A DNA stretch of 64,000 nt. It comes from Candidatus Gastranaerophilales bacterium (GTDB lineage: Bacteria > Cyanobacteriota > Vampirovibrionia > Gastranaerophilales > Gastranaerophilaceae). How positions within the stretch are numbered: position 1 is the first letter of the stretch; the number at the start of each line of letters is the position of its first letter. The stretch is taken from NCBI GenBank assembly GCA_944324165.1, contig CALUVG010000003.1, forward strand, positions 1 through 64,000. The letters run 5' to 3'. Below the pieces are notes generated by a model that was not told where the DNA came from, searched no databases, and saw only the letters and a program-made list of their open reading frames with translations. Both the position numbers and the translations under genes were made by a program. Positions 1 to 64,000 of the stretch are shown piece after piece.

Positions 1-216
1 AGCGTAAGCTCAAGTGGAACAACGAGTGGCTTAGCAATGGACACAACCAAAGCATCTCAATTCCTCTCAGCCTCACCGGAGTCTAACTTCTTCTATGTTT
101 GGTCTGCGTCGGAGTACGAGAACCACGCTTACTACCGTAATTTTCTCTCTGCCGGCACGCACTGGGGCAACTACAGCCGCAACTACAACTATCTCGCGGT
201 TTGTGTGGATCAGTAA
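1..216 (+). CDS. C-terminal end of a prepilin-like or surface protein (5' truncated by window edge)
   Basis: Frame 1 is open from base 1 to a TAA at 214-216, giving the last 71 residues of a protein whose start lies outside the window. The end reads FFYVWSASEYENHAYYRN... and closes with LAVCVDQ. The aromatic/Ser-rich 'W-S-x-E' segment and the terminal AVCV match the C-terminus of the prepilin-like protein at 29810-30877 (SVWSNKED... LAVCVAP), so both probably share a C-terminal beta-rich surface domain. Base composition is clearly GC-richer than the rest of the window, with codons such as ctc, gcc and cgc, which suggests recent transfer or a hypervariable cassette. The function is otherwise unknown. 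Confidence 0.7.
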   Translation, partial: SVSSSGTTSGLAMDTTKASQFLSASPESNFFYVWSASEYENHAYYRNFLSAGTHWGNYSRNYNYLAVCVDQ

Positions 217-262
217 GAGGCATCGCCTCTTACTGGAGTGACTAGGTGATTAAGTTTCGTAG

Positions 263-294
263 GGTGGGCAAAGCAATGCGTGCCCACCTTTTTT
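263..294 (+). terminator. Hairpin plus T-run after the surface gene
   Basis: GGTGGGCA at 263-270 pairs perfectly with TGCCCACC at 281-288 around a 10-nt loop, followed by six T residues. It lies 47 bases after the stop of the upstream gene and is a plausible rho-independent terminator, although the core is also of the kind found in dispersed palindromic repeats. Confidence 0.6.
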
Positions 295-298
295 AATT

Positions 299-349
299 GT
301 CGGCTTAGTAAAGCCGACCTACAATATTGTTGTCGGGCTAAAGCCCGAC
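299..349. repeat. Two tandem palindromic hairpins
   Basis: GTCGGCTT (299-306) pairs with AAGCCGAC (311-318), and GTCGGGCT (332-339) pairs with AGCCCGAC (342-349). Each hairpin is followed by CTA, so they look like two copies of one REP-like palindromic unit. No gene is visible in 217-476; this and the octamer repeats below are its only content. Confidence 0.6.
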
Positions 350-356
350 CTATTTT

Positions 357-408
357 CTAACGTCTTTATTAACTCCTTAGTGCCTTAGTGCCCTCGCAAC
401 TTAGTGCC
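357..408. repeat. Degenerate octamer repeat array
   Basis: CTAACGTC occurs at 357-364 and TTAGTGCC at 377-384, 385-392 and 401-408; the last is separated from the second by a diverged 8-mer, so the phase of eight is kept. The CTAACGTC octamer recurs in a similar array between groES and groEL (19438-19469), which suggests a dispersed family. Confidence 0.5.
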
Positions 409-476
409 TTTTGGAAACAACAGTTCACTGTTTACTGCCTCTGTAACTCCTTAGGACCTTTCCAGCGAGCCCTAGG

Positions 477-890
477 CTATGCCTGTATATCCAATTTATT
501 TCCCTGACCTTCTTGTTTCATTGCCTGTGCCTGCATTTTTATGCCCTTAGCCTGATTTGCTACTGCATAATCCTGCCCAGACGGGTCATTCGGTGCCATT
601 GCCGCACGAATTACCGTATCTGCATCCGACAAGGTCTTTTGAGGATTCGCAGGATTTAATGAAGGCATTTTAATATTTACATGACCGCCTACAGGTATAC
701 CCTCTTCATTCTTTTCTATTACAATTGGTCCGGCAAGTGCGCCGCCGGCATCTTTGTGTGCTTTTTCATGTGCATATATCTCCGCATAATTCTTACGGAT
801 TAATGCGTCCTTTTGTTCTTTTTTATGCTCTTTTTGCTGTTGTGTTAAAAAAGGATTAGAAAATCTTGTAAATATATCTGTTCTCATCAT
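477..890 (-). CDS. SprA-related putative metalloprotease (CJM1_0395-like)
   Basis: 137-residue protein with an HExxH zinc-protease signature (Y-A-H-E-K-A-H-K) near residue 43, immediately followed by DAGG and AGP. A conserved G-I-P-V-G-G-H-V stretch follows. This combination is characteristic of the SprA-related family of small putative metalloproteases. There is no signal peptide or membrane segment. The ATG at 890 is chosen over an upstream GTG at 908 because a GAGG sits 8 bases before it. Substrate and role are unknown. The C-terminal half is Gln/Ala-rich and probably helical. Confidence 0.7.
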   Translation of the reverse strand: MMRTDIFTRFSNPFLTQQQKEHKKEQKDALIRKNYAEIYAHEKAHKDAGGALAGPIVIEKNEEGIPVGGHVNIKMPSLNPANPQKTLSDADTVIRAAMAPNDPSGQDYAVANQAKGIKMQAQAMKQEGQGNKLDIQA

Positions 891-963
891 ATACACTACC
901 TCACACACATTTTCTACTACAATTATAGCATATTAGTTTATGGTTTGCAATATATTTTAAGAT

Positions 964-1818
964 TTATTTCAATATTATAAGAATTGTTGCCCCAATTACC
1001 ATTATTACTGTGCCCGTAAGCTTTTTTAATATATTTTTTTCCCTAAAATATTTCCAGCCCAAAAGCACACTTAATATTGCTGACAATTGAAATAACGCAA
1101 GCCCGTAAGCAACATTCATTCTTGCAAAAACAACATTTGTGCTATACTGCATTATTCCAACACACACTATTATTAAAAAAAGTTCTTTATATGCCGCTTG
1201 TGCCAATCTGCCAATCTTCTCTTTATGTAAAAGGACATTAACCAGACTGAACAATGCCCCAAACCAGCACCAGAAACAGAATGCCGTAAATGTATCTGTA
1301 TATATAATGACATTTTTTATAAATACAGCTTCTATAGCCGTAAATACCAATGCGTAAATACGGTATCTGATAAATTTTTGCCTTAAAAGCCTTAGAGAAA
1401 ATCCTTCTTCCGTAGCGTCAAAAACTAAGTAACTGCCGCATATAATAAGTCCGACAGCGGCAATTCCAACCCACGAAGGTATTTCACCCAGTAAAAAAAT
1501 ACCCAAAATCATTGCAACAACAGATTTATAAGCATTTATCGGACCGAGTACTGATAATTCACCGGACTTCAATGCTTTTATCAAATAATAATTCCCTAAA
1601 GCCCCGAACAATCCGCCTAAAATCGCATTAAGCCAAGCTGTATGTCCGCATTCAAAATTGCCGCGGAAAACAAACGGAATACATATAAGCGATAGCCCGA
1701 GATAAGTTAAAAAATTTATTACGTACGGCTGTACACCTGATATAGTCAAACGTTTTTGAAAAACATTTGACATGGAATTTGAAAATATTCTGATGAGTAC
1801 GGCAAAAAATGTTATCAT
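964..1818 (-). CDS. EamA/DMT-superfamily transporter
   Basis: 284 residues with about ten hydrophobic segments arranged as two five-helix halves, as in the drug/metabolite transporter (EamA) superfamily. The N-terminal half carries the typical Y-x-x-x-I-x-A-L-K... P-I motif region (YYLIKALKSGELSVLGPI) and the helix-4 pattern ILGIFLLGEIP. It sits in the inner membrane and probably exports or imports a small metabolite that cannot be named from sequence. It follows accC on the same strand, separated by a terminator, so it is likely transcribed on its own. Confidence 0.8.
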   Translation of the reverse strand: MITFFAVLIRIFSNSMSNVFQKRLTISGVQPYVINFLTYLGLSLICIPFVFRGNFECGHTAWLNAILGGLFGALGNYYLIKALKSGELSVLGPINAYKSVVAMILGIFLLGEIPSWVGIAAVGLIICGSYLVFDATEEGFSLRLLRQKFIRYRIYALVFTAIEAVFIKNVIIYTDTFTAFCFWCWFGALFSLVNVLLHKEKIGRLAQAAYKELFLIIVCVGIMQYSTNVVFARMNVAYGLALFQLSAILSVLLGWKYFREKNILKKLTGTVIMVIGATILIILK

Positions 1819-1837
1819 AATAATTTTGGGTGATTTT

Positions 1838-1866
1838 AAAAAGACCGGATATAAGTCCGGTCTTTG
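1838..1866 (-). terminator. Rho-independent terminator after accC
   Basis: AAAGACCGGA (1840-1849) pairs with TCCGGTCTTT (1856-1865) around a six-base loop; on the minus strand the stem runs into a T-rich tract. It lies 4-30 bases after the accC stop, ending the efp-accB-accC transcript. Confidence 0.75.
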
Positions 1867-1869
1867 ATG

Positions 1870-3228
1870 TTATGATTTGTGTTTACCAGTTCTTTTGTAA
1901 TAATCTTCAATAAATCCTGTATTAAAGTTACCGCTGATAAATACCGGATCTTCAATTATATCCTGATGGAACGGAAGAGTTGTTTCAATGCCGGTAATTA
2001 CATATTCTTTCAAAGCACGGTACATTCTGCGTCTTGCTTCGTTTCTGTTACGTCCCCAGCATATGAGTTTGCCAATCATTGAATCGTAATATGGAGGGAT
2101 TTTGTAATCCTGATAAGCATGTGAATCTACTCTTACACCAAAGCCGCCCGGAGTTACATAACCCGTAATTTGCCCCGGATTAGGCATAAAATCTTTATCA
2201 GGATTTTCCGCATTAATACGGCATTCTATTGCGTGTCCGCGAAGAACAATGTCTTCCTGAGTAAAGTCTAATTTTTCTCCTGCAGCAACCATAATCTGTT
2301 CGCGTACCAGATCCACATTGGAAATCATTTCTGTAACGCAGTGTTCAACCTGAATACGGGTATTCATTTCCATAAAATACCATTTTCCGTCATGGTCAAG
2401 CAAGAATTCACAAGTTCCCGCGCCCTCATAGTTAATAGCTTTAGCTGCACGAACAGCCGCAGCCCCCATTTCCTGACGAGTTTTTTCATCAATAGCCGGA
2501 GAAGGGGCTTCTTCAATCAATTTTTGATGACGGCGTTGGATAGAACAATCTCTTTCGCCTAAGTGAACAACATTGCCGTACTGGTCTCCTAATATCTGAA
2601 CCTCAATATGTCTTGGATTTTCCAGATATTTTTCTGCATAAACATCAGGGTTGCCAAAAAAGTTTTGTGCTTCAGACTGGCAAAGATTCATGTTTGTCTC
2701 AACCTCATCATCATTTCTGACAATTCTCATACCTTTGCCGCCGCCGCCTGCCGTAGCTTTCAAAATTATAGGATAACCGGCTTTTTTAGCAAATTCTTTA
2801 ACTTCCTGCGGAGTTTTCAAAATACCTGTACCCGGAGTTACCGGTACATTATTTTCTATCATAGTTTTTCTTGCGGTTGCTTTATCACCCATTTTGCGCA
2901 TTGAATCAGCAGTCGGACCAATAAATTTAATATGGTGTTTTGCACAAATTTCCGCGAAATCAGCTCTTTCTGACATAAACCCATACCCCGGATGAATAGC
3001 GTCCGCGCCGGATACCAATGCTGCAGAAATAATTGCAGGGATACTTAAATAACTTTGAGAACTTGCCGCCGGACCAATACAATAAGCCTCTGTTGCAAGT
3101 CTAACGTGAAGTGAATTAGCATCTGCCTGCGAATATATAGCAACCGTCGGAATGCCGATCTCTCTACACGCTCTTATAATTCTAACCGCAATTTCTCCGC
3201 GGTTTGCAATTAAAACTTTTCTAAACAT
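1870..3228 (-). CDS. accC: Acetyl-CoA carboxylase, biotin carboxylase subunit
   Basis: 452 residues, the usual length. It catalyses ATP-dependent carboxylation of the biotin on AccB, the first half-reaction of fatty-acid synthesis. The sequence shows an N-terminal Rossmann-like domain beginning [16 protein letters not shown], the ATP-grasp glycine loop [10 protein letters not shown] at 161-170, and the catalytic block [11 protein letters not shown] near 286-296. An AAGGA precedes the ATG. It lies downstream of accB with a 13-bp intercistronic hairpin between them. The carboxyltransferase subunits are encoded elsewhere in the window (accD and accA, 33737-35586). Confidence 0.97.
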
Positions 3229-3268
3229 AATCCTTTTCCTTGTTCTTTCCCAAGTCTTTTTTGTTAAG

Positions 3269-3296
3269 AAAGGTGAGTTTATCTAAACTCACCTTT
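3269..3296 (-). other. Intercistronic hairpin between accB and accC
   Basis: AAAGGTGAGTTTA (3269-3281) and TAAACTCACCTTT (3284-3296) form a perfect 13-bp inverted repeat with almost no loop. It lacks a following T-run on the minus strand, so it is more likely an mRNA-stabilising or processing element than a terminator. It could set the AccB:AccC ratio. Confidence 0.5.
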
Positions 3297-3307
3297 ATAT
3301 AATCAAA

Positions 3308-3760
3308 TTATTCTACATACATAAGAACTTGACCGAATTCTACCGGCTGACCGTCTTCCACGCAAATTTCCACAACTTTACCGGCAACCTCGGATTCTAT
3401 TTCGTTCATCAATTTCATAGCTTCAACAATACAAACGACATCACCCTGTTTAATTGTCTGTCCTACTGTTACAAACGGAGCAGCATCAGGAGATGGAGAC
3501 TTATAAAAAGTACCGACCATAGGTGATGTAATTGGTGTTCCTTTTTTAACAGGGGACTGTTCCGGAGCAGCTTGAACTGCCGGAGCGGCTTGTATTGCAG
3601 GTGCCTGCGCAGCCACTGCAGGAACTTCAGCCTGAATAACTTCAGGCAAATCTTTTCTTATTGTAATTGCCTGTTCACCATCTTCCAGAGATATTTCCGT
3701 TAATGAATTATCAGCGATTATTTTCGCTAACTTTTCTATATAATCTGTATCAAATTTCAT
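3308..3760 (-). CDS. accB: Acetyl-CoA carboxylase, biotin carboxyl carrier protein
   Basis: 150 residues from the ATG at 3760, chosen because AAAGG lies 7 bases upstream; an in-frame ATG at 3775 has no ribosome binding site. The N-terminal region ([18 protein letters not shown]) matches AccB, an Ala/Pro-rich linker spans about 45-75, and the C-terminal lipoyl/biotinyl domain carries the EAMKLMNE motif with the biotinylated lysine at about 116. It shuttles carboxybiotin between AccC and AccA/AccD. It is co-transcribed between efp and accC. Confidence 0.96.
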
Positions 3761-3786
3761 TTGTTTACCTTTCATATTATAACAAA

Positions 3787-4344
3787 CTAAACACGGTCAA
3801 GGTATTCATTAGTTCTGGTATCAACTCTGATTTTGTCACCTTTTGCAACAAAAAACGGAACATTGACAACCGCACCTGTTTCTAGGGTAGCAGGTTTTGT
3901 ACCGCCTTGAGCCGTATTACCTCTTTCAGCAGGAGGAGTATCAACTACTTCCAGTTCTACGTGCGCAGGTATATCAACACCAATAATTCTTGAATCATGC
4001 ATCAATACCTGAACAACCATATTTTCTTTCAAATATTTAATTCCTGCTCCAACTTGTTCTTCTGTCAACTGCAATTGTTCGTATGACTCCATATCCATCA
4101 TAACGAATTCTTTGCCTTCTTTATATAAATATTGCATTTCACGTCTGTCTAACATTGCTTTTGCAACCTTTTCACCGGCACGGAATGTTTTTTCAACAAC
4201 CTGACCGGTTTCAACATTTTTCAACTTTGATCTGACGAATGCAGCACCTTTGCCCGGTTTAACGTGTAAAAATTCTACAACAGACCACAAACCATTGTCT
4301 AACTGTAGAGTCAAGCCGGTCTTCAAATCATTTACTGATATCAT
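3787..4344 (-). CDS. efp: Translation elongation factor P
   Basis: 185 residues, full length, with three beta-barrel domains. EF-P enters the ribosomal E site and rescues stalling at polyproline. Domain I carries the tip loop VKPGKGAAF with Lys32 at the position that is post-translationally modified in many bacteria; no modification gene (epmA or ymfI) is seen in this window. The C-terminus has the typical [21 protein letters not shown] pattern, given here only as a motif region. The order efp-accB-accC on one strand is conserved in many bacteria including cyanobacteria. Confidence 0.96.
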
Positions 4345-4523
4345 ATTTTTCCCCTTTTTCTAAAGTGATAATCTTATTCTATAGGGTTATATTATCATAA
4401 AATTTCTTTTTTTCAAATAAAGTTTACAATTTGTAGATTTATGTTAATTTTTCTTATCAAACTAGCAAAAAAAAATATACTCCGATTTATAATGTGTGTG
4501 GGTATAAGTTAAGGAGTGTATAT

Positions 4524-4997
4524 ATGAATATTCAGGCAATTAACAGAGGAAACGTAACCCCTTATTTCAGTGCAAATAAGTCTAAATCAGGTTATGAAAA
4601 CCCGATTAATCGTAAAACGGAAAAAGGTCTTACCATTTGGGGGTCAGTGGGAACAGGAGCCGTGTTAGGAGCAACAGCCGCAGGTATTTCTACCTGTTTC
4701 ATAAAGGAAACCGCAAAACATAGATATGGCAAAGCCGGTCTTATAGGGCTTGCTGTTATGGCTGCGACGATGGCACTAACATTGCCGGCAAAACTTTATA
4801 ATACAAAGGTACGTGCCTTTACAAGAGAAAAAGAAATGGATGTTTACAGCCGCGATAGAGAATTGAAATCAAACCTTTTGACTGAAGTTGATAAAGAAGT
4901 TAAAGATCAGGAAGTGCCGCTGGAACAAAAAATTAACCACTATGCCACAATGCAAATGGCATCAAACGGATCCGGATTACTTGTAAAAGGTGCATAA
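4524..4997 (+). CDS. Lineage-specific membrane protein, paralogue of next gene
   Basis: 157 residues from the ATG at 4524, which has AAGGAG 9 bases upstream. I do not recognise a named family. Two hydrophobic segments (about residues 36-56 and 72-90) are followed by a charged helical tail containing T-R-E-K-E-M-D-V-Y and ending YATMQMASN. The same tail pattern (T-K-S-K-D-M-D-V-Y ... YLTMQMAKN) occurs in the next gene 6 bases downstream, so the two are tandem duplicates, probably co-transcribed, and may form a hetero-oligomer in the membrane. Confidence 0.7.
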   Translation: MNIQAINRGNVTPYFSANKSKSGYENPINRKTEKGLTIWGSVGTGAVLGATAAGISTCFIKETAKHRYGKAGLIGLAVMAATMALTLPAKLYNTKVRAFTREKEMDVYSRDRELKSNLLTEVDKEVKDQEVPLEQKINHYATMQMASNGSGLLVKGA

Positions 4998-5003
4998 ATT
5001 TAT

Positions 5004-5585
5004 ATGAGTTTAAGCGTAAACAGAATTTCTAATATCAATTTCAAAAGCAAAAAAACAAGTTCACAAAAAAACAATAACGTCAGTGCAAAAACAGACAAAA
5101 CTAAAAATCCTATATCAAAAGGCGGTGAACGCGCCCAGCTTGTTCTCGGTACATTTATGGCGGGAATAGGATTTGGGGGCAGAATGCTTGCCGAACTGCT
5201 TGATGGAGATTTTGCAATAGAACATTTGTTTGGCGCAGGGAAAAAAGTTGCGGACAAAAACTTTAAAAAAGCCTCGCCTAATAAACGATTTATTGCAGGA
5301 CTTGGCGCAAGTATCGGACTTGTCGGTTTATTTATTGCGGGAATGGCAGTGCTTTATACGGCTTTCAAAGCCCCCAAAATTGCTTATGACGCAAAAGTAA
5401 ACACTTTTACCAAGAGTAAAGATATGGACGTGTATATTAAAGGCAACGAAATTGAAAAAGATTTATACACACAAATGAATGATAAAGCAAAAAACGCAAC
5501 TGATGAGGAAAAAACAAAGTTAAAAGAGCAATACCTGACAATGCAAATGGCAAAAAACAGAGTTCCGGATTTTGTCAATCTGTAA
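5004..5585 (+). CDS. Lineage-specific membrane protein, paralogue of preceding gene
   Basis: 193 residues. The basic, Ser/Asn/Lys-rich N-terminus contains I-N-F-K-S-K, a motif like those at the start of other small proteins here. Hydrophobic segments lie at about 45-65 and 98-122, followed by the D-M-D-V-Y...TMQMA tail shared with the upstream gene. No catalytic motif is visible. It starts 6 bases after the upstream stop with only a weak ribosome binding site, suggesting translational coupling. Confidence 0.7.
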   Translation: MSLSVNRISNINFKSKKTSSQKNNNVSAKTDKTKNPISKGGERAQLVLGTFMAGIGFGGRMLAELLDGDFAIEHLFGAGKKVADKNFKKASPNKRFIAGLGASIGLVGLFIAGMAVLYTAFKAPKIAYDAKVNTFTKSKDMDVYIKGNEIEKDLYTQMNDKAKNATDEEKTKLKEQYLTMQMAKNRVPDFVNL

Positions 5586-5594
5586 CCTATCAGG

Positions 5595-5906
5595 TTATAA
5601 ATTAATTGTCATTAAATACAAAGCTTTTAATTTTTCTCCGTTAAGCGTCGCTATCTTATTAAGAATTGCCAGTTTCAATTCTTCATCACTGCCGTAGCAG
5701 TCATTTATAAACAATTCCTGAACTTTAATACCAAAGGCATCCGCAATTTTTTCAAGATTTTCAGCGGTAGGAAAACTTTCACCGTTTTCAATGCGAACAA
5801 CCTGACGTGGGTTTATATCAATAAGCTCTGAAAAATATTCCTGAGAATATTTTCTTTGTTTTCTTAAATCCCTTATTTTTGCACCTAGGAGTTTTTTAAT
5901 ATTCAT
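5595..5906 (-). CDS. XRE-family HTH regulator, divergent from a prepilin gene (module 1)
   Basis: 103 residues from the ATG at 5906, which has a perfect AGGAGGT 4 bases upstream; the longer frame to 5948 is not supported. The Cro/CI helix-turn-helix spans about 10-65 (IRDLRKQRKYSQEYFSELI, then the recognition-helix region INPRQVVRIENGESFPT). A short Leu/Lys-rich C-terminal extension may dimerise. It is divergent from the prepilin-like gene at 6066, and the 159-bp gap holds direct and inverted repeats. It is inferred to repress or activate the prepilin gene and itself. Confidence 0.85.
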   Translation of the reverse strand: MNIKKLLGAKIRDLRKQRKYSQEYFSELIDINPRQVVRIENGESFPTAENLEKIADAFGIKVQELFINDCYGSDEELKLAILNKIATLNGEKLKALYLMTINL

Positions 5907-5974
5907 CGTTACCTCCTGATAAATTATAGTGAGATATCTGCGAAACATTAAGGCAATTATTTAGCCTAAAACAT

Positions 5975-6021
5975 TGACAAACAGGCAATAATATGTCATG
6001 ATTATGGCAATAGTTTGTCAT
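5975..6021. promoter_or_regulatory. Operator-like repeats between XRE and prepilin genes
   Basis: GGCAATAATATGTCAT (5984-5999) and GGCAATAGTTTGTCAT (6006-6021) are direct repeats with a 22-bp period, about two helical turns. TGACAAAC at 5976-5983 is the exact inverse of GTTTGTCA at 6013-6020. This is the pattern expected of binding sites for the adjacent regulator. Confidence 0.55.
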
Positions 6022-6065
6022 ATATACAGAAATAAGACGAAAAATAATGTCAGAAGGAGGTACAA

Positions 6066-6785
6066 ATGTATTCTAAAAATAACGCTTTTACACTCGCTGA
6101 AGTATTGATTACCCTTGCAATAATTGGTATTGTGGCTGCACTAACATTGCACAATTTAGTCTACTCTTATAAAAAAAGGATAATTGAAACCAGATTACAA
6201 AAAACATATTCACTGCTCAATCAAGCTGTTACAATGTCAATAATTGATAATGGTGAAACTAAAGAATGGAGCGGAAGTTCTGATACCTCGGACAATATGG
6301 AAATATGGTTTAAAAAATATTTTGGTAAATACTTAAAGTATAATAAAATTACTTCTTCTCCGAGCACTACGGATACAGAAGGTAATACTTTACATAATGG
6401 CATATATGTATATCTAAATGATGGCAGTGTACTTTCTATTAAAAATTCTAATAACAATAATAACGGTATTGCCCGCGATTGGCACTACTTTATAGATGGA
6501 AAAAAACTCAATAGCAAAACAATATTAGATGTAGAAAATAATTATGAAGCAACTCGTAGCGGATATATATCCGGCAGAGATTTATTTTCTTTCTATTTTG
6601 ATACTGATAAAAGCAGATTTATGCCATATGGATATCACCAATTAACAGGTGATGAGAATGATATACGGGATGTATTTATGAACAAACCGGTGTTTGGCTG
6701 CAGTCAATCCGGAGCATATATGTGTTCTGCATTAATTATGTATGACGGCTGGAAAATAAAGGATGATTATCCGGTTAAACTGTAA
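6066..6785 (+). CDS. Type IV pilin-like protein (prepilin, module 1)
   Basis: 239 residues with a class III signal: a short basic leader (MYSKNNA) then FTLAEVLITLAIIGIVAAL, with Ala at -1, Phe at +1 and Glu at +5 of the presumed prepilin peptidase site. The hydrophobic helix is followed by a soluble domain with two cysteines near the C-terminus (FGCSQSG, YMCSAL) that may form a disulfide. It ends with a W-K-I-K-D-D-Y-P-V-K-L motif close to the end of the prepilin at 19960-20595 (WEFKDDYPYTLK). An extracellular or inner-membrane pseudopilus role is likely. GGAGG is 4-8 bases before the ATG. Confidence 0.85.
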   Translation: MYSKNNAFTLAEVLITLAIIGIVAALTLHNLVYSYKKRIIETRLQKTYSLLNQAVTMSIIDNGETKEWSGSSDTSDNMEIWFKKYFGKYLKYNKITSSPSTTDTEGNTLHNGIYVYLNDGSVLSIKNSNNNNNGIARDWHYFIDGKKLNSKTILDVENNYEATRSGYISGRDLFSFYFDTDKSRFMPYGYHQLTGDENDIRDVFMNKPVFGCSQSGAYMCSALIMYDGWKIKDDYPVKL

Positions 6786-6890
6786 AAGGTAAAACAATAT
6801 AAAGTTTTGTTACAAAATCGTCAACCGCTGAAATATAACGGGAATAATATACTTAGTATATATAAGAGAGTATATTATGGAGTGTTAACA

Positions 6891-7268
6891 ATGGCTTATA
6901 GAATTGACGATATCAAATCATTGGATGAACTGGAAAGAGCACAGGCGGCAGCGCAGGCTCAGGGAACTTCTATTGTTAATTACAATGAATGGAGTCAGGT
7001 AATTCAAGAACTTGAAGAAGCCGGAGTTAAATCTACAGGTGATTTTTCTGCTGACAAAGCAAAGGTAGAAGAAATTAAGGCAACGGTTCAGGAATATATC
7101 GACAATCTTAAGACCGAACAGGGGCAGCAGCAGCAAAAAGAACAAAATCAAAAAGTAAAAGCTGTATCAGAAACTGATAATGAACAAAATTTAAAAGCCA
7201 CAGTTGCTAACGGAACAAGTTCTGCAATTATGGCAGATTATATGAAGTATTATCATCTGTTATTTTAA
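6891..7268 (+). CDS. Hypothetical small helical protein
   Basis: 125 residues from the ATG at 6891 (GGAG 8 bases upstream). It is soluble, Gln/Glu/Ala-rich and predicted mostly helical, with no signal peptide. The N-terminal Y-N-E-W-S-Q-V-I resembles L-S-D-W-Q-Q-V-M near the start of the 618-residue protein at 13743, hinting at a short shared N-terminal module. Function unknown. It converges on lepB with only 3 bases between the stops and no visible terminator. Confidence 0.6.
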   Translation: MAYRIDDIKSLDELERAQAAAQAQGTSIVNYNEWSQVIQELEEAGVKSTGDFSADKAKVEEIKATVQEYIDNLKTEQGQQQQKEQNQKVKAVSETDNEQNLKATVANGTSSAIMADYMKYYHLLF

Positions 7269-7271
7269 TTT

Positions 7272-7910
7272 TTAACGCATGGATAAAGATTTCATTCTTG
7301 TAAACGGCCAGAACAAAAATACAGCTCTGCCTATAAATCTGTCTTGAGGTAAAGTCCCCCAGTAACGGCTGTCTTTTGAATTGCCGCGGTTGTCACCCAT
7401 CATAAAATATTCGCCTTCAGGAATTATGAACGGACCGCAATACATGTCGCCGGTGCAGTAGGAATAATCATATACGCTGCTAATATATGGTTCATTAAGC
7501 GGTTTATCATTTATGTAAACCATAGATTTGCCTGATGCGTCCATTTTTATCTCAAATTTTTCACCCGGCAAACCAACTACCCGTTTTATATACGCAACAT
7601 CTTTGCAGAAAAATCCTGTTAATCTTGCAAAAATTTTCCACGGAGTATTTTTTAACTCTTCAAACGGCGGATAAAATACCATAACATCTCCGCGTTTCGG
7701 CGTTGAATAAAATCTTGAATAACGCTCTACAAAAATTCTGTCACCTTCTATAATTGTAGGACGCATTGACCCTGAAGGTATCCAGCGGATTTCTCCTATA
7801 AAAAATTTTATTATTATTATCATTACAACGACAAAAACAACTGTATCTATTGTTTCTTTTATTGCAGGTCGATATTTTTTATATAATTTCAAAACATTTT
7901 CTTTATTCAT
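7272..7910 (-). CDS. lepB: Signal peptidase I
   Basis: 212 residues, type I signal peptidase (S26), which removes Sec and Tat leader peptides on the outer face of the inner membrane. One N-terminal membrane segment (about 21-38) is followed by the catalytic serine in IPSGSMRPT (Ser48), the general-base lysine in YIKRVVGLPGE, and the box E motif MGDNRGNSKDSRYWG. The start overlaps the stop of the prenyl synthase gene by 4 bases (ATGA), so the two are translationally coupled. Confidence 0.95.
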   Translation of the reverse strand: MNKENVLKLYKKYRPAIKETIDTVVFVVVMIIIIKFFIGEIRWIPSGSMRPTIIEGDRIFVERYSRFYSTPKRGDVMVFYPPFEELKNTPWKIFARLTGFFCKDVAYIKRVVGLPGEKFEIKMDASGKSMVYINDKPLNEPYISSVYDYSYCTGDMYCGPFIIPEGEYFMMGDNRGNSKDSRYWGTLPQDRFIGRAVFLFWPFTRMKSLSMR

Positions 7911-8749
7911 TTTCTATAAAGTTCCATAAGTTCTTCTAATGCGTTTTTGTAATCGTTATTGTTAAAATAATTCAAATACTGCTTCGTATTTTCAATATAA
8001 TTATTTAACAAATCATAAGTTTTTTCAATAGCCGGATTTGCAGGGTTACCCGAAAGAATAACCGGAGCAGTGTAAATCCCGTTTTGAATATCAGTATTTG
8101 ACGTTAAAACATTTGTCAAATCATCTTTAATTTGAAAAGCAATACCAAAATTGCGCGCCAGAGACAGGGCATTTTCTCTGTTAAGTTCAGGAGATAAAAT
8201 AGCAGAACATTCAAGCGCAGTCATAAAAAGTCGTGCTGTTTTCTGTTCGCACTTGATTATATAATCGTCAAGTGAAGGGATCTGGTTTGAGGTAAAATAT
8301 TGATAGACTTCACCTTTACACATCATAGAAAGTGCCTGCACAAAACTTTCGAGAATTTGCGGGTTATTAATCTCATTTAAAAATTCCATAGCGCAGGAAA
8401 GCAGATAATCACCTGCAATAACGGCGAGTTTAGTATTAAAAATTTTATTCAGTGTACTTTTATTCCGTCTTGTATATGCCTCATCAATCACATCATCATG
8501 TATCAATGACGCATTATGAACCAATTCAACAGCAGTTAAGAGTTTGTAGTGCTTGTCACTAAGCGGTACACCTGCGGCTTTTAAATATAATATCGCAAAC
8601 AAAGGTCTGATGCGTTTTGCCGGAGCATTAAGAAACTCTTTTAATCGGGAAAATAAAGGCTCCTGTAAATTAAGCTTTACTGACAAATTATTTATTACTA
8701 TATCTATGTCTGACTTAACCAGATCAAAAATTTGTTGATAACTTTTCAT
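7907..8749 (-). CDS. Polyprenyl diphosphate synthase with degenerate second Asp motif
   Basis: 280 residues, short for an IspB-type trans-prenyltransferase (about 320). Such enzymes add isopentenyl diphosphate to allylic diphosphates, for quinone side chains or similar lipids. The first Asp-rich motif is intact (HDDVIDEAYTRR, 84-95). The second reads KDDLTN rather than D-D-x-x-D, and the G-K-x-x-G-x-D-L-x-x-G-K segment that normally follows is reduced to an unrelated short loop. That may mean altered activity or a non-catalytic partner subunit. It overlaps lepB by 4 bases. Confidence 0.8.
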   Translation of the reverse strand: MKSYQQIFDLVKSDIDIVINNLSVKLNLQEPLFSRLKEFLNAPAKRIRPLFAILYLKAAGVPLSDKHYKLLTAVELVHNASLIHDDVIDEAYTRRNKSTLNKIFNTKLAVIAGDYLLSCAMEFLNEINNPQILESFVQALSMMCKGEVYQYFTSNQIPSLDDYIIKCEQKTARLFMTALECSAILSPELNRENALSLARNFGIAFQIKDDLTNVLTSNTDIQNGIYTAPVILSGNPANPAIEKTYDLLNNYIENTKQYLNYFNNNDYKNALEELMELYRK

Positions 8750-8773
8750 ACCTTATATTATAGCAGGAAAATA

Positions 8774-9379
8774 TCAGGCTTGTTTATCAAGATGTTTTGC
8801 TTTAGGTTTTTCAAAGCCTAAAAATCTGAGAGCAGGATGAATAGTAGCATGACTTAACTGCGGTGCAAGTATTGCCAGCCCCAGAATTGAGCCCGCAAAA
8901 CTGCCTGTTTCAATTGCGCCCTTAATCCAATCATATTTATCCGGTTTTTCCTGAGTTTTTAACTGTTCGCGAAGTTCAGGGGTGAACTTGTTTTCCGAAT
9001 GATCTTTGCTAAGTGTGGCAAGTCTGTTTTGCATTTTTTTGCCGGCAATTTTGTAATAATCAAGATATTCCGTTGAACTTTTAAATTGATTAATTTCAGG
9101 ATGAGTTTTACCTAACAATTTTTTTGCAGCCTTGAAAGTTCCATGCTTAAATACCGGAACAATCAATAAGCCAAATACGGCAAGACAGGTTGCCTGATAA
9201 AGAAATTCTTTTGCTGCTGCATATTTTTTAGTGTCATCTGAGATTTTGTTATCCACTAAAATAGCCCCGGGTCTGCCTATTGCTTTTAGTGTTGTTTCAC
9301 AAATCATCTGACTGCTGGTATTAGTTGCAATTGTTGTAAGAGCGTTAGAAGATAGAGCACGTGTTAAAGCTGTAATCAT
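8774..9379 (-). CDS. Hypothetical membrane protein (pair member B)
   Basis: 201 residues, no recognised domain. Hydrophobic segments at about 65-85 and 155-175 flank a charged loop. It shares with the upstream gene the block 'A-x-K-x-I-x-R-P ... T-K-K-Y-x-A-x-x-E-x-x-x-x-A' near residues 30-65, so the two are diverged tandem duplicates. The start overlaps the upstream stop by 4 bases, implying coupled translation and possibly a two-subunit membrane complex. Function unknown. Confidence 0.65.
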   Translation of the reverse strand: MITALTRALSSNALTTIATNTSSQMICETTLKAIGRPGAILVDNKISDDTKKYAAAKEFLYQATCLAVFGLLIVPVFKHGTFKAAKKLLGKTHPEINQFKSSTEYLDYYKIAGKKMQNRLATLSKDHSENKFTPELREQLKTQEKPDKYDWIKGAIETGSFAGSILGLAILAPQLSHATIHPALRFLGFEKPKAKHLDKQA

Positions 9380-9972
9380 ACGCCACCTACTTTCATGCCA
9401 TAGTGTCCGATGAATGAATTCATGCTCGGACGTTTGATAGGTTTAATCATTTGTACAGGATTATCATTGGATAAAGGTTTATTATCAGGAATTTTTGGAG
9501 TTTGAGGAGGCTTAATAATTTCGTCAACAATAGGTTTTATCGTAATTGAACAAATTGACGGGATTACAACAAGCGCAGCCGCACAAACTCCTAAAAATCG
9601 TAAATTTTTAGCTATTTTTCGTGTCATTTCAGGTGACTGTTTTAGTTTTTCAATATCTACAACATCACCTGTTTTTTCTGCTATTTTTTTTGCCTGTTTA
9701 ATTTTTGCAGCATCCTGAAAATTTTTCATAACTTTTGCGCTAAATCCGGCTAGTTCTCCGCAAATGAAGTATACAGGAATTGCTACAGCCTCGGTTATCC
9801 CCTCTCTTAATGCTGTATATTTTTTTGTTTCCGGCTTTTCAGTTTTGTCCATCATTGTAAATGTAGGACGACAAATACCCTTAACTGCTGCAATTGCCAT
9901 AACGGTATGAGTAGCATTAAGGTTTTTAGCTATATGATCAAACGTTTTTACTATTTTATCCTGATAAGCCAT
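9376..9972 (-). CDS. Hypothetical membrane protein (pair member A)
   Basis: 198 residues from the ATG at 9972; a TTG at 9999 would add nine residues but is less likely. Hydrophobic stretches occur at about 58-75 and 124-145, followed by a Pro/Lys-rich tail that ends GHYGMKVGGV. It has the block A-V-K-G-I-C-R-P-T ... T-K-K-Y-T-A-L-R-E-G-I-T-E-A-V shared with the downstream gene. I do not recognise a family. It is the first gene of a coupled pair. Confidence 0.65.
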   Translation of the reverse strand: MAYQDKIVKTFDHIAKNLNATHTVMAIAAVKGICRPTFTMMDKTEKPETKKYTALREGITEAVAIPVYFICGELAGFSAKVMKNFQDAAKIKQAKKIAEKTGDVVDIEKLKQSPEMTRKIAKNLRFLGVCAAALVVIPSICSITIKPIVDEIIKPPQTPKIPDNKPLSNDNPVQMIKPIKRPSMNSFIGHYGMKVGGV

Positions 9973-10111
9973 GATTTTTTCAAGTCTTTTAAAATACAAA
10001 CAAAAAAAAATTTGCCATTAATAATTGTATATCCAAATACTTTTTTATACAATAAGTTATGGTATAATCTATTTGTAGAGCAGGAAGTTCATTAAAATAA
10101 AAAATGAAAAA

Positions 10112-10137
10112 TGAACATTTTAAAAAGGAGTTTCGTT
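10112..10137 (+). promoter_or_regulatory. Predicted ECF-sigma promoter
   Basis: TGAACA (10112-10117), 16 bases, then CGTT (10134-10137). This matches the architecture of ECF-sigma promoters of the TGAAAC-N16-CGTA/C type. It lies just upstream of the anti-sigma/sigma operon, as expected for autoregulation. A TATAAT at 10137-10142 overlaps it and could serve the housekeeping sigma factor instead. Confidence 0.5.
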
Positions 10138-10160
10138 ATAATAGTACAGAGGTTAAAAAA

Positions 10161-10505
10161 ATGAACAAAAAATGTACTAAATATGAAGGTTTATTTATTT
10201 TTGCCGATGAAGCAACACTGGAACAGCATATAAAAGAATGTCCCGACTGTAGAGCAGAACATGAAAAAATGCAAAAAGTTTCAGCACTTCTACAAGAAGT
10301 AAAGCCTGTTTATATGCAAAAATACGCCAGAATGGCTCAATTAAAAATAGCCTGCGCTGTCTGTGCAATGCTATTAAGCGGAACAGTGCTCGGATTGATT
10401 AATTTCAACACTGACATATCTGATACTATTAGATACGGAACGACATTGAGTGCTGAAGATTTAGGATTGCCTGTTGACTCATACGGGCTGATATTGGTGG
10501 AATAA
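10161..10505 (+). CDS. Zinc-finger anti-sigma factor
   Basis: 114 residues from the ATG at 10161 (AGAGG 8 bases upstream; an earlier in-frame ATG at 10104 would lie upstream of the predicted promoter). The N-terminal cytoplasmic part carries the ZAS signature H-I-K-E-C-P-D-C (His-x3-Cys-x2-Cys), which binds ECF sigma factors. One membrane helix follows at about 57-76 (IACAVCAMLLSGTVLGLI), then a short periplasmic tail of about 38 residues. It is placed before its sigma gene, the reverse of the common order, and overlaps it by 1 base (TAATG). Confidence 0.88.
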   Translation: MNKKCTKYEGLFIFADEATLEQHIKECPDCRAEHEKMQKVSALLQEVKPVYMQKYARMAQLKIACAVCAMLLSGTVLGLINFNTDISDTIRYGTTLSAEDLGLPVDSYGLILVE

Positions 10506-11002
10506 TGGACTTTAACAAACTTGTAAAACAAAATAGAGCAAATGTAAAAAGTATTATCCGGCTTATTACAAAAGAAGATAATGAAGATTTGGAGCAGGAA
10601 GTTTACCTGAAAGTATGGAAAAATTCTGACAAATACAAAGAACAGGGAACTTTCAAAAGCTGGATTAATACAGTTGCAAAAAATGTTTCAAAAGATTATT
10701 TAAAGTCTTCTTACCGCAAACATCAGGACAAAATGGAAACAGACGATACTGTTTTAAACACAGTCTGCGACCGCAAGGATTCACCTGAATTAACAGTTGT
10801 CAAAAATGAAAGACAAAAAACAATTTTAGCAGCTATCAATGCATTGAAACCTAAAATGAAAGAAGTAGTTCTCATGTGTGAAATATATGGTTATACATAT
10901 GAAGACTGCGCAAAAAAATTAAAATGTCCGGTAGGGACAGTAAAATCAAGACTCTTTAATGCCAAAAAAGAACTGGCAGAAACCTTAAAAGATTTGTTGT
11001 AA
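10505..11002 (+). CDS. ECF-family RNA polymerase sigma factor
   Basis: 165 residues with sigma region 2 (IIRLITKEDNEDLEQEVYLKVWK and the -10 binding FKSWINTVAKNVSKDYLKS) and region 4 (LKPKMKEVVLMCEIYGYTYEDCA ... GTVKSRLFNAKKEL, a classic sigma-70 region 4.2 HTH), quoted here as separate pieces. It directs RNA polymerase to envelope-stress-type promoters when released by the membrane anti-sigma factor encoded just upstream. Translation is coupled through the 1-base overlap. Confidence 0.92.
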   Translation: MDFNKLVKQNRANVKSIIRLITKEDNEDLEQEVYLKVWKNSDKYKEQGTFKSWINTVAKNVSKDYLKSSYRKHQDKMETDDTVLNTVCDRKDSPELTVVKNERQKTILAAINALKPKMKEVVLMCEIYGYTYEDCAKKLKCPVGTVKSRLFNAKKELAETLKDLL

Positions 11003-11028
11003 CTATGAAAATGAAAGGATGAAATTTT

Positions 11029-11673
11029 ATGATGAAAAAAGCACTTATTTTAGCAAGCGTACTGGCATTTACAATGACATCATCAGTCTTTGCGGAAAAT
11101 GTTCAGGCAACAACTGTAACAACACCAAATGTGCAAACTACTACAACTCAAGAAGCTGACAAAACTCCGTCCTGTGACAAACCTAAAAAACAGGAATGCA
11201 GCAAACAAAAACCTAAACGCGTCAGCGAATTTGAAAAACGCCTGAATCTTTCAGAAGAACAAATTCAAAAAGCAAAAGAAATTCGCATGAAAGGTCATAA
11301 AGAAATTAAACCAGTATTTGAACAGATAAAACAAAAACGCGATGAAATTGAAGCTGTAAAACGTTCAAGAATGGCTGTTGAAATGCAGCAGGAAAAAATT
11401 GACGCACTAAAAGGCGAAATTAGAGAATTACACAAAAAAATACACGATATCCGCATTGCAAATATGAAAGAATTTGAATCAATTCTTACTAAAAAACAAT
11501 TAAAAGAATTAAATAAAATGAAAAAGGAAGGACGCAAACAATTTGAAAAACAATTCAAAAAAGGACACCGTCCCGGCGGTCCTGAATTCAGACCGGGTTA
11601 TGGTCCGAAACCACAGGCACAACCGCAAGATTCTGAAGTACCTCCTCCACCTCCAGCAGAAACTCAAGAATAG
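11029..11673 (+). CDS. Spy/CpxP-like periplasmic sensor or chaperone
   Basis: 214 residues. The signal peptide MMKKALILASVLAFTMTSS..FAEN is probably cut after FA at about residue 22. A Thr/Gln-rich linker is followed by a charged helical region (about 65-170) with LNLSEEQIQKAKEIR, close to the LTxxQ pattern of Spy/CpxP/ZraP proteins. The tail is Pro/Gly-rich and ends PPPPPAETQE. Known relatives bind misfolded envelope proteins or metals. Its place after an anti-sigma/ECF pair recalls CnrYXH, in which CnrX has a Spy-like fold and tunes the anti-sigma factor; that role here is inference. Confidence 0.8.
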   Translation: MMKKALILASVLAFTMTSSVFAENVQATTVTTPNVQTTTTQEADKTPSCDKPKKQECSKQKPKRVSEFEKRLNLSEEQIQKAKEIRMKGHKEIKPVFEQIKQKRDEIEAVKRSRMAVEMQQEKIDALKGEIRELHKKIHDIRIANMKEFESILTKKQLKELNKMKKEGRKQFEKQFKKGHRPGGPEFRPGYGPKPQAQPQDSEVPPPPPAETQE

Positions 11674-11681
11674 TTTTCAAG

Positions 11682-11709
11682 GAACCGGTTTACAGCCGGT
11701 TCTTTTTTT
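11682..11709 (+). terminator. Terminator of the ECF operon
   Basis: GAACCGG (11682-11688) pairs with CCGGTTC (11696-11702) around 7 bases, followed by seven T residues. It closes the three-gene stress operon. Confidence 0.85.
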
Positions 11710-11715
11710 CGTTGT

Positions 11716-11726
11716 ATAATTTCGTT
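11716..11726 (+). promoter_or_regulatory. -10 box immediately before hydE start (leaderless candidate)
   Basis: TATAAT at 11716-11721 is followed by six bases and then ATG at 11727. The predicted transcription start would fall on the start codon, and no Shine-Dalgarno sequence is present. No clear -35 box is seen. Confidence 0.5.
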
Positions 11727-12743
11727 ATGGAAAACTTGATTAAAAAAGTGAAAAAGGAGCATTTACTTAATAAAGAGGAGCTTGTGGAATTACTTTCTGA
11801 TAATTCCATAAATGAAAAACTATTCAGTGCAGCAGATGAAATTAGACATGAGTGCGTCGGGGATGAAGTTCATTTAAGAGCCTTGATTGAATTTTCCAAT
11901 ATTTGTAAAAGAAATTGCTTTTATTGCGGCTTAAGAGCAGAGAACAAAAATGCCCAACGTTACAGGCTTACTGCCGAACAAATAGTTGAAACAGCTAAAA
12001 TTGCCATAAATAAAGGATATAAAACTATTGTTTTGCAATCAGGAGAAGATTCATTTTTTAGTGCAGAACGCCTTGCTGATATTATTAAAAAAATAAAACA
12101 ATGTGATGTTGCCGTTACTTTAGGGGTTGGCGAATTATCTTTTGATGATTATAAAATTTTAAAAAATGCAGGAGCTGATAGATTTTTATTACGGATAGAA
12201 ACTACAGATGAAAATTTATACAAAAAATTACACCCTAATATGAGTTTGAACAATCGCAAACAATGCCTTTATAATTTGAAGGAATTAGGATATGAAACAG
12301 GAACAGGATGTCTGGTAGGCTTACCAGAACAGACAATTGACTCACTTGCGGAGGATATACTGTTTTTTAAAGAGCTGAATGCGGATATGATTGGCATAGG
12401 ACCGTTTATACCTCATAAAGATACGCCGTTAGGCAATGCACAATCAGGTGATTTTACACTCGCATTAAAAGTTATGGCACTAACAAGACTTATGCTTCCA
12501 TACATTAATATTCCTGCTACAACCGCAATGGAAACACTTGTACCCAATGGACGCAATATAGCACTGCAAAGTGGTGCTAATGTTGTTATGCCCAATATGA
12601 CAGCTATGGATTACAGAAAAAAATATGAAATTTATCCTGATAAAGTTTCAGTTGATTATTCAACATTAAAAGAAAATTTGTCTAAAATAGGCAGAATAAT
12701 ATCTAAAGATAAAGGCAACAGTAAAAACAGGAGAGATATATGA
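11727..12743 (+). CDS. hydE: [FeFe]-hydrogenase maturase HydE (radical SAM)
   Basis: 338 residues. A radical SAM CX3CX2C cluster motif is seen as CKRNCFYCGLR (Cys60, 64, 67), preceded by HLRALIEFSN, which is typical of HydE. The downstream TIM-barrel features LQSGEDSFF and GCLVGLPEQT are present. HydE works with HydF and HydG to build the H-cluster of [FeFe]-hydrogenase; those partners are not in this window, but the gene implies the organism makes or uses H2. The last 4 bases overlap the start of cysK. PylB/BioB-like relatives are the main alternative, but length and motifs favour HydE. Confidence 0.85.
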   Translation: MENLIKKVKKEHLLNKEELVELLSDNSINEKLFSAADEIRHECVGDEVHLRALIEFSNICKRNCFYCGLRAENKNAQRYRLTAEQIVETAKIAINKGYKTIVLQSGEDSFFSAERLADIIKKIKQCDVAVTLGVGELSFDDYKILKNAGADRFLLRIETTDENLYKKLHPNMSLNNRKQCLYNLKELGYETGTGCLVGLPEQTIDSLAEDILFFKELNADMIGIGPFIPHKDTPLGNAQSGDFTLALKVMALTRLMLPYINIPATTAMETLVPNGRNIALQSGANVVMPNMTAMDYRKKYEIYPDKVSVDYSTLKENLSKIGRIISKDKGNSKNRRDI

Positions 12744-13657
12744 TAGCAGATAATATGTTAGAACTTATCGGCAATACTCCGATAGTTAAAATTAATAAAT
12801 TAAATGAGGGCGGTGCAAACATATATGCCAAGCTTGAATATTTTAATCCGGCAGGTTCTGTAAAAGATAGACCTGCACTACATATGCTTGAAAAAGCTGA
12901 AAAAGCAGGACTAGTTAATAAAGATACAGTTATTATTGAACCTACAAGCGGTAATACAGGCATAGGGCTTGCTTTTGCCTGTGCGATAAAAGGTTATAAA
13001 ATGATTTTAACCATGCCTGAGACAATGAGTATCGAACGCCGTTTACTTTTGAAAGGTTATGGGGCAAAACTTGTATTGACTGAAGGTTGCAAAGGAATGC
13101 AGGGAGCTGTAGATAAAGCTGAAGAACTGCATAAAGAAATAAAAAATTCATTTATCCCGCAACAATTTAACAATCCGGATAATCCTGAAAGTCATTATCT
13201 CACAACCGCAAACGAAATATGGAAAGATATGAACGGCAAAGTTGATATTTTTATTGCCGGAGTGGGAACAGGAGGAACTTTTTCAGGAACAACCAGACGA
13301 TTAAAAGAATTAAATACAAAATTAAAAGCAATTGCGGTTGAACCGGCATCCAGCCAGGTACTAGCCGGTAAACCTGCAGGGGCACATAAACTTCAGGGGA
13401 TCGGGGCAAATTTTATCCCGAAAAACTTTGACAACAATCTTGCTGATGAGATATTTCCTATAGAAGATGAACAAGCCCTCATAACAGCCCGTAATTTAGC
13501 ACACAAAGAAGGTATTTTAGCCGGAATATCCGGCGGTGCTGCCATGTTTGCGGCTTTAGAACTTGCAAAAAGATCTGAAAATAATGGGAAAAATATTGTC
13601 GTAGTTTTACCGGATAATGGAGAAAGATACCTTTCCAGCGAATTATTTAGTAATTAA
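12740..13657 (+). CDS. cysK: Cysteine synthase (O-acetylserine sulfhydrylase)
   Basis: 305 residues, normal length for CysK. The PLP lysine lies in NPAGSVKDRPA (Lys42). The substrate loop TSGNTGIG and the phosphate-binding glycine loop GVGTGGTFSGT are present, as is the C-terminal SGGAAMFAAL. It makes L-cysteine from O-acetylserine and sulfide. It is coupled to hydE by an ATGA overlap with AGGAGA upstream; the pairing may supply cysteine or sulfide chemistry for iron-sulfur proteins, but that is inference. Confidence 0.93.
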   Translation: MIADNMLELIGNTPIVKINKLNEGGANIYAKLEYFNPAGSVKDRPALHMLEKAEKAGLVNKDTVIIEPTSGNTGIGLAFACAIKGYKMILTMPETMSIERRLLLKGYGAKLVLTEGCKGMQGAVDKAEELHKEIKNSFIPQQFNNPDNPESHYLTTANEIWKDMNGKVDIFIAGVGTGGTFSGTTRRLKELNTKLKAIAVEPASSQVLAGKPAGAHKLQGIGANFIPKNFDNNLADEIFPIEDEQALITARNLAHKEGILAGISGGAAMFAALELAKRSENNGKNIVVVLPDNGERYLSSELFSN

Positions 13658-13742
13658 GATTTGTAACAATATCATATTTTATTGAATTTTGCCTCCTTAA
13701 ATGTTTTTTATTAATTTATAGAAGAAATAACAGGAGAGCTTA

Positions 13743-15599
13743 ATGTCTATTAACGTTACAGTTGGTACAGGTCAAGGTATAACCCAGGCCATAAAATCAC
13801 ATCTTCAGCAACAGGGTGTGAAACTTACCAATGTAAAATTATCTGATTGGCAACAGGTAATGTCTCTTGTTAACCAAAATCAACAGATGAATGTAAATGC
13901 CGGAAAAGACAGTATATTTAGAGGCGGCAACGATTCATCCAAAATAGGTAAAGGTTCAAACAATAACTGGCAAACTGATTTTCAGGTAACAGACGGTCAG
14001 GTGATGCAGTTTGATGCAGGAATTTTTAATAAAATTGTTGCAATTTTGACCGGCAAAGCGCAGGAAACTCCTGCTGCAGCCGATCCTCCTGTTACACAAA
14101 CAGTACCTCAAAATGCCCCAAAACCTCCTGAACTGGATGCTACCCCTGCAGGGTTGGGACAATTGAATACAGAAATTTCTGATAGCAAAATAGAACTACC
14201 TGACGGCACTCCAAAACAATCCGCCGAAGATGTAACCGATCGTCTGGGCGGCAAAATTATTGAGCGAGAAGTTGATGGCAAAAAACAAAACATTTCTGTT
14301 GTAGATATTAACGGAGAAAAAGTAAGACGAGCCGTAAACGAAGATGGTACTTTAGGCGATACACTTGTACCAATTAGTACAATGGGCAAAAACAAATACA
14401 TTACGCAAACTAAAATGGATAACATGATGCGTCAAGCTTTAGGATTGCCTGAGGATGCAGAATTACCTCAGGATATACAAGGCTCATTCGTCTCAATAGG
14501 AGGTAATCCTACATTAATATTCAAAAAAGATGGTAAAACTCTTGACCAGACCGGATTAAGAGAATATGTCAAAAATCTTCAAGCATCAGAAGGCAATCAG
14601 GATACACAGGACACTGAGCTGCAAACCGAGATAGAATATAAAACATATGACCAACCTCCTGTTTATACAAATCCGGAGGATGTACCTACTCTCGAAGATT
14701 TCGGTATAGAAAGCAATGATGAGTGGATGCAGGCACAAATGCAAGAGCAGATATACAACCAGACTCCGGTTTATAAAGGATTTGAATCTCAAGAGCAGCA
14801 GGCTAACATTAATCAGGCTATCAGTGATGGTTATCAGGTAACAACTCTCAATGACGGAAATATTGCCTTTACCAAAGACGGAAAAAACTATTCTGTAAAT
14901 CAAGACGGTACATTAGGTAAAGAAATTATATCTGACGCACCGCAGGTTAATGAGGCTCCAACGACAGACGATGCGCCGCCGGCTAATGAGGTACCGCCGA
15001 CAAACGATGCTAAATCTCTGACTAAGCAAGATATTGACAATGCTATAAATAATCTAAAGCCGGGAGAAGAGTATAGTTATCAATCAAATATTGATCTGGG
15101 ATACTATCAATCATCTACTCCGGTAACATGGGCAAGAAATGAAGACGGCACTTTAACACAAACTAAAGTGTCACCAAATTTCTCTAATAAAACATTTGAT
15201 TCTTTAGAAACAGTCTATTCGGAAGACAGGAGTAGAATTATTAAAGCCGATAGTCAAAAATATATATTCGGCGCAATGACTATTGTAACCGAAAACTATG
15301 ATGATAAAGGTAATGTAACATCACGAACAAGCAATATGAAAGACATATTGTCGTCCGCAAGAGGCAATCTGTTAAACACTACTTTTAACTTAATTAATAC
15401 TACAGAAAAAAATGCAAGCAAATATGCAGAACAAACATTCAAAGATGCAAATGGTGACGTACTGCTTACCTTCAAAGACGGACAGTGGTTTAATGAAGAT
15501 GGCAAAGAAATATCTCAAAATAAAGCACACAAAATTATGGATAAAGCCAAAGAAAACGAAAATCTTGGCGAATTTGTCCAGATACCAATTCAAGAATAA
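13743..15599 (+). CDS. Large acidic protein sharing a GGKI-KVRRA domain with 16224-17666
   Basis: 618 residues, no signal peptide or membrane helix, rich in Asp, Gln, Thr and Pro; no family recognised. Residues about 160-225 (G-G-K-I-I-E-R-E-V-D-G-K-K-Q ... K-V-R-R-A-V-N-E-D-G-T-L-G-D) match residues about 190-240 of the protein at 16224 (G-G-K-I-V-R-R-D-I-D-G-L-K-Q ... K-V-R-R-A-F-D-V-D-G-K-L-G-D). Pro-rich linkers separate this from further beta-rich repeats in which 'DGT' or 'KDGK' turns recur (NEDGTL, NQDGTLGKE, FKDGQW). It could be a surface or scaffold protein exported by a non-Sec route. Confidence 0.7.
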   Translation: MSINVTVGTGQGITQAIKSHLQQQGVKLTNVKLSDWQQVMSLVNQNQQMNVNAGKDSIFRGGNDSSKIGKGSNNNWQTDFQVTDGQVMQFDAGIFNKIVAILTGKAQETPAAADPPVTQTVPQNAPKPPELDATPAGLGQLNTEISDSKIELPDGTPKQSAEDVTDRLGGKIIEREVDGKKQNISVVDINGEKVRRAVNEDGTLGDTLVPISTMGKNKYITQTKMDNMMRQALGLPEDAELPQDIQGSFVSIGGNPTLIFKKDGKTLDQTGLREYVKNLQASEGNQDTQDTELQTEIEYKTYDQPPVYTNPEDVPTLEDFGIESNDEWMQAQMQEQIYNQTPVYKGFESQEQQANINQAISDGYQVTTLNDGNIAFTKDGKNYSVNQDGTLGKEIISDAPQVNEAPTTDDAPPANEVPPTNDAKSLTKQDIDNAINNLKPGEEYSYQSNIDLGYYQSSTPVTWARNEDGTLTQTKVSPNFSNKTFDSLETVYSEDRSRIIKADSQKYIFGAMTIVTENYDDKGNVTSRTSNMKDILSSARGNLLNTTFNLINTTEKNASKYAEQTFKDANGDVLLTFKDGQWFNEDGKEISQNKAHKIMDKAKENENLGEFVQIPIQE

Positions 15600-15618
15600 C
15601 CGCTCTTAAAAAGCTATA

Positions 15619-15661
15619 TTAAAGACATAGACAACATTTTGTCCGTGTCTTTAATTTTTTA
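15619..15661 (+). terminator. Terminator after the 618-aa protein gene
   Basis: TTAAAGACA (15619-15627) pairs with TGTCTTTAA (15646-15654), with an inner GAC/GTC pairing, followed by seven T residues from 15655 to 15661. Confidence 0.75.
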
Positions 15662-15682
15662 TAATAAAAAATGAACAAAAAT

Positions 15683-15740
15683 TTGACAAAAATCGTTATA
15701 TATATGTAAACTAAATTTGGTAGTTTAAATTTAGTAGTTT
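15683..15740 (+). promoter_or_regulatory. Promoter with duplicated 14-mer downstream
   Basis: TTGACA (15683-15688) and TAAACT (15707-15712) are spaced by 18 bases. Immediately after, AAATTTGGTAGTTT (15713-15726) and AAATTTAGTAGTTT (15727-15740) are tandem 14-mers with one mismatch, covering the expected start of transcription; they could be a repressor site. Confidence 0.5.
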
Positions 15741-15755
15741 AAGAAGGAGGTTTTT

Positions 15756-16067
15756 ATGTCTGAAAACGAAGAAATTAAAACTGAAACTAAAGGATGCAAC
15801 TGTGACAAAAAAGAATTAAGCAGATTTTTACTTGTAATTCTCGGTTCTTTTTTGGGGTGTCTTGTTGCTCTATGTTTGTTTAGTGCTGTAAATAAGCCGC
15901 AGCCGCCTCGTCCTATGCCAATGATGCCGCCTCAGTTTGCTGCTCCGGCACCGCATCATCATATGGATTGTCATTGCCGTCATCATCATGGTGATTTTAG
16001 ACCTGATAAAAAAATACATCATCATGATAGAGCTCCAATGCCGGCAAGAAAAGACATTAAAAAATAG
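15756..16067 (+). CDS. Small membrane-anchored His-rich protein
   Basis: 103 residues. A cytoplasmic N-terminus with CNCDKKE is followed by one hydrophobic helix (about 25-45, LLVILGSFLGCLVALCLF). A Pro/Met-rich stretch then leads to a C-terminal tail packed with histidines (HHHMDCHCRHHHGDF, KKIHHHDR). The tail and the CxC motifs look metal-binding (Ni, Zn or Cu). It has a strong AGAAGGAGG site and its own promoter and terminator. A metal store, chaperone or sensor is possible; none can be chosen from sequence. Confidence 0.75.
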   Translation: MSENEEIKTETKGCNCDKKELSRFLLVILGSFLGCLVALCLFSAVNKPQPPRPMPMMPPQFAAPAPHHHMDCHCRHHHGDFRPDKKIHHHDRAPMPARKDIKK

Positions 16068-16074
16068 AAAATCT

Positions 16075-16102
16075 AAGCGGGTAAATATATTACCCGCTTT
16101 TT
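16075..16102 (+). terminator. Terminator after the His-rich protein gene
   Basis: AAGCGGGTAA (16075-16084) pairs perfectly with TTACCCGCTT (16090-16099) around a five-base loop, followed by a T-run to 16102. Confidence 0.85.
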
Positions 16103-16223
16103 GTTTAGTCCATTTTTATTAACTTATGTTACAAAATTTATAATAGCTGAAATTCTTAAATGCTAATTGTTTTTATATAAATAATAAACAAGAGTATATT
16201 GTGCTAATTAAGGAGAGTAAACT

Positions 16224-17666
16224 ATGTCTACAAATGGTGTGAATGGTCCGTTTAACGGAGATTTTAAAGTTAGATTACAGGACAGAGGACCCAAATCCAG
16301 CGGTATTACCTGGGAATTAAAAAATATTTTTGAAGAATTACGTAAAAACGGACAATTAAAAGATACTGATGGTAAAGGACTTACCAAACAGGATGCTCTT
16401 AATATGTATGAAGCATTAAATAAAATACATGAAGAAAGAAATCTTGCAACGAATTATACAAGCATGCAGGTCGGACAAGAATTCACCTACACTGCTGACG
16501 AAATGAATGCTATGGCAAGGGCTGCAGGTTATGAAGTTGTCGGAGTCCCGGCTGAAGAAGAAGATACTGCCCCTGTTGAAGAACAGGATGAAAATGAATT
16601 GACTCCGGTTAACAACAATGATGATGCCGAAGAAATTACTGAAGAAGAGACTCTAACCGATCCAAATATTGATGAACCTCCTGTAACTGATGATGACAGC
16701 GATATAGATATAGATACTGAGACTGATCCATTCACCAACCCTGAAAACGTTAAACTTGATACAGAAGATTGGGTTACAGGTCATGGCGGTAAAATCGTTA
16801 GACGTGATATTGATGGCTTAAAACAGGACTTTGCAGAATATAAACTCCCTGAATCTGATGTTAAAGTAAGACGAGCCTTTGACGTTGACGGAAAACTCGG
16901 TGATCCTCTTGTTGCAGCTAAAACTTTTGGAAATAATGATTATGTAACGCTCCAGCAGGATGAAGTTTCAATGAATTTAGGTGAAATGAAACTTAAAAAA
17001 GCTAAAATTGATGGAGCTGACGAAAAAGAATATATAGTTCAGGGCAAAACTACTGATGAAATAGGTGAAACAAAATACTACAAATTTATTCCAAAAACGG
17101 GTCACCCTGAGTCTGACGGCGAAAATAACCGTTTAGGAGAAGAAGTCTTTAAAGTCAACGGCAAATTCGTTACGGAAAAACCTGACAACACAGCAGCTAC
17201 AGAAACACCTAAGAAAAAAGGTTTCTTTAAACGTCTCTTTGGTAAAAAAGATAAAGCAGTCGAAGAAGAAGTAACACAAAATGCCACAGATACGGCAGAT
17301 GTAGAAAAACCTAAGAAAAAAGGATTCTTTAAACGTCTCTTTGGTAAAAAAGATAAAGCCGCCGAAGAAGAAGTAAAAACAAAACAAACTGCAGCTCCGG
17401 CATATAATTTCCAGGCAGACTACAATACAACACGCGGTATAATTCTCGATACAATGAAAGAAGATATTTCAACAGAAGAGGCTCTGGAAAAAATCTTCAA
17501 TATTGATCACGACAAAGCTGACAAAATGCTGCTGGAAGTCGGCAGATACAGTCAGGAACACGATATCACGACCCCGGAAGGCAAACAAGGTGTATATGCA
17601 ATAGCTCAAAAATATAATGTTGATCCGGGTAAATTACAAGCCTTCTTAGACACATTATCAGGTTAA
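16224..17666 (+). CDS. Acidic multidomain protein with duplicated basic FFKRLFGKKDK segment
   Basis: 480 residues without signal peptide. In order: an N-terminal domain (1-105); a very acidic low-complexity linker (about 108-175, Glu/Asp/Thr/Pro); the G-G-K-I...K-V-R-R-A domain shared with the protein at 13743 (about 190-245); and two copies of a basic amphipathic segment P-K-K-K-G-F-F-K-R-L-F-G-K-K-D-K-A at about 328-345 and 362-380. A helical C-terminal domain follows (about 395-480). The repeated basic helices could bind membranes or nucleic acid. I do not recognise the family. AAGGAG precedes the ATG. Confidence 0.7.
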   Translation: MSTNGVNGPFNGDFKVRLQDRGPKSSGITWELKNIFEELRKNGQLKDTDGKGLTKQDALNMYEALNKIHEERNLATNYTSMQVGQEFTYTADEMNAMARAAGYEVVGVPAEEEDTAPVEEQDENELTPVNNNDDAEEITEEETLTDPNIDEPPVTDDDSDIDIDTETDPFTNPENVKLDTEDWVTGHGGKIVRRDIDGLKQDFAEYKLPESDVKVRRAFDVDGKLGDPLVAAKTFGNNDYVTLQQDEVSMNLGEMKLKKAKIDGADEKEYIVQGKTTDEIGETKYYKFIPKTGHPESDGENNRLGEEVFKVNGKFVTEKPDNTAATETPKKKGFFKRLFGKKDKAVEEEVTQNATDTADVEKPKKKGFFKRLFGKKDKAAEEEVKTKQTAAPAYNFQADYNTTRGIILDTMKEDISTEEALEKIFNIDHDKADKMLLEVGRYSQEHDITTPEGKQGVYAIAQKYNVDPGKLQAFLDTLSG

Positions 17667-17690
17667 GACATAGTTATTTATATAAATAGC

Positions 17691-17728
17691 AGCCGCCGGT
17701 TTCAGAATTCAGAAACCGGCGGCTTTCC
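17691..17728. terminator. Bidirectional terminator between 16224 gene and groEL
   Basis: AGCCGCCGGTTTC (17691-17703) pairs perfectly with GAAACCGGCGGCT (17712-17724) over 13 bp. It lies between converging genes, with T residues on the plus side, and can serve both strands. Confidence 0.85.
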
Positions 17729-17757
17729 ATTATAAAAACAAACAAAATCAAGCGAAA

Positions 17758-19425
<1,668 letters not shown>

Positions 19426-19437
19426 TTATAAATGTAC

Positions 19438-19469
19438 TTAACGTCTTATCGTCTTAACGTCCTAACGTC
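19438..19469. repeat. Four tandem octamers between groES and groEL
   Basis: TTAACGTC, TTATCGTC, TTAACGTC and CTAACGTC lie end to end at 19438-19469, just after the groES stop on the minus strand. The same octamer family occurs at 357-408. The location inside an operon suggests a dispersed repeat insertion that keeps both genes intact. Confidence 0.6.
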
Positions 19470-19476
19470 TTGTCAA

Positions 19477-19761
19477 TTACTCAAGTATCCCTAAAGCGTC
19501 TTTAACAGAGAGGATTTTGTATTCAACGCCGTCCATTTTGATGTCGGTTCCTGAATATTTAGCGTAAAGAATTATATCACCTACTTTAACATCCATAGGT
19601 TCTCTTTCGCCTTTATCATTTGTTTTTCCCGGTCCAACAGCAACAATTTCACCTTTTTGAGGTTTTTCTTTCGCGCTGTCAGGAATAAATATACCGCCTG
19701 AAGTTTGTTCGTTGTCTTCAATAATTTTTACAACAATTCTGTCTCCTAATGGTTTAATCAT
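19477..19761 (-). CDS. groES: Co-chaperonin GroES
   Basis: 94 residues, normal length. The GroEL-binding mobile loop is [19 protein letters not shown] (about 17-35), and the roof and base strands ([16 protein letters not shown]) are clear. It caps the GroEL ring. Its ATG is preceded by AAAGGAGAG. No CIRCE inverted repeat is seen upstream, so HrcA control is not evident. Confidence 0.97.
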
Positions 19762-19959
19762 AATATTCTCTCCTTTTTCCTATAATAATTTCTATATACA
19801 ATTATATTTATACAGCCAAAATAAAAGACATGCTAAATCCTTAAGGAAAAATTAATTATTTACGGAAGAAATGAGTAGTAACAGAAAATTAGTAACCACC
19901 GCCATGCGATAAAATAGTATAATTCGATAAATTTATAGCATCAGGAGTAATACCACTAT

Positions 19960-20595
19960 CTATTTTAATGTATACGGATAATCGTCTTTAAATTCCCAAT
20001 TATCACGCTGTAAAAGACTTGTACAATATGCATAATTTTCTTTACATTTTTGTACACATTCTTCTCTTGTATATTTATCACATGAATATCCGGCATTTAC
20101 ATAATTTTTAGATGTTAAACATATATTGAAATAAAATAGATCCACCCCACCCTGTTTAGGTCCCTTGTCACCATTGACATCAACTGTCATATCAACACAA
20201 TCCCCATTCCACATCTCTACTCTTGTCCCATTTACAAGTTTAAAAGTACCGTTATCCTTAATTGATTCACTTGTATATTTTAAATAAGGGGCTATATATG
20301 TTTTAAAAAATTCATAATTATAAGAGTGTGCAGCACTATTATCTAAATTACCTTCTTCATCATAATTTTCTGAGAGAGCATGTTTACTCCAGCCGCTTTT
20401 TGGACCGTGATCAATTTCGGATAACTGTATAGCCTGAGACATAATACTGTAATACTCTTTTAATCTTGTTCCATAGACTTTCTTTTTATAGTTTTGCATA
20501 AGAGTAGGTATTGTCAGTGCTGCAACAACACCGATTATTGCCAGCGTTATCAAAACTTCTGCGAGCGTAAAGGCTTTTGTCATTTTTCTTCTCAT
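19960..20595 (-). CDS. Type IV pilin-like protein (prepilin, module 2)
   Basis: 211 residues. The class III leader MRRKMTKA is followed by FTLAEVLITLAIIGVVAAL with Glu at +5. The soluble part contains the D-V-N-G-D-K-G-P-K ... D-L-F-Y-F signature shared with the prepilins at 25233 and 37567 and with 29810, plus at least seven cysteines in the last 60 residues (GYSCDKYTREECVQKCKENY). It is probably an exported, disulfide-stabilised minor pilin or pseudopilin. AAAGGAG precedes the ATG. It is divergent from an XRE regulator. Confidence 0.85.
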   Translation of the reverse strand: MRRKMTKAFTLAEVLITLAIIGVVAALTIPTLMQNYKKKVYGTRLKEYYSIMSQAIQLSEIDHGPKSGWSKHALSENYDEEGNLDNSAAHSYNYEFFKTYIAPYLKYTSESIKDNGTFKLVNGTRVEMWNGDCVDMTVDVNGDKGPKQGGVDLFYFNICLTSKNYVNAGYSCDKYTREECVQKCKENYAYCTSLLQRDNWEFKDDYPYTLK

Positions 20596-20610
20596 ACGTC
20601 TTCTCCTTTA

Positions 20611-20667
20611 TGATTTATAGATTAATGCTTATGATTTATCATTCATTTATAATGATTTATAAATCAT
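20611..20667. promoter_or_regulatory. Phased half-sites plus 16-bp palindrome (operator) between prepilin and XRE genes
   Basis: ATGATTTAT starts at 20610, 20631 and 20652, an exact 21-bp period (two helical turns). The third copy is the left arm of a perfect 16-bp palindrome ATGATTTATAAATCAT (20652-20667). This lies between the divergent prepilin (module 2) and XRE genes and is the clearest operator in the window. Confidence 0.7.
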
Positions 20668-20722
20668 ATTTTATATTTTATACATCCTAATATAACTTTG
20701 TCAAGCAAGGTAAACTAATAAT

Positions 20723-20959
20723 ATGGAACGTGAGACTATTCTTAAAATATTTGCTTATAATTTACGCAAAATAAGACGCGATAGAGATTTTACTCAGGAG
20801 TATCTGGCAGAAAAAGCTGATATAACACAAGAATATTTAGCCAGAATAGAAAAAGGTAAATTCTCGCCATCGCTTGTTGTAATCGTTAATCTCGCTTTAG
20901 CTCTTGATGTCTCTATTGATAAACTTATACCGCTTGATGAATTGAATAAAAAAGATTAA
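20723..20959 (+). CDS. XRE-family HTH regulator (module 2)
   Basis: 78 residues that are almost entirely a Cro/CI-type helix-turn-helix: LRKIRRDRDFTQEYLAEKA, then ITQEYLARIEKGKFSPSLVV, quoted as two parts. It presumably acts as a dimer. No strong Shine-Dalgarno is present. It is divergent from the prepilin at 19960 and lies next to a phased 21-bp operator array, so it likely controls both itself and that prepilin. Its stop overlaps the recO stop by 4 bases. Confidence 0.88.
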   Translation: MERETILKIFAYNLRKIRRDRDFTQEYLAEKADITQEYLARIEKGKFSPSLVVIVNLALALDVSIDKLIPLDELNKKD

Positions 20960-21714
20960 ACTTCCTGCAATATATCAGTTGAATGAAATTTTTTTGTAGA
21001 ATGCAGCTGGATATATTTTTTCAGGAGTTCAAAGCAGACAACGCAAACCTTTTCGTTTGCCAGTTTTTCATATTCTGATTGATAATCAAAGTCAAACTGC
21101 AAAAGCGCGTTTAAAAATTCACGAATTTTGTGATGCATAACTGTTTTATACCCGAAATTTTCATTACAATGCGCGCAAATAATGCCGCCCATTTTGTCAG
21201 AAAAAAACATCTTTTCATCTTTTATAGGCTCACAGCAGCACAGGCAGCATTCAAGTTCAATCCCGAAACCTGAAATTTGCATCATTTTTAACTGAAATTT
21301 TAATACTGAAAGTAAAATTTCAACTTTATTTTCCGCATTAGAAATTTTTTCAAGTGCTTTATATAAAAGTTCATAAACTTCTTTAGAGCACGGATCTTCT
21401 TCTACGCCAAAATTATTTACAACTTCTGAAATATACATTGAATAGAATATTTTATCCATATTCTGACGGATTTTATGGAATGTATTCAGAGCCTCTGCCT
21501 GACAGATAGTATCCATATTTTTGCCTTTATAAAGCATCAATTTATTAGCGACGAGCAGATCCATTCTTGCACCGAGTTTGCTTTTAGGCTTTTTCACACC
21601 TTTGGCAACCCCGCGGATTAACCCTTTTTCCTTAGAATACATAACTATAATTTTGTCTGCTTCACTAAGGTTGTAAGATTTTAAATTTATAGCATCAGTA
21701 ACAAAATTATTCAT
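20956..21714 (-). CDS. recO: DNA repair protein RecO
   Basis: 252 residues. The N-terminal OB-fold has the typical start (LKSYNLSEADKIIVMYSKEKG then GLIRGVAKGVKKPKSK, as separate pieces), a helical middle follows, and a C4 zinc knuckle is formed by CCLCC and CAHCN. RecO anneals ssDNA-SSB complexes and loads RecA with RecR; recR is also in this window (36876). It is followed closely upstream by pilT on the same strand, with 9 bases between them. Confidence 0.9.
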   Translation of the reverse strand: MNNFVTDAINLKSYNLSEADKIIVMYSKEKGLIRGVAKGVKKPKSKLGARMDLLVANKLMLYKGKNMDTICQAEALNTFHKIRQNMDKIFYSMYISEVVNNFGVEEDPCSKEVYELLYKALEKISNAENKVEILLSVLKFQLKMMQISGFGIELECCLCCCEPIKDEKMFFSDKMGGIICAHCNENFGYKTVMHHKIREFLNALLQFDFDYQSEYEKLANEKVCVVCFELLKKYIQLHSTKKFHSTDILQEV

Positions 21715-21723
21715 AAAAATACA

Positions 21724-22821
21724 CTATCCTTGAGCGGCAAAAGTACCGTGATAAACTCCACGGAGTGCCTGCTGTAATTCATTTTTATTGTCGGAGAATT
21801 CTAAAGCTGTTTCAGGCGTAATATAACCGGCTTTACAAAGCTGATACAATGATGTGTTCATCGTGATCATTTTGTTAAATGACCCTTTCTTAACCAGATC
21901 ATAAATCTCTTCTAATTCATCTTTAACAATAAAATCTTTTACTGTAGAGGTACAAACCAAAATTTCGCAAGCAGGACGTCTGCCTGTACCATCCAGAGTC
22001 GGTACTAATTTTTGAGAAACTGTACCGCGCAAGATTTGAGCAAGCTGTTCTCTTACAAATTGTCTGTCTCCCGGATCAAACATATTTACAATACGGTTGA
22101 CAGTCTGTACAGCATCATTAGTGTGAATTGTTGCATATACAAGGTGTCCGGTTTCAGCGGCTTTTAATGCACTTATAATAGTTTCTTTATCCCTGATTTC
22201 ACCGATAAATATTACATCCGGATCCTGACGTAACGCATATTTTACCCCATCAGGAAAAGAAGGTGTGTCAAGTAAAACCTGTCTTTGAGAAACAATACTC
22301 ATATTATTGGTGAAGATAAACTCAACAGGATCTTCAATCGTTATAATATGTTTTGCATAATGATTATTAATATAATCAATTAAAGAGGCAATTGTAGTAG
22401 ATTTACCGCTGCCTGTTGGTCCGGTAATCAGCACAAGCCCGTTATTAAGCATAGAAAACTGGCTCATTGCTGATGGCAGATTAAGTTCTTTTATATCTCT
22501 TATTTTATAAGGTATAACACGAATTGCAAGTGCTCTATGATTCAACTGACGACTTGTATTAACCCTGAAACGGGAACATCCCTGTATTTCAAATGAAAAA
22601 TCAAGATCGAGATATTGTTCATAATTAGAGCGCAAATGTTTTGGCACAAGAGTTTCCAAACTTCTATTCAGATCATCATCCGTCAATGTCGGCATTTCTG
22701 TAAACTTAAAAATTTCACCATCTTTACGCATGCAAGGGTATTCCTCAACATAGAGATGAGCATCCGACGCACCTATTGCGACAATATTCCTTAAAAATTC
22801 AATTATATCAAAATCTTTCAT
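21724..22821 (-). CDS. pilT: Type IV pilus retraction ATPase PilT
   Basis: 365 residues from the ATG at 22821 (GGGAGA upstream; the longer frame to 22857 lacks a site). An N-terminal PAS-like domain is followed by a RecA-like ATPase with Walker A GPTGSGKST, the Asp box TIEDPVEF, Walker B DPDVIFIGEIRD and the His box TGHLVYATIHTND. PilT is a hexameric cytoplasmic motor that retracts type IV pili, fitting the many prepilin genes here. No pilB, pilC or pilD is present in the window. Confidence 0.94.
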   Translation of the reverse strand: MKDFDIIEFLRNIVAIGASDAHLYVEEYPCMRKDGEIFKFTEMPTLTDDDLNRSLETLVPKHLRSNYEQYLDLDFSFEIQGCSRFRVNTSRQLNHRALAIRVIPYKIRDIKELNLPSAMSQFSMLNNGLVLITGPTGSGKSTTIASLIDYINNHYAKHIITIEDPVEFIFTNNMSIVSQRQVLLDTPSFPDGVKYALRQDPDVIFIGEIRDKETIISALKAAETGHLVYATIHTNDAVQTVNRIVNMFDPGDRQFVREQLAQILRGTVSQKLVPTLDGTGRRPACEILVCTSTVKDFIVKDELEEIYDLVKKGSFNKMITMNTSLYQLCKAGYITPETALEFSDNKNELQQALRGVYHGTFAAQG

Positions 22822-22952
22822 CCTACTTCTCCCATAATACAAAATTATAACATTCATATTACTAGAGGCAAAAATGCAAAGTTATGTAAAGCCCTCTATA
22901 AGGGAGATTTAGCCAAATTGTAACAAAAGATTAACAAAACAGATAATATACG

Positions 22953-23162
22953 CAATTTCCTCTCCGAAAAATACTTTATTAAATTGTAAGGGAAATTTAA
23001 GATTAAGAAAAAGGATTTTAATTGGATATTTAGAATAATCAAATAATTCTTCACGCAGGAAGAATAAAGATTAAGAAAACAGGTTTATTTTTTTATACTC
23101 TCTCTCTTAATATCCTCGTGTTTATTTAATGTTGCCACTAATTTTAATGGCAACTTTTTTTT
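22953..23162 (+). ncRNA. Possible small RNA ending in a terminator
   Basis: A plus-strand terminator (23131-23162) has no gene upstream of it on that strand. A weak promoter, TTGTAA (starting about 22918), 18 bases, GATAAT, is divergent from pilT. Transcription from there would give an RNA of about 210 nt with no usable reading frame. AAGATTAAGAAAA occurs twice (22999-23011 and 23067-23079). No known RNA family is recognised. Confidence 0.35.
23131..23162 (+). terminator. Orphan terminator
   Basis: GTTGCCA (23131-23137) pairs with TGGCAAC (23148-23154) around a 10-base loop, followed by eight T residues. No coding region precedes it on this strand, which supports an upstream small RNA or read-through from an unseen transcript. 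Confidence 0.75.
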
Positions 23163-23175
23163 GCATTATTTATCT

Positions 23176-23270
23176 TGGATTTCTTCCACGCTCACAGAGT
23201 TTCGCTAACGAGCCATAGGCTCTAAACGCTCAATCTGTTCGCTATCCGGCATACATGCCGTACAGAAATC
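23176..23270. repeat. Palindrome-rich GC-higher island bounded by inverted repeats
   Basis: GGATTTCT near 23177 is the inverse of AGAAATCC near 23264. Between them are GAGCC-ATA-GGCTC and CGGCAT-AC-ATGCCG hairpins. Composition is GC-richer than flanking DNA. It has the layout of a small non-coding repeat (MITE- or REP-like). A similar CGAGCC..AGGCT core is at about 466-476. Confidence 0.45.
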
Positions 23271-23309
23271 CGCTGGCAACTTTTTCTTTTGTTTAATACT
23301 CTTAATTGA

Positions 23310-23337
23310 TTGACAGCCTGAAATATAACTATATAAT
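23310..23337 (+). promoter_or_regulatory. Consensus sigma-70 promoter of the microprotein operon
   Basis: TTGACA (23310-23315) and TATAAT (23332-23337) are both perfect consensus and spaced by 16 bases. The next start codon is at 23344, so transcription is expected to begin at or next to the ATG, giving a leaderless mRNA. Confidence 0.8.
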
Positions 23338-23343
23338 GTATTT

Positions 23344-23574
23344 ATGGAACAGATAAAAGAATCAAATAAAAACTTGATAAGTTTAAGAACTAATATAATT
23401 ACTGTTATGATTGTTCTTACCAGTGGTGTTATAGGACTTTTATTTATAGATATTTCATTAATAAAATTTATTATTCTGTCTTGTCTGGGTATTTACATTG
23501 ATATAGTATTTTTGCATAATGTAATATGTATCAATAATCAGATTGACAGTAATATAAGGAGGTTAAACAAATGA
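23344..23574 (+). CDS. Small membrane protein (76 aa)
   Basis: 76 residues: a polar N-terminus, then two hydrophobic helices (about 15-36 and 39-60) and a basic C-terminal tail. No named family is recognised; holin-like or regulatory membrane peptides have this shape. It has no Shine-Dalgarno and a perfect promoter whose -10 box ends 6 bases before the ATG, so translation is probably leaderless. It is translationally coupled (4-base overlap) to a 38-residue membrane peptide. Confidence 0.75.
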   Translation: MEQIKESNKNLISLRTNIITVMIVLTSGVIGLLFIDISLIKFIILSCLGIYIDIVFLHNVICINNQIDSNIRRLNK

Positions 23575-23687
23575 CTCAAGACGAACTTGTTACATTAATT
23601 GTGTGTATTATATTTGCAGTAATGGGAACATATTACAATTACAAATTTAATCAGATAGGCAAAGAAGACACGAAAAAAAACAGATAA
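23571..23687 (+). CDS. Membrane microprotein (38 aa)
   Basis: 38 residues: MTQDELVTLI..., a single membrane helix (about residues 6-22, TLIVCIIFAVMGTYY), then a charged tail ending GKEDTKKNR. The ribosome site AGGAGG is 7 bases before the ATG, and the start overlaps the preceding stop by 4 bases (ATGA). It is therefore very likely translated. A strong terminator follows 18 bases after the stop. Function unknown; a two-peptide membrane complex with the upstream protein is the simplest guess. Confidence 0.75.
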   Translation: MTQDELVTLIVCIIFAVMGTYYNYKFNQIGKEDTKKNR

Positions 23688-23704
23688 GAATAAAGTTTTG
23701 TTTC

Positions 23705-23739
23705 GGGCGGATTTGGGCGTATGTCCAAATCCGCCCTTT
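23705..23739 (+). terminator. Terminator of the microprotein operon
   Basis: GGGCGGATTTGG (23705-23716) pairs perfectly with CCAAATCCGCCC (23725-23736) around 8 bases, then TTT. A second smaller hairpin, TTCCCGC (23751-23757) with GCGGGAA (23771-23777), follows; its loop carries AAGGAGGAG with no gene after it. Confidence 0.8.
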
Positions 23740-23897
23740 CTCATAAGGAATTCCCGCCCCAAGGAGGAGAGCGGGAACTAAAATCAGTAAAAGAGACATC
23801 AATAACAGTATGCAGTGTTTATTTTTTTCGTCAAATATTTTTGTAGAAATTTTTTATTTTCTGGAAAATTTTTTACGTTTATTTTATACTTTTTAAT

Positions 23898-24533
23898 ATG
23901 AAGAGATTATTTATAGTTTTAATGACATTGTTACTTACATCTGCAAGCAGTTTTGCACTGGATGTGACAGGGCTTACAAATCTTATAAAGCCTAAAAAAG
24001 AAGTTCCTAAAAAGCCTAATTCTGCCATAGGTCAGCAGGCAAATATTTTTTATGCGGAAAATGATATAGATAAAGCATTTGAATTGCTGGTGAGTATTCC
24101 CGCGGAGGAGCGAATTTCACAAAACTGGCTTTTGATGGGAAATATATTGCAAGATCAGGGGAAAGAATCTGATGCCGTTTTTATGTATAATCAGGCGATC
24201 GCAGCTGATGAAACAGATTTTAAGGCTTACTACAATCTTGGAAATGTTTATCTTGCACAGGAAAAACCTTATCTTGCAATTCAACAGTATAAAAAAGTTC
24301 TGGATATTAATCCTGAATATCCGTATGCATATTACAATATGGGATGTGCGTATATTAAAGCCGGAGAATTACGCAAAGCAAAGAACGCATTTATAAACGC
24401 GATTGAATTAAAAAATACTGAACCTGATTTTCACTACAATCTAGCTTATGTATACAAAAAATTAAATGATGAGAAAAAAGCTAAATTATATCTGGAATAT
24501 TACAACAAAATTATTGACAGCAAATTACAATAA
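23898..24533 (+). CDS. Secreted TPR-repeat protein
   Basis: 211 residues. A signal peptide (MKRLFIVLMTLLLTSASSFA, cut near residue 20) is followed by about four tetratricopeptide repeats from residue 50 onward, including YYNLGNVYLAQEKPYLAIQQ and YYNMGCAYIKAGELRKAKNA. It is likely a periplasmic or outer-membrane-associated scaffold for protein-protein contacts. There is no Shine-Dalgarno; TATACT at 23885-23890 ends seven bases before the ATG, so the mRNA may be leaderless. The HAD gene follows 9 bases after the stop. Confidence 0.85.
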   Translation: MKRLFIVLMTLLLTSASSFALDVTGLTNLIKPKKEVPKKPNSAIGQQANIFYAENDIDKAFELLVSIPAEERISQNWLLMGNILQDQGKESDAVFMYNQAIAADETDFKAYYNLGNVYLAQEKPYLAIQQYKKVLDINPEYPYAYYNMGCAYIKAGELRKAKNAFINAIELKNTEPDFHYNLAYVYKKLNDEKKAKLYLEYYNKIIDSKLQ

Positions 24534-24542
24534 AGAGGCATT

Positions 24543-25232
24543 ATGAAATATAAAGGTATAATATTTGATTTTAACGGGACATTATTTTTCGATTCAGAAA
24601 AGCATCTTGAAGCGTGGAGAGAATTTTCAAGACGCCTGCGCGGGACAGCATTTACAGATGAAGAGATGCGAAAATACATGTTCGGGAGAACGAATGAAGA
24701 TATTATTGCTTATGCAATTCAAAAGCAGCCTACAAAGGAGCTTGTTGAAAAGCTGGCTAAAGAAAAAGAAGCTCTTTATCGTGATATGTGCAGGAAAGAT
24801 CCTGATAATTTCAAACTTGCCCCTGGAGCTATTGTATTTCTTAACTGGTTAAAAGAAAATAATATTCCGCGAACAATTGCAACTATGTCCGAAAAAGATA
24901 ACGTGGATTTTTATGTTGAAGGGTTTAATCTTTCACGTTGGTTTGATGTTGATAAAATAGTTTATTCTGACGGCACTATGCGAGGCAAACCTGCGCCGGA
25001 TATTTATGAGATTGCAGCGGCGAAATTGGAATTACAGCCGACAGAATGTATAGTTGTTGAAGATGCACTTTCAGGAATTGAAGCTGCAAAAAATGCCGGT
25101 ATAGGAAAAATCATTGCTATTGCTTCTATGGACGGCAAAGATGTCTATAAAGATATTACTTGCGTGAGTCAAATAATTACGACATTTGATGAGATTGATA
25201 GAAATATCTTTGAGCAAAAAGTAGTTTGCTGA
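24543..25232 (+). CDS. HAD-superfamily hydrolase, beta-phosphoglucomutase-like
   Basis: 229 residues, HAD subfamily IA. Motif I reads FDFNGTLFFDS, so the usual second Asp (D-x-D-G-T) is Asn here. Motif II is near TIATMSEK, the motif III lysine is in RGKPAPDIYEIA, and motif IV is VVEDALSGIEAA. The cap domain is helical as in beta-phosphoglucomutase and phosphoglycolate phosphatase. Loss of the second Asp is known in a recurrent D-F-N-G-T subgroup and could change catalysis. It is in an operon with the TPR protein gene (AAAGAGG before the ATG). Confidence 0.85.
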   Translation: MKYKGIIFDFNGTLFFDSEKHLEAWREFSRRLRGTAFTDEEMRKYMFGRTNEDIIAYAIQKQPTKELVEKLAKEKEALYRDMCRKDPDNFKLAPGAIVFLNWLKENNIPRTIATMSEKDNVDFYVEGFNLSRWFDVDKIVYSDGTMRGKPAPDIYEIAAAKLELQPTECIVVEDALSGIEAAKNAGIGKIIAIASMDGKDVYKDITCVSQIITTFDEIDRNIFEQKVVC

Positions 25233-26000
25233 TTACTTACTGCATTTATGTTTGCCATCCCAGCTTAAATCGTCACAGTGCCAGTAGTCCATGTTTTCAT
25301 TCTCAATAACCCATGCGGCACAGCCCCAGCCATAGCCCGTATCGGATAAACAGCTGTTTTCAAAATTATAACCGGTTGATGTATAATTCCTTGCACCTAC
25401 AGGTACTACAGTTCCACTCTTAGTTAGATTAAATATAAATAAATCCTTGCCATAAGTATTAGGTTTTGATGATCCGTTTATATCGACAATGTATTCTCCG
25501 CAGATATTAGTTAAATTACCTGTACCCAGACTTATGCTGCATGCTCCCTGAGCAGTCATACTTGCAAAAATACCTACTATCATTCCGTCTGCAAGCTGCA
25601 TGCCTGCTCTACGGGATCCTTCTCCGCCATTAAATACATGAGAAGAACCGGTATTTATTAGATCTCCATTACGTTGATATAATTCATCTGCTGTGTGACA
25701 TTTGCTATTACCGTCATTGCAATATTTTGCATGTTTAATATAAGGAAAAATCGTCGTAAGCATAACTTCAGGATGCTCACTGGATATGCCCCACATATCC
25801 GGTGTTCCATGTTCAATAATCGCCATTTGTACAGCCTGCGTTATAGTTGCATAGAATTTTTTAAGTGCAGTTACTCTCGCTTTTTCCTGATATTTTTGCA
25901 CCAGCGAAGGTATAGTTATGGCTGCAACAATCCCGATTATTGCAAGCGTTATCAACACTTCCGCAAGAGTGAATGCAAAATTCTTATTATTTTTAATCAT
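25233..26000 (-). CDS. Type IV pilin-like protein (prepilin, module 3)
   Basis: 255 residues. The leader MIKNNKNFA is followed by FTLAEVLITLAIIGIVAAI with Glu at +5. The soluble domain has Y-I-V-D-I-N-G-S-S-K-P-N-T-Y-G-K-D-L-F-I-F, the 'DINGxxxPNxxGKDxF' signature of this protein set, and several cysteine pairs toward the C-terminus (SCLSDTGYGWGCA, WHCDD, KHKCSK). GAGG precedes the ATG. It is divergent from a small HTH gene at 26112, and its stop abuts that of the HAD gene. Confidence 0.85.
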   Translation of the reverse strand: MIKNNKNFAFTLAEVLITLAIIGIVAAITIPSLVQKYQEKARVTALKKFYATITQAVQMAIIEHGTPDMWGISSEHPEVMLTTIFPYIKHAKYCNDGNSKCHTADELYQRNGDLINTGSSHVFNGGEGSRRAGMQLADGMIVGIFASMTAQGACSISLGTGNLTNICGEYIVDINGSSKPNTYGKDLFIFNLTKSGTVVPVGARNYTSTGYNFENSCLSDTGYGWGCAAWVIENENMDYWHCDDLSWDGKHKCSK

Positions 26001-26039
26001 ATAAAATCCTCGTATATTACAAATACTACTTATATTCGA

Positions 26040-26107
26040 GTAATATTACCTGAATACATGCAGTATAATAAACTATTATCTTTTGCAAGTCAAGTATTTT
26101 ATAATAC
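26040..26107. promoter_or_regulatory. Palindromes and -10 box between prepilin and HTH genes (module 3)
   Basis: GTAATATTAC (26040-26049) is a perfect 10-bp palindrome. GTATT-TTAT-AATAC (26094-26107) is a second inverted repeat that overlaps TATAAT (26100-26105). The TATAAT box ends six bases before the ATG at 26112, so the HTH gene may be leaderless and self-repressed at this site. Confidence 0.5.
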
Positions 26108-26111
26108 CCTT

Positions 26112-26333
26112 ATGCAGGCAAGAAACAAAATTAAATCGTTAGCAGCACTAAAATGCGTTACTCTCACTAAACTGGCAGATATGATGGCACAGGCAACAGG
26201 TAAACCTTATACTTTCAAAAGTCTTGTCGGGAAAATGCAAAGAGGAACTATTTCTCTTGACGAAGCATATTTAATAGCTGATCTTCTGGGGTACCGTTTG
26301 GAATTTATTGACAAAAATACAAATCTTTCTTGA
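26112..26333 (+). CDS. Small HTH DNA-binding protein (module 3)
   Basis: 73 residues from the ATG at 26112; a longer open frame reaches upstream but its first part overlaps the prepilin gene antisense and is not protein-like. The sequence L-T-K-L-A-D-M-M-A-Q-A-T-G-K-P-Y-T ... LIADLLGYRLEFIDK matches the small XRE-like HTH proteins often found in Firmicutes and phages. It is divergent from the prepilin at 25233, completing a third regulator/prepilin pair. Confidence 0.75.
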   Translation: MQARNKIKSLAALKCVTLTKLADMMAQATGKPYTFKSLVGKMQRGTISLDEAYLIADLLGYRLEFIDKNTNLS

Positions 26334-26346
26334 AGTTTATATTGTA

Positions 26347-26379
26347 AGTGGGCGATTTTCTGAAAGAAAATCGCCCACT
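26347..26379. terminator. Bidirectional terminator
   Basis: AGTGGGCGATTTTCT (26347-26361) and AGAAAATCGCCCACT (26365-26379) form a perfect 15-bp stem with a GAA loop between the converging HTH and alcohol dehydrogenase genes. T-runs are short, so termination strength is uncertain. Confidence 0.6.
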
Positions 26380-26402
26380 CCACATTACTATTTAAAAAAT
26401 CA

Positions 26403-27560
26403 TTAACAGGCTTTAACAATCTCGTATGCAACATCAGCCGTAATAGCACCTTTTTCACCAAAGGCAACATTACGTTCTTTAAAACGAGTCCTGATTTTTT
26501 CAGCAGCTTCTTCTGCATCTATACCGTAATCAGATAATTTTGTTTTCATACCAATTGAATTAAAGAATTCTTCAATTTTATCAATTGCCATGTCTGCAGC
26601 CTTTAAATCAACCGGTTCGTTAATTCCAAAAACTTCACGTGCGATTTTTGCTAATTTTTGAGACTTAGCAACTTTCTGATTTCTCAAAAGTCGCGGTTCA
26701 ACAATGGCAAGACTTTGACCGTGATCAATTCCATAGAACGCAGTCAATTCATGTCCTATCATATGTGTAGACCAATCCTGAGGAACACCGCAGGATATCC
26801 AGTAGTTTAAGCCGCAGGTTGCACACCAGAAAAGATTTGCACGTGCGTCATAATCTTCAGGATTTGCAAGAACTTTTGGAGCTTCTGAAATTAATGTTCT
26901 TAAAATTCCCATTGCCCAGATATCTTGCAAAGGTGAATTTACATCGTAAGTACAATTGAATTCCATTGTGTGCACAAATGTATCAACAATACCATTAATA
27001 GTCTGTTTCACCGGTAATGTAAATGTTACTGACGGATCAATAATAGAGAATTTCGGGAACACATCCGGATGATGAAATGCTAACTTTTCACTTGTCGAAA
27101 TTCTGGATATAACCCCGCCATTATTCATTTCAGAACCCGTTGCCGGAAGTGTGATAACATCTGCAAGTTCAACTGCAGAATCCGGCATTTCTCCTCGTTT
27201 CATAATAGCATCATATGCATCATCTCCATTATATTTTGATGCTAATGCAATAAATTTTGTACCGTCAAGAACTGAACCGCCGCCGACTGCAAGAAGGAAA
27301 TTTACACCCTCATTTTTTACAATCTCAACAGCTTTGCTCAAAGTTTCATACTTCGGATTTGGCTCAATACCGCCGAATTCCAATAAATCATACCCTTCAA
27401 GTGCTTTTTTAACCTGATCGTATACTCCGTTTTTCTTAATAGATCCGCCGCCATATGTCATTAAAACTTTTCTGTCACGCGGAATAAGTCTTGATAATTC
27501 TTTTATTGTGTCTTTTCCGAACACAACACGTGTCGGTCCGTAAAATTCGAAATTTTGCAT
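26403..27560 (-). CDS. Iron-containing (YqhD-type) NAD(P)H-dependent alcohol dehydrogenase
   Basis: 385 residues, group III alcohol dehydrogenase. The Rossmann-type half holds the cofactor loop AVGGGSVLDGTKFI (GGGS). The metal site has Asp in GIVDTFVHTMEF, plus histidines in MIGHELTAFYGIDHGQ. It begins MQNFEFYGPTRVVFGK, typical of YqhD and butanol dehydrogenase. It reduces short-chain aldehydes, a fermentation or detoxification step in the cytoplasm. An AGGAG lies before the ATG. Confidence 0.92.
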   Translation of the reverse strand: MQNFEFYGPTRVVFGKDTIKELSRLIPRDRKVLMTYGGGSIKKNGVYDQVKKALEGYDLLEFGGIEPNPKYETLSKAVEIVKNEGVNFLLAVGGGSVLDGTKFIALASKYNGDDAYDAIMKRGEMPDSAVELADVITLPATGSEMNNGGVISRISTSEKLAFHHPDVFPKFSIIDPSVTFTLPVKQTINGIVDTFVHTMEFNCTYDVNSPLQDIWAMGILRTLISEAPKVLANPEDYDARANLFWCATCGLNYWISCGVPQDWSTHMIGHELTAFYGIDHGQSLAIVEPRLLRNQKVAKSQKLAKIAREVFGINEPVDLKAADMAIDKIEEFFNSIGMKTKLSDYGIDAEEAAEKIRTRFKERNVAFGEKGAITADVAYEIVKAC

Positions 27561-27625
27561 AATTTTACTCCTCTTCTTTTCTCACAATTATAATAATCTA
27601 TTTTTACGACTCCGTCAATAGAAAA

Positions 27626-27925
27626 TCATTTTTGATAGAATAAAATGCCGTCTGTATCTATACTATTTTTCATACCTTCATGTTGTAACGTTTTATAATC
27701 CGTTACATCAAATTTATAAGGAGTAGGCAGCTCATCCAACTCGCCGGCTATTCTGAAAAATCCTTTATGTTCGTCAGTCCAGATAGCAAAATCAATATCA
27801 GAGCCGTTATGATAATTACCTCTTGCACGTGACCCGTAAATTATAACTTTTTCTATTTCCGGTTTAGAAGAAAAATAATTTAAAAGTTCGTCAATCGTTC
27901 TTTGCGGCAGCCCAAAATTATCCAT
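27626..27925 (-). CDS. MNT-type nucleotidyltransferase (antitoxin-like)
   Basis: 99 residues from the ATG at 27925, which lies inside the end of the upstream gene (8-base overlap). The minimal nucleotidyltransferase signature GSRARGNYHNGSDIDFAI is complete, with the catalytic D-x-D at about 43/45. In HEPN-MNT pairs such proteins adenylylate or bind the HEPN partner and act as the antitoxin. It is coupled to the HEPN gene. Confidence 0.85.
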   Translation of the reverse strand: MDNFGLPQRTIDELLNYFSSKPEIEKVIIYGSRARGNYHNGSDIDFAIWTDEHKGFFRIAGELDELPTPYKFDVTDYKTLQHEGMKNSIDTDGILFYQK

Positions 27926-28319
27926 AGAATTCCTCTGTCTGTTCTTTAAATCTGCTAAGCTCATCAAAATAAATACCGGCTACATCCGGCAAAATTTCAT
28001 TAACTTTATCAAAATTATACTCATGCGATGTTGAATTACGCGCTTTTAACATGTCAATCCAAAGTTGTCCGTTCTGTATTATTTCAGAAGCAAAAGCCTC
28101 CTTAATAACTTCTTTAGGCAAATAGACCTTAATACCATTAAAATCCAGATAATCCTTTAATACTTTCCATGCCAGTTCAAAACAAACTTCAAAGGACTGT
28201 ATTAAAGCCATATGAGTCAAAATATCTGTACTATTTTTTTTATATGCAGTTACAGCATCAGAAAAGATTAAAAAAAAGCTATTAAAATTTTCGATTCTAT
28301 TTTGTATTCTTCCAACCAT
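27918..28319 (-). CDS. HEPN-domain protein of the HI0074 (nucleotidyltransferase substrate-binding) family
   Basis: 133 residues, all-helical HEPN fold. It has F-E-V-C-F-E-L-A-W-K-V-L-K-D-Y-L in the middle and the conserved A-R-N-S-T-S-H-E-Y at about 93-101, which supplies the R-x4-H motif linked to RNase activity in HEPN toxins. The gene order HEPN then MNT, overlapping, is that of HI0074/HI0073-like pairs. Whether it is a real toxin cannot be told from sequence; there is no clear Shine-Dalgarno upstream. Confidence 0.85.
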   Translation of the reverse strand: MVGRIQNRIENFNSFFLIFSDAVTAYKKNSTDILTHMALIQSFEVCFELAWKVLKDYLDFNGIKVYLPKEVIKEAFASEIIQNGQLWIDMLKARNSTSHEYNFDKVNEILPDVAGIYFDELSRFKEQTEEFYG

Positions 28320-28354
28320 AAACTTTTACTTTTATTTTAATTCCTTAGCTTCAA

Positions 28355-29341
28355 TTATTCCGCCGATTCACCTATAAGTACGGTTTCAAGCACAATCGCC
28401 CCGTCTGCAGGTTTAACAATTTTGAATTTGTAATTCAATCCCCAGCTTTCAAGTAGCGGTTTTACATCAAAAAATTGTTCAAAATTATGATAAATACTAA
28501 TCAAAAGTTTTGGTCTTTGACTAATAATAGTTTCTTTTGCCCCGAGTAAAAACGGTATTTCATAACCTTCAATATCAACTTTAATAAGTCCTACCTTTAC
28601 ATTATTTGACTTTACATAATCATCAAGTGTAATTTGCTGAAGTTTTTCTTCTCCACCATCGTCAACAATACTCATTGAACCCTTAGCTGATAAAGAAATC
28701 TCTTTATTACAATCGCCAAGTACATATTTTTCAGTAACTATATTTTCTAAATTATTCAACTGAATAGTCTTCTGCATTAACCCGTAATTTCTATCATCGG
28801 GTTCAAAAACATAAATAGGCGCATTACTGTATTTTCTGAGAACAAGCGCACTATCCCCGATATACCCGCCAACATCTATTATTGAACGTTCTTTTAATGA
28901 GTCTAAACTACTAAACTCATTAATTAAACAATCATATACAAACACATTACTTTCAAAATGCGGCAGTGGCAGCATATATTTTTTATAAGCCCAAACATCT
29001 TCCGCAATTTGTATAATTTGTCCGGTAAAATAATCAAAATTATGAAATATAGATGTTTTTTCTTCAGGCGTGAAAAAATCTATATTGCCCTTTTTCAATT
29101 CGAGCACAGTTTTAATACGCCTAATAATTCTTTGCACAGTATTAATACTTTCATCATCAAGATTATTAATAAGCTGTAAATACTTATCTTGCCAGCCAAA
29201 GTTTGCAAATTGCGAAAAGTTATTAAAAATAAAATTAATCTCAAACTTATGATTGTAAAACATTTTTTCATCCATAATTAATTTGAGCATATTTTCACAG
29301 CCTTCAAGCCGTTCATTTAATTTATTCAATTTTTCTTCCAT
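28355..29341 (-). CDS. FkbM-family methyltransferase
   Basis: 328 residues. The C-terminal two-thirds is an FkbM SAM-dependent methyltransferase: motif I IDVGGYIGDSALVL, the acidic loop VFEPDDRNYGLM, and the motif IV/V region IKVDIEGYEIPFLLGA. The first 120 residues are a helical extension that may bind a partner. FkbM enzymes usually O-methylate sugars in surface polysaccharides or secondary metabolites; the acceptor is unknown. It is a stand-alone gene. Confidence 0.85.
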   Translation of the reverse strand: MEEKLNKLNERLEGCENMLKLIMDEKMFYNHKFEINFIFNNFSQFANFGWQDKYLQLINNLDDESINTVQRIIRRIKTVLELKKGNIDFFTPEEKTSIFHNFDYFTGQIIQIAEDVWAYKKYMLPLPHFESNVFVYDCLINEFSSLDSLKERSIIDVGGYIGDSALVLRKYSNAPIYVFEPDDRNYGLMQKTIQLNNLENIVTEKYVLGDCNKEISLSAKGSMSIVDDGGEEKLQQITLDDYVKSNNVKVGLIKVDIEGYEIPFLLGAKETIISQRPKLLISIYHNFEQFFDVKPLLESWGLNYKFKIVKPADGAIVLETVLIGESAE

Positions 29342-29476
29342 ATTTCACCGCCGTTACTTTTTATTTATAATATTAACATAAGGAGTGCAAATAAGTGATT
29401 GATTAAAGAAAATTAACATAAATTTTGAACATTTCTTTTCACATATCCGTTACATAAATGTGGAAAGGAGAAATAT

Positions 29477-29791
29477 ATGAAAAAATTTTTTGTCGGATTA
29501 TTTTTGTTAGGAATTGTTAGCAGCACTGTGTTGCCGGTTGAGGCTGAATACACTTGTAATTGTACATCAAGCGATATTGTCAACAAACTTAAAAATGCAT
29601 CAGGTAGTGATCTTGAATACTTGTTTGAAAAAATGATTGATGAAGTATCTTTCAGCCCAAGCTTTAAAACAGAAGACTCTCTTGCTGAACTAATTTATGA
29701 GATCAGGGATGAATATGATTTTAAAAGAGCATTACAATATTACATAACCAACAACTGCAGCGTATCCGGAACTCAAATAATATGCCGATAA
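29477..29791 (+). CDS. Small secreted Cys-containing protein
   Basis: 104 residues with a Sec signal peptide (MKKFFVGLFLLGIVSS...VEA, cleavage near residue 24). The mature part starts EYTCNCTSSD and ends NNCSVSGTQIICR, so four cysteines frame a helical acidic core and probably make two disulfides. No family recognised. It has a strong AAAGGAG site. It faces the prepilin-like gene at 29810, with 18 bases between the stops. Confidence 0.7.
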   Translation: MKKFFVGLFLLGIVSSTVLPVEAEYTCNCTSSDIVNKLKNASGSDLEYLFEKMIDEVSFSPSFKTEDSLAELIYEIRDEYDFKRALQYYITNNCSVSGTQIICR

Positions 29792-29809
29792 AAAATTTAT
29801 ACATTACAA

Positions 29810-30877
29810 TTATTTGTTATAAGGTGCTACACATACGGCAAGACTTGTAATATACTGTCTCATGCTCAAGTTTGTATATGAAAAAAATACTGAGTAAATA
29901 TGCGTATAGCTAAATCTATCAGAGTCTTCTTTATTAGACCATACAGAAAAAGATACATCAGAATAAGGCGATTTGTCTACAAATGGAGCAATTTCTTTTT
30001 CTTTTAAATTAAAACCATTCACCAATGAAACCTCAAACTTATCTGATAAATCATCCGGAAATTCATAGAAATATCTATCTAATTGAGTTAATTGTTCCAA
30101 TGTTGGCATTTTATTAGTTCCCCCGCATATTCTTGCAGCCCCTGCCCATAAATCTGGCTGTACTCCACATTTCTTAATGCCAAATTGGTTATTTTTTATA
30201 GCTTGTTTACATTCTTGAACAGTCATTGGACTGTATTCCTTGTCAGGTTCTAATATTTGAGTTATACAAATAGTATTAGCTAACTCTGGTATTAAACATT
30301 TTGTTATACCATTTAGTTCATTAACATTGATTTGTCTTATATCTTTACCATATATATTAGGACCACCATTTTCAGTGACATCATAAATAATAGATATGCT
30401 TTCTCCTATAGGGGCAATTCTACTACTATATCTTCCAATTGGAGCATTTGGGTTATATGCAATAATAGCATTTACTCCATTAGCAAATTGTACAGCGACA
30501 GTTTCTGTATTCCAGTCTGAATTGCCTAATTGTGCTGATGATTTTATTTGGGATGTATCTATTGCCGGCTTTTTTTCGTCCCATAAAATACTTTTTGCAA
30601 AACATTTTTCTATTTGAGTGTTTTTACAGACATTCTTAATTTTTATATAATTTTTAAGTTTTTCAACGAAATCCAACGTTGATTTATGTCCGGCTAAATT
30701 TCCGTCTAAATTCATTTCGATTATTGAGGAATGTAACTTTTTTTCAAATTGTTTGGATTTCAAATTCCATTCTTTTTCTCGTTTAACTTGTATAAGGTTA
30801 AACGAAATAATTATCAAACAAATTATTACTAATACCAGAATAAAGTATTTAATTAATAAAATTGATGATTTATTCAT
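29810..30877 (-). CDS. Membrane-anchored prepilin-like surface protein without FTLAE motif
   Basis: 355 residues. The N-terminal membrane helix (about 7-30, ILLIKYFILVLVIICLIIIS) lacks the prepilin cleavage motif. The soluble part has D-V-T-E-N-G-G-P-N-I-Y-G-K-D-I, the same signature as the prepilins nearby. The C-terminus (SVWSNKED ... LAVCV) matches the truncated gene at 1-216. It therefore links the pilin-like core to the C-terminal surface domain. About ten cysteines suggest an exported protein. It may be an uncleaved minor pilin or an inner-membrane anchored adhesin. Confidence 0.7.
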   Translation of the reverse strand: MNKSSILLIKYFILVLVIICLIIISFNLIQVKREKEWNLKSKQFEKKLHSSIIEMNLDGNLAGHKSTLDFVEKLKNYIKIKNVCKNTQIEKCFAKSILWDEKKPAIDTSQIKSSAQLGNSDWNTETVAVQFANGVNAIIAYNPNAPIGRYSSRIAPIGESISIIYDVTENGGPNIYGKDIRQINVNELNGITKCLIPELANTICITQILEPDKEYSPMTVQECKQAIKNNQFGIKKCGVQPDLWAGAARICGGTNKMPTLEQLTQLDRYFYEFPDDLSDKFEVSLVNGFNLKEKEIAPFVDKSPYSDVSFSVWSNKEDSDRFSYTHIYSVFFSYTNLSMRQYITSLAVCVAPYNK

Positions 30878-30926
30878 GACTCCCCTCTTTATTAAAAAAC
30901 TCTCTGATGAGAGTTTCTTTTAGATG

Positions 30927-31000
30927 GGCGTCTGATGGGATTCGAACCCATGCATATCGGAACCACAATCCGAGGTCTTAACCGCTTGACGACAGACGCC
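30927..31000 (-). tRNA. tRNA-His (anticodon GTG)
   Basis: Cloverleaf on the minus strand: acceptor GCGTCTG/CAGACGC, anticodon arm TCGGA-TTGTGGT-TCCGA with anticodon GTG, and T-arm ATGGG-TTCGAAT-CCCAT. The extra 5' G (position -1, base 31000) pairs with C73 (30927), the identity element of tRNA-His, and is encoded in the DNA. The 3' CCA is not encoded. Confidence 0.95.
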
Positions 31001-31083
31001 ATATTCTCGTTACATGTTTATTCTAACATAAAAAAAAATTTTGTCTATAAATTTTTTGTCTTTTTATAAAAAAATTACCTCAA

Positions 31084-31114
31084 AAAAAGTTCCAACTTCC
31101 GTTGGAACTTTTTT
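31084..31114 (-). terminator. Terminator after rpaB-like gene
   Basis: AAAAAGTTCCAAC (31084-31096) pairs with GTTGGAACTTTTT (31101-31113) around a TTCC loop, with A/T-runs on both sides. It lies 22 bases after the stop of the response regulator on the minus strand. Confidence 0.8.
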
Positions 31115-31135
31115 GCGATTTTTAATAATTCGTCT

Positions 31136-31885
31136 TTAACTTATTCTCTGAAACATATACCCTATGCCGCGAGCTGTTAATATCAATTCAGGATTTGCTG
31201 GATCTGTTTCCAACTTAGAACGCAATCTTGAAATATGTACATCTACAACACGCGTATCTATTCTGTGATCAGGTGGATATGCCCATACATGCTGCAATAT
31301 TTCGTTTCTTGAAAACGCCTGTCCGGAATTGTTCACAAGCAATTCTAACAAACTGAATTCCATTCCGGTCAAACGAATTCTTTCATTCTTTCTGAATACC
31401 TGACGACGGGCTGTATCTATTTTTATGTTTCCTGTTGTTATTACATTCTTTGTTACTTTTCCTGCAGGGGTTACACTTTCACGGTTATTTGTTCTTCTCA
31501 ATACCGCCTTAACACGTGCTTCCAATTCTTTTGGTGAAAACGGTTTTATTACATAATCGTCTGCACCTAATTCTAAACCGGTAATTCTTTCTGATACATC
31601 ACCCAATGCGGTTAATATAATAATCGGAACATCGGCTGTTCTTCTTATCTCACGGGTAACACCATATCCGTCCATCTTTGGCATCATTACATCTAATACC
31701 ACTAAATCCGGATTATATTTATTAAAAGCATTAACAGCTTCTTCACCATCTGCTGCCGTATATACATCATAGCCGGCCATTTTTAATCTGGTTTCCAAAA
31801 TTCTTCTGATACTTGCTTCATCGTCTGCTAATAATATTCGTTGACGATCCTCTGTCTCATTGGCAATTTCAGTGTTTTCTGTCAT
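31136..31885 (-). CDS. rpaB: OmpR-family response regulator, RpaB/Ycf27-like
   Basis: 249 residues. The receiver domain (about 16-130) has acidic pocket DDE at 21-23, phosphoacceptor Asp65 in LVVLDVMMPKMDGYG and Lys in VIKPFSPKELEAR. The winged-helix DNA-binding domain (about 150-248) carries RVVDVHISRLRSKLE. The stretches ADDEASIRRILETRL and LTALGDVSERITGLELGADD are nearly those of cyanobacterial RpaB (Ycf27), which controls photosystem and stress genes through HLR1 sites. No cognate kinase (NblS/Hik33) is in the window. Its presence without photosynthesis genes supports the Melainabacteria assignment. Confidence 0.92.
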   Translation of the reverse strand: MTENTEIANETEDRQRILLADDEASIRRILETRLKMAGYDVYTAADGEEAVNAFNKYNPDLVVLDVMMPKMDGYGVTREIRRTADVPIIILTALGDVSERITGLELGADDYVIKPFSPKELEARVKAVLRRTNNRESVTPAGKVTKNVITTGNIKIDTARRQVFRKNERIRLTGMEFSLLELLVNNSGQAFSRNEILQHVWAYPPDHRIDTRVVDVHISRLRSKLETDPANPELILTARGIGYMFQRIS

Positions 31886-31991
31886 AGTCTTTTCCTTACA
31901 TTAATAAAATTCTTACACCACCAAATACTTCAAACAAACAATTATTACAATATATTTATTTATTTTAAATTATTTGAATAATTATAACGAT

Positions 31992-32020
31992 ATATTAACC
32001 TAATTTTTGAAAAATTGCAA
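31992..32020 (-). promoter_or_regulatory. Predicted promoter of the rpaB-like gene
   Basis: On the minus strand TTGCAA (32020-32015), 17 bases, then TAATAT (31997-31992). The transcript would have a leader of about 100 bases before the ATG at 31885, which has AAGGAAA upstream. Confidence 0.45.
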
Positions 32021-32059
32021 GCACTTTTTTTAAAAATTAGCAAATTGTTTTTTCAAAAA

Positions 32060-32797
32060 TTACGCGAATTGTGCAGCTATAATACTTTTAAATTTTTCAA
32101 GATCATCTGCGGTATCTATTCCAACCGGAATAAAGTCGACTACAGATGTTTTAATTCTCATGCCGTTTTGCAATGCCCGCAATTGTTCCAGGCTTTCAGA
32201 CAATTCCAGCATTGATTGAGGCAATTCTGTCATTTTTAGCAATGCATCCCGTTTATAACCATAAATACCTAAATGCCCGTAAAATTTGGCATGACCTTCA
32301 TTGCGCTCAAATGGAATTTTTGAACGAGAGAAATATAATGCATAACCGTTATTGTCGACAACACATTTAACCAGATTTGGATTTTCAATATCTTTTTTAT
32401 CCTTTAGCGGTCGAATCAATGTTGAAATATCTGCATTTTCGTCCTCTTTAACATTTTTTATTACTTCATCTATACTTTCTGATTTAATTAGTGGTTCATC
32501 ACCTTGCAGATTAACAATAAATTCTATTTCAGGATGACGCTTTACAACTTCCGCAATACGGTCACTGCCGCTGTTATGGTGGTCTGATGTCATTTCTGCC
32601 TCAGCCCCAAACATTATTGCTGTGTTATATATTTCTTCATTGTCCGTTGCTATAATTACTCTGTCGGCATAATTTGCTTTTACAGCCTTTTCAAATACCC
32701 ATTGTATTATTGGTTTGCCATTAACTTCAATTAATGGTTTTCCTTTTAATCTGCTTGACCCATATCTTGCCGGTATTATAATTGCTGTTTGTCCCAT
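32060..32797 (-). CDS. kdsB: 3-deoxy-manno-octulosonate cytidylyltransferase (CMP-KDO synthetase)
   Basis: 245 residues from the ATG at 32797; the upstream in-frame ATG at 32815 contains the Shine-Dalgarno AGGAG itself. The N-terminal nucleotide-binding motif IPARYGSSRLKGKPL, the GDEPLI loop and the H-L-G-I-Y-G-Y-K segment are typical of KdsB. It activates KDO with CTP for LPS core synthesis, so the cell should have an LPS-bearing outer membrane. It ends the accD-accA-prmA-kdsB cluster. Confidence 0.94.
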   Translation of the reverse strand: MGQTAIIIPARYGSSRLKGKPLIEVNGKPIIQWVFEKAVKANYADRVIIATDNEEIYNTAIMFGAEAEMTSDHHNSGSDRIAEVVKRHPEIEFIVNLQGDEPLIKSESIDEVIKNVKEDENADISTLIRPLKDKKDIENPNLVKCVVDNNGYALYFSRSKIPFERNEGHAKFYGHLGIYGYKRDALLKMTELPQSMLELSESLEQLRALQNGMRIKTSVVDFIPVGIDTADDLEKFKSIIAAQFA

Positions 32798-32834
32798 TAT
32801 TTTTTCTCCTAACATTTATTTTTTAAGATCTTGT

Positions 32835-33737
32835 TTAATCCATATTTTTTACAACTAATGCAACCCATTGATTTTGATGTGCCTCTTCGACAAGCTTTAA
32901 ATCATTTTTATTTACAGCATCCAACACTATATCTTTTTTTTCTTCAAGAATACCGCTTAATACTAAATAGCCGCCGTGTTTCATTATATTTTTTAAATCA
33001 CCCATTATAGCTGCCAAAACATTATGTAATATATTGGCAAGAACAAAGTCGTACTTTTCATTAAGTTTATCAGCCGTATTCAATTCAAAGGTACATTTTA
33101 CATTATTTTTAATTGCATTTTCTTTAGCTACATCAATTACAGTTTCATCATTATCACATCCGTAAACACATTCAGCCCCGAATTTTTTTGCGCAAATTGC
33201 GAGAATTCCTGATCCTGTTCCTATATCAGCAACTTTTGCATTCAAAGGCATATATTTTTCTATAGCCTTCATGCATAACTGGGTCGTTGCATGCGTTCCT
33301 GTACCAAAAGCGCAGCCCGGCTCCAATTTTATTACAACTTCATTCGCCTTTGAAGTGTATTCAATCCAATCAGGTACAACGACTATTTTATTGGATATTC
33401 TGGTAATATCCCATTTTTCTTTCCATTTTTTAGACCAGTCCTGCTTTTCACATTGAATTACTTTACACTCAAAAGACCCTGTTTCTATATCCGATAGTCC
33501 GCGTTTGTGCAAAACATTTTTCATGCCTGCAACTATATCAGAAATTTGTTCTGGCGATTTCTCATCTTTAATAAAAACTCTAAGAGTTCCCTCGGTAGTT
33601 GATATCATTTCTAAATCTTTATATGTTTCTTCTGCCAGAACAACACCTTCGCAGTCAAAAGTTTCGAAACACATTTCAGAGACAATATCTTCAATGTCAG
33701 GATTAATTTTTATTTGTATTTCGAAATAATCAGTCAT
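32835..33737 (-). CDS. prmA: Ribosomal protein L11 methyltransferase
   Basis: 300 residues. The N-terminal substrate-recognition domain is followed by a class I SAM methyltransferase with motif I VADIGTGSGILAICAKKFGA, the acidic CDNDETVID loop, and the catalytic region VLANILHNVL (the N-x-L/I motif of PrmA). It trimethylates L11 on the ribosome. The start overlaps the accA stop by 1 base. Confidence 0.93.
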   Translation of the reverse strand: MTDYFEIQIKINPDIEDIVSEMCFETFDCEGVVLAEETYKDLEMISTTEGTLRVFIKDEKSPEQISDIVAGMKNVLHKRGLSDIETGSFECKVIQCEKQDWSKKWKEKWDITRISNKIVVVPDWIEYTSKANEVVIKLEPGCAFGTGTHATTQLCMKAIEKYMPLNAKVADIGTGSGILAICAKKFGAECVYGCDNDETVIDVAKENAIKNNVKCTFELNTADKLNEKYDFVLANILHNVLAAIMGDLKNIMKHGGYLVLSGILEEKKDIVLDAVNKNDLKLVEEAHQNQWVALVVKNMD

Positions 33738-34690
33738 TATTCTAAAAAAGCACCCATTTTTCTAAATTTTTCATATCGTTTATTTTTCAATTCATCGACT
33801 GAAAGCTTAGATAATTCATCAAGACTTTCAAGAATAGTTTTTTTCATTTCTGCTGATATTGCGTCATAATCAGTATGAGCCCCCCCGAGAGGTTCTTTGA
33901 TTTGCCCGTCAATAATGCCGAACTTCAATAAATCCGGAGCCGTAATCTTTAAAGCATCCGCCGCATCACTGGCACGAGATGCATCACGCCAGAGAATTGA
34001 TGCACATCCTTCAGGTGATATAACTGTATAATAAGCATGTTCAAGCAGGAAAACTTTATCAGCAACTGCCAAACCTAAAGCCCCTCCGGAACAACCTTCA
34101 CCTGATATAATTGCGATAACAGGGACTTTTAATTTTGCCATGTCCCTAAGATTAACCGCTATTGCGCGTCCCTGATTAGTTTCTTCAGCACTAATTCCAG
34201 GATAAGCCCCCGGAGTGTCAATTATTGTAACTATAGGAATATTAAATTTGCTGGCATGTTTGAATAATCTTAATGCTTTTCTATACCCCTGAGGCTGTGG
34301 CATGCCGAAGTTATATTCAAGATTTTCTTTTGTCGACTTGCCTTTCATTGTACCGATAATCATAACCGGTTTTCCGTCAATTTTTGCCAGCCCTCCGATT
34401 ATTGCACGATCGTCCATGCCATCACGGTCTCCGTGAAGTTCAACAAAATCCGTACAGATATGATTTACATAATCCAGAAAATTTGGACGGTCAGGGTGTC
34501 TTGCGATCTGCATTTTTTGAGACGGTTTAAGATTTGCGTACAATTCACGTCTGTAATCGTCTGCCTGCTGTTCAAAAGTTTCTATTTCTTTATTTAAATC
34601 CATACCGGATTCAAGACTAATTTTTTTCAATTCTTCAATTTTCTCCTGAATTTCTGCAATTGGTTTTTCAAAATCCAAAACTGCTGTCAT
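33737..34690 (-). CDS. accA: Acetyl-CoA carboxylase carboxyltransferase, alpha subunit
   Basis: 317 residues from the ATG at 34690, which has GAGGG upstream; an ATG at 34705 is in frame but overlaps that site. The crotonase-type carboxyltransferase fold has the conserved DTPGAYPGISAEE and GEGCSGGALGL oxyanion segments. With AccD it transfers CO2 from carboxybiotin to acetyl-CoA to form malonyl-CoA. It is directly downstream of accD, so the carboxyltransferase pair is one operon, separate from accBC. Confidence 0.96.
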   Translation of the reverse strand: MTAVLDFEKPIAEIQEKIEELKKISLESGMDLNKEIETFEQQADDYRRELYANLKPSQKMQIARHPDRPNFLDYVNHICTDFVELHGDRDGMDDRAIIGGLAKIDGKPVMIIGTMKGKSTKENLEYNFGMPQPQGYRKALRLFKHASKFNIPIVTIIDTPGAYPGISAEETNQGRAIAVNLRDMAKLKVPVIAIISGEGCSGGALGLAVADKVFLLEHAYYTVISPEGCASILWRDASRASDAADALKITAPDLLKFGIIDGQIKEPLGGAHTDYDAISAEMKKTILESLDELSKLSVDELKNKRYEKFRKMGAFLE

Positions 34691-34719
34691 TTTTATTTCC
34701 CTCATTTAGAATTTTAAAC

Positions 34720-35586
34720 TTATTTTTCATGCATAGAAAGCAAATTTGAAAGAATATTTCTCAAATTTTTTCTTGCTGCAACAACATCTACCTGACCATA
34801 TTTCATCAAATATTCAGCTGTCTGGAAATCAGACGGTAATTTTTGACGGATAGTTTGCTCAATAACTCTGCGTCCTGCAAACCCTATTCTTGCGCCTTGT
34901 TCGGCAACAATAATATCGCCCAACATTCCAAAACTTGCTGTAACACCGCCAAAAGTCGGCTCAGTCAAAAGGTTTATATATAAAAGTCCTTCATCGTCAA
35001 GTCTTGAGCAGGCACAGGATGTTTTAGCCATTTGCATCAAACTCAAAGCACTTTCCTGCATTCTCGCCCCGCCGGATGATGTTACGGCAAGTACAGGAAG
35101 TCTTAATTCAATAGCTTTTTCAATAATTCTTGTAACTTTTTCTCCTACTACGCTTCCCATTGAGCCGCCCATGAAATCAAAATCCATAACCGCAGTTGCA
35201 ACTTTATGCCCGTCAATACTAGCCAATCCTGTTACTACTGCATCATTCAGACCGGTCTTTTTCTGCGCTCTGTCCAGCCTGTCTTTATATTGTTCTGTGT
35301 CTACAAAATCCAATGGATCTGTCGGTTTGATATTTGTAAAAAGTTCTTCAAAAGATCCTTCATCAAATAACTGTTCTATACGTTTTCTTGCATTTATTCT
35401 AAAATGGTAATCACAAACAGGACATACCATCATATTATCTTCCAAATCTTTTTTAAGCAGCTGCGCATCACAATGTATACACTTTGTCCATAAATCAGGA
35501 TCCATATCTACTTCAACACGTGCTTCCATTGCACGGCGCTGAATTTGTGCTTCTTTACGTTTTTCAAACCAATCTTGAATTGTCAT
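34720..35586 (-). CDS. accD: Acetyl-CoA carboxylase carboxyltransferase, beta subunit
   Basis: 288 residues. The N-terminal zinc ribbon has CIHC (about 36-39) and CPVC (about 55-58), a hallmark of AccD. The carboxyltransferase domain contains GGSMGSVVGEK and SSGGARMQESALSLMQMAK. It is the first gene of the accD-accA-prmA-kdsB run. The ribosome site is weak (GGGATTTG). Confidence 0.96.
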   Translation of the reverse strand: MTIQDWFEKRKEAQIQRRAMEARVEVDMDPDLWTKCIHCDAQLLKKDLEDNMMVCPVCDYHFRINARKRIEQLFDEGSFEELFTNIKPTDPLDFVDTEQYKDRLDRAQKKTGLNDAVVTGLASIDGHKVATAVMDFDFMGGSMGSVVGEKVTRIIEKAIELRLPVLAVTSSGGARMQESALSLMQMAKTSCACSRLDDEGLLYINLLTEPTFGGVTASFGMLGDIIVAEQGARIGFAGRRVIEQTIRQKLPSDFQTAEYLMKYGQVDVVAARKNLRNILSNLLSMHEK

Positions 35587-35681
35587 ATTTTCAAATCCCT
35601 ATCAAAAAAATTTAGTATTTAATATACAAGTCATATTAATACAAACATATTATAACGCAAAAATAAAAGTTGGCAATAATC

Positions 35682-36464
35682 CTAATCTTTCTTTGGCGGA
35701 TTTCTGAAAAATTTGCGCATTTCCTCAGAAATTGAGACATTTTGCAGAGCGACATGATATTTCCTAATAAGAGCAATATTATCCTGTTCCTCAAGTAAAT
35801 CGCGTTTTGGAATTTTAACTGAATTTTTAACTTTTTCAAATTCTGTTGGCGAAGTTTTATTTATAATTTTTGTAACAATCTCATCCAGATCGCTGCCTCC
35901 GACACCGTATTTTGACGCAATTTCAGATACGGTAGCTCCCTGTGGAAAATTATAAAGCCATTTTAGCGTTAATTTATCGCCTTTTGAAATATGTATAATC
36001 CCCTTTTGATGAGGAGTATACATAATATCAGCTTTGTTGTGGCTATGCCCCAATCCCACAGCATGACCTATTTCGTGCAAAATAGTATGATAAACTTCAT
36101 TTTCATCCATATAGTCACTATGAACTAACCCTTCAGTCAATCCGATAGAAACTTCAGCCCCATACAAACGATTAGACGCATCATAACTAAAATAACAATA
36201 TCCTAAAGCCTTACGCTCAACCCTTTTCCAATCTATATTCACATTACTTTCTAATAATGTTTGCACTATTTGGAATTTTACTCTGCCATCTGAGGCTTTC
36301 TGCCATTCATCAAGCGCGCGTCTAACCATCTGGTTATACCGGTAGTCCTGCCCCTGTTTTGAATAGAATTTCATCGGGGCTATATAGACTTTTAAAGGCA
36401 TAAAAGTCCAGCGCATTAATCGTCCGTTCTTTAAAGATTCTGTAAGATATGTGTGTTTTTGCAT
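35682..36464 (-). CDS. Matrixin-type zinc metalloprotease
   Basis: 260 residues from the ATG at 36464. The metzincin motif HEIGHAVGLGH (130-140) is followed by S-H-N-K-A-D-I-M-Y with the Met-turn Met148, as in matrixins (M10). There is no signal peptide with this start; a longer start at 36503 would add hydrophobic residues (MLENLIFLVY) that could form a weak signal. The C-terminal 80 residues are basic and helical. It lacks a Shine-Dalgarno, and TACAAT (36476-36471) ends six bases before the ATG. Substrate unknown. Confidence 0.8.
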   Translation of the reverse strand: MQKHTYLTESLKNGRLMRWTFMPLKVYIAPMKFYSKQGQDYRYNQMVRRALDEWQKASDGRVKFQIVQTLLESNVNIDWKRVERKALGYCYFSYDASNRLYGAEVSIGLTEGLVHSDYMDENEVYHTILHEIGHAVGLGHSHNKADIMYTPHQKGIIHISKGDKLTLKWLYNFPQGATVSEIASKYGVGGSDLDEIVTKIINKTSPTEFEKVKNSVKIPKRDLLEEQDNIALIRKYHVALQNVSISEEMRKFFRNPPKKD

Positions 36465-36470
36465 ATTTTT

Positions 36471-36476
36471 ATTGTA
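36471..36476 (-). promoter_or_regulatory. -10 box immediately before the matrixin gene (leaderless candidate)
   Basis: TACAAT on the minus strand is followed by six bases and the ATG at 36464. The spacing is the same as at hydE, the 76-aa membrane protein and the module-3 HTH gene. No clear -35 box. Confidence 0.4.
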
Positions 36477-36543
36477 TACTAAAAATATAAGATTTTCCAG
36501 CATGAAACAAGCATGCATAATCAGACTAAGGAGGATTAATTAA

Positions 36544-36876
36544 ATGAATATTATGCAAATGATGAAACAGGCTCAAAATTTACAAAAAAAATTAAAAGAT
36601 ACGCAGGCTGAACTTGCTAATATTGAGATTACAGGAGAAGCCGCAGGCGGAGCCGTTAAGGTTATTTGTGACGGACAGGGAAAATTTAAATCAATCAAAT
36701 TGTCTCCGGAAGCAGTTAATTCTGAAAATCCGTCTTCTGTAGATTCAGAATCTATTGAAATGCTTGAAGATATTATCACTTCAGCAATTCAACAGGCTAG
36801 CGATAAAGCTACCAAACAAATGGAAGAAAAAATGAAAGCCGTAACCGGCGGTCTTAATATTCCGGGATTGTTCTAA
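36544..36876 (+). CDS. ybaB: YbaB/EbfC nucleoid-associated protein
   Basis: 110 residues: starts MNIMQMMKQAQNLQKKLKDTQAEL, then a central beta part with ITGEAAGGAVKVICDGQGKFKSIKLS (quoted in two pieces), and a Gly/Leu-rich end GGLNIPGLF. The protein dimerises and binds DNA. It is coupled to recR by a 1-base overlap, a gene order conserved in most bacteria. AAGGAGG precedes the ATG. Confidence 0.94.
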   Translation: MNIMQMMKQAQNLQKKLKDTQAELANIEITGEAAGGAVKVICDGQGKFKSIKLSPEAVNSENPSSVDSESIEMLEDIITSAIQQASDKATKQMEEKMKAVTGGLNIPGLF

Positions 36877-37472
36877 TGATTTATCCAAAATCAATAGCTG
36901 CACTCATAGAGCATTTTCAAAAATTTCCGTCAGTTGGACCGAAATCCGCGCAGCGTATGGCTTTCTATCTTTTGAGAATGCCTATGAGTGAGGTGCAAAA
37001 ATTTGCGCAATGTATCATTGATGCAAAACAAAACACCCATACCTGTGAAATTTGTTTTAACTTATCTTCAACAAGCCCTTGTGAAATATGCCAGTCGCCT
37101 AAACGTGACCGTTCAACTATATGTGTGGTTGCAGAAACTAAAGACTTAATAGCTATTGAAAAAACTAATGAATATAAAGGCTTATATCACGTTCTACAAG
37201 GAGTAATTTCACCTATGGATGGTATAGGGGCTGATGATATAAGAATTAAAGAATTATTAAATCGTTTGACAAATTCTGAAGTCAAAGAAATTATTATAGC
37301 CCTGAGTCCCTCTGTTGAAGGCGAAGCAACCAGTCTATACTTAAGCAAACTGATTAAACCTTTTGGTATAAAAATATCACGTATTGCCTTCGGACTGCCT
37401 GTGGGGTCTGATTTGGAATATGCCGATGAAATAACTATTGCCAAAGCTATTGAAGGCAGAAGAGAATTGTAA
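36876..37472 (+). CDS. recR: Recombination protein RecR
   Basis: 198 residues, normal length. The N-terminal helix-hairpin-helix FPSVGPKSAQRMAF, the C4 zinc finger CEIC...CEIC (about 55-72) and the Toprim domain (ICVVAETKDLIAIE ... ALSPSVEGEATSLYL) are all present. It acts with RecO and RecF in gap repair; recO is at 20956-21714. Translation is coupled to ybaB (TAATG). Confidence 0.96.
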   Translation: MIYPKSIAALIEHFQKFPSVGPKSAQRMAFYLLRMPMSEVQKFAQCIIDAKQNTHTCEICFNLSSTSPCEICQSPKRDRSTICVVAETKDLIAIEKTNEYKGLYHVLQGVISPMDGIGADDIRIKELLNRLTNSEVKEIIIALSPSVEGEATSLYLSKLIKPFGIKISRIAFGLPVGSDLEYADEITIAKAIEGRREL

Positions 37473-37508
37473 TTTTTTGTAACAAATACACTTATTATTT
37501 TTAAGTTT

Positions 37509-37537
37509 TTGACAGAATATTCGTTATAATTTACTAT
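37509..37537 (+). promoter_or_regulatory. Sigma-70 promoter before prepilin gene 37567
   Basis: TTGACA (37509-37514) and TACTAT (37532-37537) spaced by 17 bases, with start about 20 bases before the ATG. A TATAAT-like stretch also lies inside the spacer (TTATAAT about 37524-37530). Confidence 0.65.
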
Positions 37538-37566
37538 AGATATAGTATTTACGAGGTTAATGAAAG

Positions 37567-38265
37567 ATGAGTATAAAGAAGAAATTCGGATTCACTCTGG
37601 CGGAAACTCTTGTCGCACTTGCTATTATTGGGGTGCTTGCATCTATTATAATACCATCTATTGTTAACAGCTATAATAAAGTAGTACTTCAAGTAAAACT
37701 TAAAAAGATATATGCAGTTCTCTCTCATATATCGCAATATGCCATTGCAGACTACGGAGAAATGTCTTACACTGATTTTTATGATGGCAGTTCTGAAAAA
37801 GTACAGGAATGGTTTTCAAATTACATAAAGCCTTATCTAAAAATTGATAAAGTTTGTTATGATGAAGAAGGATGCTGGGCAAAAAATGTAACACATCTTA
37901 ATGGTGATAGTGTAAGTAATCTTACTGCACGTGGTATCGGGGGAAATATTGTAACATTTCGAACTATGGATGGTACATTATTTAATGCTGATGGTAATGT
38001 TCCGGCTGATTTAGACAATCTGTTTGGTATAGATTCAGATGTTGATGCGCTTGTGCTGCATATAGATTTAAATGGATTTAAAAAACCTAATGTAATCGGC
38101 AAAGATATTTATGTATTTGTTTATACAAATAAAGGATTTGTCCCTGCCGGAAACGACCGTGATAAAGAATTCGTTGAACAGGAATGTTCTGAAGACGGCA
38201 CAGGTATTATGTGTGCATCTAAAATTGCCAGAAATAGCTGGGAACTCGGTGAAGAAAACTTGTAA
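37567..38265 (+). CDS. Type IV pilin-like protein (prepilin, unpaired)
   Basis: 232 residues. The basic leader MSIKKKFG is followed by FTLAETLVALAIIGVLASI with Gly at -1 and Glu at +5, a canonical prepilin site. The soluble domain has H-I-D-L-N-G-F-K-K-P-N-V-I-G-K-D-I-Y-V-F, the signature shared with the other prepilins, and two late cysteines (EQECSED, IMCASK). Unlike the other three FTLAE-type prepilin genes it has no divergent HTH gene and has its own consensus promoter, so it may be constitutive. Confidence 0.85.
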   Translation: MSIKKKFGFTLAETLVALAIIGVLASIIIPSIVNSYNKVVLQVKLKKIYAVLSHISQYAIADYGEMSYTDFYDGSSEKVQEWFSNYIKPYLKIDKVCYDEEGCWAKNVTHLNGDSVSNLTARGIGGNIVTFRTMDGTLFNADGNVPADLDNLFGIDSDVDALVLHIDLNGFKKPNVIGKDIYVFVYTNKGFVPAGNDRDKEFVEQECSEDGTGIMCASKIARNSWELGEENL

Positions 38266-38307
38266 TATAATCTTGTCAGTGGTATATTGCTGTTTGTAGT
38301 TAGTTAG

Positions 38308-38376
38308 GGGGATCCACCCCGGGGGTAAATGTTTATTTAAGTGTTGTTAATTAAACAAAGATTTACCGTAAACCCC
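38308..38376 (+). promoter_or_regulatory. Structured 5' leader of thrS
   Basis: GGTAAAT (38324-38330) pairs with ATTTACC (38361-38367), and GTTTATTTAA (38331-38340) pairs with TTAATTAAAC (38347-38356) with one mismatch, capped by a GTGTTG loop. GGGG (38308-38311 or 38321-38324) can pair with CCCC (38317-38320) or CCCC (38373-38376), so alternative folds are possible. The structure ends just before the AAAGGA ribosome site of thrS. Confidence 0.5.
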
Positions 38377-38400
38377 AAAAGGATGAAAGGATATTCTTGT

Positions 38401-40206
38401 ATGGAAAAAAACAACGAAACACTGCACACTTTGCGGCATTCCGCATCTCACATTATGGCTCAGGCAGTTCAAAAACTATTCCCGGCAGCAAAACTTGCTA
38501 TCGGACCGGCTACTGAAAACGGATTTTATTACGATTTTGATTTAACCGACGGACATGCTTTTACTGAAGATGACCTCGTTAAAATTGAAGAAGAAATGAA
38601 AAATATCGTAAAACAAAATTTGACTTTTGAAAAATATGTTATTCCTGATGTAGATGCGCAAATTGAAGAATTCAGAAAAGAAGGCGAAATCTACAAAGCT
38701 GAATTGTTAGAAGAACACAGAAATGACAATCCTACACTATATTTAACGAAAGATAAAGAAGGCAATGTTCTGTTTAATGATCTTTGTGCAGGTCCGCATA
38801 TTCCAAATACAAGTTACATTAAAGGAAATGCTTTTAAACTGTTAAAAGTTGCAGGTGCCTACTGGCGCGGTAACGAAAAAAATAAAATGCTCCAGCGTAT
38901 CTACGCAACTGCATACTGGAACAAAGAAGATCTGCAGGATTATCTGCACTTCCTCGAAGAAGCCGAAAAACGCGATCACAGAAAACTCGGTGCTAAACTT
39001 GATTTATTCTCTACAAGAGAAGAATTAGGCGGCGGACTTGTGTTATGGCATCCAAATCTTGCAGTTGTGCGTGAAGAAATTGAAAACTACTGGAGAACAG
39101 AACACCGAAAACGCGGCTATGTAATCGTAAACACTCCGCATATTGCAAAATCTAAGTTGTGGGAAATATCAGGACACGCTGACCATTATAGAGAAAATAT
39201 GTTCTTTATTCAAAAAGATGAAGACAGCGATGAACAATTCATACTTAAACCAATGAATTGTCCGTTCCATATTTTGATTTATCAGGCAAACAGATATTCT
39301 TATCGTTCATTGCCTCTAAGAATGGCTGAACTCGGTACCGTTTACAGAAAAGAAAAATCAGGTGCATTATCAGGATTAACACGTGTTCAAGGGTTCACAC
39401 AGGATGATGCACACGTATTCTGTACTCCTGAGCAGTTAGTTGACGAAATAAACGAAATTATTGATTTTGTTGCGGACACAATGGCATTATTCAATATGTC
39501 TTTTGAAGTTGAACTTTCAACACGTCCGGAAAGTTATGTCGGAGAGATTGAAAACTGGGATCGTGCTGAAGCGGGTCTAAAAGCAGCAATGGACCGACGC
39601 GGTATGAAATATGATATCAATGAAGGTGACGGAGCTTTCTACGGACCTAAAATTGACTTTAAAATTAAGGATGCTATAGGCAGAATGTGGCAATGCGCAA
39701 CTATTCAATTAGACTTTAATCTGCCTGAACGTTTTGATATAAAATATCAAGACAAAGATGGTACAATGAAAACACCGGTCATGCTCCACCGTGTAGTGTT
39801 TGGGTCAATGGAACGTTTCCATGGTATCTTAATCGAACATTATGCAGGTGCATTCCCGACATGGCTTGCGCCGACTCAGGTCGCAATTGTACCTATAAGC
39901 AATGAAAAACACGTTGATTTTGCAGAAAAAGTCTACAAAAAAATGCGTGATGCAGGTATAAGAGTAAAACTTGATGACAGATCTGAAAGCATGAATTATA
40001 AAATCAGAGAAAGTCTGCAGGATAAGAAAATTCCTTATGTTGTAGTTATAGGCGATAAGGAAATAGAATCTAATTCTCTGGCAGTTCGTGCTCGCGGTAT
40101 CGGACAAGTTGGAACAATGCCGGTAGATGAATTTATCAAGAAAATAGAAGATGAAATTCATGCCCGCCGCTCTGAGTCCTTTGCTAAAGAGTTGACTAAA
40201 GCATAA
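38401..40206 (+). CDS. thrS: Threonyl-tRNA synthetase lacking the TGS domain
   Basis: 601 residues from the ATG at 38401 (AAAGGA upstream). It starts directly in the editing domain (RHSASHIMAQAVQ, with the H-x3-H metal motif) and has no N-terminal TGS domain, as in cyanobacterial ThrRS. Class II motifs follow: motif 2 region ELGTVYRKEKSGALSGLTRV, the zinc ligand in MNCPFH, and motif 3 MLHRVVFGSMERF. A C-terminal anticodon-binding domain covers the last 100 residues. It charges tRNA-Thr in the cytoplasm. Confidence 0.96.
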   Translation: MEKNNETLHTLRHSASHIMAQAVQKLFPAAKLAIGPATENGFYYDFDLTDGHAFTEDDLVKIEEEMKNIVKQNLTFEKYVIPDVDAQIEEFRKEGEIYKAELLEEHRNDNPTLYLTKDKEGNVLFNDLCAGPHIPNTSYIKGNAFKLLKVAGAYWRGNEKNKMLQRIYATAYWNKEDLQDYLHFLEEAEKRDHRKLGAKLDLFSTREELGGGLVLWHPNLAVVREEIENYWRTEHRKRGYVIVNTPHIAKSKLWEISGHADHYRENMFFIQKDEDSDEQFILKPMNCPFHILIYQANRYSYRSLPLRMAELGTVYRKEKSGALSGLTRVQGFTQDDAHVFCTPEQLVDEINEIIDFVADTMALFNMSFEVELSTRPESYVGEIENWDRAEAGLKAAMDRRGMKYDINEGDGAFYGPKIDFKIKDAIGRMWQCATIQLDFNLPERFDIKYQDKDGTMKTPVMLHRVVFGSMERFHGILIEHYAGAFPTWLAPTQVAIVPISNEKHVDFAEKVYKKMRDAGIRVKLDDRSESMNYKIRESLQDKKIPYVVVIGDKEIESNSLAVRARGIGQVGTMPVDEFIKKIEDEIHARRSESFAKELTKA

Positions 40207-40213
40207 ATTTATA

Positions 40214-40284
40214 AAAAGGCTCCATAAAGGAGCCTTTTAGTCCAAAAATAAACGACAGAGTATATACTCTGTCGTTTATTTTTT
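40214..40284. terminator. Two consecutive terminators between thrS and the 90-aa gene
   Basis: AAAAGGCTCC (40214-40223) with GGAGCCTTTT (40229-40238), then a 16-bp stem of 40245-40260 with 40267-40282 (GACAGAG/CTCTGTC core) and T-runs on both strands. The second can end transcripts from both sides. Confidence 0.85.
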
Positions 40285-40292
40285 ATACATTT

Positions 40293-40565
40293 TTATGCTG
40301 AAATATCAATAATAGTATCTGCCGGAGCCAACAGTGCCGCTGTATAAGCCGCCAGAACTAATGTCGGATCTGTATTTTTTATCTTTGCTGAATTGTATTC
40401 ATCAGTATCAGGATTATTATATACAATTTTTACACTATCTGTATCGCTGTCCGCATCAATTCTTTTGATATTTTGGGCAGGAATAAGATTGGTTCCCAAA
40501 TTCCAGTTTGACTGAATTTTTAAAGCTCCACTAAATGGGGCTGCTTTAACAGGATTTACTTTCAT
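40293..40565 (-). CDS. Small hypothetical protein with 'PFSGALK' N-terminus
   Basis: 90 residues, no signal or membrane helix, no known family. It begins MKVNPVKAAPFSGALKI; the 'aromatic-S/K-G-x-L/K' pattern after a short Asn/Pro-rich start resembles the starts of other lineage-specific proteins here (MNIQAINRGNVTPYFSANK, MSLSVNRISNINFKSK). A Tyr/Asp/Asn-rich middle precedes a hydrophobic Ala-rich end (LVLAAYTAALLAPAD). AAGGAGA lies before the ATG. Confidence 0.6.
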   Translation of the reverse strand: MKVNPVKAAPFSGALKIQSNWNLGTNLIPAQNIKRIDADSDTDSVKIVYNNPDTDEYNSAKIKNTDPTLVLAAYTAALLAPADTIIDISA

Positions 40566-40591
40566 AAAATATCTCCTTATTGATCTTTTTC

Positions 40592-41776
40592 CTACATAAT
40601 ACCTACTGATTTATGTTTTTCATAAATCTGTTCAGCCATATCATCAAGTTTTTTGAAATCTTCTTCAGTTGGTTTGCCTTTAACCTGCAGCGGTTCAACC
40701 AAATCCAATTTCAAAGGTTTCAATAAATCTGCGATTAGCCCGAACAAATTGCCGCCCCAGCCGTAAGACCCTACAAGTGATGCAAATTTTGCCTTAGGTC
40801 TTAAAACAGCCGCAAGATAAGCCACATTCACTGCCATTGGATGTGGTCCGGCCAGCACCATTGATGTTCCCATCACAATTGTTGCAGCATCAACAAGTGT
40901 CATTGCTAAATCTCCCAGATCATCATCAACGATATCAAATTTAAAAGTTTTAACTCCTTTTGCCTCAAGTTTATCAGAAAGATAATCAATCATATCTTTT
41001 GTACTTTCGTACATAGACACATAAGGTAATGCTACAAGATTTTTTGGAGTATCAGAAGTCCAATCCGTATATAAATCTAAAATATAGTTCGGATTAGTAT
41101 AAACCGGACCATGACTCGGTAAAATCATATCAACCTTCATATCCTTTAGCATTTGTGTATATTTTTTACACATCATTCTAAAAGGCATCATTATTTCCGC
41201 ATAATAACGCTTTGCACTTTTCATTAACTCGTTACTTTCAACAGCAAATACATCAGAAAATGTGTAATGTGCCCCTAAAAAGTCGCAAGTACAAATAACA
41301 TTATCTTCCTTCAAGTATGTAAACATTGTATCAGGCCAATGAACACCCGGCGCAAAAATAAATTTCAAAGTTTTGTCGCCTAAAGATAGTTCTTCTCCAT
41401 CAGATATAACTTTAATTTTTTCTTCAGGAACATGCAACATTGATTTAATATTTTCGGCAACCTTTGGATTGGTCACAACTACTGCCTGCGGATATTTTTC
41501 CAGTAATGCAGGAATTGAACCTGAATGATCCTGTTCCCCATGGTTTGCAATAATATAATCAACTCTACCTATCTGATTTTCTGCCAGACGTTTTAAATAT
41601 TCATTTGTTTTTGGCGGATACATAGTATCTATAATTGCAGTTTTTTCACTGCCTTTTACAAGGTAAGAATTATAGCTTGTTCCGTGTTCCAGAGGAATAA
41701 GCTCGTCAAAAATTCTTCTATCACAATCGTTTAGACCGCAATAGTAAATTCCATTTTTAATTTCTTGAAATTTCAT
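40592..41776 (-). CDS. Flavodiiron protein (oxygen reductase)
   Basis: 394 residues. A metallo-beta-lactamase diiron domain has the complete ligand set H79-x-E81-x-D83-H84 (NHGEQDHSGS), H146, D165 and H222. A flavodoxin domain (about 252-390) has the FMN loops at SMYESTKDM and GSYGWGG. It reduces O2 (or NO) to water (or N2O) with electrons from rubredoxin. The upstream cluster on the same strand encodes rubredoxin, two rubrerythrins and a PerR-like regulator, so this is an anaerobe's oxygen-defence set. Confidence 0.95.
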   Translation of the reverse strand: MKFQEIKNGIYYCGLNDCDRRIFDELIPLEHGTSYNSYLVKGSEKTAIIDTMYPPKTNEYLKRLAENQIGRVDYIIANHGEQDHSGSIPALLEKYPQAVVVTNPKVAENIKSMLHVPEEKIKVISDGEELSLGDKTLKFIFAPGVHWPDTMFTYLKEDNVICTCDFLGAHYTFSDVFAVESNELMKSAKRYYAEIMMPFRMMCKKYTQMLKDMKVDMILPSHGPVYTNPNYILDLYTDWTSDTPKNLVALPYVSMYESTKDMIDYLSDKLEAKGVKTFKFDIVDDDLGDLAMTLVDAATIVMGTSMVLAGPHPMAVNVAYLAAVLRPKAKFASLVGSYGWGGNLFGLIADLLKPLKLDLVEPLQVKGKPTEEDFKKLDDMAEQIYEKHKSVGIM

Positions 41777-41800
41777 TACATATCTCCTTTTTACTATTTA

Positions 41801-42334
41801 TCAATTCGGTTTCTTAAAAAAGAATACATTTTCATTTTCGCACAACGGGCAGTAATCGGGTTTATCTTTTTGTTGGAAAACTCCGCCGCATGTTGAGCAA
41901 ACCCAGTTGAATGTTCCATCCTGATTTGGAAGGACATCATTTTTCACATTCAAAATTAATTTTTTTATTTTTTCTACGTGATCTTTTTCTATTTTTGCAA
42001 TGTGTTCAAAAAGTTCTGCCAGATGTTCAAATCCCTCTTTTTTCGCCGTTTGTGCATAAGACGGATATAAACCGGAACTTTCGGTATATTCTTTCTGTAA
42101 AACATTTTCTAAATTTTCTAATGTATGTGGATATTTACCGTTATTAAGCCATTTAAACCATAACTTTGTATGCTCGCGCTCCTGTTGTGACAATAATTCA
42201 AGCTGTACGCCCGCTTCATCATACCCTTCCAGTTTGGCAATAAGTGAATATATTAAAAACTCACACTTTCTTTTAGCTTCACAAGCAAAAGCAGCTTTTA
42301 AATTTTTTTCTGTTTCAGAACCTCTAATATCCAT
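41801..42334 (-). CDS. Rubrerythrin, diverged copy
   Basis: 177 residues. The ferritin-like diiron domain (about 1-135) keeps E-A-K-R-K-C, E-R-E-H-T and the E-K-D-H ligand motifs. The C-terminal rubredoxin-type domain has CSTC and CPLC (about 145-168). Compared with its neighbour it has lost the usual E-S-Q-A-R-N-K-Y around the first glutamate. It is a peroxide reductase or a variant of one. It is separated from the upstream rubrerythrin by a hairpin, so the two may be expressed at different levels. Confidence 0.9.
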   Translation of the reverse strand: MDIRGSETEKNLKAAFACEAKRKCEFLIYSLIAKLEGYDEAGVQLELLSQQEREHTKLWFKWLNNGKYPHTLENLENVLQKEYTESSGLYPSYAQTAKKEGFEHLAELFEHIAKIEKDHVEKIKKLILNVKNDVLPNQDGTFNWVCSTCGGVFQQKDKPDYCPLCENENVFFFKKPN

Positions 42335-42370
42335 ATAATCATATCCTCTTCTGTTTGATATTATATCACA

Positions 42371-42410
42371 AAAACTCAGGTCCTGTGAGTCTACACAAAA
42401 CCTGAGTTTT
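42371..42410 (-). terminator. Hairpin between the two rubrerythrin genes
   Basis: AAAACTCAGGT (42371-42381) pairs perfectly with ACCTGAGTTTT (42400-42410) over 11 bp with an 18-base loop; on the minus strand T residues follow. It lies 4 bases after the stop of the upstream rubrerythrin and may terminate or attenuate the operon. Confidence 0.7.
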
Positions 42411-42414
42411 CATA

Positions 42415-42954
42415 TTAGTAATTTTTAGCTTTCATAAAGAAATATGCTTTAGGGTGCTTACAAACCGGACATAATTCTATTGCAGATTCACCATCAAAAG
42501 AATAACCGCAGTTTGAACATTCCCAGGTGACTTTTTCAGCCTTCTCAAACACTGTGCCGTTTTTAAGATTTGCAAGCAGTTTTCTGTAACGTTCTTCGTG
42601 CTCTTTTTCTATTTTTCCAACGAGTTCAAAAAGTATTGCCAGTTGCTCAAATCCTTCTTCTTTTGCTTCTTTTGCAAAAGTGGCGTACATATCTGTCCAC
42701 TCATAGTTTTCACCATCAGCCGCATCTTGTAGATTAATCAGTGTCTGAGGAATTGAGCCGTCATGCAAAAACTTAAACCAGATTTTTGCATGTTCTTTTT
42801 CATTATTAGCAGTTTCTTCAAATATTTTGCTAATTTGAACAAATCCTTCTTTTTTCGCCTGAGACGCATAATAAGTATACTTATTGCGTGCTTGTGATTC
42901 ACCGGCAAAAGCTGTCATTAGATTTTGTTCAGTTTTTGTACCCTTTAATTCCAT
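42415..42954 (-). CDS. rbr: Rubrerythrin, canonical copy
   Basis: 179 residues. The diiron domain shows [17 protein letters not shown] and [10 protein letters not shown], the three iron-ligand helices. The rubredoxin-like end has CSNC and CPVC. It reduces hydrogen peroxide using electrons from rubredoxin. It sits between rubredoxin and the second rubrerythrin. A Shine-Dalgarno (AAAGGA) precedes the ATG. Confidence 0.95.
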
Positions 42955-42975
42955 AAAAAATATCCTTTCAAATTA

Positions 42976-43113
42976 CTATTGTTTTTCAAACATATCTTTG
43001 CCTACATTACAAAGCGGGCAAGTGTAATCATCAGGTAAATCTTCAAAAGCTACATTGTCATTTTCTTCCGGGTCATAAACATAACCACAAATTTTGCAAA
43101 CGTATTTGTCCAT
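42976..43113 (-). CDS. Rubredoxin (45 aa)
   Basis: 45 residues: [17 protein letters not shown] ... [14 protein letters not shown], with the four iron ligands in C-x2-C-G-Y and C-P-L-C. It is slightly short for rubredoxin (about 52), with a compact loop between the knuckles. It carries electrons to rubrerythrin and flavodiiron protein, both encoded downstream. Its ATG overlaps the perR stop by one base (TAATG), with AAGGAGAG upstream, so it is coupled to perR. It is easy to overlook because of its size. Confidence 0.95.
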
Positions 43114-43502
43114 TATTTCTCTCCTTTACTATTTTGGCATTCACGGCACAATCCGTGAAATACTATATCGTGTCCTTCTATAAAAAATCCTGTTTCTTTT
43201 TCTGTTTTAGTAACAATGTCAGGCGCAATATCAGCATCGACATCGAAAACTTTTTTACATTTATCACATATAAAATGATAATGATTATGAGTATTATGAT
43301 CGAAATGTGCAGAAGTTTCAAGTCCATCAATCTTTTTTATTATACCTGCTTGAGCAAGCTGGTTTAAATTGCGGTAAAGCGTTGCCAGACTAATTTTCGG
43401 ATTTTTATCCTTCATAACCTCATATAAATATTCTGCTGTCGGGTGAACAACATTTTCTTTTAATGCTTCCAAAACTTGTTCACGTTGTCTTGAATAATTC
43501 AT
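43113..43502 (-). CDS. perR: Fur-family peroxide regulator (PerR-like)
   Basis: 129 residues. A winged-helix DNA-binding domain (recognition helix region [13 protein letters not shown]) precedes a metal-binding dimerisation domain. Structural zinc cysteines are CDKC (79/82) and CREC (119/122). The regulatory site H-F-D ... NHYHF with Asp68, His74 and His76 looks like PerR, which senses peroxide by histidine oxidation. It heads the oxygen-defence cluster and has a Fur/PerR box in its own promoter region. Confidence 0.92.
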
Positions 43503-43517
43503 ATTTTTAACCTTAAC

Positions 43518-43532
43518 TGATAATAATTCTCA
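43518..43532 (-). promoter_or_regulatory. Fur/PerR box upstream of perR
   Basis: On the minus strand TGAGAATTATTATCA, a 7-1-7 inverted repeat matching the Fur-type consensus TGATAATNATTATCA at all but one position. It lies about 16 bases before the perR start, as expected for autoregulation. A TTGACA at 43560-43555 is upstream of it. Confidence 0.7.
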
Positions 43533-43623
43533 TTTTTTCATATTTTCAAAAAATTGTCAACCTTAAATTTACATAACTTTATAATTAAAGCAAATTTCAA
43601 AATTTCAGCGTTTTAATTAATAT

Positions 43624-43890
43624 ATGGCAGAAGGTGTGAACAATTCTTTTAATAATCCTAAATTTAATGTCGGGGTAATAATTCCGCCTGATAAAATTAA
43701 CCGTGCAATTTTATTCTCAGATAAAGAAGCCTCCGGTAATATAAAAAATGCGCAATATGATGTTTACTTAAACACCAAAAAAATCAGCTTTGAAGACCGT
43801 TACAAAACTCCTAAGTCCGTATGGTATACCCTTGGGGCTGCAGCTATTGCAATGTTAATTCCGGCAGCAAGAAAATTTATTAAAAAGTAA
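43624..43890 (+). CDS. Small tail-anchored hypothetical protein
   Basis: 88 residues: a soluble N-terminal part (1-68) and one C-terminal membrane helix (about 69-84, YTLGAAAIAMLIPAA) followed by RKFIKK, the layout of a tail-anchored inner-membrane protein. No family recognised. There is no Shine-Dalgarno; a weak TTTAAT lies six bases before the ATG, so it may be another leaderless gene. Confidence 0.6.
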   Translation: MAEGVNNSFNNPKFNVGVIIPPDKINRAILFSDKEASGNIKNAQYDVYLNTKKISFEDRYKTPKSVWYTLGAAAIAMLIPAARKFIKK

Positions 43891-43970
43891 CCTCCTGTAC
43901 TACTTTTCAATAGATTAAATTTATTGTATTATGTTTTTGAAGAGAAAGCATTTTAAAAAGAGGGGATAAA

Positions 43971-46559
43971 ATGAAAAAAATTCTTAGTCTTTTGTTTGTA
44001 TTTATAATGGGTACAATTGCGTTTGCAGCTGATTTTCAGTTGTACAAACTTGATAATGGTCAGAATGTTATTATTCAGCCGGTAAAAAACAATCCTATTG
44101 TAACAATTGACACATGGATTAAAACGGGCTCTATAAATGAAAATGACAAAAATAACGGTGTATCACACTTTTTGGAACATCTTTTCTTTAAGGGAACGAC
44201 TAATCATGCCCCGGGAGAGTTTGACAAGATATTAGAAACCAAAGGTGCTATAACTAACGCTGCAACAAGTAAAGACTTCACACACTATTATATAACTATC
44301 CCGTCAGAATATTTTAATCTTGCCCTTGAAATGCATGCCGATATGCTTTCTCATCCTCTTATTCCGAGTAAAGAACTTGAAAAAGAAAGAAAAGTCGTTA
44401 TAGAAGAAATTGCCAAAGATCTTAATTCACCGGCAACTCTCTGCTATGACAACCTTGTTAATTTATTATATACAAACCACCCGTACAAACGTAAAGTAAT
44501 TGGGAAAAAAGATATTATAGAAACTATTACGAGAGATGAAATACTCTCCTATTACCATGACTATTATAATCCTTCCAATATGGTTACGGTAATTGTAGGT
44601 GATGTAAGTCCTGAGGATGCATTACAAAAAGTTAAAGAAAATTTTAATGCAGAATATAAAAAGCCTATAAAAAATGTTTATCCTAAAGAAAACATATTAA
44701 CTGAACAAAAAAGAACAACAGCGTATTTCCCGTCTGAAACTGCATATATGTTAATTGGGTTCAGAGGCACCAAAATTGACGCGTCTGATTCATACGCGCT
44801 GGATATTTTATCAACAATTCTTGGAGAAGGTCGCTCATCAGTATTTTATCAGGATATAAAAGAACAAAAACAACTGGTTAACAGTATTTCTGCAATAAAT
44901 GCAGGTTTCAAAGATGATGGTATTTTCTATATATCCGCAAACTTTAAACCGGAAAATCTGGAACGTCTGGAAACTTCTATTTTTAGTGATATAGAAAAAA
45001 TTCAAAAAGACGGAGTTACTTTTGAACAATTACAGCTTGCAAAAAATATAATAGAACGCGACACTTATTACAGCCGCGAAAGTATTTCCAATATTGCAAG
45101 CGAAATAGGCTATACTTTTGTGACAACTGACAGTATAAAATTGTATGAAAATTATTTAGCTAATATTAAAAAAGTATCGACTGCTGATGTAAAAAGAGTA
45201 GCTAACAAATATCTCGGTGTAAATAAAAGTGCTGTTTCTATAATACTTCCAACCCGTTGTCAGGTATCTGAAAAAAACAATGAAGTTAAAATAGCTTCAA
45301 CGACGCCGGCAAAACTTATCAGTGAAAATAAGTCAACTCAAAAATATACACTTTCAAACAATGCAACAATGCTGATTACACCTAATGAAGTTAATGATAT
45401 TATAGCAATTAGTATTTATGCAAAAGGCGGTACGCTGATTGAAAAAATTCCTGGTACTGCACAAATAACAGCCGGCGTACTTCTAAAAGGAACTAAAAAT
45501 TATTCATCAATTGAACTCGCTAAAGTGTTGGAAGATAATGGTATAAAAATTCAGCCGTCAATAAAATCCGATGCTTTTATAATAAATGTTCTGACCACAA
45601 AAAATGAATATGAAAGAACTTTAAGTCTCATTAATGAAGTGCTTAACTATGCAACTTTAGACGACTACGAAATAGACAAAGTAAAAAATAACACTATTCA
45701 GGCAATAAAAAGGAGCAAAGATGAACCGCTAAACATCGCATTAGACGGCTATAAATCTTTAATTTTTGAAAATTCGCCTTACTCAATTTCAAATAGTGTC
45801 TTAGAAAAGACAATTCCAACAATCAACCAATCAGACATAATTGAGTACTACAAAAGTATTTTCACTCCGCAAAACATGATAGTCTCAATTAACGGGAATG
45901 TTGATAAAGAAAAGACACTGAACGAATTTTCAAAAATTCTGTCAAATAAAAACAGTGAAAAATTCGCGTACGAAAATTACGCCGGTAAAATTCCTTATAA
46001 TCAAACAACAAAATCAATTTGTAAACAGATAAAAGACCTGAAAACAGATTGGATAATACTTGGCTGGCAAACTTCAGGAACAAATAACCTTAAAGATTAC
46101 GCAACCCTTGAGATTATAAACACAATACTTGGTACAGGCATGGATTCTCGATTATTCAAAAATATTCGAGATAAAGAAGGGCTTGCTTATCAAATAGGGT
46201 CTGAATTTGTACCAAATGTTTTACGCGGAGCATTTGTGACATATATAGGAACAAATCCGGAAAATCTGGAATGCGCCCAACAAAAGATGCTTGATGAAGT
46301 ATTCCGATTCAAAACTGAATTTGTCGGAACAAAAGAACTTGAAGATGCAAAAGACAAACTTATCGGACATTATATAATTGCACAGGAAACCAATCTTGAT
46401 AAAGCCGCCACAATCGGATGGTTTGAAACATCAGGGCGCGGATATGAATTCAATGATAAATATAAGCAACTTATAAACAGTGTAACTGAATCTGATATTA
46501 TAGAGGTTGCTAATAAATATTTCAATAACAAATACGTAATATCAATAGTAAAGGATTAA
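43971..46559 (+). CDS. Secreted M16 (pitrilysin-family) zinc protease, two-domain
   Basis: 862 residues. A signal peptide (1-20, cut after FAA) is followed by an N-terminal M16 half with the inverted zinc motif HFLEH at 66-70 and the third ligand in VVIEEIAKD at about 145. The C-terminal half (about 450-862) is a second, motif-less M16 repeat that usually closes the chamber. It degrades peptides in the periplasm or processes exported proteins. AAGAGGGG before the ATG. No partner subunit gene is needed because both halves are fused. Confidence 0.93.
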   Translation: MKKILSLLFVFIMGTIAFAADFQLYKLDNGQNVIIQPVKNNPIVTIDTWIKTGSINENDKNNGVSHFLEHLFFKGTTNHAPGEFDKILETKGAITNAATSKDFTHYYITIPSEYFNLALEMHADMLSHPLIPSKELEKERKVVIEEIAKDLNSPATLCYDNLVNLLYTNHPYKRKVIGKKDIIETITRDEILSYYHDYYNPSNMVTVIVGDVSPEDALQKVKENFNAEYKKPIKNVYPKENILTEQKRTTAYFPSETAYMLIGFRGTKIDASDSYALDILSTILGEGRSSVFYQDIKEQKQLVNSISAINAGFKDDGIFYISANFKPENLERLETSIFSDIEKIQKDGVTFEQLQLAKNIIERDTYYSRESISNIASEIGYTFVTTDSIKLYENYLANIKKVSTADVKRVANKYLGVNKSAVSIILPTRCQVSEKNNEVKIASTTPAKLISENKSTQKYTLSNNATMLITPNEVNDIIAISIYAKGGTLIEKIPGTAQITAGVLLKGTKNYSSIELAKVLEDNGIKIQPSIKSDAFIINVLTTKNEYERTLSLINEVLNYATLDDYEIDKVKNNTIQAIKRSKDEPLNIALDGYKSLIFENSPYSISNSVLEKTIPTINQSDIIEYYKSIFTPQNMIVSINGNVDKEKTLNEFSKILSNKNSEKFAYENYAGKIPYNQTTKSICKQIKDLKTDWIILGWQTSGTNNLKDYATLEIINTILGTGMDSRLFKNIRDKEGLAYQIGSEFVPNVLRGAFVTYIGTNPENLECAQQKMLDEVFRFKTEFVGTKELEDAKDKLIGHYIIAQETNLDKAATIGWFETSGRGYEFNDKYKQLINSVTESDIIEVANKYFNNKYVISIVKD

Positions 46560-46567
46560 CATTCTAA

Positions 46568-46756
46568 AGATCAGCTCAACCTGGAGTAAAACATTTGCAA
46601 ATTGGCATATGAAATTTTTCTATCCGCAAATTCATTGATATTAACAATTAGCAAAGTATTTTTGGTATACAAAGCGGTGGCTGGCACACCGCTCCAGACA
46701 AAGTTTTGTATACTGCCACGCCCGTACGACATGCTAGTTGATCTGATAAATTCAGT
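46568..46756. other. Structured intergenic region upstream of rplI
   Basis: Nested pairings: ATCAGCTCAAC (about 46570-46580) with GTTGATCTGAT (about 46738-46748, one mismatch); CTGGAG (46581-46586) with CTCCAG (46692-46697); GTATACAAA (about 46665-46673) with TTTGTATAC (about 46705-46713); GCGGTG with CACCGC (about 46674-46692); CTGA with TCAG (about 46744-46756). The region could be a structured RNA or a mobile repeat. A minus-strand 64-codon frame also exists here. Confidence 0.4.
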
Positions 46757-46851
46757 GGTGTTCACATTTTTTAATAGATACTCGACAGGATACTTTGTTT
46801 GATATATGCTATATTTACACGCTGATTTATAACTAGTAAAGGAGAATTATT

Positions 46852-47352
46852 ATGCAAGTTATATTAAAAAAAGATGTCCAGAATTTAGGTGAAGCCGGTG
46901 ACATCGTTAATGTAAAAGACGGCTATGCCAGAAATTACCTGCTACCGCAGGCAGTTGCCGAATTAGCTACCGAAGGGGCTCTTCAAAATCGTGAACATAA
47001 TCTGGCTAGAATCAAAGCTAAACAAGAAAAATTACACAAAGAAGCTCTCGCTACCGCAGAAAAAATTGAACAATTCGGAAAATTAGAACTTTCTGCTAAA
47101 GCCGGTGAATCAGGCAAATTATTCGGTACTATTACTACTAAAAAATTGACTGAAGAACTTCTTGCGAAATCAGGTATTGAAGTTGATAGAAAAAATGTTA
47201 CTCTTAATGCACCTATCAACAAAATCGGTGAGTACACTATGCTTATTAAATTAACTTCTAAAGTTAAATGTGAACTCGCTGTAGTTGTTACAGCTTCTGA
47301 AATTCTTAAAGAATCCGTTGAAGAAGAAGTTGAAACTACCGAAGAAGCATAA
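46852..47352 (+). CDS. rplI: 50S ribosomal protein L9
   Basis: 166 residues. The N-terminal domain begins MQVILKKDVQNLGEAGDIVNVKDGYARNYLLPQ (quoted as family start region), followed by the long connecting helix and the C-terminal domain; an acidic tail EEEVETTEEA is added. It binds 23S rRNA at the base of the L1 stalk. AAAGGAGAA lies before the ATG. It is not next to rpsR or rpsF, the usual partners. Confidence 0.96.
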   Translation: MQVILKKDVQNLGEAGDIVNVKDGYARNYLLPQAVAELATEGALQNREHNLARIKAKQEKLHKEALATAEKIEQFGKLELSAKAGESGKLFGTITTKKLTEELLAKSGIEVDRKNVTLNAPINKIGEYTMLIKLTSKVKCELAVVVTASEILKESVEEEVETTEEA

Positions 47353-47370
47353 GTTTGTAAAAGGCACTGA

Positions 47371-48465
47371 ATGAAAGATTATAGCAGTTTAACGTTAGAA
47401 TGTATGGCAATCGGTTCACTACCTCATTGTGATTTAGACAAAGCTATGCAAATCGTAAAACTCAACTTTAAAAATATCCCATTCTGGCCTCAGCTTACAA
47501 AATTAAACAAAAACGAAGACATGATTTTTCAGTTTCTGGAAAATATGCCTTCGTTTTTTATGGATAAAGATACAGGTAAATGCTTTCTGGAAACCGAAAG
47601 TGATAAATTTTTTGAAGATATTGAACAATTCTTTATTGACTATGAAGAAATTATTGATGACATTAATTGTGAAACATTAGAAAAATATGGAATATCTCAA
47701 AAAAATTCAATAGCATTTCCTGAACTTATTAAAATCATTAAAGAAACTAAACCTAAATACGCAAAAGGGCAAATTGTCGGACCTTTTACGCTTGCAACAA
47801 CACTGGTGGATAAAAGCGGTCGATGTGCATTTTATGACGAAACTCTCCGCGAAATAATTGTTAAGACACTTACACTAAAAGCACTCTGGCAGATAAAAAA
47901 AATCAAAGAGGCAAATTCAAGCACAACTCCAATTATATTTATTGATGAACCGTCAATCTCACAGCTTGGCACTTCTGCCTATCTGACAATTTCCCAGCAG
48001 GAAGTTCTGGATATGTTAAAGGAAATTTCTGAGGCAATACAGGCTAATGGAGGACTCAGTGCTATTCACTGCTGCGGCAAATGCGACTGGTCTGTACCTT
48101 TGCATGCGCATGTTAATATTATAAACCTTGATGCGTATGCCTATTCGCAAAACTTGAGTGTCTTCGACAAAGATGTAAAAAAATTTCTTGAATCAGGCGG
48201 AAAATTAGCACTAGGCGTTGTTCCTACTCTGGATAAGGATGCACTTGCAAAGTTAGATTTGCCTCAGCTTGTTGAAATATTTGAAAAAGCCGTTAAATAT
48301 TTGACTAAAAAAGGAATTGATGAGAAACTAATTATAACCAACTCTATGGTGACACCATCCTGCGGTGCCGGCGGACTTGATGAAAATATGGCTGAAAAAG
48401 CAATGTCCTTAACCAAACAATTATCAGATAAATTAAAGGAGAAATATTCCATTGACAACAACTAA
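47371..48465 (+). CDS. UROD/MetE-like methyltransferase-fold protein
   Basis: 364 residues with the TIM-barrel features of the uroporphyrinogen decarboxylase/cobalamin-independent methionine synthase superfamily: GSLPHCD at the start, QIVGPFTLATTL, the zinc-like site HCCGKCDWS (about 230) and a late P-S-C-G-A-G-G. Such proteins move methyl groups between a corrinoid or folate and a thiol. It overlaps a CooC-like ATPase gene by 14 bases, so the two work together. Substrate unknown. Confidence 0.75.
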   Translation: MKDYSSLTLECMAIGSLPHCDLDKAMQIVKLNFKNIPFWPQLTKLNKNEDMIFQFLENMPSFFMDKDTGKCFLETESDKFFEDIEQFFIDYEEIIDDINCETLEKYGISQKNSIAFPELIKIIKETKPKYAKGQIVGPFTLATTLVDKSGRCAFYDETLREIIVKTLTLKALWQIKKIKEANSSTTPIIFIDEPSISQLGTSAYLTISQQEVLDMLKEISEAIQANGGLSAIHCCGKCDWSVPLHAHVNIINLDAYAYSQNLSVFDKDVKKFLESGGKLALGVVPTLDKDALAKLDLPQLVEIFEKAVKYLTKKGIDEKLIITNSMVTPSCGAGGLDENMAEKAMSLTKQLSDKLKEKYSIDNN

Positions 48466-49198
48466 ATTAGCAATTACAGGAAAAAGCGGAAGCGGTAAAA
48501 CAACGATTACAAAAGCATTTTTAGCAATTTTTCAGGAACTTTTTCCGGATAAATCCATACTCTTATTTGATAATGATTTAACAGCAGAACTCTCACATAG
48601 TTTTGGATTAGATATCAGAAACACAATATATGGCATCAGAAGCGGGAAACATGAATATAAAACCGGAATACCGGAAGGAATGTCAAAACAGGAATTTGTT
48701 GAATGGGCAATGGAAGATATTGTTGTTTCCATAAATGATAATGTAGATATAATAGTTTCTTGGTTTGTGGGCTCAAAGGACTGCCGCTGCCCGATTACGG
48801 GACAAATTAATGACGCAGTTTTAAAATTAATTGACAGATATGATATCGTAATTTTTGATTGCGAATTCGATCTTAAATATTTAAATCAACTGGTAGATAC
48901 GGATATAGACACAACGATTATCGTTGCAAATCCGACGGATGAAAGTGCGCATCTTGCCAAACGCATAGAAGAATTCAGCGCGAAATACGCAGCAGGCGGT
49001 CAACTAGGTGTTGTTCTTAATAAAGTTGAAAGTTTAGATTTAACTTCCGTTTATGAATTATTGAAAAAATATGAACTTGATGTTCTTGGGATTATACCTT
49101 TTGACAAGGATTTAAAAAATTCTATGGAAAGAAATTCCATAGTAGTACAGGATGCGATTAAGCAGTTTTATTTCAGGTTAAATTTGCCACAGGAATAA
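48452..49198 (+). CDS. CooC/MinD-like P-loop ATPase
   Basis: 248 residues from a TTG start at 48452 (AAAGGAGA about 10 bases upstream; no usable ATG nearby). The P-loop is KSGSGKTT and Walker B is DIVIFDCEF. The deviant P-loop and the overall length fit CooC-type maturation ATPases, which load nickel or reactivate corrinoid proteins. A C-x-C-P motif (KDCRCPITG) may bind metal. Overlap with the UROD-like gene suggests it activates that enzyme or its corrinoid partner; that is inference. Confidence 0.75.
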   Translation: MTTTKLAITGKSGSGKTTITKAFLAIFQELFPDKSILLFDNDLTAELSHSFGLDIRNTIYGIRSGKHEYKTGIPEGMSKQEFVEWAMEDIVVSINDNVDIIVSWFVGSKDCRCPITGQINDAVLKLIDRYDIVIFDCEFDLKYLNQLVDTDIDTTIIVANPTDESAHLAKRIEEFSAKYAAGGQLGVVLNKVESLDLTSVYELLKKYELDVLGIIPFDKDLKNSMERNSIVVQDAIKQFYFRLNLPQE

Positions 49199-49221
49199 TG
49201 ACAGCCAAAACTGCAGTTATT

Positions 49222-50607
49222 TTAAAAAATCTTATACGGATTCAAAATATTATTCGGGTCAAAGACTTTCTTAATTGTGCGCATATAATTTAAAGCCTCA
49301 GCATTGACGACTTTTGAAATATGTTCTCGTTTTAAGGAGCCAATACCATGCTCTCCGGATAAAATACCATCAAGTCTTGCTGTAAGTTCATATATCTCAT
49401 TTTTAGCCAATTTGAATCTTCTATATTCATCCTTATCGTTATAATCAATAGGAATTTGCGGATGTACACTGCCATCACCTACATGCCCGACCATACAAAC
49501 ATCAAGATTATACTTTTTACAAATATCTCGTATACCCAGCACCAATTCTTCCAAATTTTTACGCGGCACAATTACATCATCTGTAGTCACATTGGGTTTT
49601 AATTTGGCACATGCTCCCATTGAAGAACGTCTTGCTGTCCATATGCGATTATATTCCTCTTCATTATGTGAATACTGAATTTTTGATGCACTGCATTTCT
49701 CTAAAATATCTACAATCATCTTTTGCTGCAATATTACAGAATTTTCAAATCCGTCAACTTCAATTACCAGTGCAGCCTCTTTATCACAAAGCAGTCCTGC
49801 CGGATAAAAACGTTCGACGGTCTGAATAGCATTTTTATCCATAAAATCAATTGTTGCCGGATAAATTCTCTGCTCAATAACCGCATCCACAGCCTCTACT
49901 GCATCACGCACAGTATCAAAATATGCCATTATAACTCTTGCGGTTTCAGGTTTAGGAATAAGTTTCATTGTCGCCTCCACAACAATACCCAGTGTTCCTT
50001 CTGACCCGACAAAAAGTGTATTCAAATTGTAACCCGTAGCATTTTTTATAGTGCTGGAGCCTGTTCTTAACAGTTCTCCTGTTGCTGTAACAACAAGCAG
50101 GTCTATAACATAATCTTTAGTTGATCCGTATTTAAATGTTCTTGCCCCGCCTGATGCTTGAGCAATACTTCCGCCTATGGTAGACACAGCGAGATTTGAC
50201 GGATCAGGAGGGTAATAAAGCCCTAATTTTTCAGCTTTTTTTTGCAGTTCCCCGACAACAACACCGGGCTGCACTCTTGCCGTCATATTATCCGTAGAAA
50301 TATCCAGAATCTTATTCATTTTTGAAAAATTCAGAACTATTCCGCCGTGCTCGGTTGAACACGCACCTACAACATTTGTACCTGCACCACGGCAAATTAT
50401 TGGAGTTTTATACTTATTAGCCAATCTTACGACATTTTGAACCTGTTCAATAGTTTCAACAAAAACAACCACATCAGGAAGATTTTTTATACGCGGTAAG
50501 TTAGATGCATCCTGCGCATAGGCATATCGCTCTGCTTGCTCCGTTAAAACATTTTGCGGGGGTAAGTTTTTTTTAAGTTCTGTTATGATTTTATTCTTCG
50601 TCAACAT
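49222..50607 (-). CDS. FAD-binding oxidase, GlcD / D-lactate dehydrogenase-like
   Basis: 461 residues. An N-terminal PCMH-type FAD domain (about 38-215; GAGTNVVGA, PPDPSNLAVSTIGGSIAQAS) is followed by the C-terminal FAD-linked oxidase domain (D-x-V-V-P ... HVGDGSVHPQ). The GlcD/LldD-like family oxidises 2-hydroxy acids such as glycolate or D-lactate in the cytoplasm. No GlcE/GlcF partner is present. The ATG at 50607 lies 17 bases inside the end of the upstream giant gene, so translation is coupled. Confidence 0.9.
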   Translation of the reverse strand: MLTKNKIITELKKNLPPQNVLTEQAERYAYAQDASNLPRIKNLPDVVVFVETIEQVQNVVRLANKYKTPIICRGAGTNVVGACSTEHGGIVLNFSKMNKILDISTDNMTARVQPGVVVGELQKKAEKLGLYYPPDPSNLAVSTIGGSIAQASGGARTFKYGSTKDYVIDLLVVTATGELLRTGSSTIKNATGYNLNTLFVGSEGTLGIVVEATMKLIPKPETARVIMAYFDTVRDAVEAVDAVIEQRIYPATIDFMDKNAIQTVERFYPAGLLCDKEAALVIEVDGFENSVILQQKMIVDILEKCSASKIQYSHNEEEYNRIWTARRSSMGACAKLKPNVTTDDVIVPRKNLEELVLGIRDICKKYNLDVCMVGHVGDGSVHPQIPIDYNDKDEYRRFKLAKNEIYELTARLDGILSGEHGIGSLKREHISKVVNAEALNYMRTIKKVFDPNNILNPYKIF

Positions 50608-53600
50608 AAGAAGCCAGTTTTTCTACGTTCATATTTAATTTATTGATTAATTTTTCTATTTTGTCAACTTTTTTGTTTAGTTTTGTTTCATCAGTTTCTT
50701 CTAATGCGCCGAGCACTCTTTCCAATTTCATTTCCAAACGGTCGATGCGTTCTTGCTGCTCTTCAAATTTATCTTCCAGAGTTTTGATTAAATCCGCCTT
50801 TTCCGGAACATAATTTTTCAAATCACTGATTGTATTTTTAACCTGACTTATTTCGTCGCTTACATTGTCAATTTCATTAACTTTATCAGATAACGAATTC
50901 ATATTAACAGTAGCATTATCAACCCATTCACCCAGATACATCAATACTTCTCTGATTACTTTATTTGAATTTGCAGATGCATTCATTGCGTTATTGATAG
51001 CAGTAATTTTTCTTTCTATACGTTTCTGTATCTCTGTATTATCAAGATAGTTAACTTTTTCATTCAAATTGTTAACCATACCGCGGAAAGCATCCAGTCC
51101 TTCATTCAAAGATTTGTATGAGTTATCAGAATTCAAAAGTAACGTATTAGTTCTTGTGCTAATGCTTACAATATCTTCATTAATTTTGTCGAAATCTTCT
51201 TTAAATTTAGCAAATTCTTCCTGAGTGAGAGTAGTTTGCAAATCTTTTACAGTATTTTCTATTTTTGATACATTATTAGCAAGTTGATTAAGTTCATCGT
51301 TAGGAGCAGCATCAGATATATCATTCAAAATCATTCGCAATTTTGCGATATCAGTTTCTACATCCTGCAGTGAATATGAATAAGTGTCATCACCTGTATT
51401 GCTTGCAATTTGTCTTAACTGATGCTGCACTTCTTTTATATGATTAGAAATTTCATCAGTTTTTTCTTCAACAAATCCTTTTATTTCCTCAGTTTCTTCA
51501 ATAAATGAAATTTGCTCAAAAACACTTGCAATTGCTGCCATCAAAGACTCTTTAATTTCGTTAGCATTAGAATCCATTGTATTGACATCTTTTGCAATAA
51601 CATCAATTTTCTTTTGGAGTTCTTGCAGACAATCATCCATAGCAATTGTTCTGTCGCTTATTTCAGTATCTTCAAGGTATTGTCTCTGCGCAGAAATCAA
51701 TGACTTAATATTTTTAATTTCGCCTTCTACATCAAATCCGTCAAAAACATCTTTTTCAGATAGGGCAACAACTTTATCCTGCAATACCTGTAAAGTATTT
51801 TCAATTTGATCACCTGTCACAGTCAAGTCGTCGACCTTACTGTTAACATCTTTCAGGTTACTTATAATATGGTCATTATTAGTTTCCAGCTTAACTACAT
51901 CTATTTTATCAGTCAACTCAATAAGAGTATCATGTATTCTGTCATCAGCCTCTGCAAAGGTATCAATTTTAGCTGACACAACATCAACGGATTCAGCAAT
52001 ATCGTCCAGATCTTTCTTCAATGTATTTTTAACAGAGTCTGCACTGCTGTCTATTTTTGAGGAAACATTATCTAATGAGTCAGAAAAATCTGAAATATCA
52101 TTTTTAATATTATCAGTGACTGATGCAACGCTGTTATCAACTCTTGAGGCAATATTTTCAACCGACTCAACAAGTTTTACATCAGCATTATAACAATCTC
52201 CGACTTTTTCATGTAATGAATCGAGACTCGAAACTATATGCTCATTATTTGTATTAAATTTGAATACATCTATTTTATCAGACAGCACTTCCATTGTTTT
52301 GACAATAGCACCATCATTGAAGGCATAATCATCAAATTTTTGCCCGAATTCAGCAAGTGTTTGTTTTACATCCTTATCATTGCTTTCAATTTTCTCTGTT
52401 ACCTGTCCTAAAGAGTTTGCAATATTTTTGGCAAAGCCGGCAACTCTATCAACGGTTTCATTCACATCGTTAATTTTTCCGGCATTTTCTGCAATATTAT
52501 TTAAAACGCCGGTCATCTGATCAGCGATAGACGCAATATTATCTGCTTTATCTGAAATTTCAGAGGATTTTCTCAACAATTGATCATCAACAATTGAGAA
52601 TGTATCCATTTTTACAGACAGACCTTCCATAGCTTCTGCAAGTTTTGTATCGTAGTCATGTGCAGCATCAGCTTTGTCGTTCAACATATCAAGTGAGGTT
52701 GCAACATGTTCTTTGGTCGTATCTACTTTTAAAATATCAACTTTATCAGATATTTCTCTTATTGCATCTGCTATTTTTTCATCATTTTCCGCAAAAACAT
52801 CAACCTTGTTTGAAAGTGCATCAACACTGGTATCCAACTTTGAGACATCATTCGCTACTTTATCGGTTATAACATTAATACTGCGGGATAAAATCTCATT
52901 TGTCGAAACAGTTTTATCAGAAACTTCATTTATGCTGTTCATTACAAGCTTTGCCGCAGAAGTTATTTTATCTGATACTTCTTTAACATTTTCAACTATA
53001 GCCTGTTTATTTTCAGACATTTTTTCTGTAACAGAAAGCACTGTGTCTTTCAAGACAGTCTTCTGTTCTTCAAAATTGCTGTTAATATCTGTTATATTGT
53101 CAATTATTTCCTGTTTATTTTCAGATGCCTTATCAGCAAGGAGTTCCATAGCACCAAGTATATTCTTGGTATTATCGTCAAATTTTGAGGCGACAGAATC
53201 CATTGATTGTGCTACAACTTCCCCAACAGAAGAAACATTTTCCTGCAAGGCAGCGAATGTATTCGCAATTCGTTCATCATTACCGGCTATTGCATCAAGT
53301 TTAAGATTAACATCGTCCAAAGTCTGACTATTCTTTTCGCTTTGAATAGATGATATATCTATATGTGAAAGAATTTCATTAAGAATTTGAGCTGTCTTTT
53401 CATCTTGAGATGACAATATGTCTGTACGGGAAAGTATCTCATTTAACGTCTGAATACTCTTTTCATCTTGAGATGACAATATATCCGTACGGGAAAGAAT
53501 TTCATTCAACACTTGAGAAAGCTTTTCGCTTTGAGAATTTCCGGCGTCTGTTTTTATAAGCAAATCTTCTAATAACTGTCCGCTTTTTTCGCTCTGCAAA

Positions 53601-56600
53601 GACAATTCATCAGCTCTTGCGGCTATATTATCTAATGCCAGTCCTAGTTGTCCGTCAGAAGATGAGAATTTTTCTACTTTCTCTGACAAAATATCCAGCT
53701 TATCATTTATTTTATCACTGGCATCGCCTACCATCTCTACTTTATCATTTATAGAGTCCAGAACTTCTTTTGAACGCTCGCTTTGTTCACCGGATGCTTC
53801 AATTTTTTGTGCCAGTGTGTTTACAGCTTCAATAACCCGTTCGTCATTGTTACCAAATGTTTCTATTTTATTTGACAACATATCAAGGCTATCTGTTACA
53901 CGCTCTGAATCAGTACCAATTGTCTCAATTTTTCTGTTCAGTTCATCTACACATTCAAAAACTTTTACAGACTCTTCTCCGAGAGCCTCCACTTTATTAG
54001 ATAACTCATCTACATTTTCTACGACTTTATCTGAATTTGTTCCCAGCATTTCTACTTTATCAGACAAATTATTCAAGGACTGACTTATCTCATCATCTGA
54101 AACAGAGAAAGTTTCAATTTTATCAAGCACAACATCCATTGTTCTTGTAATTCTCTCATCAGTCTCATTCATTGAATCCATTTTTTCGTTGAGATATTGC
54201 ATCCCCTGTGTAAGCTGTTCATCAGTTTCATTACTATCAAGTTTGTTGGAGATCAAATCTAATGACTGGGTAATCTGATCTTCTACTCCTGCAAAAGTAT
54301 CAAGTTTATCGGAAATAGTATTTACAGATTGAACCAATTCATCGGTCTTTCTGTCAACATTATCAGTTTTTTCAGTAATTTCGCTTACTGCAGAAGACAT
54401 TGAATCTGTGCGAATATTCATTGTCTCAACTGTTTCATTAACACTTGCAAGCTCATTTGTAAGCTGCTCTGTGTTTTGACGGATACCGCTGAATTTTTCA
54501 GCAATATTTACTAATGAATTTGCTATCCCGTCATCGTTGCTGCCCAATGCATCAACTTTTTCATAAATAGCCCCGAGTGCCTGTGAATTTTTTTCATTTG
54601 TTTCTGAAACATTATCAATTTTGCCGCTTAAAGATATTAAAACATCTGTTGTCTCAGTATCATTAGCAGACGGCAGATTATCAAGTTTAGTAATAATTTC
54701 ATCAGCTTTGGCATCTAGCTCCGCAACCCTGGTATGCAGCTCTTCATCCTGTTCTTTTGAAAGCAGTGCATCAATTTTTTCATGCATTGCATCCATTGAC
54801 TCTGCAGAAGATTTTGCAACTTCTTTCATTGCAATAAGAATAATGTTTTTCAGATCTTTTAAACCTGACATTATTTGCATTTTGTTATTGCCGAGAATTT
54901 CATTAAATTCATCATTTGAATAGTGAACACCAAGTTCTTCAACCTTAACGCCCAACTGGTTCAGAATAAGTAAAATTTCTTCTTTTGTATCATTATCATC
55001 TTCTTTGGAAGATTGTTTATTTTCCAATTCCGTGAATTTTGCGGCAAGTTCAGTTTTCAAACTGTCAACTGTCCACATCAAATCATTCGCACTTACCGGT
55101 ACACCAATATATCCTTTTAAATCCTCAAGAACTGATTCTAATTTAACATTCAATGCATTAGTAACATCTACAGCCATATTAGAAAACATATTAGAATAAT
55201 TTGAAGTCAATTCACTTATTTTTTCATCAATACCTGTTAAAAGTGATTTCCATTCATTTATAACCTGAGAATTATTTTCTAAGCTGTTTTCTACCCCGCG
55301 ACTGATATCTTCAACCGCAGATTTAATCATCTCAAGATTTGATTGCGCCTGAGATGTCATTGTATCATTGACATCATTAATCTTAGAAACTGTATCAGTA
55401 TAAATTTTTTCAAGTCCCTCAACAAGTGTTTGATTTTGTCCGAGACTCATCTGCATTTGTGTATTAACATTTGTATAAATCTGTGCAAGCTGTTCTTTTA
55501 ACTCTGTAAGATTTGATGAGAAATCATTGTCTAAAAGACTTTGCAGGCTTGTTTTTACCGGCTCAAGTGCATCGACGATATCATCAGCTTTTCCGTTTAA
55601 TACATCTACAAATTCTTTATTAAATTCATAACTGTCTTTTTTCAAGTCAGATAATTTTTCATAATAACTATTTACATTCTCTTCAAAGCTGCTTTGCAAA
55701 GCTGACAAACGTTCCGTAATTTTATCATCTAAAACTGCACCTTCATTTCTGTATGCATCACTAATTTCAGTTATGAAATTTCGGATGCTTTCATTCATTT
55801 CTTTTATTTCATTTAAGTTAGAAGGTATATCTTGTGAGAGATAATTATTAACAAAATCTAATTTTGTACTTACAATACTAATTGCAGAAGTTAAAGTCTC
55901 AACATTTTCGCCTGCCTTTTGGTGAAAATCAAACGAAATATCATCTAATTTAGCTGACATTTCATTCATACTTGTTGTTATTGCATTTTCATTTGTGGCA
56001 CTAATAGCATCAACATTTTCTGCTATGTCATTCAATTTATCCATAAAATCTAATGATTGTAAGGATTTAAGAATTTGTTCAATTTTTTCTTTATTTTCTA
56101 CTAAATCGTTATTTAAAAAATTTGAATTATCTACAATTTTCTGGATAAAATCAGTTAAATCACCTCTGAATGCATTAAAATCATCTTCTGTGATTATTGA
56201 AGAAAATTTTCGATCAAGATCATCAAGTTTGGCATTAACCTTCTCATTTTCGCCAACTTCCTGAACAAGATTTTTCACATTATCAATAACAAAAGCAAGC
56301 GCATCAATCTTGTTTGAAATGGTATCAAAATCTAAAGCCAGAGTAATTTCATTTACATGCGCGTCTAAGTCGTTAACGCGATCTATGACATCTTCCAGTT
56401 TTTGTTGTGCAACGTCAAAATTTTCACGGGTCAGAAGCTGCGAAACCGCCTCTGAAAGAGCATCATTTTTCTGATCGAAAATCTGTAATGAAGACAAAAT
56501 ACCGTTAGTAGCCAGATAAATTGTCTCAAGCTCTTTTTTAATAATATCATTCTGGACAGTAGGATCCATAGACATAATATTCTGAATAATAGATTGCAAA

Positions 56601-57304
56601 CTATTATTTACATCTATAATATTAGCCTCAAATCCATGATTTAAATTTTCCAGCACATTAAGCTTTTCTACTAACTTGTTTTCAGAAGAGGATTGCGAAG
56701 ACGCAAGCACTGCACTGCTGGAATTAATATAATCTTTTATGTCTGAAGTTTTTAACTCCATCAATTCCCTGTAATTACTTGACTGCAATACAAGATTTTC
56801 ACCGAGCGCACGAATATCATCAGCAAGACTGGAAATACTTTGAGATTGTTTTTCATCAGCACTCTGGCGTTCATTCTGCATAACAGCATGCTGTCTTGAT
56901 ATTTCCTGATTAATATTTTCAATTAAATCGCGGGTTGTATCAAAATTAAGAGAAATTCTTTCTGATAATTCATCATTAACTTTTGATAGATTTTCGTCAA
57001 CTTTTTGGATAAGAGAATCAATGTCTGAAGTTTTTGCCGCCAATTCCTGATTTGATGTAATATATCTGAAAGCCTGTCCAAATTCATCATATTTTGATTG
57101 GTCAGCATTATAACGCTCTTCCAATTTGGAGCGAATTTCTGTTAAATAATCTTTAACAATCTTATTTGTTTCATAATCATTCTTAATTTCATCTAATTTT
57201 TCCCCAATCAAAGCCAGAGATTTGCCGGTTTCATCAGCATTAATATCAGTATCAAGTTTCAAAGTTCTAAGTATTTCAGCAATTTCTTCAATTGTTTGTG
57301 CCAT
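50591..57304 (-). CDS. Giant cytoplasmic coiled-coil repeat protein (2237 aa)
   Basis: 2237 residues, acidic, almost wholly helical, no signal peptide, no membrane helix and no enzymatic motif. Residues about 1060-1353 are 14 tandem units of exactly 21 residues (three heptads), of the form D-K-I-E-T-x-x-x-x-D-E-x-I-x-x-x-L-x-x-L-S. Neighbouring units such as SRTDILSSQDEK are nearly identical. Elsewhere a longer unit with T-N-N-E-H-I-x-S-x-L recurs three times (about 1480-1830). It may be a cytoskeletal or scaffolding filament. It ends 17 bases into glcD. No homologous named family recognised. Confidence 0.85.
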   Translation of the reverse strand: MAQTIEEIAEILRTLKLDTDINADETGKSLALIGEKLDEIKNDYETNKIVKDYLTEIRSKLEERYNADQSKYDEFGQAFRYITSNQELAAKTSDIDSLIQKVDENLSKVNDELSERISLNFDTTRDLIENINQEISRQHAVMQNERQSADEKQSQSISSLADDIRALGENLVLQSSNYRELMELKTSDIKDYINSSSAVLASSQSSSENKLVEKLNVLENLNHGFEANIIDVNNSLQSIIQNIMSMDPTVQNDIIKKELETIYLATNGILSSLQIFDQKNDALSEAVSQLLTRENFDVAQQKLEDVIDRVNDLDAHVNEITLALDFDTISNKIDALAFVIDNVKNLVQEVGENEKVNAKLDDLDRKFSSIITEDDFNAFRGDLTDFIQKIVDNSNFLNNDLVENKEKIEQILKSLQSLDFMDKLNDIAENVDAISATNENAITTSMNEMSAKLDDISFDFHQKAGENVETLTSAISIVSTKLDFVNNYLSQDIPSNLNEIKEMNESIRNFITEISDAYRNEGAVLDDKITERLSALQSSFEENVNSYYEKLSDLKKDSYEFNKEFVDVLNGKADDIVDALEPVKTSLQSLLDNDFSSNLTELKEQLAQIYTNVNTQMQMSLGQNQTLVEGLEKIYTDTVSKINDVNDTMTSQAQSNLEMIKSAVEDISRGVENSLENNSQVINEWKSLLTGIDEKISELTSNYSNMFSNMAVDVTNALNVKLESVLEDLKGYIGVPVSANDLMWTVDSLKTELAAKFTELENKQSSKEDDNDTKEEILLILNQLGVKVEELGVHYSNDEFNEILGNNKMQIMSGLKDLKNIILIAMKEVAKSSAESMDAMHEKIDALLSKEQDEELHTRVAELDAKADEIITKLDNLPSANDTETTDVLISLSGKIDNVSETNEKNSQALGAIYEKVDALGSNDDGIANSLVNIAEKFSGIRQNTEQLTNELASVNETVETMNIRTDSMSSAVSEITEKTDNVDRKTDELVQSVNTISDKLDTFAGVEDQITQSLDLISNKLDSNETDEQLTQGMQYLNEKMDSMNETDERITRTMDVVLDKIETFSVSDDEISQSLNNLSDKVEMLGTNSDKVVENVDELSNKVEALGEESVKVFECVDELNRKIETIGTDSERVTDSLDMLSNKIETFGNNDERVIEAVNTLAQKIEASGEQSERSKEVLDSINDKVEMVGDASDKINDKLDILSEKVEKFSSSDGQLGLALDNIAARADELSLQSEKSGQLLEDLLIKTDAGNSQSEKLSQVLNEILSRTDILSSQDEKSIQTLNEILSRTDILSSQDEKTAQILNEILSHIDISSIQSEKNSQTLDDVNLKLDAIAGNDERIANTFAALQENVSSVGEVVAQSMDSVASKFDDNTKNILGAMELLADKASENKQEIIDNITDINSNFEEQKTVLKDTVLSVTEKMSENKQAIVENVKEVSDKITSAAKLVMNSINEVSDKTVSTNEILSRSINVITDKVANDVSKLDTSVDALSNKVDVFAENDEKIADAIREISDKVDILKVDTTKEHVATSLDMLNDKADAAHDYDTKLAEAMEGLSVKMDTFSIVDDQLLRKSSEISDKADNIASIADQMTGVLNNIAENAGKINDVNETVDRVAGFAKNIANSLGQVTEKIESNDKDVKQTLAEFGQKFDDYAFNDGAIVKTMEVLSDKIDVFKFNTNNEHIVSSLDSLHEKVGDCYNADVKLVESVENIASRVDNSVASVTDNIKNDISDFSDSLDNVSSKIDSSADSVKNTLKKDLDDIAESVDVVSAKIDTFAEADDRIHDTLIELTDKIDVVKLETNNDHIISNLKDVNSKVDDLTVTGDQIENTLQVLQDKVVALSEKDVFDGFDVEGEIKNIKSLISAQRQYLEDTEISDRTIAMDDCLQELQKKIDVIAKDVNTMDSNANEIKESLMAAIASVFEQISFIEETEEIKGFVEEKTDEISNHIKEVQHQLRQIASNTGDDTYSYSLQDVETDIAKLRMILNDISDAAPNDELNQLANNVSKIENTVKDLQTTLTQEEFAKFKEDFDKINEDIVSISTRTNTLLLNSDNSYKSLNEGLDAFRGMVNNLNEKVNYLDNTEIQKRIERKITAINNAMNASANSNKVIREVLMYLGEWVDNATVNMNSLSDKVNEIDNVSDEISQVKNTISDLKNYVPEKADLIKTLEDKFEEQQERIDRLEMKLERVLGALEETDETKLNKKVDKIEKLINKLNMNVEKLASYVDEE
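53240..54126 (-). repeat. 63-bp tandem repeat array inside the giant gene
   Basis: About 14 in-frame 63-bp units encode the 21-residue repeats. The most similar neighbours share CATCTTGAGATGACAATAT starting at 53401 and 53464, exactly 63 bases apart. Similar adjacent units show recent duplication, so copy number probably varies among strains. Confidence 0.8.
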
Positions 57305-57479
57305 TTCTCTTCTCTTTCCTATAAAGTTAGTATAATCTCCCTTATATTATATATTATCAGAATAACACAAAATTACGCAAAAATGTTAACGAATTTTACT
57401 AAAATTGTAAAAAAATACTTTTTATTTTCAATTTTAGTGTTATGATAAATATCAGACATGTAAATTTGGGTGAGGGAAT

Positions 57480-57692
57480 ATGAATTACATAACAATTGAT
57501 AAAGAAAAGTGCAAAGCCTGTTATTTATGTATCAATGAATGCCCTAAAAAGCTTTTAAAAGTTAGTTCTGATACAAACAATTTAGGTGACCATATAGTAG
57601 AATTTGACGACCCGAATCATCAGTGTCTTGCTTGTGCAATGTGTGCACAAAGATGTCCTGACATGGCAATCACAGGAGTTTTCAAAGGATAA
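57480..57692 (+). CDS. korD: 2-oxoacid:ferredoxin oxidoreductase, delta (4Fe-4S) subunit
   Basis: 70 residues with two 4Fe-4S motifs, CKACYLCINECP and CLACAMCAQRCP. It is the small ferredoxin-like subunit that carries electrons from the TPP site to ferredoxin. The first of four genes (korDABC) with gaps of 3, 6 and 13 bases, a single operon. GTGAGGG precedes the ATG. KorD/VorD/OorD naming cannot be settled from sequence. Confidence 0.92.
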   Translation: MNYITIDKEKCKACYLCINECPKKLLKVSSDTNNLGDHIVEFDDPNHQCLACAMCAQRCPDMAITGVFKG

Positions 57693-57695
57693 ATT

Positions 57696-58772
57696 ATGAC
57701 TGAATGTTTAATCAAAGAAAATAAGAAAGTTTTAATAAAAGGTAATTACGCAATTGCGCAGGCTGCAATAAAGGCCGGATGTGAATGTTACTTCGGGTAT
57801 CCTATCACTCCGCAAAGTGAAATTGGCGAATATATGAGCGGCAAAATGCAGGAACTTCACAGAGCATATGTATCTGCCGAAAGCGAACTTGCAGCAATTA
57901 ATATGGTTGTCGGGGCATGCTCAACCGGTGCAAAAGCAATGACTTCTTCTTCATCTTGCGCGGTTGCATTAATGCAGGAAGCATTATCTTATGCGACTTC
58001 TGATGAATTACCTGTCGTTTTGGTAAGTGTTATGAGAGCGGGTCCGGGACTTGGCAATATTTATCCTTCTCAAGGGGATTACAATCAAGCAGTTACAGGC
58101 GGCGGCGACGGCGATTACAAATTGATAGTACTGTCACCTTCCACTGTTCAGGAATGCATAGATTTAACCTATAAAACATTTTATCTGGCTCATAAATACA
58201 GAAATCCTGCAGTTTTACTGGCAGACGGGCTGCTCGGACAAATGATGGAACCTGTAGAATTTACAGATTACCCGTATCCATCAATTGATAATTCCGATTG
58301 GGCACTCACCGGAGCAAAAGGAAGATCCGGACGTGTAATACGTTCTTATGCGCCATTAGAAGAACCGCAATGTGAACACATTAAAAAACTTTTTAATAAG
58401 TATAAATTACTTGAAGAAAATGAAGTTATGTATGAAGAAAACGATATTGAAGATGCGGATATTGTTGTAACATGCTTTGGCAGTCTTGCACGTAACGTGA
58501 AATCAGCAATAAAAATTTGCAGAGAAAAAGGTCTAAAAGTCGGTTTCTTTAGACCAATAACTCTATTCCCGTTCCCTAACAGGCGATTAAATGAAATTGC
58601 AGATTCTGCGAAAAAAATTCTTGTTACTGAAGTCAATATGGGACAGATGATTAAAGATGTTAAACTGGCGGTAAACGGAAAAGTTCCTGTAAGTTTCTAC
58701 GGCAAACCTGTAGGAGCATGGCCTAATGTTGATGATATAGTTGACGCTATTGAAAAAGAAATTAAAGGATAA
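57696..58772 (+). CDS. korA: 2-oxoacid:ferredoxin oxidoreductase, alpha subunit
   Basis: 358 residues. The pyrimidine-binding domain of a 2-oxoacid:ferredoxin oxidoreductase starts KGNYAIAQAAIKAGCECYFGYPITPQSE (opening segment) and has ESELAAINMVVGA, with the C-terminal domain II around VTCFGSLARNVKSA. It binds the substrate with the beta subunit. Size and motifs fit 2-oxoglutarate (Kor/Oor) or branched-chain (VorB) enzymes rather than the fused pyruvate enzyme. Confidence 0.93.
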   Translation: MTECLIKENKKVLIKGNYAIAQAAIKAGCECYFGYPITPQSEIGEYMSGKMQELHRAYVSAESELAAINMVVGACSTGAKAMTSSSSCAVALMQEALSYATSDELPVVLVSVMRAGPGLGNIYPSQGDYNQAVTGGGDGDYKLIVLSPSTVQECIDLTYKTFYLAHKYRNPAVLLADGLLGQMMEPVEFTDYPYPSIDNSDWALTGAKGRSGRVIRSYAPLEEPQCEHIKKLFNKYKLLEENEVMYEENDIEDADIVVTCFGSLARNVKSAIKICREKGLKVGFFRPITLFPFPNRRLNEIADSAKKILVTEVNMGQMIKDVKLAVNGKVPVSFYGKPVGAWPNVDDIVDAIEKEIKG

Positions 58773-58778
58773 TTAATA

Positions 58779-59531
58779 ATGGCAACACAAGTTTTTGAAA
58801 TACCTAAATCATTTAAAAAGGATATGAAATACACATTCTGCCCGGGATGTGATCACGGAGTTGCAATAAGACTTATTGCCGAATTGCTTGACGAACTCAA
58901 CCTCAGAGAAAAGACCATTTTAGCCGCATCTATCGGCTGTTCAGTGACAATTTACGATTTTCTTGACGTTGATTCTATTGAAGCGCCTCATGGCAGAGCA
59001 TTAGCAGAAGCAACCGGAGTAAAACGCGCACGCCCTGACAAATTTGTATTTACCTATCAAGGTGATGGTGATTTTGCCTCTATTGGTCTGGCTGAAAGTA
59101 TGCATGCAGCCTTGCGCGGCGAAAATTTAACCGCAATATGTATAAACAACACAACTTACGGTATGACAGGCGGACAACTCGGACCAACAACACTTCTCGG
59201 GCAGGTAACCACAACTTCGCCTTCCGGACGCAATATTGAATATTACGGTTATCCAATCAAAATTGCAGAGCACATTGCATTATGTGATGGTACAGCATTT
59301 AGTGCACGTGTATCACTTGACACAATCGCCAATATAAGAAAAGCTAAACAAGCACTTAAAAAGGCTTTTGAAGTGCAGTTACAAGGTTTGGGTTTCGGAT
59401 TTGTAGAAATCCTTTCAACCTGCCCGACCAATTGGAAAATGACACCTCAACAGGCTCATGACAGAGTTAGAAATGAAATGATGCCTGTGTTTAAACCCGG
59501 TGTGTATAAAGATGTTACTATAAAGAGTTAA
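58779..59531 (+). CDS. korB: 2-oxoacid:ferredoxin oxidoreductase, beta (TPP) subunit
   Basis: 250 residues. The TPP-binding domain has FCPGCDHGVAIR near the start, IGCSVTIYDFLDVD, the GDGDFASIG motif with the Mg/TPP-binding G-D-G, and NNTTYGMTGGQ. It makes acyl-CoA and reduced ferredoxin from a 2-oxoacid. It is 6 bases downstream of korA. Confidence 0.94.
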   Translation: MATQVFEIPKSFKKDMKYTFCPGCDHGVAIRLIAELLDELNLREKTILAASIGCSVTIYDFLDVDSIEAPHGRALAEATGVKRARPDKFVFTYQGDGDFASIGLAESMHAALRGENLTAICINNTTYGMTGGQLGPTTLLGQVTTTSPSGRNIEYYGYPIKIAEHIALCDGTAFSARVSLDTIANIRKAKQALKKAFEVQLQGLGFGFVEILSTCPTNWKMTPQQAHDRVRNEMMPVFKPGVYKDVTIKS

Positions 59532-59544
59532 TTATTAAAGGAAT

Positions 59545-60102
59545 ATGAGTGTGATGAATGAAAAGAATTTTATAATTGCCGGTTTTGGCGGACAAGGCGT
59601 ATTATTGGCTGGAGAAGTTTTAGCAAATGCATTTATGCTTGCAGGGAAAAATGTTACCTGGTATCCGTGCTATGGTGCTGAAATGCGCGGCGGAACAGTT
59701 AACTGTGAAATAGTTATGAATGATGACCCCGTAAGTGCAGTTAACAAAAAAGAAGCTGACTTTGTTATTGCATTGAATCAGGCCTCTTTCAATAAATTCG
59801 TTTCTAAAATCAAAAAAGGCGGCTTAATGATTGTTAATTCGTCACTGGCAAAAGAAATTAAAACACGTACTGACATAAATTATTTATTTGCGCCAATTAC
59901 TAAACTGGCAGAGAATTTAGGCAATATAAAAATGACGAATATTCTGGCATTAGGAATTCTGGCTAAAGCAAGTAAATTAGTTTCTATAGAAACTCTAAGT
60001 CATGCGTTGGATAATGTAATTCCTCCTCATAGAAAAAATCTTCTTCCGCTTAACCTGAAAGCCTTACAAATAGGCTATGAATACGATTTACTACCTGTGT
60101 AA
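59545..60102 (+). CDS. korC: 2-oxoacid:ferredoxin oxidoreductase, gamma subunit
   Basis: 185 residues. The N-terminal IIAGFGGQGVLLAGEVLA and the CYGAEMRGGTVNCEIV segment are characteristic of the gamma domain, which binds CoA and contacts the alpha subunit. Start choice is open: the ATG at 59545 is only 2 bases after AAAGGA, while the ATG at 59554 has a normal distance. Last gene of the korDABC operon. Confidence 0.93.
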   Translation: MSVMNEKNFIIAGFGGQGVLLAGEVLANAFMLAGKNVTWYPCYGAEMRGGTVNCEIVMNDDPVSAVNKKEADFVIALNQASFNKFVSKIKKGGLMIVNSSLAKEIKTRTDINYLFAPITKLAENLGNIKMTNILALGILAKASKLVSIETLSHALDNVIPPHRKNLLPLNLKALQIGYEYDLLPV

Positions 60103-60178
60103 ATTTAAAATCAGCTAAAAAGTTGATTTAAAAAGAGCAGAATAATATTATCCTATTCATGTTCAAACGAGGTTTACA

Positions 60179-60409
60179 GTGAAAAAAGAACTTATTAAAT
60201 CTATAAGAGAAAAAGAAATACAACTGGCGAAATTAAGAGAGCATGTAGACAAAAGTTCTGTCTGCTCAGATTTATATAACAAAGTCGTTTTGCAAAAAGC
60301 CATCCTGAAAAAAGAACTTGATGATTTAAATAAAAACAAGTTTGCTGATAAAGTGCGCTACCTGTTTCCGCGTAAGAAAACACTTATCTGCGATTACTTC
60401 AAAAAATAA
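60179..60409 (+). CDS. Small basic coiled-coil hypothetical protein
   Basis: 76 residues from a GTG start (GAGG 6 bases upstream). The first 55 residues form one Lys/Glu/Leu helix with heptad spacing (likely a coiled coil); the end is basic (VRYLFPRKKTLICDYFKK). No recognised family. It follows korC after a 76-base gap with no terminator. Confidence 0.5.
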   Translation: MKKELIKSIREKEIQLAKLREHVDKSSVCSDLYNKVVLQKAILKKELDDLNKNKFADKVRYLFPRKKTLICDYFKK

Positions 60410-60620
60410 TTCAAAATATTTGACCGAAGAATTGAATGCGCGTGTAACGTGCAAAAGAAATGGTTGCTCACTAAGTATTGTTCAGAGACAGAAATATTTG
60501 TACCTGTATCACTATGGGATCGCTCATAATTAGTCAAGAGTTGAATTGTATCTGGTAAAATTTTTAAAAGTAAAAATATTGAGTTAAATATATTTTTAGA
60601 CAATTTTCACTCTATTACAT
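60410..60620. other. Intergenic DNA without a recognised feature
   Basis: A 211-base AT-rich stretch between the 76-aa gene and the converging 184-aa gene. I see no gene, tRNA, clear terminator or repeat here. Confidence 0.5.
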
Positions 60621-61175
60621 TCAGTTAGAAATAATTGCTTCATCATTCAAATGATCTTCAATTGATATTCCCCAGGTATACCCATCGTGAATATACTGCG
60701 GATAGATTTTAACTGTAGTATTATCCCTATAAACAGGTTTATTATCACCAAAATCAAAGACATCTATATATTTTATTGTTTTTGTACTCTTGTCAGCAGA
60801 AGTTGTTACAGTAATAAGTTTTCCTGCGTCTTCCGCATAATAAGGTTGGAATGTTTCGGTTATACTGCCATCATCATTTATAACTGCGGATGTAGGAATG
60901 AATTTTTGACTATCAAACCCTATATTTTTTTCAATTTTTGCTATTTGTGTCTGATGTACCTTCATACCGTCAGACGCAAGCGGTTTTCTTCCTCTAGCCT
61001 GCTCCACATTTTCTGCAGACTGTGAAGTTGTTCGTTCAACAACTAACCCTTTATTCATATCTGCACTCTGAGCCTGAAAAAATTCGTAATCAGTTCCGGT
61101 GTTTCGCTGTGCAATGGTACCTGTATTGTTTGCTATAACCTGAAATAACGCTCCTATAGCATTTAAATTAAACAT
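60621..61175 (-). CDS. Hypothetical protein with beta-rich C-terminal half
   Basis: 184 residues. A Gln/Asn/Thr-rich N-terminal part (1-75) is followed by a charged helix (about 76-95) and a beta-rich C-terminal part with repeated Tyr/Asp/Thr strands (ITETFQPYYAED, KLITVTTSADKSTKTIKYIDVF). There is no signal peptide. No family recognised. GAAAGGAG precedes the ATG. It is divergent from ppdK across a 283-base gap. Confidence 0.6.
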   Translation of the reverse strand: MFNLNAIGALFQVIANNTGTIAQRNTGTDYEFFQAQSADMNKGLVVERTTSQSAENVEQARGRKPLASDGMKVHQTQIAKIEKNIGFDSQKFIPTSAVINDDGSITETFQPYYAEDAGKLITVTTSADKSTKTIKYIDVFDFGDNKPVYRDNTTVKIYPQYIHDGYTWGISIEDHLNDEAIISN

Positions 61176-61222
61176 TTTTATACTCCTTTCTTATAATTTA
61201 TAAAAGCCTTATAAATAGATAA

Positions 61223-61302
61223 AAACACAGCTATATAAAAAAGTTACACCTCCGCACCGCATCCTATCCTATCCTATTCTATGAGGGATTATAACTGTGT
61301 TT
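61223..61302. repeat. Long-loop inverted repeat with TCCTA tandem repeats
   Basis: AAACACAG (61223-61230) pairs with CTGTGTTT (61295-61302) and may extend by TATA/TATA across a mismatch. Inside the loop, ATCCTATCCTATCCTATTCTA holds three to four tandem TCCTA units (61261-61281). It lies in the shared upstream region of the 184-aa gene and ppdK; function is not evident. Confidence 0.35.
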
Positions 61303-61458
61303 CAGCCATATCAAAATTCATTTTTACATTTCTTTATATTAAACCAAAATCACCCATTTAATTTATATTTTAGTTTCATTTTTTTTATTTTTGTGTTATA
61401 TTCTGGTTAACAGTGTTTTAATTATTATTTATTTTAAAAAAGAAGGAGAATTAAAACT

Positions 61459-64000
61459 ATGACAGAAAAACGTGTTTGGCTTTTCAGAGAAGGCAACGCA
61501 AATATGCGTAATCTTCTCGGCGGAAAAGGCGCAAATTTGGCAGAGATGACTAACTTAGGTCTTCCTGTGCCACCGGGGTTAACTATTACTACTGAAACCT
61601 GTATGGATTACATCAATCATGGCAACAGAATGCCTGATGGTCTTATGGATGAAGTTAAGGCTGCTTTAAAAGATGTTGAACAACAAGCAGGTAAAAAATT
61701 CGGTGATACCGAAAATCCTTTATTGGTCTCAGTACGTTCAGGGGCAAGACTTTCTATGCCTGGTATGATGGAAACTATCCTTAACTTAGGCTTGAATGAC
61801 CAAACTGTAGAAGCTATGGTTAAACTTACTAACAACCCTAGATTCTGCTATGACAGCTATCGTCGTTTCTTAACTATGTTCGGCTCTGTAGCCTGGGAAA
61901 TGGACAGACAAAAATACTTTGAATCAGAAGTTGAAAAACTGAAAGAACGTGAAGGCGTTAAAGAAGATACTGAAATCTCAGCAGAGGGCTGGAAATCTTT
62001 AATTCCTGTCTACAAAAATGTTATCAAAGAAGTTACAGGAAAAGAATTTCCGCAAGATCCTTACGTTCAATTGGAAGAAGCAATTGAAGCGGTATTTAGA
62101 TCATGGAATATCCCGCGTGCAGTTGCTTACAGAAACATGAACAAAATCGACCACAGCTATGGTACTGCTGTTAACGTTCAAACAATGGTATTCGGTAACA
62201 TGGGCGACGATTGTGCTACCGGTGTTTCATTCACTCGTAACCCTGCAACCGGTGAAAATAAATTCTACGGTGAATATTTAACCAATGCTCAAGGTGAAGA
62301 CGTTGTTGCCGGTATCAGAACTCCAAAACCTATTGCGGAATTGGAAAACGAAATGCCTGATTTATACAGACAATACGTTGATATCGCTAAAAAACTAGAA
62401 CTTGGCTATAAAGATGTTCAAGATATGGAATTTACTATTGAAAAAGGTAAATTGTGGATTCTGCAGACACGTAACGGTAAGAGAACTGCCGCTGCTGCTG
62501 TAAAAATTGCTGTTGATATGCACGAAGAAGGAATTATCTCTAAAGAACGCGCTATTCAACTCGTTGATCCATACACAGTTAACCAGATATTATTACCTTG
62601 CTTTGACTCTGCAGCTCTTGCATCAGCTCACAAAATCTGTACAGGTGTAAACGCATCTCCTGGGGCTGCAGTAGGTAAAATTGTATTTGATACAGAAGAA
62701 GCCGCAGAACGCGGTGCTGCAGGAGAAAAAGTTATCCTTGTACGTGTTGAAACATGTCCGGATGATATTCACGGTATGGCAGTTTCTCAAGGTGTATTGA
62801 CCCTAAGAGGCGGCGCAACTTCTCACGCTGCAGTTGTTGCTAAAGGTATGGGTAAACCTTGCGTTTCAGGTTGCGAAGATTTAAAAATCGACCTTAACAA
62901 CGAGACTTTAACAGGTGCAGATGGCACTGTTTACCACAAAAACGATGTAATCTCACTTGACGGTGGCAAAGGTCTGGTTATGGAAGGCGCTGTTAAACTC
63001 GTTGAAGCTCAAATCGACGACAACTGGAACAAGTTCTTCAGCTGGGTTGACGAAATTAAACAAATGAAAGTTGAAGCTAATGCTGATACTCCTAAAGATA
63101 TTGAAAACGCTAAGAAATTCGGCGCAGAAGGTGTAGGTCTTTGCCGTACAGAACACATGTTCATGGATCCGGACAGACTGCCTTGGGTACAAAAAATGAT
63201 TATTGCAGGTACTCCGGAAGCAAGAAAAGAAGCTCTGGAACACTTATTACCAATGCAATATTCCGACTTCTATGCAATGTTCAAAGCTTTAGGCGACAAA
63301 CCTTTGACTGTAAGACTTTTAGACCCGCCTCTTCACGAATTCTTACCTGATAAAGAATCTTTAATCGCTGAAGTTGCAACTCTTAAAGCACAAGGCAAAG
63401 ACGCATCAGAAAAAGAAGAACTTTTACATGTTGTAGAAAGCCTTTCTGAAGCTAACCCTATGATGGGCTTACGCGGCTGCCGTCTTGGTTTAACTTATCC
63501 TGAAATCAATGAAATGCAGGTTAGAGCAATATTTGAAGCTTGCTGTGACTTGAAAAAAGAAGGATTAAACGTTAAACCTTGGGTAATGGTTCCACTGATT
63601 GGTCACGTTAACGAACTTAAAGTTGCCAAAGAAATACTTGTTCGTGTAGCTAGAGAAGTTATGATCAAAAAAGGCGTTGAAGTTGAATACAAATTCGGTA
63701 CTATGATTGAAATTCCGCGTGCTGCATTAACTTCTGACGAAATTGCAGAATACGCTGAATTCTTCTCATTCGGTACAAACGACCTTACACAAATGACATT
63801 CGGCTACTCTCGTGACGATGCTGAAGGCAAGTTCTTGAACAGATATGTTGAACAAAAAATCTTACCTGCTAACCCGTTTGAAACATTAGATCAAAAAGGT
63901 GTTGGTTTACTTGTTGAAATGTCAATGGAAAAAGGTAAGAAAGTAAATCCTTCACTTGTCGGCGGTATTTGCGGTGAACACGGCGGTGATCCTGATTCTG
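61459..64000 (+). CDS. ppdK: Pyruvate, phosphate dikinase (3' end outside window)
   Basis: 847 residues seen of roughly 880. It interconverts pyruvate, ATP and Pi with phosphoenolpyruvate, AMP and PPi, a PPi-based glycolytic step common in anaerobes. The N-terminal nucleotide-binding domain (GGKGANLAEM), the phospho-histidine domain (LRGGATSHAAVVAKGMG) and the C-terminal PEP/pyruvate barrel (LCRTEHMF, GTNDLTQMTFGYSRDDA, GGICGEHGGDP with the catalytic Cys) are all present. AGAAGGAG precedes the ATG at 61459. The reading frame is open to the window edge. Confidence 0.97.
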   Translation, partial: MTEKRVWLFREGNANMRNLLGGKGANLAEMTNLGLPVPPGLTITTETCMDYINHGNRMPDGLMDEVKAALKDVEQQAGKKFGDTENPLLVSVRSGARLSMPGMMETILNLGLNDQTVEAMVKLTNNPRFCYDSYRRFLTMFGSVAWEMDRQKYFESEVEKLKEREGVKEDTEISAEGWKSLIPVYKNVIKEVTGKEFPQDPYVQLEEAIEAVFRSWNIPRAVAYRNMNKIDHSYGTAVNVQTMVFGNMGDDCATGVSFTRNPATGENKFYGEYLTNAQGEDVVAGIRTPKPIAELENEMPDLYRQYVDIAKKLELGYKDVQDMEFTIEKGKLWILQTRNGKRTAAAAVKIAVDMHEEGIISKERAIQLVDPYTVNQILLPCFDSAALASAHKICTGVNASPGAAVGKIVFDTEEAAERGAAGEKVILVRVETCPDDIHGMAVSQGVLTLRGGATSHAAVVAKGMGKPCVSGCEDLKIDLNNETLTGADGTVYHKNDVISLDGGKGLVMEGAVKLVEAQIDDNWNKFFSWVDEIKQMKVEANADTPKDIENAKKFGAEGVGLCRTEHMFMDPDRLPWVQKMIIAGTPEARKEALEHLLPMQYSDFYAMFKALGDKPLTVRLLDPPLHEFLPDKESLIAEVATLKAQGKDASEKEELLHVVESLSEANPMMGLRGCRLGLTYPEINEMQVRAIFEACCDLKKEGLNVKPWVMVPLIGHVNELKVAKEILVRVAREVMIKKGVEVEYKFGTMIEIPRAALTSDEIAEYAEFFSFGTNDLTQMTFGYSRDDAEGKFLNRYVEQKILPANPFETLDQKGVGLLVEMSMEKGKKVNPSLVGGICGEHGGDPDS

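Follow-up and report, generated by a model that had tools for sequence, protein, structure and literature searches.

The phased repeats in the 127-bp region between a prepilin gene and the divergent gene for a 78-aa XRE protein are, we are fairly confident, the operator array of that protein, and the locus would be one of about 45 privately addressed prepilin modules in which the prepilin has been exchanged over evolution. The window, i.e. the whole stretch of DNA that was analysed, is contig C3, bases 1-64000, from a draft genome of 2.05 Mb (G000 in the following); the genomes with which it was compared are draft assemblies as well. The locus contains the following features:

19960-20595, minus strand: prepilin, 211 aa (N_methyl and DUF6613, from domain matches)
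20602-20609, minus strand: prepilin Shine-Dalgarno AAAGGAGA (from the sequence and a class-wide count)
20610-20625: operator site S1, ATGATTTATAGATTAA, centre -105.5 from the XRE ATG, adjoining the prepilin Shine-Dalgarno; matrix score 11.2
20631-20646: operator site S2, ATGATTTATCATTCAT, centre -84.5 from the XRE ATG; matrix score 13.7
20652-20667: operator site S3, the palindrome ATGATTTATAAATCAT, centre -63.5 (conserved position in relatives, -62 to -64); matrix score 21.6
20673-20688: in-register position S4, ATATTTTATACATCCT, centre -42.5, overlapping the prepilin -10; matrix score -0.3
20677-20682, minus strand: prepilin promoter -10 TATAAA, with a 16-bp spacer
20699-20704, minus strand: prepilin promoter -35 TTGACA (present in this orientation in 32 of 45 modules, against 5.7% of shuffles)
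20711-20716, plus strand: putative XRE -10 TAAACT, 6 nt before the ATG
20723-20959, plus strand: XRE (HTH_3) regulator, 78 aa (from its HTH_3 domain and fold model)

Within the intergenic region, ATGATTTAT recurs on the plus strand at 20610, 20631 and 20652, that is at 21-bp steps, and the third copy forms the left arm of a perfect 16-bp palindrome at 20652-20667, the other arm of which lies at 20659-20667. An earlier note on this DNA had reported the three copies and the completed palindrome, and its coordinates are confirmed. When the 127-bp region was shuffled 20,000 times with its dinucleotides preserved, no shuffle contained any 9-mer in three evenly spaced copies; a perfect 16-bp palindrome arose in 2% of them, and the significant part of the array is therefore its phasing. 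Both the mismatch-free palindrome and the phased double half-site are found at this locus only in the whole genome. The earlier note had described half-sites plus a full site. The full site stands, but the supposed half-sites at 20610 and 20631 are imperfect full sites, scoring 11.2 and 13.7 against 21.6 for the palindrome with a symmetric matrix built from the 42 homologous loci outside the window (consensus, nTGAYTTATAARTCAn). Other near-palindromes (C15:52118, C1:60808, C16:7019, and C4:50636) belong to coding or unrelated sequence and have no phased partner, and a global regulon was discarded because the phased pattern occurs at the array locus only in this genome.

The earlier note would have been refuted by repeats that differ between related strains, but the repeats are conserved. 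A search of 383 genomes of the family recovered XRE homologues with 42-77% identity in 61 genomes, and 36 of 42 homologous Gastranaerophilales loci (window excluded) contain at least two TGAYTTATAARTCA sites 20-21 bp apart, in fixed positions relative to the XRE start codon (about -63 and -42). A strictly fixed spacing of 21 bp was ruled out by one genus with 20 bp. The promoter-proximal site that the relatives conserve is degenerate in the window (S4, 20673-20688); judged by sequence, the -42 site has decayed here, and two extra upstream sites are present.

The operator sequence also corresponds to the recognition helix of the regulator. A sister XRE clade (class B) carries PQHLYR (QHLYR) in this helix where class A has PEYLAR (EYLAR). 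The class A operator core lies upstream of 41 of the 51 class A genes and of none of the 15 class B genes. For the class B core, ACATATATGT, the counts are 11 of 15 in its own class and 1 of 51 in class A. Furthermore, the array travels with the XRE gene to differing chromosomal addresses, beside recO, xseA, or mutS2. Taken together, its conservation, the clade-matched operators, the joint movement with the XRE gene, and its uniqueness in the genome indicate that the adjacent 78-aa XRE protein is very probably the binder of the array, and the conservation and the match between operator and recognition helix lend good support to the earlier proposal that this protein occupies sites on a single DNA face. 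The privacy of the address is not absolute, since in a relative (locus L148; G024 contig 66, positions 1501-1528) tandem ATAAATCA sites 20 bp apart separate a prepilin from an XRE whose recognition helix is different (MRTISIVE). This would be the same kind of operator with another regulator, reflecting either convergence or cross-talk.

The 78-aa protein matches the HTH_3 domain (PF01381) with 55.3 bits (cut-off, 23), and its structure model (pLDDT 93.6) displays the Cro/C1 helical fold. The nearest solved folds are those of C.AhdI, C.BclI, and C.Esp1396I, with TM-scores of up to 0.83 (query) and 0.93 (target) for C.AhdI, and 2cro is among the matches as well. The HTH fold accounts for all 78 residues, and no C-terminal oligomerisation, peptidase, or cleavage domain was found in the protein. 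The helix equivalent to that bearing SQE in controller proteins contains TQE; this motif is common in the family and constitutes weak evidence. The XRE gene is monocistronic, with recO convergent at -4 bp and the prepilin divergent. Linked restriction endonuclease or methyltransferase genes were not found at the locus, where the neighbours are the prepilin, groES/groEL, recO, and a pilT-like ATPase gene. A toxin-antitoxin module with XRE as the antitoxin was rejected because there is no toxin partner gene and the XRE gene is monocistronic, and a prophage was rejected because the partner genes are absent.

The 211-aa prepilin, near which the pilT-like ATPase gene is located, contains an N-terminal methylation/cleavage motif (PF07963, 25.0 bits; cut-off, 21.2) and DUF6613 (37.9 bits; cut-off, 24.3). 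Its promoter predicts a transcription start near 20670, which would place S3 at about +3 to +18 and S1 and S2 in the prepilin leader beside the Shine-Dalgarno; an alternative -10, TAAAAT, ends at 20675 and has an 18-bp spacer. Prepilins are preceded by a Shine-Dalgarno in 36 of 45 modules of G000 and in 34 of 38 modules of G015, a genome from another genus, whereas a motif resembling a Shine-Dalgarno precedes 1 of 27 and 2 of 31 short XREs, respectively. The sequence before the ATG of the 78-aa XRE contains none. Given that TAAACT ends 6 nt before this ATG and that the Shine-Dalgarno is missing class-wide in short XREs, leaderless translation of the XRE transcript is the natural inference. If the transcript starts at the ATG, the conserved proximal site would be centred at -42 (-42.5 for S4, with the XRE start site predicted in this way), which is the class-II activator position used by lambda CI.

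In the mechanism that we infer, XRE dimers would bind, perhaps cooperatively, to TGAYTTATAARTCA palindromes 21 bp or two helical turns apart, allowing several dimers to line up on one DNA face. Bound dimers would cover the divergent prepilin start (TTGACA-16-TATAAA, near 20670) and repress the prepilin. A dimer in the -42 register would abut the -35 region of the XRE gene's own, probably leaderless promoter and could activate it in the manner of lambda CI and controller proteins, so that XRE would tune, and perhaps activate, its own gene. The site best placed to block the prepilin -10 and to activate the XRE promoter (S4) is degenerate in the window. With an operator sequence of its own in every module, each prepilin would be addressed separately and dozens of switches would be kept apart.

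The earlier note had the XRE protein controlling the prepilin gene. At the window locus this is likely, as the array covers the start of the TTGACA-16-TATAAA promoter, but it does not extend to many relatives, in which the same XRE and array occur without a prepilin or with a different one. A prepilin is the divergent neighbour of the pair in the window's genus, G024, and several genomes of g7 and g10; in g14, g11, and g2, this place is taken by other, non-pilin secreted proteins. In g54, the pair has no close divergent gene and TTGACA is missing too. The array is kept throughout a genus in which thrS is the next leftward gene (~170-250 bp) and TTGACA is absent. Because the array persists in these relatives, autoregulation appears to be its constant, conserved role, to which control of any divergent gene would be added. 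The thrS genus and the non-pilin neighbours would also suit an array that serves autoregulation of the XRE gene alone, with the divergent prepilin as an accidental neighbour; we consider this unlikely, for the divergent XRE-prepilin pairing is far above chance, in one orientation and in two genera, and the array reaches into the start region of a prepilin promoter that is close to consensus.

Binding by another factor, such as a global regulator or a nucleoid protein, would make the proximity of XRE incidental. This reading can draw on the ~47 or more XRE proteins in the genome and on the similar tandem site beside a different XRE in G024, and yet it is very improbable in view of an array that moves with the XRE gene among the recO, xseA, and mutS2 addresses, is unique in the genome, and changes with the XRE clade. 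We give hardly any credence to repeats acting as RNA, in which case a palindrome hairpin in the prepilin 5' leader would control translation. S1-S3 do fall within the predicted leader and S1 adjoins the Shine-Dalgarno, but the sites are kept where the leftward promoter or the prepilin is absent, and neither direct repeats phased at 20-21 bp nor their match to the XRE recognition helix has an RNA rationale.

The preferred reading, an XRE operator array within a prepilin module, extends well beyond this locus, which the earlier note had treated singly, missing that it is one of about 45 of its kind. A single XRE query over the whole 2.05-Mb genome yielded 47 XRE genes, of which 32 are divergent from a prepilin within 450 bp (~0.5 expected) and none neighbours a prepilin in any other orientation; two thirds of the detected XRE regulators of G000 are paired one-to-one with prepilins. 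The whole genome contains 90 prepilin N-terminal motifs, and a profile search of the fetched G000 DNA produced 45 divergent XRE-prepilin modules. Similarly, 43 of the 66 HTH_3 genes of G015 are divergent from 43 distinct prepilins, with no HTH_3-prepilin neighbours in another orientation among the 66. The numbers of XREs and prepilins are correlated over 36 genomes of the family (Spearman coefficient 0.74, uncorrected for relatedness). The pairing is not universal in the order, since the best single XRE matches from a sample of 29 relatives, outside the expanded genomes, are mostly without a prepilin; order-level relatives mostly lack the expansion. Three genomes (G017, G039, and G008) have 83-111 prepilin motifs but few XRE matches (9, 5, and 17, respectively), and prepilin expansion thus exists without XRE expansion in some lineages. 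The window itself includes two further modules:

5595-5948, minus strand: second XRE of the window (of the long type), with the prepilin at 6066 as its divergent neighbour
6066-6785, plus strand: prepilin of the second module, partner of the XRE at 5595-5948
25233-26000, minus strand: prepilin of the third module; its divergent partner is a small HTH-like protein from a different family
26112-26333, plus strand: HTH-like protein, 73 aa, with four helices and no confident family match

Each module's intergenic region has its own motif, for example TTATTTGTCTAATACAATATATATATTGTATTAGACAAATAA (C11), TATCCCTGTATGGACATAATTATGTCCATACAGGGATA (C2), and AGTCCTATCGTGTTCGCGATAGGACT (C12). Palindromes are individually significant in 16 of 45 modules in G000 and 14 of 38 in G015, mainly with short XREs; long XREs are mostly without one. 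Among 37 direct-repeat lags, 21 bp ranks first both in the 45 modules of G000 and in the 38 of G015, and TTGACA is oriented toward the prepilin in 32 and 18 of these regions, respectively, compared with ~6% and 3% of shuffles.

Co-inheritance was assessed by pairing the XREs of G000 and G015 as reciprocal best matches, which gave 17 pairs with 44-81% identity. The partner's operator region is the best match out of 38 in 13 of these pairs (0.45 by chance), and the observed mean operator match was reached in 0 of 20,000 permutations with the gene-adjacent ends left out. The partner's prepilin body, in contrast, is the best match in a single pair, with a mean rank of 16.9 against 19.5 by chance. 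One-to-one co-inheritance of XRE and prepilin, which had been expected, fails on this last count: the sequences argue that regulator and operator are inherited together and that the prepilin behind them is exchanged. In G001, a relative from the same genus, the recO/pilT side is collinear and XRE and array are kept; the prepilin at this place is a different 330-aa protein, alike over the first 49 residues only, and groES/groEL do not lie beyond it. The first 25 codons of the mature prepilins share a mean nucleotide identity of 71% (up to 95%), and the conserved N-terminus is a plausible recombination joint.

The closest parallels are the controller (C) proteins (C.AhdI, C.BclI, C.Esp1396I, C.PvuII, and C.Csp231I), which, like the protein described here, are small stand-alone XRE dimers and provide its nearest solved folds. 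Two palindromic operators in tandem precede the gene of each C protein, compared with phased sites at -105, -84, and -63 here (-63 and -42 in relatives). C.Csp231I activates from its tandem operator via SQE contacting sigma-70 (PMC4824078), PvuII control has been reported to be a bistable hysteretic switch (PMC3695507), and OR overlaps the own -35 in these systems (PMC4824078, PMC3695507), whereas here the proximal site would abut the predicted XRE -35 region. C proteins come with restriction and methyltransferase genes; here, there are none and the partner is a divergent prepilin. Unlike C systems, the modules number dozens in a genome, and every one has an operator of its own. The repressor regions of phages lambda (CI) and 434 resemble the locus in their phased operators between divergent promoters and a leaderless-looking repressor gene. 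In lambda PRM, a dimer is positioned at about -42 from the repressor start, a place that corresponds to the proximal register of the array. The phage repressors possess a C-terminal oligomerisation or cleavage domain, which the 78-aa XRE lacks, and the present locus has no prophage context and a prepilin as the controlled gene.

Silent pilin cassettes of Neisseria and phase-variable capsule loci are known repertoires of pilins and surface antigens. They share with the modules described here the many alternative surface-subunit genes per genome and the signs of exchange of variable parts, but they rely on one expression site or on invertible promoters, whereas each gene here has its own promoter and its own transcriptional regulator. 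A possible, still tentative extension is a set of ~45-60 separately addressed pilin slots, each with a regulator and a private phased operator forming a stable, bistable on/off switch similar to those of CI and C proteins; exchange of the pilin body by recombination at the conserved N-terminus could then create many pilin combinations per population.

Concerning pilins or XRE regulators, the Gastranaerophilales/Melainabacteria literature yielded mention of type IV pilus genes only (PMC5877343). Divergent XRE repressors with phased operators are commonplace. In the open-licence literature, we found no description of a genome with two thirds of its detected XREs devoted one-to-one to prepilins and with regulator-operator co-inheritance behind which the prepilin changes, although other papers may contain one. 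The modules offer a testable mechanism of surface variation for an uncultured gut lineage, and the dozens of XRE-operator pairs form a natural panel for studying what makes a recognition helix specific for its DNA and what keeps paralogous regulators from interfering with one another.

Small proteins of other kinds also accompany prepilins. About 12 further prepilins stand beside a member of a second family (68-82 aa), divergent in most cases; examples are the third module of the window (25233-26000/26112-26333) and, in G000, C4:68961, C30:12762, C9:10056, C9:8471, C7:75367, C26:19312, C5:42361, C5:10583, C11:59989, C1:152636, and C1:125854. By sequence, this family is weakly HTH-like (best HTH_26, E=0.002; DUF6471, E=4e-4); AlphaFold predicts four confident helices, and the PDB fold matches to HipB, HigA, and ComR are not significant. 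It is probably a second regulator family in the same use. Two prepilins not paired with an XRE (G000 C11:14087 and C6:56078) have a divergent small protein that is AbrB-like by eye, with no Pfam match, perhaps a third kind of dedicated regulator. At L113 and L075 (also L103 and L104), the frames of XRE-adjacent prepilins pass, directly behind the FTLAE motif, into sequence made of dispersed repeats (similar to CHSEHLLCHPELVSGS and others of this kind), as though a repeat element had been inserted at the conserved prepilin N-terminus. Finally, a second class of prepilins in G000 is longer (~300-450 aa) and has no divergent regulator (e.g. C5:3850, C11:23770, C48:4925, C9:76153, C10:67328, and C17:47333), and the frames upstream of these often share a MA(G/A)NLA..EEFTVGWGF(Y/H)PNN-like repeat.
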